Shown here piece after piece: positions 1-29,195 of a DNA stretch of 29,195 nt (position 1 is the stretch's first letter; every line of letters begins with the position of its first letter). The translations under genes were made by a program, and so were the position numbers. The stretch is from positions 1 to 29,195 of IMG/VR virus record IMGVR_UViG_3300007514_000050; one strand, 5' to 3'. The DNA comes from a virus. The notes under the pieces are model-generated. The model was not told the DNA's origin. It saw nothing but the letters and a program-made list of their open reading frames with translations, and did not search any database.

Positions 1-1362
1 CTGACCTACGCCTGTAGCAGTTTGATGAGATTTTAAAGCACCTTCAGATAGGCCCATAGCGTTTTTGTTTACGCCGGTGCGTTCTTCTCTAATACTATCC
101 AAGTAGCCGAGCATACTAAAAGAGTTCTGGTCTAGTTGTGGTGTCTGTAAAGGATTTACAGCACCCGGAGTCCTAACTCTTACAATACCTCCCGGTCTTG
201 CGGTCATTAAATCATCTAAATTTGCTTGTCCTTCGACTACTTCATATCGCCCATTATTTGTTAGATACATATTATCCAACAAGTTACGCATTAACGTAGT
301 CTTAATTAGTTGAAGGTCAGAGATTAAGTCATAAACACTCAGACCATAGAACTTATGAGGCATCGGGATAGGCGTAAGGGAGGAGAAGGGAACACTATCC
401 ACTACCTCATTATCGAACAATTCATCTCCAACCTTCGTTACTTTTCTTAATTCGTCAACACCATCATTATCAAAGTCAACTCTGACATAACACTCTGTTA
501 CCCAGATTCCATCATCCAAGTCACCTTCTGGTGCTGAATTCTGTTCGTGATTGAATCTAGCAAGTCTTTCTGCTTTATAATCAGCTTCATCATTATTAAA
601 GGCTTTCTCTACTTTAGACTTTGGATAGCCTTGTTCTATTAACTCAGACTTGGTTCTCTTGACTCTATGACCGACAAAGCGAGCATCCTCGATTGTCTTG
701 GCATATTTATTAATTAAAAATTCTTCTGGTGGTACAGGCTCTATCCTTACCTGTCCATCATCGTATGTTCTGTTTACTATTACATCGTGTGTAATATTTT
801 GTGGTGTAAGAGCTATTACATCTTCCGCTGTCTCCTCACCACCAATTTCTGTATGTTGTTTTACTTCTACACTATCATCCATTAAGAGGGCGGTGAACTC
901 TTCTTCCGTTAAGTTCTTATATTCCTCTCTTAGAGTCTCACTGGTATCATCCCAATAGTGTTTGACAATACCATTCTTTTGTAGCAGTGCATCCTTAAAC
1001 CACTGGTAAATAATACTAAAGCCGGGGTTTTGACGCATAATGACATAATTAATGTAGTCCGTGGACTGCTTTGCCATTTCGACATCTTCCGGGCCTTCGG
1101 GTTCAAACTGAACAACCTTATCACCACCAGTGAATATCTTCATCAAAGATGGCATAATCCATTCTATTACATCAGCTACATCCCTTGTAACAATCTGGCT
1201 TCTGCCTTCCTGCTCATTACCATACTTCTTACCGTAGTATCTGTCTAGTGCATCTGAGCGTTGTGTGGTAAGTTTGCCATCTAAGTATCCTAGAGAGGAT
1301 GTAATCTCTCCTTCTAGGTGAGCAGCTAACTCACGCTCTGTCATTTTTCTGGACTTCGCCAT
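1..1362 (-). CDS. Portal protein, P22-type (3' end cut by window edge)
   Basis: This frame is open from an ATG at 1362 down to position 1 without a stop, so 454 residues are present and the C-terminus lies outside the window. The product should be the dodecameric portal through which DNA is packaged and ejected, and onto which the tail is built. The early part reads MAKSRKMTERELAAHLEGEI, then a helical region with IEWIMPSLMKIFTGGDKVVQ and FKDALLQKNGIVKHYWDD. This order is what I know from P22-like portals of marine podoviruses (Pfam P22_portal type). The acidic middle region and the closing LKSHQTATGVGQ also fit. It is the most downstream gene visible in the leftward packaging operon, four bases after a 46-codon ORF and behind TerL. 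No alternative family fits as well, but assignment is by recognition of pattern, not by alignment. Confidence 0.85.
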   Translation of the reverse strand, partial: MAKSRKMTERELAAHLEGEITSSLGYLDGKLTTQRSDALDRYYGKKYGNEQEGRSQIVTRDVADVIEWIMPSLMKIFTGGDKVVQFEPEGPEDVEMAKQSTDYINYVIMRQNPGFSIIYQWFKDALLQKNGIVKHYWDDTSETLREEYKNLTEEEFTALLMDDSVEVKQHTEIGGEETAEDVIALTPQNITHDVIVNRTYDDGQVRIEPVPPEEFLINKYAKTIEDARFVGHRVKRTKSELIEQGYPKSKVEKAFNNDEADYKAERLARFNHEQNSAPEGDLDDGIWVTECYVRVDFDNDGVDELRKVTKVGDELFDNEVVDSVPFSSLTPIPMPHKFYGLSVYDLISDLQLIKTTLMRNLLDNMYLTNNGRYEVVEGQANLDDLMTARPGGIVRVRTPGAVNPLQTPQLDQNSFSMLGYLDSIREERTGVNKNAMGLSEGALKSHQTATGVGQ

Positions 1363-1365
1363 AAA

Positions 1366-1506
1366 TTATTTACCTTTATTAATTGGGTACTTGGTTTCTT
1401 TTTTAGGTGGCGGACTATTGACTGCTTTCATAATCTCTTTCAAATCCTTGATGTCCTGTGCCATCTCTTTAATAACATTCTCTAACCATATAGGGTTAAT
1501 TGCCAT
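1366..1506 (-). CDS. Small hypothetical protein between TerL and portal (46 aa)
   Basis: A short ORF reading MAINPIWLENVIKEMAQDIK followed by a Lys/Pro-rich tail fills the gap between TerL and the portal gene. An AGGAG Shine-Dalgarno lies about 6 bases before the ATG, and the stop is only four bases before the portal ATG, so it has the spacing of a true operon member. The first 30 residues look like one amphipathic helix; no domain is recognised. Small proteins in this position occur in many podoviruses without known function. Its reality rests on the ribosome binding site and on the otherwise unexplained gap. Confidence 0.7.
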   Translation of the reverse strand: MAINPIWLENVIKEMAQDIKDLKEIMKAVNSPPPKKETKYPINKGK

Positions 1507-1518
1507 AATATTCTCCTC

Positions 1519-2808
1519 TTATATTATCCAACTTAAATCTGTCTTAGGTAGTTCCTTTCCCCAGACACTATCATTACCAGTAAATACTACATCCGTTATA
1601 GCTAAGTACCTAAAGGCATCGCTGGCGTGTGAAGTCCAATCGTGGACTGGCTTCTGCGACCAGATTTTCTTCTTGTCATCATAACTGCTTCTATATTGAA
1701 GTAAGGCTTCTAATCCCTTCTTAGTCTTTTCTTCATCGAACCAGCATTTGTTCAAATAAGTTCTAGTAGTATCAATACCATCCATTACTTTTAATTTTGG
1801 TGCAACTTGGAAGTCTATTCCTAAGTCATAAGCCAGGTCCCTTCTGCTTTTACCAGTAGAAAACTCCCTAACTACTATATCGTGTGGTGCAATATGAGCA
1901 CCATACCTATATCCTTTCTTATTTAATACATCTATATAATAAGGTAAACCCTCATTTGAACCTTCAAAATAATCTATGAGATGTACTGATTTCCCTATAA
2001 ATTGTGCAAACCAAATTGAGGTTGCATCAGAAACACCAAGGTCCCAAGCAGTTACTACCTGCTTAGAAGGGTCATAAGGGACTTTCCCCACTCTGTCTTC
2101 ATCATAAGCAGTTTCAATCTCTTTAGCATAATACGCACCTCTAAGTGCAGCAGACCAAGAACACTCGTATTCTTGTTCAAATTCAGTCTCTGCCATATCT
2201 TGCTTCGCAAGTTCCAATTCCTCATCATCTAATATCCCTGTTTCACTCGCCTTATATAAGAACCTAGCCCATCCTTTTCTTTCTGGTGCTGAGTGATATA
2301 AATCATAAAATTCGTTCTTCCCTTTTGGTGTACCAATAAATATTGCATACCCTTTCCTGTCTGAGAGAGCGGGCCTTATCACCTCAGAGAACATCTTTGG
2401 GTTCATCTGGGCGTACTCATCAAGCACAACTCCGTCTAAATAAATTCCCCTTAGAGTGTCATAATTGTCAGCTCCGTAGAGCTGTATCCTAGCACCCATA
2501 AAGTCGGCTCTCAGCTCTGCCTCGTTAAACTTTACTTCAGGAAATACTCCACAAAGTCTTTTAAGTTCATCCCAAGCTACTGTCTTAGCCTGTTTAAATA
2601 AGGGTGCTATATAAGCATATCTCGGTGCTGGCTTACCAGATATTACATTTTCTACAGCACTTTTAATTAGCTGATTAATAGCAAATACTGTCTTACCAAA
2701 CCGTCTATGACATACTACAACATTAAATCTATCTAAATTTGTATGTATTTCATTCTGTAATTCCCTTGGTGTATAAGGAATTACTATAGATTTCCTCTTT
2801 TCCTCCAT
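1519..2808 (-). CDS. Terminase large subunit (TerL)
   Basis: This is the packaging motor ATPase-nuclease that pumps DNA through the portal. The 429-residue length is normal for the family. The ATPase domain shows a Walker A variant CHRRFGKT (residues 33-40), a Walker B with acidic pair GVVLDEY (D130, E131), and a coupling motif IGTPKGKNEF (about 158-167). The RNase H-like nuclease domain shows AWDLGVSDATS (D256, D261), a middle APHD segment, and a C-terminal SHASDAFRYLA acidic site. The ATG at 2808 has a good AAAGGA ribosome binding site and overlaps the upstream 98-residue gene by 25 bases, which indicates translational coupling. Gene order TerS, small ORF, TerL, small ORF, portal is typical. 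All catalytic residues I can check are present. Confidence 0.96.
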   Translation of the reverse strand: MEEKRKSIVIPYTPRELQNEIHTNLDRFNVVVCHRRFGKTVFAINQLIKSAVENVISGKPAPRYAYIAPLFKQAKTVAWDELKRLCGVFPEVKFNEAELRADFMGARIQLYGADNYDTLRGIYLDGVVLDEYAQMNPKMFSEVIRPALSDRKGYAIFIGTPKGKNEFYDLYHSAPERKGWARFLYKASETGILDDEELELAKQDMAETEFEQEYECSWSAALRGAYYAKEIETAYDEDRVGKVPYDPSKQVVTAWDLGVSDATSIWFAQFIGKSVHLIDYFEGSNEGLPYYIDVLNKKGYRYGAHIAPHDIVVREFSTGKSRRDLAYDLGIDFQVAPKLKVMDGIDTTRTYLNKCWFDEEKTKKGLEALLQYRSSYDDKKKIWSQKPVHDWTSHASDAFRYLAITDVVFTGNDSVWGKELPKTDLSWII

Positions 2809-3080
2809 ATTCCTTTCCCTGTCTTCTTATAAGCATAATTTTTAACTGGGTCATACTCATAATTTTCTGGAATACCACCAAATCTTTTTATTGCTCGGTC
2901 TATAGCGCGCTCTTCGGCACTCATATTCCCTCTAATATAGCCTTCTGTAGTAACTGAACCATCTCTATTCAGATGTCCCCTTTGCACTAAGATGTTTTTA
3001 GCTAATTCTTCTGCCTCTAATTCACCAGTGCCAGATTCAATTAATTGTTGCGTAAGTCTGGCGTGTATTCTAGAAAGCAT
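2784..3080 (-). CDS. Hypothetical protein coupled to TerL (98 aa)
   Basis: The gene starts within a TAATG stop-start overlap with the TerS-like gene, with AAGGT upstream, and its end overlaps the start of TerL. The protein is charged and helical in its first half (RIHARLTQQLIESGTGELEA) and basic at the end (KKTGKGIWRKRGNL). I do not recognise a family. The position inside the terminase operon suggests a packaging role or a small virion component, but that is only inference from context. Confidence 0.8.
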   Translation of the reverse strand: MLSRIHARLTQQLIESGTGELEAEELAKNILVQRGHLNRDGSVTTEGYIRGNMSAEERAIDRAIKRFGGIPENYEYDPVKNYAYKKTGKGIWRKRGNL

Positions 3081-3667
3081 TAGTGTACCTTATCGTCTTT
3101 ATCCCTTAAATGTCTATTAGCATCTGCAATATCTGCGGCATCCGCTGCCCACTTAATATCAAAAGTCCTATCTTCCACCACTACAGTGTGTTTCGGAGAC
3201 CATCCAGCCTGTGTCTTAAGCCAAAATGTAGTCATACTAGGTGATTCACCTGATACTGCCATTTCGTAGGCTACACCAGCTACGCGGGCGGTGCGCTTTT
3301 CCCTACCAACTAATAAATTATGTGCAAAATATTTAGTTAAGGTAGCATTACTAATACCCATTATCTTAGCAATAGTATGTTGGTCTAAACCTATAGTAAC
3401 CATCTCTTCTACCTTAGAATAGTCATCATCAGTAGGTTTATATGCCCTTCCGCGCTTGATTCTGGACTTTTTACCACCTGCTGCTTTAGAAATTGCGGAC
3501 AATCCTCCACTTGGTCTGCCTTTTTTGCGTTCAATCTTAATTACCGCATCTGCAGGCACAATTCCCTTAGCAGAAGCTACTGCATACCTAGCTTCTTCTT
3601 CTAATTCCTTCTCAATTTGCCTGATTTCTTCTTCAGAATCAACAGTGATTTTACCTTTTTCAGCCAT
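3080..3667 (-). CDS. Probable terminase small subunit (TerS)
   Basis: The 195-residue protein has a helix-turn-helix at about residues 94-118 (GLDQHTIAKIMGISNATLTK), an acidic coiled-coil-like N-terminus (about 10-35), and basic stretches with an AT-hook-like KKGRPSGG (48-55) and KKSRIKRGR. The later segment AVSGESPSMTTFWLKTQAGW matches the way many phage TerS proteins end their DNA-binding domain. TerS selects the packaging site on concatemeric DNA and hands it to TerL, which is encoded two genes downstream. It is the first gene of the leftward module. The start at 3667 has only a weak, distant GAGG. A site-specific regulator with the same HTH is the main alternative. Confidence 0.75.
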   Translation of the reverse strand: MAEKGKITVDSEEEIRQIEKELEEEARYAVASAKGIVPADAVIKIERKKGRPSGGLSAISKAAGGKKSRIKRGRAYKPTDDDYSKVEEMVTIGLDQHTIAKIMGISNATLTKYFAHNLLVGREKRTARVAGVAYEMAVSGESPSMTTFWLKTQAGWSPKHTVVVEDRTFDIKWAADAADIADANRHLRDKDDKVH

Positions 3668-3708
3668 AATTAGTATTATACCTCAAATAATATTGTTTTC
3701 TAGTTTAA

Positions 3709-3779
3709 TTCCTAGAATATTCTAAAGATTTTTTTATTTTATTCTATATAGTATTACTTCTTTAGAGTCTCTCTAGGAA
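3709..3779. repeat. Imperfect inverted repeat (long hairpin) upstream of TerS
   Basis: The arms are TTCCTAGA plus CTAAAGA (3709-3728) and TCTTTAG plus TCTAGGAA (3759-3779), with an AT-rich loop of 30 bases. Transcription of TerS from the promoter candidate at 3812 would place this hairpin in the leader RNA. Its sequence style (CCTAG next to TCTNA) resembles the hairpin at 10161-10225. Function is unknown. Confidence 0.55.
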
Positions 3780-3811
3780 TAATCCGTTTTAACTTAGAAA
3801 AGATAAACAAT

Positions 3812-3820
3812 ATTATACCA
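3812..3820 (-). promoter_or_regulatory. Extended -10 promoter candidate for the packaging operon
   Basis: On the minus strand the sequence reads TGGTATAAT, an exact -10 hexamer with the extended TGN motif. No good -35 is seen, which extended -10 promoters tolerate. It lies about 145 bases upstream of the TerS start and points at it. Confidence 0.4.
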
Positions 3821-3957
3821 TAAAATTATATGAAATCAGAAGTATTTTCTTAAAATATATTAATGTGCCCGGATTCAGCCCGGTCTAGCCGCGAAAGTGG
3901 GCAAAAAATAATAATTTTACCTCCAGGTGGGTTTGGCCGCGCAACAAAAATTTTTTT

Positions 3958-4003
3958 GGGGTGCGCCCCCGCCCGCGAAACCCCGCACCCGCGCCCGCCC
4001 GCC
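3958..4003 (-). other. G-quadruplex-forming motif in a GC island
   Basis: The plus strand carries C-runs at 3966-3970, 3972-3974, 3981-3984, 3988-3990, 3994-3996 and 3998-4000. The minus strand therefore has six runs of three to five G, separated by loops of 1, 3, 3, 6 and 1 bases, which satisfies the usual G3+N1-7 rule more than once. The stretch also contains a 7-bp inverted repeat, GGGTGCG (3959-3965) and CGCACCC (3984-3990). The surrounding intergenic DNA is strongly AT-rich. Confidence 0.7.
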
Positions 4004-4165
4004 TCGCAAATTTCTGCTGAAGGCGCCCGCGATCCAAAACTCAAAAAAATGGATATAAACGGGATAAAAAGGCTGGATATATTCGCAAGTTTTTTGCGCC
4101 GTATTTCTTAGATTTATACATACAAATCTTAATAACTATCATTGAAGAAGTTTTAATATTCTTCG

Positions 4166-4183
4166 ATATTGGCGCGCGCTAAT
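4166..4183 (+). repeat. 18-bp dispersed element, copy 1 (ATATTGGCGCGCGCTAAT)
   Basis: Exact copy of an 18-base near-palindromic element found four times in noncoding DNA of this window. This one lies 22 bases upstream of the promoter candidate of the 4400 gene. A weaker partial copy (ATTGGCGCTC) follows at 4280. Confidence 0.85.
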
Positions 4184-4205
4184 ATTGAATGAAAAAAGAA
4201 GCCTA

Positions 4206-4234
4206 TATACAAATCAAAAACAGAGGCGTATAAT
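4206..4234 (+). promoter_or_regulatory. Sigma70-like promoter candidate for the 4400 gene
   Basis: TATACA (4206-4211, 4 of 6 matches to the -35 consensus) is followed after exactly 17 bases by a perfect TATAAT (4229-4234). Transcription would start near 4241 and give a leader of about 160 bases with the hairpin at 4302-4347. Confidence 0.5.
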
Positions 4235-4301
4235 TTGTTCTTAATGGGAATTGTTTCTCATTTTTAACCAGCTTAGAAGATTGGCGCTCTTTAAAAACTT
4301 A

Positions 4302-4347
4302 AAACAGAAATTATGCAGAAATGTATATATACTTCTGTTTGTTTTTT
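4302..4347 (+). terminator. Leader hairpin followed by T-run (terminator or attenuator candidate)
   Basis: AAACAGAA (4302-4309) pairs with TTCTGTTT (4333-4340), and six T follow (4342-4347). Inside it, CAGAA (4316-4320) can pair with the same TTCTG (4333-4337) around the palindrome GTATATATAC. Two mutually exclusive folds are therefore possible. It sits about 50 bases before the start codon of the 4400 gene. Confidence 0.4.
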
Positions 4348-4399
4348 AGCGCTGATATTCTAGGCTATTTTTTAACCCTCTAATTAAGGAAGGTGCAAA

Positions 4400-5089
4400 A
4401 TGGCTAAAAACAGCCAACAATCAGAAGAAATATTAACATACACTAAGGCAGAAGAAATTCTAGCCAATACAACAGCCATACGCGAAGCGGGCAAAGCGAA
4501 GCAAAACCACGCCAAAGCCAGCGAAGAAATACAGATTTTTTGCGCTAATATGGCACGCGCAATGCGGTTATTACTTGCTAAAGATAGTAAAGGCAATTTT
4601 AACGACGCAAGGCGCGCCAAAGTCAAAAATGCTTTCCAGCCCTTTTTTGATGATTTATACAATGAATCATTAACTGAAGCGCAGAAGAACGAAAGCAGAG
4701 CAGTGATCGCCGTTCTACGCAGAGCCCTACGCACTGCAACAGATTTAAAGGCAAAATTGGCTGGGCTTTGGGCTGAAGATTATTCTTTAGTTTGCAACAC
4801 TGTAGGAAGCGAAGCGAAGAAGGCGCAATTAGTACAAAAAGCGCACGAATCAGCAGAGCAGAAAGCAGAGCGAATCTCTAAAGAAGAAAAAGAAGCAGAA
4901 GCGAAAAAAGCAAAACGCATTTTCAATTCTGAAATTACTTTTAATGAAGCCGTTCTACATTGGAATTTAGAAGATTTGGCAATTCTTGAAGAAGCATTAA
5001 TAGCCAAATTTGAATTTCAAGAAGCCAAAAAAGAATGGGAATTAGTGAATGGTAAAGTTGTTTTGAAGAAGCAACAGAGAGCCAGTTAA
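4400..5089 (+). CDS. Hypothetical Lys/Glu/Ala-rich helical protein (229 aa), isolated gene
   Basis: I do not recognise this family. The protein is soluble, very rich in Ala, Lys and Glu, and almost wholly helical. A likely coiled coil covers about residues 145-175 (HESAEQKAERISKEEKEAEA), and the conserved-looking ends are YTKAEEILANTTAIREAGKA at the N-terminus and FQEAKKEWELVNGKVVLKKQ at the C-terminus. A good GGAAGGTG ribosome binding site precedes the ATG. The gene stands alone, with its own promoter candidate and a strong terminator right after it. Its codons differ from the neighbours: CGC for Arg and GCG/GCC for Ala are frequent, where the other genes prefer AGA and GCA/GCT. The arrangement resembles a moron-type acquisition or an independently expressed early gene, for example a host take-over or DNA-binding protein; this is inference. 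Confidence 0.85.
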   Translation: MAKNSQQSEEILTYTKAEEILANTTAIREAGKAKQNHAKASEEIQIFCANMARAMRLLLAKDSKGNFNDARRAKVKNAFQPFFDDLYNESLTEAQKNESRAVIAVLRRALRTATDLKAKLAGLWAEDYSLVCNTVGSEAKKAQLVQKAHESAEQKAERISKEEKEAEAKKAKRIFNSEITFNEAVLHWNLEDLAILEEALIAKFEFQEAKKEWELVNGKVVLKKQQRAS

Positions 5090-5107
5090 TATTTCTTCTT
5101 TTAACCT

Positions 5108-5143
5108 AACCCGCTTGAATTGATTTTTGAGCGGGTTTTTTTT
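5108..5143 (+). terminator. Rho-independent terminator of the 4400 gene
   Basis: AACCCGCT (5108-5115) and AGCGGGTT (5130-5137) form a perfect 8-bp stem with a 14-base loop. The stem runs into eight T (5136-5143). It begins 18 bases after the stop codon. Confidence 0.92.
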
Positions 5144-5208
5144 CGCCTTCAATATTTCACACGCAAGCTGCACGCATTTAAAAATTTTTTGACTTTTTTT
5201 TATTCTTA

Positions 5209-5417
5209 ATATTTCCCTGATCTAAAAAGTGTGCGAATGGATAATCAAATTAATATTCGCCAGGACCTGGTCCTAAATATTTCCTGGTCGCGCGTATGGA
5301 TATTGGCGCGCGCTAATCTCAAAAACTTATTTATATTTCCCTGACCAGGCTGGATGAATATGGATATTTCCCTGACCAGGAGGGATTTATATTTTGATCA
5401 ATATTTCCAGGACCTGG
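5209..5417. repeat. Iteron-like array of ATATTTCC and CCAGG/CCTGG boxes
   Basis: The box ATATTTCC occurs five times (5209, 5277, 5333, 5364, 5401). In two copies it belongs to an identical 17-mer, ATATTTCCCTGACCAGG (5333-5349 and 5364-5380, 31 bases apart). GACCAGG occurs on the plus strand at 5343 and 5374 and on the minus strand at 5266-5272 and 5283-5289. The 11-mer CCAGGACCTGG occurs twice (5260-5270, 5407-5417). The 18-bp dispersed element lies in the middle (5300-5317). No gene overlaps. Candidate roles are a replication origin or a multi-site operator for the downstream early operon. Confidence 0.75.
5300..5317 (+). repeat. 18-bp dispersed element, copy 2
   Basis: This is an exact copy of ATATTTGG-type element ATATTGGCGCGCGCTAAT, embedded in the iteron-like array and preceded by the same GG dinucleotide context as the array boxes. 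About 360 bases separate it from the first early gene. Confidence 0.85.
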
Positions 5418-5464
5418 CGCAGATTTTAGGGATAAATACTCAAAAATGGTGGATTTAGACTGAA

Positions 5465-5483
5465 TTGCTTATAAAGTAAGCAA
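5465..5483. repeat. Perfect short hairpin in the early control region
   Basis: TTGCTTA (5465-5471) and TAAGCAA (5477-5483) form a perfect 7-bp stem with a 5-base loop. It lies 63 bases upstream of the -35 box of the early promoter candidate. No T-run follows, so an operator-type site is more likely than a terminator. Confidence 0.5.
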
Positions 5484-5545
5484 CTGCGAAGCCCATATTT
5501 TCGATTTAAGCGTACTTCTAATATAGAGGCATACCTAAGCCAGCC

Positions 5546-5574
5546 TTGACAAAGTGCTTGATTTAAAGGATAAT
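5546..5574 (+). promoter_or_regulatory. Strong sigma70-like early promoter
   Basis: A perfect -35 TTGACA (5546-5551) is separated by 17 bases from GATAAT (5569-5574, 5 of 6). Transcription would begin near 5581, ahead of the rightward early operon that starts at 5660. Copy 3 of the 18-bp element lies in the resulting leader. This is the best host-type promoter in the window. Confidence 0.75.
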
Positions 5575-5614
5575 TGTATTATCAATGGGGAAAAACGTTG
5601 ATTTAGTGTGGGTT

Positions 5615-5632
5615 ATATTGGCGCGCGCTAAT
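5615..5632 (+). repeat. 18-bp dispersed element, copy 3
   Basis: Exact copy of ATATTGGCGCGCGCTAAT, 27 bases before the ATG of the first early gene and about 35 bases downstream of the expected sigma70 start. It could therefore act as a second, phage-specific start or as an operator that blocks early transcription. Confidence 0.85.
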
Positions 5633-5659
5633 TTGTTTAATAATATATAGGTGATATTG

Positions 5660-5920
5660 ATGAAAACTAAATTATCAATTGATTTCAACTATATTGATGA
5701 AGGCTGTTCTTATTTAGTGGCTTTTCATAATGGAACTATTCCATATGTGAAAATAAATAAATCAGCCTTTAAAGATATAGATAAAAAATACACCAAGAAA
5801 ATAAACGGCAGAATTTTCTTGGCGTGTCCGCAATCTGCAAAAGGATTGCTCAACTTTCTGCCAGTCCAATTTGTATATAAAAGAATAGTAACTAAAGATG
5901 CTGTTTCTTTTATTTCTTAG
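5660..5920 (+). CDS. Hypothetical protein, first gene of the early operon (86 aa)
   Basis: I chose the ATG at 5660 because TAGGTGAT lies 5 bases upstream and serves as its ribosome binding site; the in-frame GTG at 5651 is part of that site. The product is a small basic protein (MKTKLSIDFNYIDEGCSYLV at the start) with alternating hydrophobic strands and probably a beta-rich fold. No family is recognised. First-expressed small phage proteins often act on host functions, but nothing in the sequence shows that here. Confidence 0.75.
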   Translation: MKTKLSIDFNYIDEGCSYLVAFHNGTIPYVKINKSAFKDIDKKYTKKINGRIFLACPQSAKGLLNFLPVQFVYKRIVTKDAVSFIS

Positions 5921-5929
5921 GGGATAGAT

Positions 5930-6058
5930 ATGTTAGAGAATATACTTTTGGATATTTTCCTGATCATATGTATTCTGATTGGATTTTCTTGCGCATTCGT
6001 TCCTTTGCTTAAGGATATGAATGACAAAATCAATGATAAATTCGAGGAGGATTTATGA
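5930..6058 (+). CDS. Small single-pass membrane protein (42 aa)
   Basis: The ORF begins MLENILLDIFLIICILIGFS and continues with a short hydrophilic tail KDMNDKINDKFEEDL. Residues 5-27 form one clear membrane helix, and the tail should lie in the cytoplasm. An AGGGGAT ribosome binding site precedes the ATG by 6 bases. The stop overlaps the next start as ATGA, which is the pattern of this whole operon. No family can be assigned to such a short protein. Confidence 0.75.
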   Translation: MLENILLDIFLIICILIGFSCAFVPLLKDMNDKINDKFEEDL

Positions 6059-6285
6059 GTGATATATTGATTGAAGTTCCAACTACTGCACTAATTGATA
6101 AATTTACGGATGGTGCAATAGAAGCCGTAGTATATGTCTACGAGAATGATATGCTAGACATATATCAAGTTGAGGAATTATTGGATTATTTCAGTGTTGG
6201 ATGGTCTGATTTTATCCCTCATTTAACTATAACCGACCACATCACAGAATCTGTGGAATTTATGAAGGAAAATGGATATGATTGA
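6055..6285 (+). CDS. Hypothetical acidic protein (76 aa)
   Basis: The start is fixed by GGAGG seven bases upstream and the ATGA overlap with the preceding gene. The protein is strongly acidic (MSDILIEVPTTALIDKFTDG, then AIEAVVYVYENDMLDIYQVE). It is predicted to be mixed alpha/beta and has no recognisable motif. Its short length and negative charge are typical of phage-encoded inhibitors, but there is no direct evidence for such a role. Confidence 0.8.
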   Translation: MSDILIEVPTTALIDKFTDGAIEAVVYVYENDMLDIYQVEELLDYFSVGWSDFIPHLTITDHITESVEFMKENGYD

Positions 6286-6562
6286 TTATATTGTGTATGG
6301 GATAGTCGATAATGGAGTAATGATATTAGGCGCAATGACTGGACTAGAATTAGAAAGGTTTTTGCCTGATCGTTTCCAGAAAGGATTGGCTACTGTCGTT
6401 GGTGCTGGATTAGGAAACGCCACCAGTGACTTTATGGGCGGTGCAAGTACCTTGTCGTGGGATTTAGCCACTGGTACAGCGCTGGGTTGTTTAATAGGAT
6501 TAGTTTTCATTCCTACTTTGTACTACATTGGGAAACTAAGACGAATATATAAGGATAAGTGA
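6278..6562 (+). CDS. Small membrane protein with Gly/Ala-rich core (94 aa)
   Basis: I prefer the ATG at 6278: AAGGA lies 8 bases upstream, whereas the ATG at 6272 would be only 2 bases from it. The protein has two likely membrane segments, around IVDNGVMILGAMTGLE near the N-terminus and TALGCLIGLVFIPTLYYIGK near the C-terminus. A Gly-rich stretch (VVGAGLGNATSDFMGGAS) lies between them, and the last residues are basic (KLRRIYKDK). The start lies inside the end of the preceding gene. Function is unknown; membrane proteins of this kind are frequent in marine podoviruses. Confidence 0.78.
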   Translation: MIDYIVYGIVDNGVMILGAMTGLELERFLPDRFQKGLATVVGAGLGNATSDFMGGASTLSWDLATGTALGCLIGLVFIPTLYYIGKLRRIYKDK

Positions 6563-7248
6563 TGGAGATAATTGATAATCTAAAACCTATCAATACCCTC
6601 AAGCAAGCATTGGATATAGTGCAAGGAGTATCTTCTCCAGGCAAGATGCCAGTGCCCGCTTATAATCTACCTATAGATGAATGTAGAACTGGTAGAAAAT
6701 TAAGGGTAATGAAGGATAAGAAAGGTCGGATTACTGTCTGCTCTAATTGCTATGCGGGCAAGGGTAACTATAAGAGATATGAAAAGAATATATTACCCGC
6801 CCTCTATAGAAGATTAGAGGCGATAAACAATCCACGCTGGGTAGATGCCTTTGTGTATATACTCACGCATCAGAAACAGATACTCAAACATAAAGTATTT
6901 AGATGGCACGATAGTGGGGATATTCAGAGCCCTGATCATTTGGATAAGATTGTCCAGATTGCAAGGCGCACCCCTCAGATAAAACACTGGTTGCCCACGA
7001 AGGAAGCAAGGGATATAAAGAATTATCCAGGTCCAGTCCCAGAAAATCTAGTGATCAGGCTGAGTGGCACTTTCGTGGATGGACCACCACCAGATTATAT
7101 AAATACATCTGTGGCAACTTCAGATGTGGATAAGGTAACTTGCTTGGCAAGTCTGCCTAAAGAACATCCTAAGAAACAGAAAGGATGTCAAAGTTGTAGG
7201 GAATGTTGGGATGCAACAGTAAAAAATGTTGCATATTTTAATCACTAA
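6562..7248 (+). CDS. GP88-like protein (gene product 88 family)
   Basis: The start is the ATG at 6562, in a TGATG overlap with the preceding stop and 6 bases after AAGGA. The protein shows the pattern I associate with the phage gene product 88 family, which was first named in mycobacteriophages. SPGKMPVPAYNLP is followed by a Cys motif CSNCYAGKGNYKRYEKNILP, a basic helical part, and WHDSGDIQS followed by WLPTKEARDIKNY. Near the C-terminus come CLASLPKEH and the cluster CQSCRECWDATVKNVAYFNH. Five or six Cys residues suggest a bound metal ion or an iron-sulphur cluster. The biochemical role of the family is not known to me. It is the largest gene in this set of small early genes. Confidence 0.8.
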   Translation: MEIIDNLKPINTLKQALDIVQGVSSPGKMPVPAYNLPIDECRTGRKLRVMKDKKGRITVCSNCYAGKGNYKRYEKNILPALYRRLEAINNPRWVDAFVYILTHQKQILKHKVFRWHDSGDIQSPDHLDKIVQIARRTPQIKHWLPTKEARDIKNYPGPVPENLVIRLSGTFVDGPPPDYINTSVATSDVDKVTCLASLPKEHPKKQKGCQSCRECWDATVKNVAYFNH

Positions 7249-7263
7249 TAGTAGGGAGGATAT

Positions 7264-7587
7264 ATGAAACTACTAGAAGTATGTGCAGAGAAGCAGTTGG
7301 AACTCTATAAAAACCAGCAAGGGAAGATAATGACTGTGTCGTTTATCAAGAAGGATGGAAGTATTAGACATCTTAATGGTAGATTTGGCGTAAGTAAGTA
7401 TCTTAAAAGTGGTGAACACCATAACTGGACTCATAGTTATGATAGACACTACCTAACTATATTTGATATGCAAAAATTAGCATATCGAGTAATCAATCTA
7501 AAGACTGTGCTCGCTGTTCAGGCTGAAGGTAATAGATACCTGATCATAGACCATATCAAGGAATGGATAGGGGGTATTGGAAGATGA
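7264..7587 (+). CDS. SH3 beta-barrel-like phage protein (107 aa)
   Basis: The segment KIMTVSFIKKDGSIRHLNGRFGVSKYLK, followed later by DRHYLTIFDMQKLAYRVINL, is the pattern of a small phage family usually annotated as SH3 beta-barrel fold-containing protein: V-F-x-K-x-D-G, R-x-G-V-x-K-Y-L and F-D-x-x-x-x-x-Y-R-x-I-N-L. The biological role of that family is unknown. GGGAGG lies 6 bases before the ATG. The end overlaps the next gene by ATGA. Confidence 0.75.
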   Translation: MKLLEVCAEKQLELYKNQQGKIMTVSFIKKDGSIRHLNGRFGVSKYLKSGEHHNWTHSYDRHYLTIFDMQKLAYRVINLKTVLAVQAEGNRYLIIDHIKEWIGGIGR

Positions 7588-7853
7588 GAAAATCACAAAC
7601 TAAACTGTATTGCTTACGTCTTGATGGATATGAGGTACGTAAGTTTAATGATATACTTGAAGACTTCCTTATAGTCTTTAACTCAAATGAATCTCTGTCT
7701 TCAGACTTTCAGAATACCTATGCCTTTCTCACTGCAAGAGAGAGAGATTGGAATGCTGAGATTTGGGAGCAGAGAATGTCGATAAAGGCACTCGCTGATA
7801 TTGAAGAACAGATGAAAATGGAGCGAGAATATATGGATGAGGTGAAACAATGA
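7584..7853 (+). CDS. Hypothetical protein (89 aa)
   Basis: I choose the ATG at 7584, which overlaps the preceding stop as ATGA and follows AGGGGG at 9 bases; an earlier ATG at 7563 lacks spacing from any ribosome binding site. The protein is charged and likely helical in its second half (REREYMDEVKQ-type ending, with WNAEIWEQRM before it). The first part, KLYCLRLDGYEVRKFNDILE, could be two strands and a helix. No family is recognised. Confidence 0.72.
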   Translation: MRKSQTKLYCLRLDGYEVRKFNDILEDFLIVFNSNESLSSDFQNTYAFLTARERDWNAEIWEQRMSIKALADIEEQMKMEREYMDEVKQ

Positions 7854-8035
7854 GTTTAGATTATAGTGATATATATGAACTCGGAGTTGAATCTGATTGC
7901 TGTGGTGCTAGTGTTGTATGGGTAGATTTATGTACCGAATGTAAAGAACACTGCACCCCAGTGGATTTAGAAGAAAGAGAACTAATGGATGATTACAGAG
8001 ATGCTGGTATGAGTCCAGGAGATTTCTTTAGATAG
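7850..8035 (+). CDS. Small Cys-rich, probable zinc-binding protein (61 aa)
   Basis: An ATGA overlap and a GAGGTG ribosome binding site define the start. The segment ESDCCGASVVWVDLCTECKEHC has the layout of a small zinc ribbon: a CC pair, eleven to twelve residues later a CxxC, then a third Cys. The rest is acidic (DLEERELMDDYRDAGMSPGD). Small zinc-ribbon proteins of this type recur in phage early regions with unknown targets. It is immediately upstream of the methyltransferase (9 bases). Confidence 0.75.
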   Translation: MSLDYSDIYELGVESDCCGASVVWVDLCTECKEHCTPVDLEERELMDDYRDAGMSPGDFFR

Positions 8036-8044
8036 GAGTAATAT

Positions 8045-9169
8045 ATGAATGTATTAAGTTTGTTTGATGGTTCAAGCTGTGGACAGGTAGCGCTTGAGCG
8101 TGCTGGTATCCAAGTGGATAACTACTTTGCATCAGAGATAGACAAATGGGCAGAGAAGATAGCACTAAAGAACTACCCTAACACTATACATATAGGACCA
8201 GTTGAATTTGTCAGTGCTAGACAACTGCCAGATATTGACCTGATCTTAGCGGGCTCACCCTGTCAGGGATTTAGTTTTTCTGGTAAGGGATTAGCGTTTG
8301 ATGACCCCAGGTCCGCACTATTCTTTGAGTTTGTGAGGCTACTGGATGAGTGTCGTAAGTTTAATCCAGATGTCAAATTCTTACTGGAAAATGTGAGGAT
8401 GAAGCAAGAGTACCAAGATGTGATAAGTAAATATCTAGGTGTCCAACCTATCGCCATCAACTCAAGTCTGATGAGCGCACAAAATAGATACAGATTGTAT
8501 TGGTGCAACTGGGATGTGGAACAACCAGATGATCAGGGAATACTCCTAAAGGATATACTCTTAGAAGGAGTAGGTGATAGTGTAAGGAATCAAGGCACTA
8601 AGGTGATGAAGACTGGTATAGATAAGGCTCACTGTCTACTGGCTAGGGATTACAAGGGATTCGGCAATCAAGATATGACTGGCGTGAGAACTTGTGAACT
8701 CAGAGAGTATGACGAGAGTGAGGAGTGTCATCATATTGGCACGGCCCTGGATATAAATGGGCACGACATACTTAAGCGTGTCTATTCGGATACAGGTAAG
8801 AGTCCTACCCTCAATAGTATGGGTGGAGGTAATCGAGAGCCCAAAGTATTAGTGGCTAGGATGGTAGGAAGAAGGATAAATCCTTTCACAGGCAAGAGGG
8901 ATGACTATAATATGGACATCAAACCTAAGCAAAGACTTGAGCCGAGAAAGGATAATAAGAGTGGTTGTCTAACGACTGTGGATAAGGACAACCTAGTGGT
9001 AGAGAAAGGAACATACAGACCTCTACTACCCATCGAGATGGAACGACTACAGACTTTGCCCGACAATTATACTGAGGGTGTGAGTAATACTCAGCGTAAG
9101 AAAATGTTAGGCAATGGATGGACAGTCAATATAATCTCACATATTCTAAAGCAAGGAGAACTGGTATGA
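8045..9169 (+). CDS. DNA cytosine-5 methyltransferase, orphan
   Basis: The 374-residue protein shows the ordered motifs of the C5 family (Pfam DNA_methylase). Motif I is LFDGSSCGQVAL, which binds S-adenosylmethionine. Motif IV is GSPCQGFS with catalytic C73. Motif VI is ENV (115-117), motif VIII QNRYR (146-150), motif IX RLQTLPDNYT, and motif X GNGWTV (356-361). Residues of roughly 170-320 between VIII and IX form the target recognition domain, so the site cannot be read from sequence by eye. GGAGT precedes the ATG. No restriction endonuclease gene is adjacent, so it is an orphan enzyme, most simply for self-protection against host restriction. The strong GATC context bias of this genome (see findings) makes its specificity worth measuring. 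Confidence 0.93.
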   Translation: MNVLSLFDGSSCGQVALERAGIQVDNYFASEIDKWAEKIALKNYPNTIHIGPVEFVSARQLPDIDLILAGSPCQGFSFSGKGLAFDDPRSALFFEFVRLLDECRKFNPDVKFLLENVRMKQEYQDVISKYLGVQPIAINSSLMSAQNRYRLYWCNWDVEQPDDQGILLKDILLEGVGDSVRNQGTKVMKTGIDKAHCLLARDYKGFGNQDMTGVRTCELREYDESEECHHIGTALDINGHDILKRVYSDTGKSPTLNSMGGGNREPKVLVARMVGRRINPFTGKRDDYNMDIKPKQRLEPRKDNKSGCLTTVDKDNLVVEKGTYRPLLPIEMERLQTLPDNYTEGVSNTQRKKMLGNGWTVNIISHILKQGELV

Positions 9170-9399
9170 ATATAAAATTATTATTAGAAGATATAGAATT
9201 AACACCACATACTTGGATAAGTTTGTATAGTGACTTGGCTAATTTTGTTCTTGAGCACTCATCACTGGACCCGATATGGACAGAGGATGAGAATGGTGAC
9301 GAGGTTATGACTGAGGAAAAACAAGATGAGTTCTGTTATATTGTTGATGAAGTTGAGCGTATAATGGAAGCTAATGGATTAGTCAAGGGGAATGATTGA
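9166..9399 (+). CDS. Hypothetical acidic protein (77 aa)
   Basis: The start at 9166 overlaps the methyltransferase stop as ATGA and follows AGGAG by 7 bases; the longer frame from 9118 lies wholly inside the methyltransferase and has no ribosome site. The protein begins MNIKLLLEDIELTPHTWISL and is acidic and mostly helical, ending EVERIMEANGLVKGND. No family recognised. Coupling to the methyltransferase suggests co-expression only. Confidence 0.75.
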   Translation: MNIKLLLEDIELTPHTWISLYSDLANFVLEHSSLDPIWTEDENGDEVMTEEKQDEFCYIVDEVERIMEANGLVKGND

Positions 9400-9638
9400 T
9401 GGCTTACAATAAGAAAAAAGATAAGAAGTACAGAGTCATACAGGGATTTACAATGTACCCACCATACTTAGATGGTCGTGTTGATGGGGATATAGCGTAT
9501 GATAGGTATGGTAACTGGATGAGTTACGAAGACAGAACCAAGATGTACCAAAGAAAGAAGAAAGAAAGGGAGGATTGGCGTAAGAACAATCCTAATATTA
9601 TAAATAAGCGTGATGATATCACGGAGGATGATGTATGA
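9399..9638 (+). CDS. Hypothetical basic protein (79 aa)
   Basis: The ATG at 9399 overlaps the preceding stop as TGATG and follows AAGGGGA at 8 bases. The protein starts MAYNKKKDKKYRVIQGFTMY, has an aromatic middle (PPYLDGRVDGDIAYDRYGNW) and a highly charged helix (KMYQRKKKEREDWRKNNPN). It is rich in Tyr and Lys. I do not recognise a family. Confidence 0.75.
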   Translation: MAYNKKKDKKYRVIQGFTMYPPYLDGRVDGDIAYDRYGNWMSYEDRTKMYQRKKKEREDWRKNNPNIINKRDDITEDDV

Positions 9639-9952
9639 AAGAGTATAATGTGCAAGTATGCCTAGTCCAGGAGTCTAACTTTGATGTAACAGTTGAAGCG
9701 GAATCTGAGGATGAGGCACAAGACCTGGTTACAGATCAGGTATGGAGTGATGAGCTACATCGAGAGATAAGATGTACTAATGAGATTGTTTCTGAGGATT
9801 ACACTGTCGAAGAAGTACCTTATGATTTTGACATCTATGATGCTAACGATGAATGGCTTGACACAATGTATGAACAGTACACTGCGACTGGAGCACTAGA
9901 AGAATACAATTCAATGGGGCTCGGCATAGGTGACTACGCTGAAAGGAGGTAA
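9635..9952 (+). CDS. Hypothetical very acidic protein (105 aa)
   Basis: The start is set by GGAGG and an ATGA overlap. The first 50 residues (VQVCLVQESNFDVTVEAESE, then DEAQDLVTDQV) have the strand-helix pattern of small ferredoxin-like phage domains in which a V-x-V-E-A-x-S-E-D-E-A segment leads into a helix. The remainder is dominated by Asp and Glu. Such charge is typical of DNA-mimic inhibitors of restriction or RNA polymerase, but that is speculation without structure. Confidence 0.78.
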   Translation: MKEYNVQVCLVQESNFDVTVEAESEDEAQDLVTDQVWSDELHREIRCTNEIVSEDYTVEEVPYDFDIYDANDEWLDTMYEQYTATGALEEYNSMGLGIGDYAERR

Positions 9953-9954
9953 GT

Positions 9955-10137
9955 ATGGGTAAGATGTCAGACATACATATAGGATTGCGAGAAGCAGGCA
10001 TTGATCCGGAAGATGAGGATGCAGTGATGCAGTATATGATGGATTATGCTATGCAATATATGTCAACTGAGGAGTATCTGAAAGAGCACATCGCTCAAGA
10101 AAAATTAATTTCAGAAAACAACCCCAGAGGACACTAA
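9955..10137 (+). CDS. Hypothetical small acidic protein (60 aa), last gene of the first early block
   Basis: AAAGGAGGT, the strongest ribosome binding site in the block, lies just before the ATG at 9955. The product is short and Met-rich, with helical segments (IGLREAGIDPEDEDAVMQYM and STEEYLKEHIAQEKLIS). No family recognised. A 250-base noncoding stretch with large hairpins follows. Confidence 0.72.
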   Translation: MGKMSDIHIGLREAGIDPEDEDAVMQYMMDYAMQYMSTEEYLKEHIAQEKLISENNPRGH

Positions 10138-10160
10138 AAGTATGCTATAATTTTCACCTT

Positions 10161-10225
10161 ACTAAGAAAGTCTAGGTTATTTATATATATATTAGTATTA
10201 GTATAAATTCCTAGACAGTCTTAGT
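10161..10225. repeat. Long imperfect hairpin, arm 16 bp
   Basis: ACTAAGAAAGTCTAGG (10161-10176) pairs with CCTAGACAGTCTTAGT (10210-10225) with two mismatches in 16, around a 33-base AT-rich loop. No T-run follows, so it is not an ordinary terminator. It lies between the small-gene block and the replication module. Confidence 0.7.
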
Positions 10226-10239
10226 TAGTCTTAGTCTTA

Positions 10240-10288
10240 CTAAGAGTACACTGGTTTTTTCCTTCCTTATTTTCCAGTGTACCCTTAG
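10240..10288. repeat. Strong hairpin, 15-bp arms with one mismatch
   Basis: CTAAGAGTACACTGG (10240-10254) pairs with CCAGTGTACCCTTAG (10274-10288); only one of the 15 positions is mismatched. The 19-base loop is nearly all pyrimidine and starts with six T. The right arm is not followed by T, so possible roles are an RNase III-type processing site, a transcription pause or an origin structure. Confidence 0.75.
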
Positions 10289-10318
10289 TGGGATTAACCA
10301 CTAGATTGGCGTATTCCA

Positions 10319-10336
10319 ATATTGGCGTGCGCTAAT
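10319..10336 (+). repeat. 18-bp dispersed element, copy 4 (one base changed)
   Basis: ATATTGGCGTGCGCTAAT differs from the other three copies by one C to T change. A partial copy (ATTGGCGT) lies just upstream at 10305. Downstream, GACC-TTCG-GGTC (10344-10355) would form a stable UUCG hairpin near the 5' end of any RNA starting at the element. The SSB gene begins 51 bases after the element. Confidence 0.82.
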
Positions 10337-10387
10337 ATTAAGGGACCTTCGGGTCATAATTTAATGTTAATGTATAAGGAGATATAT

Positions 10388-10771
10388 ATGAGTGCTATGA
10401 CTTTAGCTGGTACTGTGGTTTTTAACCACGTTACACAACCCGATGTATATAAGGGTACGGAGAAATATTCTTTGACAGTTAGTTTGGATAAGAGTAGTAA
10501 GAAACTTGCTGAGAAACTAGGTCTTAAGACTACTGAGTATGATGGCAACACGCAGATTACTATGAAACGTAAGGTAGACTTTGGACAGCCTAAGGTTTAC
10601 AACGCTGACAAAGAGGAGGTAGGTGTTAGTCATCTCTCTCTCTTTGGAGATGAGGTAACTGTCAAGGTTAAGCAAGGTAAGGGAGACTATGATGCTTACA
10701 CATACCTGGAAGCAATCAGAGTCGAGGCAAAGGCAGAGGGTGTGGAAGATGGAGACCCATCTGACTTTTAA
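10388..10771 (+). CDS. Single-stranded DNA-binding protein, T7 gp2.5-like
   Basis: I place the start at the ATG 10388, preceded by AAGGAG at 7-8 bases; this gives 127 residues. The body is beta-rich with alternating hydrophobic and charged residues (YSLTVSLDKSSKKL; HLSLFGDEVTVKVKQGKGDY), as in an OB fold. The C-terminus EGVEDGDPSDF is acidic and ends in Phe, which is the hallmark of the T7 gp2.5 group, where this tail touches the polymerase and helicase. It protects and organises single strands during replication and recombination. The gene is the first of the replication module, directly upstream of the primase-helicase. Confidence 0.83.
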   Translation: MSAMTLAGTVVFNHVTQPDVYKGTEKYSLTVSLDKSSKKLAEKLGLKTTEYDGNTQITMKRKVDFGQPKVYNADKEEVGVSHLSLFGDEVTVKVKQGKGDYDAYTYLEAIRVEAKAEGVEDGDPSDF

Positions 10772-10799
10772 CTTTAACGACAGGCATTGTTAAGGTGTG

Positions 10800-10817
10800 G
10801 GGCTACTTAGGTAGCCC
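10800..10817 (+). repeat. Short perfect hairpin between SSB and primase-helicase
   Basis: GGGCTAC (10800-10806) and GTAGCCC (10811-10817) form a 7-bp stem with a 4-base loop, followed by TACTAATTTT. It could weakly attenuate transcription or set the ratio of SSB to helicase by mRNA processing. It ends 23 bases before the primase-helicase ATG. Confidence 0.5.
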
Positions 10818-10840
10818 TACTAATTTTCAAGGGAGGATAT

Positions 10841-12490
10841 ATGGAAAATAAATTGCTCTATAAGGAGCAATGTCCGAGCTGTGCAGCCAGTGGTGGTGAC
10901 ACAAGTAAAGACAATATGGCTGTCTATTCAGATGGTCAGACACACTGCTTTGCTTGTGGTGAGCACGGACATACTAAGCATCCACCAGGTCCATACTATA
11001 ATAAGGATAATAGTGAGGACAAGGACTGGGTAGCAGAGTATAGAGGTGAGTTCTACAGCCTACCTGATCGTAAACTTCGAGCTGAAACCTTAGAGAAGTA
11101 CAAGGTAAAGGCAGAGAAGGATGACAAAGGCAATATCATAAAGCATCACTACCCTTTCCATAATAAGAAGGGTGTGATGGTTGGTATAAAAACTAGATTA
11201 GTAGCCAACAAGAAGTTCTTTAGTGCTGGGGATACTAGGAAAACAAACGCTCTGTTCGGTCAGAATTTGTTTAAGCCTGGAGGAAAGTTTGTTACCCTGT
11301 GTGAAGGTGAGTTGGATGCTATGGCAGCTTATGAAATGTTTGGTTCTAAGTGGGCGTGTGTTAGTGTACCTAATGGTGTGAATTGTGTGGCTAATATCAA
11401 GGCTAATCTTGAGTGGCTGGATTCATTTGAAACAGTAGTAATATGTTTTGATAATGATGTAGCTGGTCGAGAGGCTGCTAAATTAGTTGCACCCATACTA
11501 GGTCCTAACAAATGTAAGATACTCACACTAGCAAAACATAAGGATGCAAATGATTACCTTGTCAACAACGACAGTAAGGCATTTTATGATGAGTGGTGGA
11601 ATGATGCGAAGCCATTTATAGTATCTGGTGTTGCAACTATAGAGGATATGCGTAGTGCTATGCTCCAATATAAAGACACAGAACTAATACCTTTGCCCGA
11701 TTCATTTGGTAATCTAAACGAGATGATGAGAGGCGGTGTAGCAAGAGGTGAATTAGTGTCTGTGATTGCACACACATCTATAGGTAAGACAACTATACTC
11801 AACGAGTTAATCTATCACTTCGCTGTTAATACTAAAGAGAAGATAGGTTGTTTTATGGTTGAGGATAATATAGATGAGACGATCAGGAAGGTAGTGAGTG
11901 TGCATACTGGTGAGAATATGCAACTGCTCAAGCCTACTGACTTGAATGTTGATAAGATTATGGATGAAGCAGTAGAAATAGGATTTGCATCTAAGATACA
12001 GCTACACAACGATGGTGGTGGTAGTGTGGACCTGGAAGAAATGTTTGCTAAGATTAGGTACTTCATTAAAGGAGTTGGATGTACTGTGATATTAGTGGAC
12101 CCACTACACACAGCCATTAAGAATCTATCTAATGAGAACATCGAAGAAGTTATGGATAGATTTATCAAGTTATGTAAAGAGACCAAGGCTACTGTGATAC
12201 TGAGTACGCATACCAGGAAGCCTGACGATGGCTCTCATCCACATAAGATATGTGAGTATGATGTTAAAGGTAGTGGAGCAATACCACAAGCCTGTCATAC
12301 TAACATACTATTCTCAAGAGATAAGCTGGCTGAGGATGATTACGAGAGGAACTCTACTAGGATTCGTGTGCCGAAACTTAGGCGCACTGGTCAGACTGGT
12401 GAGGGTGGATGGACATACTTCAATGGTGTTACTGGAAGACTAGAGAAGGGACATAAGCCTAGCTTAGGGGATGATGATGCGGACTTTTAG
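10841..12490 (+). CDS. Primase-helicase, T7 gp4-like
   Basis: The 549-residue protein has all parts of the T7 gp4 architecture. An N-terminal zinc-binding domain carries C11xxC14 and C36xxC39. The TOPRIM primase core has CEGELDAMA (E155) and ICFDNDVAG (D204, D206). A RecA-like helicase of the DnaB type has Walker A AHTSIGKTT (310-318), Walker B VILVDPLHT (about 416-424) and STHTRKP (about 455-461). The C-terminus GDDDADF is acidic and ends in Phe, as in T7 gp4, where it binds the polymerase. It unwinds the fork and makes RNA primers. The end of the gene overlaps the polymerase start; the repeated GAT codons of the acidic tail provide the ATG starts of the polymerase gene. GGGAGG precedes its own ATG. 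Confidence 0.96.
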   Translation: MENKLLYKEQCPSCAASGGDTSKDNMAVYSDGQTHCFACGEHGHTKHPPGPYYNKDNSEDKDWVAEYRGEFYSLPDRKLRAETLEKYKVKAEKDDKGNIIKHHYPFHNKKGVMVGIKTRLVANKKFFSAGDTRKTNALFGQNLFKPGGKFVTLCEGELDAMAAYEMFGSKWACVSVPNGVNCVANIKANLEWLDSFETVVICFDNDVAGREAAKLVAPILGPNKCKILTLAKHKDANDYLVNNDSKAFYDEWWNDAKPFIVSGVATIEDMRSAMLQYKDTELIPLPDSFGNLNEMMRGGVARGELVSVIAHTSIGKTTILNELIYHFAVNTKEKIGCFMVEDNIDETIRKVVSVHTGENMQLLKPTDLNVDKIMDEAVEIGFASKIQLHNDGGGSVDLEEMFAKIRYFIKGVGCTVILVDPLHTAIKNLSNENIEEVMDRFIKLCKETKATVILSTHTRKPDDGSHPHKICEYDVKGSGAIPQACHTNILFSRDKLAEDDYERNSTRIRVPKLRRTGQTGEGGWTYFNGVTGRLEKGHKPSLGDDDADF

Positions 12491-14216
12491 TTGCGACATA
12501 GAAACTGACGGCATTGAAGCAACCAAGGTGTGGTGTATTGCTGTGCATAACATAAACACAGACCAGTGCATCACATTTGCTGGGCCTTGTCTAAATCTAT
12601 TTAAACCTTGGCTTGAATCAGAAGCTGACTGCCTGATCTTTCACAATGGTATATCATTTGATGTTCCAGTATTAGAAAGACTATTAGATGTTGACTTCTC
12701 TAATATAAAGATAGAGGATACATTAGTTCTTAGCCAACTATACAAACCAAGGCTTGATGGAGGTCATTCTCTGTCAGCCTGGGGAGATAGACTTGACTAT
12801 GAGAAAGGAGACCATACTGATTGGTCACAGTTTAGTGAAGAAATGATGAGGTACTGTATAAGAGATGCTAAGTTGACAACTAAACTTTATAAGTATTTAT
12901 CACATCAAGGTTTAAACAATTATAGGTTGAGTAAAGATGCCACACAACTAGAGTATGCAATAAAAAAGCACTGCTCTATGCAAGAAAGAAATGGATGGTA
13001 TTTTAATTTACAAGGTGCTATGAAATTACTGCAAGAAATCAATGAAGACTTGAGACTAGCAGAAGTAGAGGTACATAAGACATTCGTTCCACTGCCAGTG
13101 TGGAAGTCTAAGAAACCAGTAGCAAATAGATTTACTAAGGATGGTAAGAGAACTAAACACTATCAGACAGAGGTAGAGCTTGAATGTCATACTAATGAGA
13201 AAGGTGAGTATGGATATTGGACATACCCAGAACTTAATCTAGGTAGTAGACAACAAGTTGGTAGACACTTAATACATTATGGATGGAAACCTACGGTATT
13301 TACTGATGCTGGACAACCAAAGGTGGATGAGTCTACACTTAAAGATGTTGACATACCTGAAGCTAAGATTATAGCTAGATATCTGATGTTACAGAAACGC
13401 CAGGGCCAAGTAAGTAGTTGGGTTGACGAGTACAACTATGATACTGGTAGAATACATAGCAGAGTACACACTATGGGCACTGTCACACATCGTATGTCCA
13501 GTAGTAACCCGAACTTACAGCAAGTTACTGCAAGTAACAAGGAGTACGGTAGTGAAATGCGTAGCCTGTTCACTGTTCCAGAGGATAAAGTAATAGTAGG
13601 TGCTGACCTATCTGGATTAGAATTAAGATGCCTCGCACACTATATGAAAGATGATAGTTATACAGAAGAAATATTAAGTGGTGATATACACACAGCCAAT
13701 CAGAAGGCAGCGGGTTTGAAGACAAGGGATGAATCAAAGCGTTTCATCTATGCCTACCTTTATGGAGGGGGAGATGCCCTGATCGGTAAGATATGTGGTG
13801 GTGGTATGGCACTAGGTAAAAAGATTAAAGAACAATTTTTATCTAATACACCAGCACTAGCCGTACTTAGAAAAAGAATTGAACACGCATCGAAGAAGGG
13901 TTGGATTAAAGCACTTGATGGTCGCAAGGTATATGTGCGTAGCCCACACTCGGCACTAAATTTTCTATTACAAAGCGCGGGTGCAATAATTGCTAAGAGA
14001 GCCTGGGAAATATTCCACATTCTTGCAGATGACTATGAGTACAAACAACTTGGTGTCATACACGATGAGATACAGATTGAATGTGACCCAGCAATTGCGG
14101 ATGAGATTGGTAGCCTGGTTGTTGAGGCTATGGAACAGACAACAGATTATTACAAACTAAACTGTCCAATAACTGGGGAGTATAAGATAGGGAGGAGTTG
14201 GAATGAAACACACTGA
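12477..14216 (+). CDS. Family A DNA polymerase with 3'-5' exonuclease (T7 gp5-like)
   Basis: Three in-frame ATGs lie in a row (12471, 12474, 12477). AGGGG at 12466-12470 gives best spacing (6 bases) to the last, so I take 579 residues. Counting from 12471, the exonuclease begins with DIETDG (9-14). The polymerase domain has motif A VGADLSGLELR (about 376-386), motif B RDESKRFIYAYLYGGG (about 418-433) and motif C VIHDEIQIE (about 528-536). The residue equivalent to E. coli F762 and T7 Y526 is Tyr, as in T7. The protein is shorter than T7 gp5 (704 residues). No thioredoxin-binding insertion can be pointed to. It replicates the phage genome together with the adjacent helicase and SSB. Confidence 0.96.
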   Translation: MRTFSCDIETDGIEATKVWCIAVHNINTDQCITFAGPCLNLFKPWLESEADCLIFHNGISFDVPVLERLLDVDFSNIKIEDTLVLSQLYKPRLDGGHSLSAWGDRLDYEKGDHTDWSQFSEEMMRYCIRDAKLTTKLYKYLSHQGLNNYRLSKDATQLEYAIKKHCSMQERNGWYFNLQGAMKLLQEINEDLRLAEVEVHKTFVPLPVWKSKKPVANRFTKDGKRTKHYQTEVELECHTNEKGEYGYWTYPELNLGSRQQVGRHLIHYGWKPTVFTDAGQPKVDESTLKDVDIPEAKIIARYLMLQKRQGQVSSWVDEYNYDTGRIHSRVHTMGTVTHRMSSSNPNLQQVTASNKEYGSEMRSLFTVPEDKVIVGADLSGLELRCLAHYMKDDSYTEEILSGDIHTANQKAAGLKTRDESKRFIYAYLYGGGDALIGKICGGGMALGKKIKEQFLSNTPALAVLRKRIEHASKKGWIKALDGRKVYVRSPHSALNFLLQSAGAIIAKRAWEIFHILADDYEYKQLGVIHDEIQIECDPAIADEIGSLVVEAMEQTTDYYKLNCPITGEYKIGRSWNETH

Positions 14217-14403
14217 TTACAAAGAAGAGAACTGGGAACACGCAATAGAGGAAGGCTTTAAATATGTTCTTCTTGAACATCCAGACTGGCAATCATATCC
14301 TGAGTTTGATTCTATAGAAGAAGCATACAAACAAAAGGCGCTACTAGAAGATGAACACCCATTTGTTTATATGTTAGAGCCAATAGATGTTGTAGTATAC
14401 TAA
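14203..14403 (+). CDS. Hypothetical acidic protein (66 aa)
   Basis: It overlaps the polymerase end by 14 bases and has GGGAGGAG ahead of its ATG. The protein is acidic with many aromatic residues (ENWEHAIEEGFKYVLLEHPD; HPFVYMLEPIDVVVY). Its compact alpha-beta pattern recalls small phage proteins whose helix with a S-I-E-E-A-Y core is followed by a strand, but I cannot name a family. Co-transcription with the polymerase is likely. Confidence 0.78.
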   Translation: MKHTDYKEENWEHAIEEGFKYVLLEHPDWQSYPEFDSIEEAYKQKALLEDEHPFVYMLEPIDVVVY

Positions 14404-14425
14404 TTTTAATAAGAGAGGAGAGACG

Positions 14426-15229
14426 ATGAAGTCTATAAAAACAGTGGTACAGGATGTATATGATGTAATGAAGTCTAAGGATTATGACGGAGACTTGAAT
14501 GCAATCGCTATGCAAGCTGGGAGAGAGGTTGAAGAAGCATTGAAGGATGCCTTTACTCCAAGAGAAGACAACCGAGATTTGAGGATGTCTATGATAGGTA
14601 AATGTGAGAGAGCACAGTGGTATAACTACAAAGGATACAAGCCAGAGGAACTGAGTGGTGAGGTATACTTAACTTTCTTACAAGGTCATATAATGGAGGC
14701 TGTGCTTGTTGCTTTGCTCAAGCTGTCAGGTCATACAATAGAAGACCAACAAAAGAAACACACGCTTGAAGGTATTAATGGTTCACAAGATTGTACGATA
14801 GATGGTGAACTGGTTGATATTAAGACAGCAAGTGCCTGGTCTTGGGATAATAAGTTCCAAGAGACTGGACTTACTGATGATGCCTTTGGGTATATCAAAC
14901 AACTATCTGCTTATGGAAAGGCAGACAACAGAGAGAAGGGATACTTCCTTGCTTTCAACAAGAACAAGTCAACACTTAAGCTATGTGAGCAACCATTAGA
15001 ACAAGACATAGATACTTTCATAGTTGACTTAAAGGCTAAGATGGAATCAGACACACCGCCTATGCGATTAGCTAACTCTACAACTTGGAACAAAGCCAAG
15101 ACAGAAGAGAAGCTGTGTATGACGTGTGCATTCTGTGGGTTTAAAGAGGATTGCTATGGTAGTCTGGAGGCTAGACCTATACCATCTGGTAAGATAACTA
15201 ACTACTATGTAACAGGAGCTAACTTTTGA
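14426..15229 (+). CDS. PD-(D/E)XK exonuclease, Cas4/RecB-like, with Fe-S type Cys pattern
   Basis: The central motif GSQDCTIDGELVDIKTAS contains D122, D131 and K133, the catalytic triad of the PD-(D/E)XK fold. IKQLSAYG (Q159, Y163) is the QxxxY motif of RecB and Cas4 nucleases. One Cys lies before the core (C60 in MIGKCERAQWY) and a cluster after it (C231, C234, C237, C243). That is the layout of the 4Fe-4S cluster in Cas4 and AddB proteins. It likely degrades host DNA or resects ends in recombination, taking the place of T7 gp6. No cas genes or CRISPR repeats accompany it. GAGGAG precedes the ATG and the gene is coupled to the next by a TTGA overlap. Confidence 0.85.
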   Translation: MKSIKTVVQDVYDVMKSKDYDGDLNAIAMQAGREVEEALKDAFTPREDNRDLRMSMIGKCERAQWYNYKGYKPEELSGEVYLTFLQGHIMEAVLVALLKLSGHTIEDQQKKHTLEGINGSQDCTIDGELVDIKTASAWSWDNKFQETGLTDDAFGYIKQLSAYGKADNREKGYFLAFNKNKSTLKLCEQPLEQDIDTFIVDLKAKMESDTPPMRLANSTTWNKAKTEEKLCMTCAFCGFKEDCYGSLEARPIPSGKITNYYVTGANF

Positions 15230-15390
15230 AACAACTACCAGAACTAAAGGCATACATCGCTGCAACATATGATGTATGCCTGATCTGTGATGAATTGGAA
15301 ATTGAACCAGAGGAATTGCTGGATGCTTTTGAAAAAAGAATAATAGAAAAGCAACATAGATTCTTAGAAGATTTTGAGGAGAATTATTAA
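15226..15390 (+). CDS. Small acidic protein with TTG start (54 aa)
   Basis: The frame starts at TTG (15226) inside a TTGA overlap with the exonuclease stop. AGGAG at 15214-15218 is placed 7 bases upstream and decides this start. The protein reads MKQLPELKAYIAATYDVCLI and continues CDELEIEPEELLDAFEKRII; the middle could be a small helix-turn-helix. It ends in a TAATG overlap with the next gene, so it fills the operon exactly. No family is recognised. Confidence 0.75.
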   Translation: MKQLPELKAYIAATYDVCLICDELEIEPEELLDAFEKRIIEKQHRFLEDFEENY

Positions 15391-15593
15391 TGGAACATTT
15401 AGAACTATATATACTGTTGATTTTACTAGGGGTAGTGGCTATTTACTTTACACATAAACAAGCAATTGATAAAGGAATAACAACTGCTGTTTTATTGCAT
15501 AGGGAAGGTAGATTAACTTACAAAGATTATTTAGATGAGGATGGTAATAGGATGGTTGATATAGACATCAAACCAATAGATGATGAAAAATAA
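15390..15593 (+). CDS. Small single-pass membrane protein (67 aa)
   Basis: MEHLELYILLILLGVVAIYF is an N-terminal membrane helix and the rest is hydrophilic, with EGRLTYKDYLDEDGNRMVDI and an acidic end. GAGGAG precedes the ATG. An N-out orientation is uncertain. A function cannot be deduced; it sits between the exonuclease and the ribonucleotide reductase. Confidence 0.78.
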   Translation: MEHLELYILLILLGVVAIYFTHKQAIDKGITTAVLLHREGRLTYKDYLDEDGNRMVDIDIKPIDDEK

Positions 15594-15723
15594 AACACAT
15601 CAAATAAAAAACAAACTGAAGTATGCCTTGAGATATGACAGGCTTTGGCACACTAAAGTTATTACTAACAAAAAGAAAGAAAATAAGAAAAGAGGAGACT
15701 ATCTTGAAGACATTACCGAATGA
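15580..15723 (+). CDS. Possible small basic protein overlapping the RNR start (47 aa)
   Basis: An ORF in a third frame starts at ATGATG (15580/15583), overlaps the end of the membrane-protein gene, and runs 20 bases into the RNR gene if that starts at 15704. It reads MMKNKTHQIKNKLKYALRYD and is rich in Lys, Tyr and Trp. It would fill the otherwise empty 15594-15703 gap, as expected in this tightly packed operon. No clear ribosome binding site is seen before its ATG, so it is only a candidate. Confidence 0.42.
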   Translation: MMKNKTHQIKNKLKYALRYDRLWHTKVITNKKKENKKRGDYLEDITE

Positions 15724-17677
15724 TTACCAGAATTTTATAGCACTTAGTAGGTATGCTAGATGGTTGCCAGAAAAGAAGCGAAGAGAAACTTGGGAAGAAA
15801 CTGTCGCTCGTTACTTTGATTTTATGAAGGAACATCTAGAAGAAAATACTGAGTACAGATTAACCCCTAAGATCAGGAAGAAACTAGAAGAAGCTGTATT
15901 GAGTTTAGATGTTATGCCTAGTATGAGAGCATTAATGACTGCGGGCGAGGCTTTGAAGAAGAACCACATAGCTGGCTATAACTGTGCCTATCTTAGTGTT
16001 GACCATCCAAAAGCATTTGATGAGTGTTTGTATGTTCTAATGCACGGAACTGGTGTAGGATTTAGTGTTGAGAGACAGCACGTAAACAAACTACCAGAAG
16101 TTCCAGAAGAAATAATTGATGTCGAAGACACAATAGTAGTCACAGATTCTAAAGAAGGTTGGCAGTCAGCGTTTAGAAAATTAGTAAGTTACTTATATAA
16201 TGGTGAGTCACCTCAATGGGATACATCGAAGGTTAGACCCAAAGGTGCCAGGCTCAATACATTTGGTGGTAGAGCCAGTGGACCAGAGCCACTCATAGAT
16301 TTATTTATTTTCACTACACATTTATTTAAAGAAGCCCAGGGCCGCAAGCTGACAAGCTATGAATGTCACAGGTTAATGGCAAAGGTTGCAGAAATTGTTG
16401 TGGTTGGTGGGGTTAGACGTTCAGCCCTGATCAGTCTATCCAATCTAACAGATGAAAGGATGCGTAATGCCAAGACTGGACAGTGGTGGATAGACACACC
16501 AGAGATGGCACTAGCAAACAACAGCGTATGTTATACAGAGAAACCTGATATGGGTATCTTTATGAAGGAGTGGTTGTCTCTATATGAGTCCAAGTCTGGT
16601 GAGCGTGGCATCTTTAATAGAGAAGCAGCCATAAACCAGGTGGCTAAATGTGGAAGACGAGATACTGAGCACCAGTTTGGGTGTAATCCTTGTTCTGAAA
16701 TAATATTAAGAGATGGTCAATTCTGTAATCTAACAGAGGTAGTGATTAGAGCAGAAGATACAGTTAATGAGATACTAAGAAAGGTACATTTAGCTACAAT
16801 ACTTGGTACATTTCAAGCATCTCTGACGAATCTCAGAAGATTAAGGAAGAAATGGACAGTAAATACAGAAGAAGAATCACTGTTGGGAGTCTCATTAACT
16901 GGTATAATGGACAACTCATTTATGAATGGCTCTAATAAACGCAGAGGTATGTCTGAGTTTATGGGTGGAATAAGTCTTCCTGATTTTCTCATAAAGTTAA
17001 AGGAAGAATCAATCAAGGTAAACAAGAAATGGTCCTCACTGTTAGGAATCAATCCATCTGCATCCATCACAGCTATCAAACCTAGCGGTACTGTTAGTCA
17101 GTTGGTAGACTCGGCATCTGGCATTCATCCAAGACATAATGATTACTACTTACGCAGAGTAAGAGCAGATGTTAAAGACCCAATAGCACAGCTTATGAAG
17201 GATGAGGGTGTACCCTGTGAGCCAGATGTTATGAAGCCAGATAGTGTAGAGGTGTTCACATTCCCTATGAAAGCACCAGAGGGTGCAATATTAAGAGATG
17301 ATAGGACAGCAATAGAACAATTAGAACTGTGGCTTATCTATCAAAGATATTATTGTGAACACAAACCAAGTATAACAGTGAGTGTCAAAGAACACGAATG
17401 GATGGAAGTAGGTGCGTGGGTTTACAAACATTTTGACGAGGTGAGTGGTGTATCATTTTTACCACACTCAGACCACACTTATCAACAAGCGCCTTATGAA
17501 GACTGTACAGAGGGAGTTTACCTTGAAGCACTAGGTAGTATGCCTAAAGAAGTAAACTGGTCTAGAATAAAAGAATATGAACTATCAGACACAACTAAGG
17601 GTATGAAGACCCTGGCTTGTACTGGTAACGTATGTGAAATGGTAGATTTAACTGATGAAGAGGGAGAAAGAGAATGA
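15704..17677 (+). CDS. Class II (adenosylcobalamin-dependent) ribonucleotide reductase
   Basis: I choose TTG 15704 as start because AGGAG lies 6 bases upstream and the protein then begins KTLPNDYQNFIALSRYARWL, in line with the monomeric Lactobacillus leichmannii type. The longer frame to ATG 15635 has a Lys-rich extension and no ribosome site. Counting from 15704 there are 657 residues. C94 in GYNCAYL and C341 in FCNL are the redox pair. C330 in NPCSEI carries the thiyl radical, with N328 and E332 beside it. A C-terminal C639-x4-C644 is the re-reducing pair. These equal C119, C419, C408, N406, E410 and C731/C736 of the model enzyme. It makes deoxynucleotides from ribonucleotides without oxygen but needs cobalamin from the host. 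All key residues are present. Confidence 0.95.
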   Translation: MKTLPNDYQNFIALSRYARWLPEKKRRETWEETVARYFDFMKEHLEENTEYRLTPKIRKKLEEAVLSLDVMPSMRALMTAGEALKKNHIAGYNCAYLSVDHPKAFDECLYVLMHGTGVGFSVERQHVNKLPEVPEEIIDVEDTIVVTDSKEGWQSAFRKLVSYLYNGESPQWDTSKVRPKGARLNTFGGRASGPEPLIDLFIFTTHLFKEAQGRKLTSYECHRLMAKVAEIVVVGGVRRSALISLSNLTDERMRNAKTGQWWIDTPEMALANNSVCYTEKPDMGIFMKEWLSLYESKSGERGIFNREAAINQVAKCGRRDTEHQFGCNPCSEIILRDGQFCNLTEVVIRAEDTVNEILRKVHLATILGTFQASLTNLRRLRKKWTVNTEEESLLGVSLTGIMDNSFMNGSNKRRGMSEFMGGISLPDFLIKLKEESIKVNKKWSSLLGINPSASITAIKPSGTVSQLVDSASGIHPRHNDYYLRRVRADVKDPIAQLMKDEGVPCEPDVMKPDSVEVFTFPMKAPEGAILRDDRTAIEQLELWLIYQRYYCEHKPSITVSVKEHEWMEVGAWVYKHFDEVSGVSFLPHSDHTYQQAPYEDCTEGVYLEALGSMPKEVNWSRIKEYELSDTTKGMKTLACTGNVCEMVDLTDEEGERE

Positions 17678-17811
17678 AATATTTATTATTGATAGTATTG
17701 TTACTATTAACTGGCTGTGCTGAATTTCAGACCAAGCTAGATATGATGCAAAATGAACAGCTTACTTGTAGACCACCGCACGATACTCTTTGTGCAGGGT
17801 GGAAAGTATGA
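17674..17811 (+). CDS. Small lipoprotein (45 aa), possible outer-membrane spanin
   Basis: The ORF begins MKYLLLIVLLLLTGCAEFQT. A basic start, a hydrophobic core and a lipobox LTGC (cleavage before C15) define a type II signal peptide. The mature part would be about 31 residues with two further Cys. It overlaps the RNR stop by ATGA and the next gene by ATGA, with a GAGGGAG ribosome site. Short phage lipoproteins of this sort are often o-spanins (Rz1-like) that help to disrupt the outer membrane at lysis. Here a partner i-spanin is not evident, so this is a suggestion. Confidence 0.75.
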   Translation: MKYLLLIVLLLLTGCAEFQTKLDMMQNEQLTCRPPHDTLCAGWKV

Positions 17812-17927
17812 GAATACTTGAAGGTATTTTCTATACAATATATTTCATAGCTGGAGTAGTAACTGCAAGTTGTCTGGTCTATATTGTTATGTGGCTTGAG
17901 GCTTTGAGAAAAGGATGGTTAGTATGA
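17808..17927 (+). CDS. Tiny membrane protein (39 aa)
   Basis: The ORF starts by an ATGA overlap with the lipoprotein gene and ends with another into the next gene. The protein begins MRILEGIFYTIYFIAGVVTA and continues with SCLVYIVMWLE. Nearly all of residues 5-30 are hydrophobic, which predicts one membrane helix with a short basic tail (LRKGWLV). It may belong to a lysis group with its neighbours, but there is no family match I can name. Confidence 0.68.
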   Translation: MRILEGIFYTIYFIAGVVTASCLVYIVMWLEALRKGWLV

Positions 17928-18253
17928 TAGACTTCACACAAGACTCAGAGTACATAAGAATGTATGGAAAAAAAGAAGGAGGAATGTTTAACAATAAAGG
18001 AGTAAACATAATGTTAGATAAAGTAATGAAGGGTGCTGATGCCGCTATAAATGTAGGTATAAAGCTGATTAGTTTGGCAATCGTTTTACAGATTGTCTTC
18101 GGTCACAGTGTACCATTTTTAGGTGGTGACGTTATCGGCACAATTATAGGAATAATTAGCCAGTTAGGTGCAGCGGGACTCGTTGGACTTATTGCAACGC
18201 TAATTATCTATCGTTTGTTGGATGATGACATCCGTAAGGAGTTGTCTGAATGA
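17924..18253 (+). CDS. Two-helix membrane protein, holin-like (109 aa)
   Basis: The start at 17924 follows AAGGA by 8 bases and overlaps the previous stop. Two further in-frame ATGs, at 17984 and 18011, also have GGAGG or AGGAG upstream, so shorter forms may be made. The body has two clear membrane helices: AAINVGIKLISLAIVLQIVF and, after a short VPFLGGDV turn, IGIISQLGAAGLVGLIATLI. A charged tail DDDIRKELSE follows. Two helices, a short loop and a charged C-terminus fit class II holins in general shape; sequence alone cannot prove that. Position next to a lipoprotein supports a lysis role. Confidence 0.75.
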   Translation: MIDFTQDSEYIRMYGKKEGGMFNNKGVNIMLDKVMKGADAAINVGIKLISLAIVLQIVFGHSVPFLGGDVIGTIIGIISQLGAAGLVGLIATLIIYRLLDDDIRKELSE

Positions 18254-18348
18254 AAGATATGATTGATATGGTTCTGAAGAATAGGTCGCTTACTGTATTT
18301 CTAGCGATTGTCGTACTGGCTTTACTGTTCGGATGGATTGGTGGCTGA
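18250..18348 (+). CDS. Tiny single-pass membrane protein (32 aa)
   Basis: The ORF reads MKDMIDMVLKNRSLTVFLAI and then a hydrophobic end VVLALLFGWIGG. The start overlaps the preceding stop as ATGA and AAGGAG lies 9 bases upstream. One C-terminal membrane helix is predicted. It is the last of four consecutive membrane or lipoprotein genes. Confidence 0.65.
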   Translation: MKDMIDMVLKNRSLTVFLAIVVLALLFGWIGG

Positions 18349-18472
18349 TGCACCAAAAAATTCTTGGGGTCTTGTCCGAATGGACAGGACTGCCAAGATG
18401 CAAGAAGAATTAAAAAAGAAAAAAAAGAAAACTAAACCAAGAAACTTATGGAGGAGGGATTGGCAGAAATGA
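18341..18472 (+). CDS. Small very basic protein, GTG start (43 aa)
   Basis: A GTG at 18341 overlaps the end of the previous gene. The frame reads MADAPKNSWGLVRMDRTAKM and then a run of six Lys and an Arg/Trp-rich end (PRNLWRRDWQK). Its stop overlaps the next start as ATGA, which supports expression. The ribosome binding site is weak. The charge suggests nucleic acid binding; nothing more can be said. Confidence 0.55.
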   Translation: MADAPKNSWGLVRMDRTAKMQEELKKKKKKTKPRNLWRRDWQK

Positions 18473-18696
18473 ATATAGATAATATTAACCCATCACACTA
18501 TCGACAAGGGAAGATAGAAGTAATAGATTTTATACTAGACCAGAAGATGAGTTACCTGATCGCTAGTGCTACAAAATATTTATGTAGATACCCACACAAA
18601 CACGTAGGCGAGGGTGGGCTAGAGGATTTAAGGAAGGCACGCTGGTTCATAGAGAAACAGATAGAAGAAATACTAAAAGAGAGGGACATCAAATGA
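18469..18696 (+). CDS. DUF3310 protein, T7 gp1.7-like (nucleotide kinase family)
   Basis: I start at ATG 18469 (75 residues), overlapped by the previous stop and preceded by GGAGGG. The protein shows the DUF3310 signature: N-P-S-H-Y (8-12 or so), I-E-V-I-D-F-I, A-T-K-Y-L-C-R-Y-P-H-K and G-G-L-E-D-L-R-K-A-R-W-F-I. In T7 the relative gp1.7 has been reported to have nucleotide kinase activity, so a role in dNTP supply beside the RNR is reasonable. Many phages carry this short form, and its activity there is mostly untested. Confidence 0.87.
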   Translation: MNIDNINPSHYRQGKIEVIDFILDQKMSYLIASATKYLCRYPHKHVGEGGLEDLRKARWFIEKQIEEILKERDIK

Positions 18697-19076
18697 TAGT
18701 CTTTCCAATAGCACCAGTCGTAGCAAGCAGAGCAAGAGTCACACGCTATGCTACATACTTTCCAAAGAGATATACTAAATTTAGAAAGGAATTTGGAGAG
18801 CTGCTTGAGAAATATAAAGCAGAACCAGTGGATGGTTTGTTGTATGTAAAGCTGGACTTCTATGTTCAGTTACCCAAGGCTATGTCTAAGAAGAATAAGA
18901 AAGAGAAGGAAGGAAAGCATTGTGATAACAACGCGGACCTAGACAACTATGTGAAAGCTACATTAGATAGCCTGGAAGGTAAATACTATAGCAACGACAA
19001 GCAGATAGTTATGATTAGAGCAAGAAAGTATTGGTCTGATGATGGTCGTATAGAATTTAAAATGGAGGGAGTATGA
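18693..19076 (+). CDS. RusA-like Holliday junction resolvase
   Basis: The 127-residue length and the core NNADLDNYVKATLDSLEG followed by YYSNDKQIVMIRARKYW match the RusA family: D-x-D-N-x-x-K-A-x-x-D-x-L and a following N/D-D-x-Q-I. The Asp residues bind the catalytic metal. A Lys-rich loop (AMSKKNKKEKEGKH) precedes the core. RusA cuts branched DNA, here probably to clear recombination and replication junctions before packaging, the job done in T7 by gp3. GAGAGGG precedes the ATG; the gene overlaps both neighbours. Confidence 0.88.
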   Translation: MIVFPIAPVVASRARVTRYATYFPKRYTKFRKEFGELLEKYKAEPVDGLLYVKLDFYVQLPKAMSKKNKKEKEGKHCDNNADLDNYVKATLDSLEGKYYSNDKQIVMIRARKYWSDDGRIEFKMEGV

Positions 19077-19456
19077 CTCAAGATGAGTTGCAAGAGATTG
19101 CAAGTAAGAGGCTGGGCACAAGAATGATACAAACTCAAGATAAGTTTTGTACATTTGATGCTTATAGTGATAACTATGTGTTAGAGTTTAAGTGCAGAAG
19201 AGCACACTATGACACACAATTGATTGAATACAAGAAATTTTTAGCCAACCTTGATCAGGCTGATGAGAGTGGAAGAGAATTTCTATACGTAATATCTACA
19301 CCTAAAGGTGTGTATGTATTTAATGTAAGTAAACTAACGCGCGCTGGCTATGACTTTGGATGGGAAAATAGAATTATGCCATCCCAGACTGACTTCGATA
19401 ATAAATCCAAGAAAGATAAGAGAGTAGGTTATATATCTATTTCTTCTTCTTCTTAG
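19073..19456 (+). CDS. Putative PD-(D/E)XK nuclease or related protein (127 aa)
   Basis: The start overlaps the RusA stop as ATGA and has GGAGGG. The segment FCTFDAYSDNYVLEFKCRRA has a D-x(8)-E-x-K layout, strand by strand like the core of a small PD-(D/E)XK nuclease, and YDTQLIEYKKF follows as a helix. STPKGVYVFNVSKL resembles the later strands of that fold. This is compatible with a second phage endonuclease, but no clear family is recognised. It is the last rightward gene; its final codons (SISSSS) overlap a leftward gene by 20 bases. Confidence 0.6.
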   Translation: MTQDELQEIASKRLGTRMIQTQDKFCTFDAYSDNYVLEFKCRRAHYDTQLIEYKKFLANLDQADESGREFLYVISTPKGVYVFNVSKLTRAGYDFGWENRIMPSQTDFDNKSKKDKRVGYISISSSS

Positions 19457-19568
19457 TTCTTTTATAGCTTGGTTTATCTAATAGATTATTTATTTGTGTA
19501 GCTAGTGCTGGATTTTTAATCTTACTTGATTCATCTAATCCTGGCACTATACTTGTTGGACAACTCAT
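19437..19568 (-). CDS. Small basic protein, last gene of the leftward virion operon (43 aa)
   Basis: The ORF starts MSCPTSIVPGLDESSKIKNP and ends in five Lys. The ATG overlaps the stop of the 1138-residue gene (ATGA) and AGGAG lies upstream, which makes it a convincing small gene. Its Lys run is encoded by the complement of the Ser codons that end the convergent gene. No function is known. Confidence 0.7.
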   Translation of the reverse strand: MSCPTSIVPGLDESSKIKNPALATQINNLLDKPSYKRTKKKKK

Positions 19569-22500
19569 TCTTTTATCTCTCCTTTAATATGTAATCCTAT
19601 AGGACCGAATGAACCTAAGATGCCATCACTAAGGGCATCACCGAGATTACCAGCCCCCTGCCAAAAATCCTGATCACCTACTATAGGTCCTAAAGTATCG
19701 CCCATACCTTTGTTTATGAAAGCATCAAGCGTAGGTCCCATCATAGATGTGCTTAAGTCACCATACTGAGCACCGCCAAACAAACTTCCCGCACCAGTAA
19801 GACCAATAACATTAGCACCTGATATGATTCCTAGTTCTCTAGCATCTGTTTGTTTGATAGCTGACTTAATTTCCTCAGCCATAAAAGCAACAGCATAAGC
19901 CGCAGCTACTGTTGCTATTACAGACAACGCCATTCCAAAGTCAGCACTACACTGCTTAGGATTTAACTTCCTTAATAATCTTTTAACTACTGTATTACCA
20001 AATACAATAGGGAATGTCTTAAGCTGTGCAACCATACTCAAGTCTGGGTTAGACATCCATAAAGGTTTGTTGGATGGGTTGGGTTGTACTACTACATCCT
20101 CCACTATCTTATGTACCCAAGGCATCATAATATCTCTTATTCTAGTTTCAGTTGTTTCTTTACCTAGAGTTTTTAGTTCCTTAGTAATTCTAGTGTTTAA
20201 GAATTTATCATTAAGTATATTTATATTAACTAATTCAGTATGAGGGTCTCTCGCAGCATTCATTATCTGCTTCCAATCACCAATAGTAAGACCTTGTTCT
20301 TTGAGTTCTTGCCTCCATCTGTTTTTATGAAGTTCACTCTTATCAGACCAGTTGTTTGCAAAGTCATTCATCTGTCTTTGACCAGCCTGTGTCGCTAGAT
20401 TTCTATTGAAGTTTGTCCACTGTGTAAGAAAAGCACCGAATGGACTTCTAAAATACCCACTCATTATTTGACTTCTATCAGTAGAAAATAACTGGTCAAG
20501 TCTCTCATTAACTTCTGGGTTAAGATTGAAGCCGAGTCTGGCTAAAGCCTTAGCTCCCTCAGAGCGCTCATTCGCTACAGTAATATCTTTATTGTGCTTA
20601 CGAACACCACGCATAGCACCCTTACGTGCAAAGTTCCAAGCCTTCGGTATTGATTTTATTGTATTAATGAATCCAGCCCTCTCGGAAGTCCATACTAATT
20701 CTGGAAGAGAAGAGAATGTGGCAAGACCAAGGTGTGTAATAGCACCTAGCGTTGTTCCGAACTTAGAGAACTTACGCCACCTCTCACCAACCTCACTTGT
20801 TGCTTTCTTATATACATTATGTGAAGCATCATACATATTCCATATGTGGTCAGCCTCGTCTTTAGTTATAGCATCTTTCTTTATGAGTGCTTGCATATGC
20901 TCAACAAGTCTTTCAGCATTCTTACCACCGAATGTACGAGCAGAGGCTATACGAGTACCAGCCCTCTGTAAATAATTTTCTAGTACCGCGCCTAAGTCTT
21001 TCTCTCTGAATTTATCTGGTAATCTTTCCCAGATTTTACTACGATATTTTTCAAAGGATTGTTTATCTAGACCTGTTCTATCTTTTGCATCTGGGTCTCT
21101 CTCCAATAAATCTTTTAAGAAACTAGAGTCAGCTATAGTTACATCTCTGCCATCAACAATCTCTCTCGCTATCTGCTCAACTTTAGCTTTCTGCTTTTTC
21201 TCAAATTTAGCCCAAGCTGTAGCGTGTTGCATACCACTAACAACTCTTCCACCCTTATCAAATCCAATGCCAAAAAATTCAGAGCTTTCCTTCAGTGCTC
21301 TTGCTCTCTCTTCTATCATCGTAGAATCAAAGAGAGCATCTATAAATCCTTGTTTATCTTTCTTTACTTCTGCTCTACTTATTGGATTATGTAGGTAATT
21401 CTTTCTATAAGCAACACCTAGACCAGCTTGCTTCTCATTCATAAGTTCGTGAGCTTTATTCAGGTCCTTTCTGAATATAACAACGGCTGCCTCAAGAGCA
21501 TCAATCTCTTTTTGTGTTAGATCAGGCTTAGATTTTCTTAGCTCTGCTATGGCTTCATCTATAGGTGTTACTGCATCCTCTGGACCAACACCCCTAAGTC
21601 TATCTCTTAGGTATTTATTGATAGCTGGGTCTAGTGTTCTTCCACCCAATCCAAACCAATGGTGTTTAGCCATTTGGTCTATGATTGCGGATGTCTCCTC
21701 AAGAAGCTCACCAGTTACTAAATCTTTTTCTTGTTGAAAACTATTACGTATCTTAGTTTCATTACTAGCACCACCAGGCGGTATAAACATTTGAAGTATA
21801 TCATTCAGCCTAGCATAGCTTTCACCATCTGTTTGTCTATTTCTTGCTTTGAGTACAGAATCTGGTGCTTTGAATGCAATAGTACGAAGTGCATCTTGAC
21901 CAAACTTAATAGTATTAAATCCAGTAGCATCCTCAATTCTTTTATTTGCTGTCTGTATTCCTAATCTTATAGGAGGAGTAAAACCTTTACCTTCTGGTAT
22001 CTGCACTAAGTCTTCAGCCTTAGTTATCTTACCAAGTTTACCTAACTGACCAGTCTGTATGGCTTGCATACCAGCTTCAGCCTTGCGCTCTTGATTCCAA
22101 TTCTTAGCAAGTCTACGAGCTGTACTTAAATCTCTATTAAATTCGTGACCGACACCGACAGCACTCGGAGCACCGACAATACCAACAGTAGGACCAGCAA
22201 CGACAGCTTCTTCAAGCATATCCTGTAGACCCTCTGATGTAAATACTTTACCAGGCTGTACGCTAGTACCCATCTGTAGTGCTTTCTGAGTAGCTTCAGT
22301 AGCCATCTCAGTACCTATCAACTGGCTCATATACTTAGAACCCTTGCCTACACTCTTAAGCAATGACTGTCTATTTGTGTTTACTAAATTCTGTAGGGAT
22401 TTTTGTGTGTATTTTAAACCACTGTGACCGAATGTCTTTGTTATCATTCGTGAGGTAGAACTCGCGCCTTTGATAGGTGCAAGTAAGTCTAGGTATGTAA

Positions 22501-22981
22501 CACCACCAGCAACTGTTGCAGCCTTGATTTTCTCAGCTCTGCTAAGTTCTCTTCCAGCCAGTTCTTCGTGTTCTTGTAGTGTGTCTGCAAAGTTAGCGTT
22601 ATAAGTTGTAGCAGCCGTTGCAAAATTAATAGTAGTACCTAATAATTTAGCTATAGGATGTGGTATTGCTTTCATTACATTACCAACAGCAAAACCAAGC
22701 ATAGGTATTACTGTATTCATAGAGTTCAGAGTAGCTTTTTCTTTCCACCACTCGAAAGGTTCTTTTGATTCAAGGAGTCTCTCTGGATGTTTTGGTTTAT
22801 ATCCAGTCATAACTTGCCTTTGCCTCTCAGCAAAAGCATCAAGAGATTCAGAGTCTAATCCAAAGATGTCACCAAAGTTCTGAGCACCTTCAGCTTGCAT
22901 CTGTTTCCACTGAGGCAATGCAGCCTTACCAGCAGACAGTCTTCTTACTCTTTCCTCATCATCAAAGAAACTATAAGCCAT
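19565..22981 (-). CDS. Large internal virion (DNA ejection) protein, probable
   Basis: At 1138 residues this is the largest protein of the window. It begins MAYSFFDDEERVRRLSAGKA, is mostly alpha-helical, and has several hydrophobic stretches: PMLGFAVGNVMKAIPHPIAK early, AATVAGGVTYLDLLAPIKGA, and FGMALSVIATVAAAYAVAFM near the C-terminus. Long helical proteins with a few membrane-prone segments in the late operon of podoviruses are ejected into the cell envelope with the DNA, like T7 gp15 and gp16 or P22 gp16. No transglycosylase motif stands out. AAGG lies before its ATG. The assignment relies on size, composition and position, not on a recognised domain. Confidence 0.72.
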   Translation of the reverse strand: MAYSFFDDEERVRRLSAGKAALPQWKQMQAEGAQNFGDIFGLDSESLDAFAERQRQVMTGYKPKHPERLLESKEPFEWWKEKATLNSMNTVIPMLGFAVGNVMKAIPHPIAKLLGTTINFATAATTYNANFADTLQEHEELAGRELSRAEKIKAATVAGGVTYLDLLAPIKGASSTSRMITKTFGHSGLKYTQKSLQNLVNTNRQSLLKSVGKGSKYMSQLIGTEMATEATQKALQMGTSVQPGKVFTSEGLQDMLEEAVVAGPTVGIVGAPSAVGVGHEFNRDLSTARRLAKNWNQERKAEAGMQAIQTGQLGKLGKITKAEDLVQIPEGKGFTPPIRLGIQTANKRIEDATGFNTIKFGQDALRTIAFKAPDSVLKARNRQTDGESYARLNDILQMFIPPGGASNETKIRNSFQQEKDLVTGELLEETSAIIDQMAKHHWFGLGGRTLDPAINKYLRDRLRGVGPEDAVTPIDEAIAELRKSKPDLTQKEIDALEAAVVIFRKDLNKAHELMNEKQAGLGVAYRKNYLHNPISRAEVKKDKQGFIDALFDSTMIEERARALKESSEFFGIGFDKGGRVVSGMQHATAWAKFEKKQKAKVEQIAREIVDGRDVTIADSSFLKDLLERDPDAKDRTGLDKQSFEKYRSKIWERLPDKFREKDLGAVLENYLQRAGTRIASARTFGGKNAERLVEHMQALIKKDAITKDEADHIWNMYDASHNVYKKATSEVGERWRKFSKFGTTLGAITHLGLATFSSLPELVWTSERAGFINTIKSIPKAWNFARKGAMRGVRKHNKDITVANERSEGAKALARLGFNLNPEVNERLDQLFSTDRSQIMSGYFRSPFGAFLTQWTNFNRNLATQAGQRQMNDFANNWSDKSELHKNRWRQELKEQGLTIGDWKQIMNAARDPHTELVNINILNDKFLNTRITKELKTLGKETTETRIRDIMMPWVHKIVEDVVVQPNPSNKPLWMSNPDLSMVAQLKTFPIVFGNTVVKRLLRKLNPKQCSADFGMALSVIATVAAAYAVAFMAEEIKSAIKQTDARELGIISGANVIGLTGAGSLFGGAQYGDLSTSMMGPTLDAFINKGMGDTLGPIVGDQDFWQGAGNLGDALSDGILGSFGPIGLHIKGEIKE

Positions 22982-22992
22982 ACCTTATCCTT

Positions 22993-24123
22993 TTATACGT
23001 CGAAGTGTTTTTCTACATAATCCATAGCCATCTCAACAACTTCTTCTTTACCAAGACCAGGATTATTAGGGTCGTTTGATATGTCTATCATCATTTCAGC
23101 AACAAGCCAAGTGTAAGTTTGCAAGTCTTCTTCACTCATTCCAGGTATGAAACCTTGAAATCTAGTTTTAACTAATTTTTCGATTTGTTTAACTAAGTCT
23201 GATGGCTTCATCTTTCCATATGCAGACTTAGCATTCGCTGCAGTCTGTGATTGTTGTAGGTCAACTAACATTTCTGCTTGTGCTCGTTCTGTATCTCTCC
23301 ACTTCTGCTCCGCTGTTACACCAGCTTTCTTAGCTTCATTGTATTCTGTCTTACTCATAGCCATATCACCAACTAAGTCAGTTAGTCTTTGAAGTCTAGT
23401 GTCATTAGGATTACCACTGAATGACTTATCCCAGTATCCTTCTTCACCCATTCTTTCCCAGAAGTTTAGACCTTCAACTCTCTCAGTCTCTGACTTAGCA
23501 TCTGCTATAGCTTTAGCTTTAGCATCTTCACTGGCTTGAAAGGCTTTCATCTTCTTTATATTAGCTTGCTCTCGCTTGGCTAACTTCATAGTTCTTGGGT
23601 CAGTACCAGGAATCATACCAGCATCATAAATATTACCGCCTATATGTCCAGCTCCTATTGCAGTTCCAGTTGCTCTCAAAGGAGAGAATTGTCTGAGTCT
23701 AGCAGAGTGAGGATTGATTGGATAGGAAGATTTCCAATTTGGTTTAGTCCATAAATATCTTGGGTCTGTATAAGCCTTATGTCCTTTAACACCGTGAGCA
23801 CCAGGAGCAATCTTTTTTAATGTTTGTCCCGCACCACTGAATTTTTTACCACCCCAAGCCATTAGTCTCTTCAGTTTGTCAGCATTCTTAAGTCCTGATA
23901 AAGCTAGACCTCCACCTCTAAGCGCAACATTAGCACCTAGTCCGACAGGTATGAGAAGAGAACCATATGTGGCAACATCCTTAGCCTTAGCGCCGAAAGA
24001 CTTATCTCGCCATCTATCGCTCTGTACATCTGAATCGTCTGGTATCCAAGTGCCTCCTCCAGCACCACAAGCACCTTGACCTATTCCAGGTTGTACTTTT
24101 CCGTTTAGAACACATTGACCCAT
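22993..24123 (-). CDS. Probable internal virion protein (376 aa)
   Basis: The protein opens with a Gly- and Cys-containing segment (MGQCVLNGKVQPGIGQGACG), which is unusual for a cytoplasmic phage protein. A hydrophobic Gly-rich stretch (YGSLLIPVGLGANVALRGGG) follows, then a long charged helical middle (REQANIKKMKAFQASEDAKA). It ends in EVVEMAMDYVEKHFDV. It lies directly upstream of the 1138-residue protein with an 11-base gap and a good AGGAG. The position and helical makeup suggest a second ejection protein; no family is recognised. Confidence 0.7.
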   Translation of the reverse strand: MGQCVLNGKVQPGIGQGACGAGGGTWIPDDSDVQSDRWRDKSFGAKAKDVATYGSLLIPVGLGANVALRGGGLALSGLKNADKLKRLMAWGGKKFSGAGQTLKKIAPGAHGVKGHKAYTDPRYLWTKPNWKSSYPINPHSARLRQFSPLRATGTAIGAGHIGGNIYDAGMIPGTDPRTMKLAKREQANIKKMKAFQASEDAKAKAIADAKSETERVEGLNFWERMGEEGYWDKSFSGNPNDTRLQRLTDLVGDMAMSKTEYNEAKKAGVTAEQKWRDTERAQAEMLVDLQQSQTAANAKSAYGKMKPSDLVKQIEKLVKTRFQGFIPGMSEEDLQTYTWLVAEMMIDISNDPNNPGLGKEEVVEMAMDYVEKHFDV

Positions 24124-24151
24124 TATCTTTCTCCTTTGTTAAATTTATTTA

Positions 24152-26296
24152 TTACCATCCACCACCTCTTAGGTAGTGATTTGCAACTATAGCATCTATA
24201 GCAGCACTACTTCCAGGGGGAGAATCATAGTGACCAGTTATACCACCAGCCATCTTATCCGCTAATATACCTATATCATTAGCACTCTCTTGTTGATTAA
24301 TTCTAGCAGATTGGCTGTGTACTAAGTCTATTAGATTATTGTTGACTACTGGTGTTGGTTCAAATATAGTTGGTTCAGCACCATAATCCATAGCTCTCGC
24401 ATTAAAAATATCTAGAGGTTCTATTTCAGTAGGGTCAAATCCAGCCTCACCATACCTCATTCTATAATAATCCTTGTTATTACTAAGAGGAACTGCTGGT
24501 GCTGGTGTTGGGTAGTCATTAATACCTAAGTATCCAGTACCAGCCATATCCTTAAGTGCCTCTTCTTTTAATGCGTTGTAAAAAATTTGTCCTTGTTCGT
24601 CTCCACCTTCTTGAAGTGATGGAGGCATAGTCATACCACTAGGCTTATTAAAAATATTGTTTAGGTCTACTACTATAGCATTTTCCATCATCTCGTTTAA
24701 TTCTTTTTGTGAATAGTTTGGTAATTTTGGAAGTTCTATTGGCACATTATCTACATATGGTTTATCAGTTGTAGTCACTAAACTTATATCGTCACCCTCT
24801 TCATAACCAGCAGGCATAGTAGGTGGGTAAACTGTATTTGATTGTACTTCATTTATTTCTGGCACAGTCCTTGGGTCTATGTATATACCCCTATATGGCT
24901 GTGTCTCTTGATTAGGATTTCTAATTATATTATTTTCCAAAAGACCACCAACCATACTGTTTGCAATTTCAAAGTTTGCTTGGTTATTAGCACCATAATT
25001 AAATGAGCCATCATCACTTGGTAGCATAGCATAAGGCTTGCCCTCAAACACTTGTTCTTCACCACCTACTTGATAGGGTACTGGTGTATACTGGGTGTCA
25101 TATGCACTAGGTCCACCACTGGGATTGAACTGTGAGAAGTTATTTGGGTTTAATGGAACACCATCATAATTAAAGTCTCCATCATCACTTGGCAGCATAT
25201 TATATGAACCACCAAACACTTGTTCATCATTAGCTATATTTCTATTGAGACCAGTATAATCAAATATACCATCATCAACTTGTTGCATATTATATATTGA
25301 AGGATACACTTGTTCATCATTAGCTATATTTCTATTGAGACCAGTGTAGTCAAATATGCCATCATCATTAGGTAGCATATTATATGAACCACCAAACACT
25401 TGTTCTTCACCACCAATAATTCCAGAAGGTAGAGTTTCCTTGACAGCATTTTGATTCATTATAGCTTCTTCAATCAGCTTATCATTAGGACCAGGGAATG
25501 TGGTACTAACTGGGTCTAAACCAAAGTAATCCAGTGTCTCTTGGTAAGTTAAATCTTTTCCGCCAGGTCCAGTTCCAGTTGTAGGAGTATTAATATTAGT
25601 ATCAGGAGTTCCAACATTAGGATTATTGTTAGTAGGTGGAACACCATCTGGCATATCTATAGGAGGTAGGCTGATAGCACCATCAGCTACGCCAGGTGCT
25701 TCTGGCTCAACAAATCCCTCACCGAATTGTCCCCAGTAATAAGGATTTGGCACATCTGTGGGTGTGCCCCATATATCATATCCAGCACCTTCAGTAGGAA
25801 GACCTTGACCATATGTATATTCTGCTAATCCACCAGGTCCAGCATAATCAAACAAAGATGATGCTTCATATGCTGAAAGATCAGGTGCATACATAGTTCC
25901 AGACGGTGTACGTTGTCTTAAATCTTGTGGTACTAATACCCCACCAGAAGTAGTACCTCCACCAACAGTAGCATCACCAGTAACACCACCAGTAGTAGCT
26001 TGTGTGGCTGTACCTCTATCTGCATCTGGGTCATAGTAAATACCACCAGGGTCGTGTATACCGCTAAGTTTGGAATTATAAGGAACATTATCCAATCCTA
26101 ATTTCCAGCCTTGTTTTATTAATTCTGGTGTGAGTTTATCGTGAGATACAACAGCACCTTTAAAGGAATCTATATAGTCTTTCTTTATCTGTTCTATTTT
26201 GATTTCTTTGACTTTATCTTCTAAATAATCTTTAGCAGAGTCAATTTTTTCTTCAAACCAATCAACACCTTTTTCAATAATATTTTCTTCTGCCAT
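24152..26296 (-). CDS. Repeat-containing virion protein, Asn/Gly/Pro-rich (714 aa)
   Basis: The N-terminal 60 residues are charged and helical (IEKGVDWFEEKIDSAKDYLE), the rest is low in Lys and rich in Asn, Gly, Pro, Asp and Tyr, as in extended virion proteins. The middle holds tandem units with the core EQV-F/Y-x4-YNM-x4-DDGIFDY-TGLNRNIAND, about 30 residues each; two are nearly identical and two are degenerate. The start shares a TAATG-type overlap with the preceding gene and lacks a strong ribosome site, so translation is probably coupled. Role in the tail or the ejectosome is inferred from the operon position. Confidence 0.72.
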   Translation of the reverse strand: MAEENIIEKGVDWFEEKIDSAKDYLEDKVKEIKIEQIKKDYIDSFKGAVVSHDKLTPELIKQGWKLGLDNVPYNSKLSGIHDPGGIYYDPDADRGTATQATTGGVTGDATVGGGTTSGGVLVPQDLRQRTPSGTMYAPDLSAYEASSLFDYAGPGGLAEYTYGQGLPTEGAGYDIWGTPTDVPNPYYWGQFGEGFVEPEAPGVADGAISLPPIDMPDGVPPTNNNPNVGTPDTNINTPTTGTGPGGKDLTYQETLDYFGLDPVSTTFPGPNDKLIEEAIMNQNAVKETLPSGIIGGEEQVFGGSYNMLPNDDGIFDYTGLNRNIANDEQVYPSIYNMQQVDDGIFDYTGLNRNIANDEQVFGGSYNMLPSDDGDFNYDGVPLNPNNFSQFNPSGGPSAYDTQYTPVPYQVGGEEQVFEGKPYAMLPSDDGSFNYGANNQANFEIANSMVGGLLENNIIRNPNQETQPYRGIYIDPRTVPEINEVQSNTVYPPTMPAGYEEGDDISLVTTTDKPYVDNVPIELPKLPNYSQKELNEMMENAIVVDLNNIFNKPSGMTMPPSLQEGGDEQGQIFYNALKEEALKDMAGTGYLGINDYPTPAPAVPLSNNKDYYRMRYGEAGFDPTEIEPLDIFNARAMDYGAEPTIFEPTPVVNNNLIDLVHSQSARINQQESANDIGILADKMAGGITGHYDSPPGSSAAIDAIVANHYLRGGGW
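25000..25408 (-). repeat. Tandem 90-bp repeats within the 714-aa gene
   Basis: Two DNA segments beginning ACACTTGTTCATCATTAGCT are exactly 90 bases apart (about 25217 and 25307) and stay nearly identical for about 60 bases. Further related units start near 25393 and about 25050. They encode the 30-residue protein units. Their DNA identity points to recent duplication or repeated recombination. Coordinates are approximate at both ends. Confidence 0.75.
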
Positions 26297-27093
26297 TATC
26301 TTAGTATGTTATAGGCTGATAAACCATAACCTAGATAATCTCCAATATTCTTTCCTGGAGCAGTTGTAGTTTGTGCGCCTGTTTGTGGAACGAGAGGACT
26401 GAACCCTACAATACCAGACTGGAATTGCTTGAGTTTGTCATAAGGTTGGTTCTGAACAAACTGATGCTGTGCTTGTGCATCTTGTATCAATGCTTGTTCT
26501 CTTGCTTGTTGTTGAGCACCAGAACTACTAAGTGCTCCATAAGGGCTAAACCCAGTATTCATAAGACCACCAGTCATACCTAATGTATTAGCTTGGTGTC
26601 CTAATCCTTGACCATATGCGTTTCCATATATCTGTGCTGCGGCTTGGTTTGCGGCATCGGCAGCTCCAGCGAGTGCGTTACCTTCTGCAATACCTTGCCT
26701 ACCACCACCATACCCACCAGACATAATAGCTCCACTTCTTATATTCGCGAGATGTGGTGTTAAACTAGCCATAGCCCTGTCAGATGCGGCTTGTGCCATT
26801 CCTGATACATAAGGATTATTAGCAACATCTAACATATCAGAACCCACACCTCTTTGGTATGCGCTCAATGCTGGGTTCATAATACTAGGAGCACCTTTAA
26901 CCGCAAAGTCTCTTATGCCTTGTTGTGCTGTCAGTTGATCAGGACTGAATCCAGCTTGTGTCTGACCACTGTAGTATTGTGGGTCATATTGATTATACAG
27001 ATTCTTTGCTTCTTCAAAACCACCTTGCATATAAGGTACGGCTACATCCCAAGGGTCTGCATTGACTGTAGTTGTATCTGGACTTTTTGACAT
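26296..27093 (-). CDS. Ala/Gln/Gly-rich probable virion protein (265 aa)
   Basis: The protein starts MSKSPDTTTVNADPWDVAVP, followed by YMQGGFEEAKNLYNQYDPQY. A long Ala- and Gln-rich helical centre with NPYVSGMAQAASDRAMASLT and a Gly-rich IMSGGYGGGRQG segment follows. This composition is common in podovirus ejection or tail-associated proteins of the P22-like portal group. AAGGAG precedes the ATG. It lies between the GNAT-like gene and the repeat protein. I cannot point to a named family. Confidence 0.7.
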   Translation of the reverse strand: MSKSPDTTTVNADPWDVAVPYMQGGFEEAKNLYNQYDPQYYSGQTQAGFSPDQLTAQQGIRDFAVKGAPSIMNPALSAYQRGVGSDMLDVANNPYVSGMAQAASDRAMASLTPHLANIRSGAIMSGGYGGGRQGIAEGNALAGAADAANQAAAQIYGNAYGQGLGHQANTLGMTGGLMNTGFSPYGALSSSGAQQQAREQALIQDAQAQHQFVQNQPYDKLKQFQSGIVGFSPLVPQTGAQTTTAPGKNIGDYLGYGLSAYNILR

Positions 27094-27500
27094 TATCTTA
27101 TCTCCTTAGCGAATAGTCGTGTTATTTCTTTATAATCTAAATCTTTGAGTACCTTTCCCCAACCTTTTCTCCCGAACAATTCTACGTACTCACAGTTGTG
27201 TTCTTTTCCAAATGCGTTTAAGAGTGTATCCGCCTCATCTCTCCATTTGTAAAACTCCTTGCCACCTAGTAAGATGACACAGAGCAAATTCTTTTGTGGA
27301 TATTTTGCTATCTTTGTAATGAAAGCACCTTGTACTTCCTTGTCAAATTTTACCCAAAGTTGCATATCTCTTGATATACAGGCATCCTTTATATCACCTA
27401 TACTATACTCCCCTAAACCATATTCAAGAGCTGTATCCAAATATTCTTCAACGAGATGCCACCAGACTTCTACGTTCTCTCCCCTTATCCCTTCAATCAA
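27093..27500 (-). CDS. GNAT-like phage protein, TTG start (135 aa)
   Basis: The start is TTG at 27500, in a TTGA overlap with the preceding stop and with GGAG six bases upstream. The segment MQLWVKFDKEVQGAFITKIA and then KNLLCVILLGGKEFYKWRDE, followed by ELFGRKGWGKVLKDLDY, is the layout of a phage protein group with a GNAT acetyltransferase fold, found in late operons near tail genes. T7 gp13 has a comparable size and position. Whether it acetylates anything is unknown; catalytic acetyl-CoA loop residues (Q/R-x-x-G-x-G/A) are not clear. Confidence 0.7.
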   Translation of the reverse strand: MIEGIRGENVEVWWHLVEEYLDTALEYGLGEYSIGDIKDACISRDMQLWVKFDKEVQGAFITKIAKYPQKNLLCVILLGGKEFYKWRDEADTLLNAFGKEHNCEYVELFGRKGWGKVLKDLDYKEITRLFAKEIR

Positions 27501-27748
27501 AGTTTACTCCACGCTCCTGTCGATAAGTAAATATATACTCCCTCACCTGTACTGCCAGGATTCCAATTTGAACCATCTGCATATCTTATGTCACCAACTC
27601 TTGGCTTACTAGGTGCTACATTTGATACATCAAAATGTCCATCAGCAATATTATTTATAATACCAGACATCCTATCAAATTCTTGTCTTAGGTATGCTGG
27701 TATATCCTCTGTATTATCTGGAACAGGTGCTGGTGTGTAACGAATCAT
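27497..27748 (-). CDS. Small tail-associated protein (83 aa)
   Basis: The start follows AGAGGTAAAGGTG and overlaps the upstream stop by ATGA. The first part, PDNTEDIPAYLRQEFDRMSG, is helical. The second part, GDIRYADGSNWNPGSTGEGV, is a beta-type Gly/Asn motif that phages often use in tail or fibre proteins to begin a parameter-like strand domain. It probably belongs to the tail. No further family can be named. Confidence 0.7.
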   Translation of the reverse strand: MIRYTPAPVPDNTEDIPAYLRQEFDRMSGIINNIADGHFDVSNVAPSKPRVGDIRYADGSNWNPGSTGEGVYIYLSTGAWSKL

Positions 27749-29195
27749 ACACCTTTACCTCTATTACCTTGTGGAATCCAATGAATTTCTAATTGGTCTA
27801 GTGCCCAAGTCTTGTCATCTGTAGATTCTGCCCTGATCCCTATATAATTACCTGTTGTTCTTACTGGTATTTCTGAATGTGTGCCTGGTGTGAAAGAATA
27901 AGGTCCTTTCCAAGTAATTCCCTGATGTGGATTCATCTCATTACCCACATAGAAATCTATAGCACCAGTACCCGCAACTCTAGGTACAATTTTGGTAATG
28001 GACTTAGTTCCTGGATAGCCTAAACTCATACTATCCTTTTGAACCCAAGCCCTATAACTTGTACCACTATGTTGATTAGTACCTAATACATATAATTTGG
28101 TATTTCCAGCATCAGCTAATATCAGTGAAGGTTTAAGAGGTGAGTCCCAAGCATCATTATCTGTATCCCAATCTCCAGTCTCTGTCCAGTCTGTTGTACT
28201 CACATACTCTACAACACCCCAAGCAATAAAACTAACATTAGGTAAATCTCTCTTAGACCAGCTTTGATTTCTCCAATTCCACACATAAGCTGTATCTGCG
28301 AAGGCATCCGTATTGTTCGTATTAGATACAAAACAAACCCACATCTCATTCTTTTCTCTATCAGTAGCTACAAATGTTCTTGTCTTATAGTCTGGGTGCA
28401 TAGAAGTAAATAATTCATCCCTGATCTGTGTATCTACGATAGACCTCTTGACTTGACCATCGTGAACATAGACATCATCCTCAGAAACTACGAAATGTTG
28501 ATTGTCGAAATCTTGTACGCAGTGTCTACCTAGTATACCTGCATCAGAAAATAATTGCCTAAATCCAAATATAGACTGTCCACCCTCAAATGCCATACTC
28601 CATATTGAGTCCTCTTTATAGATAATATTCAAGTCACCAAGAGGTAGACAATCAATAACAAATCCTTTAGATTGAGATAAATCAACATAACCAGCATCTT
28701 TTGTAGCATCTGCTGCATCCCAACTAGAAGGTACTGTACCACCCTCTGCTGGATGAGACCATCTTACTCTAAAAGGATAGCGTGTAGATGATTCAGTTGT
28801 ATCCAGTGCTACCAGAAATCTCTTAAATGGTCGCATTACTGCACAAGTTGTGTTACTTAGCCAGTTGGTTAGGTTAGCAAACTTTGCACCAGCTGCTGTA
28901 CCCATAAACTGTGGTTCATCAACACTATTATTAACTATAGCGACACCGCCTAATACGCCACCATTCCATCCAGCACCAGCAGTTGCACTGTAGTCACCAC
29001 CAGATGTTCTTGTCAAGTCAGTATGTGTAGTTGTTGTACCAGATGTATGTACTCTATATATCTTAGTCAATCCTGTATAAATCCAAGAGTTTGTACTAAT
29101 AGTATCGAAAGGCATTAACCAGTAAGGTGCAACTGTAGGCGTACCAAATACTTGCAAATGCCCTTTTACTTTCGCAGTCTTGTCATTATCAAACT
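27745..29195 (-). CDS. Tail protein, beta-propeller-like (5' end cut by window edge)
   Basis: The frame stays open to the right edge. Upstream of the TTG at 29157 it continues with FDNDKTAKVKGH, so the true start lies outside and at least 483 residues are present here. The sequence is beta-rich with repeated Trp, Gly and Asn strands (VFGTPTVAPYWLMPFDT; FVVSEDDVYVHDGQVKR; VWNWRNQSWSKRDLPNVSF; EMWVCFVSN). Together with the portal type this fits the P22 gp10-like tail stabilisation group, also annotated as a packaged DNA stabilisation protein. It would form part of the tail just below the portal. The group assignment is by pattern and is not certain. Confidence 0.72.
   Translation of the reverse strand, partial: FDNDKTAKVKGHLQVFGTPTVAPYWLMPFDTISTNSWIYTGLTKIYRVHTSGTTTTHTDLTRTSGGDYSATAGAGWNGGVLGGVAIVNNSVDEPQFMGTAAGAKFANLTNWLSNTTCAVMRPFKRFLVALDTTESSTRYPFRVRWSHPAEGGTVPSSWDAADATKDAGYVDLSQSKGFVIDCLPLGDLNIIYKEDSIWSMAFEGGQSIFGFRQLFSDAGILGRHCVQDFDNQHFVVSEDDVYVHDGQVKRSIVDTQIRDELFTSMHPDYKTRTFVATDREKNEMWVCFVSNTNNTDAFADTAYVWNWRNQSWSKRDLPNVSFIAWGVVEYVSTTDWTETGDWDTDNDAWDSPLKPSLILADAGNTKLYVLGTNQHSGTSYRAWVQKDSMSLGYPGTKSITKIVPRVAGTGAIDFYVGNEMNPHQGITWKGPYSFTPGTHSEIPVRTTGNYIGIRAESTDDKTWALDQLEIHWIPQGNRGKGV

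Follow-up and report, generated by a model that had tools for sequence, protein, structure and literature searches.

Four copies of an 18-bp near-palindrome precede rightward genes of an uncultured tailed phage, which raises the question of which protein recognizes them and to what end. We analyzed the element in a window of 29,195 nucleotides, a fragment of the phage genome whose IMG/VR record is marked 'linear'. Leftward late genes flank on both sides a rightward block of early and replication genes, which encodes a C5 methyltransferase, a gp2.5-like SSB, a primase-helicase (the primase assigned by homology), PolA, a Cas4-type exonuclease, ribonucleotide reductase and RusA. PolA is nearest to that of HTVC103P-type pelagiphages (42%) and TerL to that of HTVC010P-type phages (52-54%). 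Metagenomes have yielded marine phages that are related to HTVC103P by their polymerase and whose host is not known (PMC8528129). No relatives were found in the bacterial genome contigs searched for a clue to the host. About 100 contigs were collected for comparison by an exact scan of viral contigs and by PolA and TerS searches.

Scanning the window with ATATTGGCGCGCGCTAAT recovered the four copies exactly where the preliminary description had placed them: three unchanged and a fourth with one C to T change, all reading in the same direction. The copies also proved to be noncoding in all four cases, as had been proposed; an ORF starting with TTG at 10322 was judged spurious because the start of ssb is at 10388. 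Two partial copies, each reading ATTGGCG, were likewise found in place. The near-palindromy was confirmed for the 14 central bases, and the core ATTGGCGCGCGCTAAT consists of inverted ATTRGCG half-sites around CG with a single asymmetric pair, G opposite T. Allowing up to three mismatches, no further match exists in the 29,195 bases (the reverse-strand matches are the same four near-palindromes), and the 16-base core matches only at the four known copies in the 29.2 kb record. The same threshold gave 0 matches in 100 dinucleotide shuffles, so none is expected by chance. Chance or a general abundance of palindromes was dismissed as an origin: six isolates compared as whole or partial genomes (HTVC103P, HTVC115P, HTVC010P, HTVC024P, HTVC100P and Greip) show 0-2 scattered pairs and no comparable set. 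The GCGCGC core was also judged not to be determined by methylation through the C5 methyltransferase of the phage, the enzyme being 72-93% identical across phages with very different motifs.

Among relatives identified by PolA and TerS, the window motif occurs only in contigs that also carry a homologue of the gene at 4400-5089, which we call gene 1. It was found at matching places in L126/L025 (four copies), L060/L034, L096/L032, L111/L012 and L098/L023. PolA relatives with neither the motif nor a homologue of this gene are mostly 70-90% identical in TerS, methyltransferase, SSB, primase and PolA. Such motif-less relatives have a gene of another family at the place of gene 1, and a different near-palindrome in the gene-1 leader and the gene-2 5' UTR. 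The gene-1 proteins of about 180-320 aa fall into three families, A, B and C (the window belonging to family C), plus one singleton in L128; BLAST alone defined the families, and the singleton was included on the strength of its position and its palindrome. Conservation in related phages, an issue raised in the preliminary description, thus has to be divided: the exact sequence is found only in family C phages, and what is kept elsewhere is the arrangement, with other sequences.

A search for repeated palindromes, run blind to genes and with further genomes added, yielded about 100 related sites. Each phage with a gene of these families, or with the singleton, has its own palindrome of 16-17 bp, usually in 3-5 copies at matching places, namely in the gene-1 leader, in the 5' UTR of the operon that follows, and ahead of ssb or of a methyltransferase, exonuclease or DUF350 gene. 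The palindromes are TTCGGAAnnnTTCCGAG, TCGTAACGYGTTACGA, TTGTAACGYGTTACAG, CTCCGAAGTCCTCGGAG and CTCGTATYGGATACGAA in family A, ACGCAwTTwAwTGCGT, AAGCATTTAATTGCTT and GCACTwCTTGwAGTGT in family B, ATTRGCGYGCGCYAAT and AATTRGCGNCGCYAATT in family C, and GATTAACCCGGTTAATT with the L128 singleton. Inverted half-sites are present in every gene-1 family, and across sites the dyad symmetry reaches the centre and decays past 8 bp. Family B phages have two sites in the gene-1 leader, which in L132 and L108 flank a predicted promoter, and single sites in the gene-2 5' UTR, ahead of ssb and ahead of a DUF350-type gene homologous to the window gene at 17915. Family A sites are located in the leader, in the gene-2 UTR, before the methyltransferase gene, and between the polA stop codon and the RBS of the exonuclease gene. 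Contigs of 33-48 kb, the longest scanned, contain 4-5 sites each, all in the rightward early/middle region, and no site was found in their late genes. Most sites lie 20-40 nt before a start codon. The positions of the element and its neighbours in the window are collected in Table 1.

Table 1. Coordinates of the repeated element, promoters, terminator and adjoining genes in the window.
Feature	Position	Strand	Remark
Predicted leftward late promoter	3825..3853	-	TTAAGA-17-TATAAT
Putative operator copy 1	4166..4183	+	Ahead of gene 1, at about -58 to -75 relative to predicted P1 start
Predicted sigma-70-type promoter P1, gene 1	4206..4234	+	TATACA-17-TATAAT; consensus match only
Half-site ATTGGCG, gene-1 leader	4280..4286	+	Kept as TTGGCGCTCTTTA in L025 and L034
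Gene 1, 229 aa, family C, proposed DNA-binding regulator	4400..5089	+	Co-occurrence and co-variation with putative operator
Intrinsic terminator after gene 1	5108..5137	+	12-pair stem, then T run; terminator likewise placed in relatives
Putative operator copy 2	5300..5317	+	Between gene-1 terminator and P2; also in L126/L025
Predicted sigma-70-type promoter P2, early operon	5546..5574	+	TTGACA-17-GATAAT, 11/12
Putative operator copy 3	5615..5632	+	5' UTR of early operon; about +34 to +51 from predicted start
Gene 2, first in early operon	5660..5920	+	
Half-site ATTGGCG adjoining copy 4	10305..10311	+	
Putative operator copy 4	10319..10336	+	Leader of ssb/replication operon; same place in L025, L034 and L032
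ssb (gp2.5-like), first gene 3' of copy 4	10388..10771	+	

The location of copy 1 is matched in L126, L096, L111 and L098, and L060 has a one-mismatch copy there; at the location of copy 4, family B phages carry a site of different sequence. The promoters are predictions, and the regional total of promoter-like sites is not above that of shuffles; sigma-70-type promoters nonetheless recur at matching places in relatives. The -10 element of P1 is kept across family C, and a promoter resembling P2 stands at the corresponding place in relatives. Going by the predicted P1, P2, leftward promoter and terminator, copies 1 and 2 lie outside the predicted transcripts, while copy 3 follows a predicted sigma-70 promoter at a distance of about 35-50 nt. 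At the location of the leftward late promoter, family A phages have a better match, TTGACT-16-TATAAT.

The copies of the window share one orientation and precede rightward genes, and the preliminary description had taken them for possible promoters of a phage RNA polymerase. As a repeated noncoding motif ahead of gene blocks they do resemble the promoters of single-subunit phage RNA polymerases of the T7 and HTVC019P type. However, no gene for such a polymerase was found: the window is a fragment, and a search for PF00940 in seven related contigs of 32-48 kb gave no match, with HTVC019P detected as control at E = 4e-106. The motif is moreover a symmetric dyad, and its orientation changes from one position or genome to another; promoters of this type are asymmetric sites from which transcripts start at a set point. 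Sigma-70-type promoters are present nearby, and family A sites are found within operons, in the gap from a stop codon to the RBS that follows. We consequently abandoned this interpretation and regard it as highly improbable that the copies start transcription by a phage RNA polymerase or by the host enzyme under the direction of a phage factor.

The other proposal, an operator for a dimeric regulator, fits better: the motif occurs in exactly those places where gene 1 has a homologue of the corresponding family, and it changes with gene 1, which makes the product of this gene the likely regulator. A repeated palindrome is present in 32 of 32 contigs with a member of a gene-1 family versus 2 of 20 without (p = 4e-12), and in 1 of 156 shuffles; in the two exceptional contigs the sites lie in other contexts. 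So that the test would not be circular, one 16-17-mer preceding gene 2, the most palindromic there, was chosen blind. It recurs with at most two mismatches in the leader of its own genome in 23 of 28 genomes, compared to 42 of 756 comparisons with the leaders of other genomes. The distance between sites correlates with the distance between gene-1 proteins in the three families (r = 0.80, 0.85 and 0.72; p = 0.0002, 0.02 and 0.02). The corresponding coefficients for TerS distance are 0.12, -0.12 and 0.25 and are not significant. Contigs in a family are kin, so that fewer independent events stand behind the data than these p values suggest; the count of distinct site specificities, at least 10 among otherwise similar genomes, is the safer measure. 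Gene 2 was rejected as the co-varying factor, as it differs inside family C while the motif is constant.

We infer from the co-variation that the gene-1 product binds the element. An alternative is that a host factor or another phage protein binds the sites and gene 1 was merely co-exchanged on one block of DNA. Leader, gene 1 and gene-2 UTR do form an unbroken stretch of about 2 kb, which a single recombination event could move as a whole. Yet the sites at ssb, exonuclease, methyltransferase and DUF350 genes, 3-12 kb away, mostly share the sequence; neither the methyltransferase nor gene 2 tracks the motif, and a host factor needs no new site in each phage. We therefore consider another binder improbable. 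Most likely, gene 1 encodes a sequence-specific DNA-binding regulator, with the element as its operator, and the protein probably binds as a dimer.

Gene 1 is fast-changing, with a mean distance of about 0.6 versus 0.11 for TerS. Searches of Pfam, PHROG and PDB sequences gave no match for it, no DNA-binding domain is recognizable in its product, and no gene 1 was found in the isolated phages searched. When family profiles were compared, families A and B matched weakly (E 0.002, probability 12%) and the other pairs not at all. The model of the window protein (pLDDT 78) is a helical structure that includes two beta hairpins, that of a family A protein is poorer (71), and a fold search with the two gene-1 models gave no match at E ≤ 0.001. 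The lack of a recognizable DNA-binding domain and of a fold match, with models of moderate confidence, weighs against gene 1 as the regulator, and so does a site of differing specificity before the methyltransferase gene in L123/L031 and L150.

On balance we think it probable that the element, two inverted copies of the half-site ATTRGCG, is the operator of a regulator encoded by the adjacent gene, which would tune the rightward early and middle genes. At copy 1 the gene-1 product would bind near its own promoter, giving autoregulation. Copies 2 and 3 would place it on either side of the early-operon promoter, copy 3 lying shortly after it, and copy 4 in the leader of the ssb/replication operon. 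The likeliest action would be repression or an elongation block of host RNA polymerase at early and middle operons, because several sites follow a promoter or occupy gaps between genes that have no promoter, immediately ahead of an RBS; the sign of the effect is deduced from these positions.

The same positions invite a reading at the level of RNA, in which the element forms a hairpin in 5' leaders or between genes and, bound by the gene-1 product, controls translation as an operator or antitermination as a boxB/nut-like site. Most sites outside the gene-1 leader lie 20-40 nt ahead of an RBS, G.U is commoner than A.C on the sense strand at pairs 5 and 8, and the family A methyltransferase sites are part of a longer RNA-like stem. 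The ssb site also replaces a UNCG hairpin found in some relatives, and a boxA-like GCGCTCTTTA is present at 4284. The lambdoid N protein with its nut/boxB sites offers a parallel, in that the first gene encodes a protein particular to the phage, and the sites that match it, likewise particular to the phage, stand early in operons; boxB functions as RNA. The elements studied here differ in having reverse-complement copies and copies predicted to be untranscribed, which point to DNA, the other copies being in leaders. Exact reverse-complement copies exist inside single genomes (L026/L029, L027 and L043), and flipped sites also occur in L060 and between L071 and L076. An exact reverse complement within a genome would alter the loop of a hairpin, and the would-be loop positions are symmetric as well. 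On these grounds together we favour recognition of double-stranded DNA, judging it about four times likelier than that of RNA, and hold an RNA hairpin to be rather unlikely.

An operator bound as DNA by the gene-1 product can be compared with known immunity systems. In lambdoid phages immunity is set by cI/Cro with OL and OR. As in these regions, the regulator gene adjoins a divergent early/late junction, palindromic operators are found at its own and at early promoters, and there is block exchange. Unlike there, no cI-like or helix-turn-helix protein was recognized, sites also occur inside operons far from promoters, and no lysogeny genes were found. The search for an integrase, confined to PF00589, found none in ten related contigs, while its controls were detected. 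The closest working analogue is the stoperator system, in which a repressor that recognizes asymmetric sites as a monomer stops transcription elongation at them; the gene-1 system does not itself belong to it. In Cluster A mycobacteriophages (L5, Bxb1, Trixie) each phage has its own motif tracking the repressor, with sites mostly in one orientation; these stoperators are asymmetric, number up to about 30 and serve a helix-turn-helix repressor in temperate phages (PMC6550527, PMC9283540). Common to both are a short phage-specific motif, several noncoding copies mostly in one orientation, and tracking of a phage-encoded regulator. The sites described here, in contrast, are dyads of inverted half-sites at 3-5 per genome, no integrase was found by the PF00589 search, and the gene-1 families are related neither among themselves nor to known repressors, no helix-turn-helix homologue having been found.

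What these comparisons add is a candidate for the regulator and the observation that, in related phages, specificity has changed repeatedly and in a coupled manner. Regulators that change together with their dispersed operators are known chiefly in temperate phages, and lysogenic immunity accounts for them there. The case presented here concerns marine phages, uncultured and with no integrase found, and three protein families without a recognized domain. Most likely, to judge from the sequences compared, gene 1 and all its sites changed together into at least 10 versions in related ocean phages, as temperate immunity switches do. More tentatively, and with considerable doubt, these may be apparently lytic, podovirus-like marine phages with interchangeable immunity-like modules, each undescribed regulator family having its own set of operators across early and middle genes. 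A resident regulator would then shut down a superinfecting phage of the same specificity and not one of another, competition driving the switching. This makes repressor-like mutual exclusion among lytic phages directly testable, and the pairs of protein and site form a natural set for studying the evolution of DNA-binding specificity. In L123/L031 and L150 the methyltransferase site retains a different specificity, as expected if sites change singly after an exchange of the gene-1 block.

The noncoding sequence ahead of ssb folds into nested hairpins, and the fold is kept in all relatives, irrespective of whether they carry gene 1, which encodes a proposed DNA-binding regulator. Two-sided changes were found at 15 of the 34 consensus pairs. 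Comparison of this leader with Rfam gave no match. We regard it as a candidate structured leader RNA, or a candidate origin.

In three related contigs (L123, L031 and L150) the repeated near-palindromic site tracking gene 1 reads TTCGGAAnnnTTCCGAG before the methyltransferase gene, whereas the other sites of the same genome read TCGTAACGYGTTACGA. This difference apparently represents an unfinished change of specificity. Where gene 1 belongs to family A, the site before the methyltransferase sits on a stem similar to TTCG-loop hairpins (taGAGGCATTTTTCGAAGTGCCTCta), which are repeated and followed by ACTCTTT in L094 and L095, two phages without gene 1.

The gene-1 leader of the window contains GCGCTCTTTAAAAA, which resembles the boxA element of antitermination sites, shares bases with the half-site ATTGGCG and is kept in L025 and L034. 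Within the repeats TATTTCCCTGACCAGG and CCAGGACCTGG, CCWGG occurs seven times in ~160 bp, a dense cluster compared with 49 occurrences across the window; similar repeats are present in L025, L034 and L032.

Upstream of TerS a AAAAATAATAATTTTACC block followed by a GC-rich stretch is kept in all relatives. Many contigs end 160–620 bp from TerS, and the region is possibly a packaging site or genome end. TerL is nearest to HTVC010P-type pelagiphages (52–54%) whereas PolA is nearest to the HTVC103P type (42%); judged from these sequence relationships, the genome is a mosaic.

Positions of the described features
Feature	Genome	Position
Deviating pre-methyltransferase site	L123	3543 (early region)
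Deviating pre-methyltransferase site	L031	5383
Deviating pre-methyltransferase site	L150	5447
TTCG-loop hairpins	L094, L095	about 820-1630 from TerS start
ssb leader fold	window	10162-10303
boxA-like sequence	window	4284-4297
CCWGG cluster	window	5194-5420
TerS upstream region	window	3905-4080
TerL	window	1519-2808
PolA	window	12471-14216
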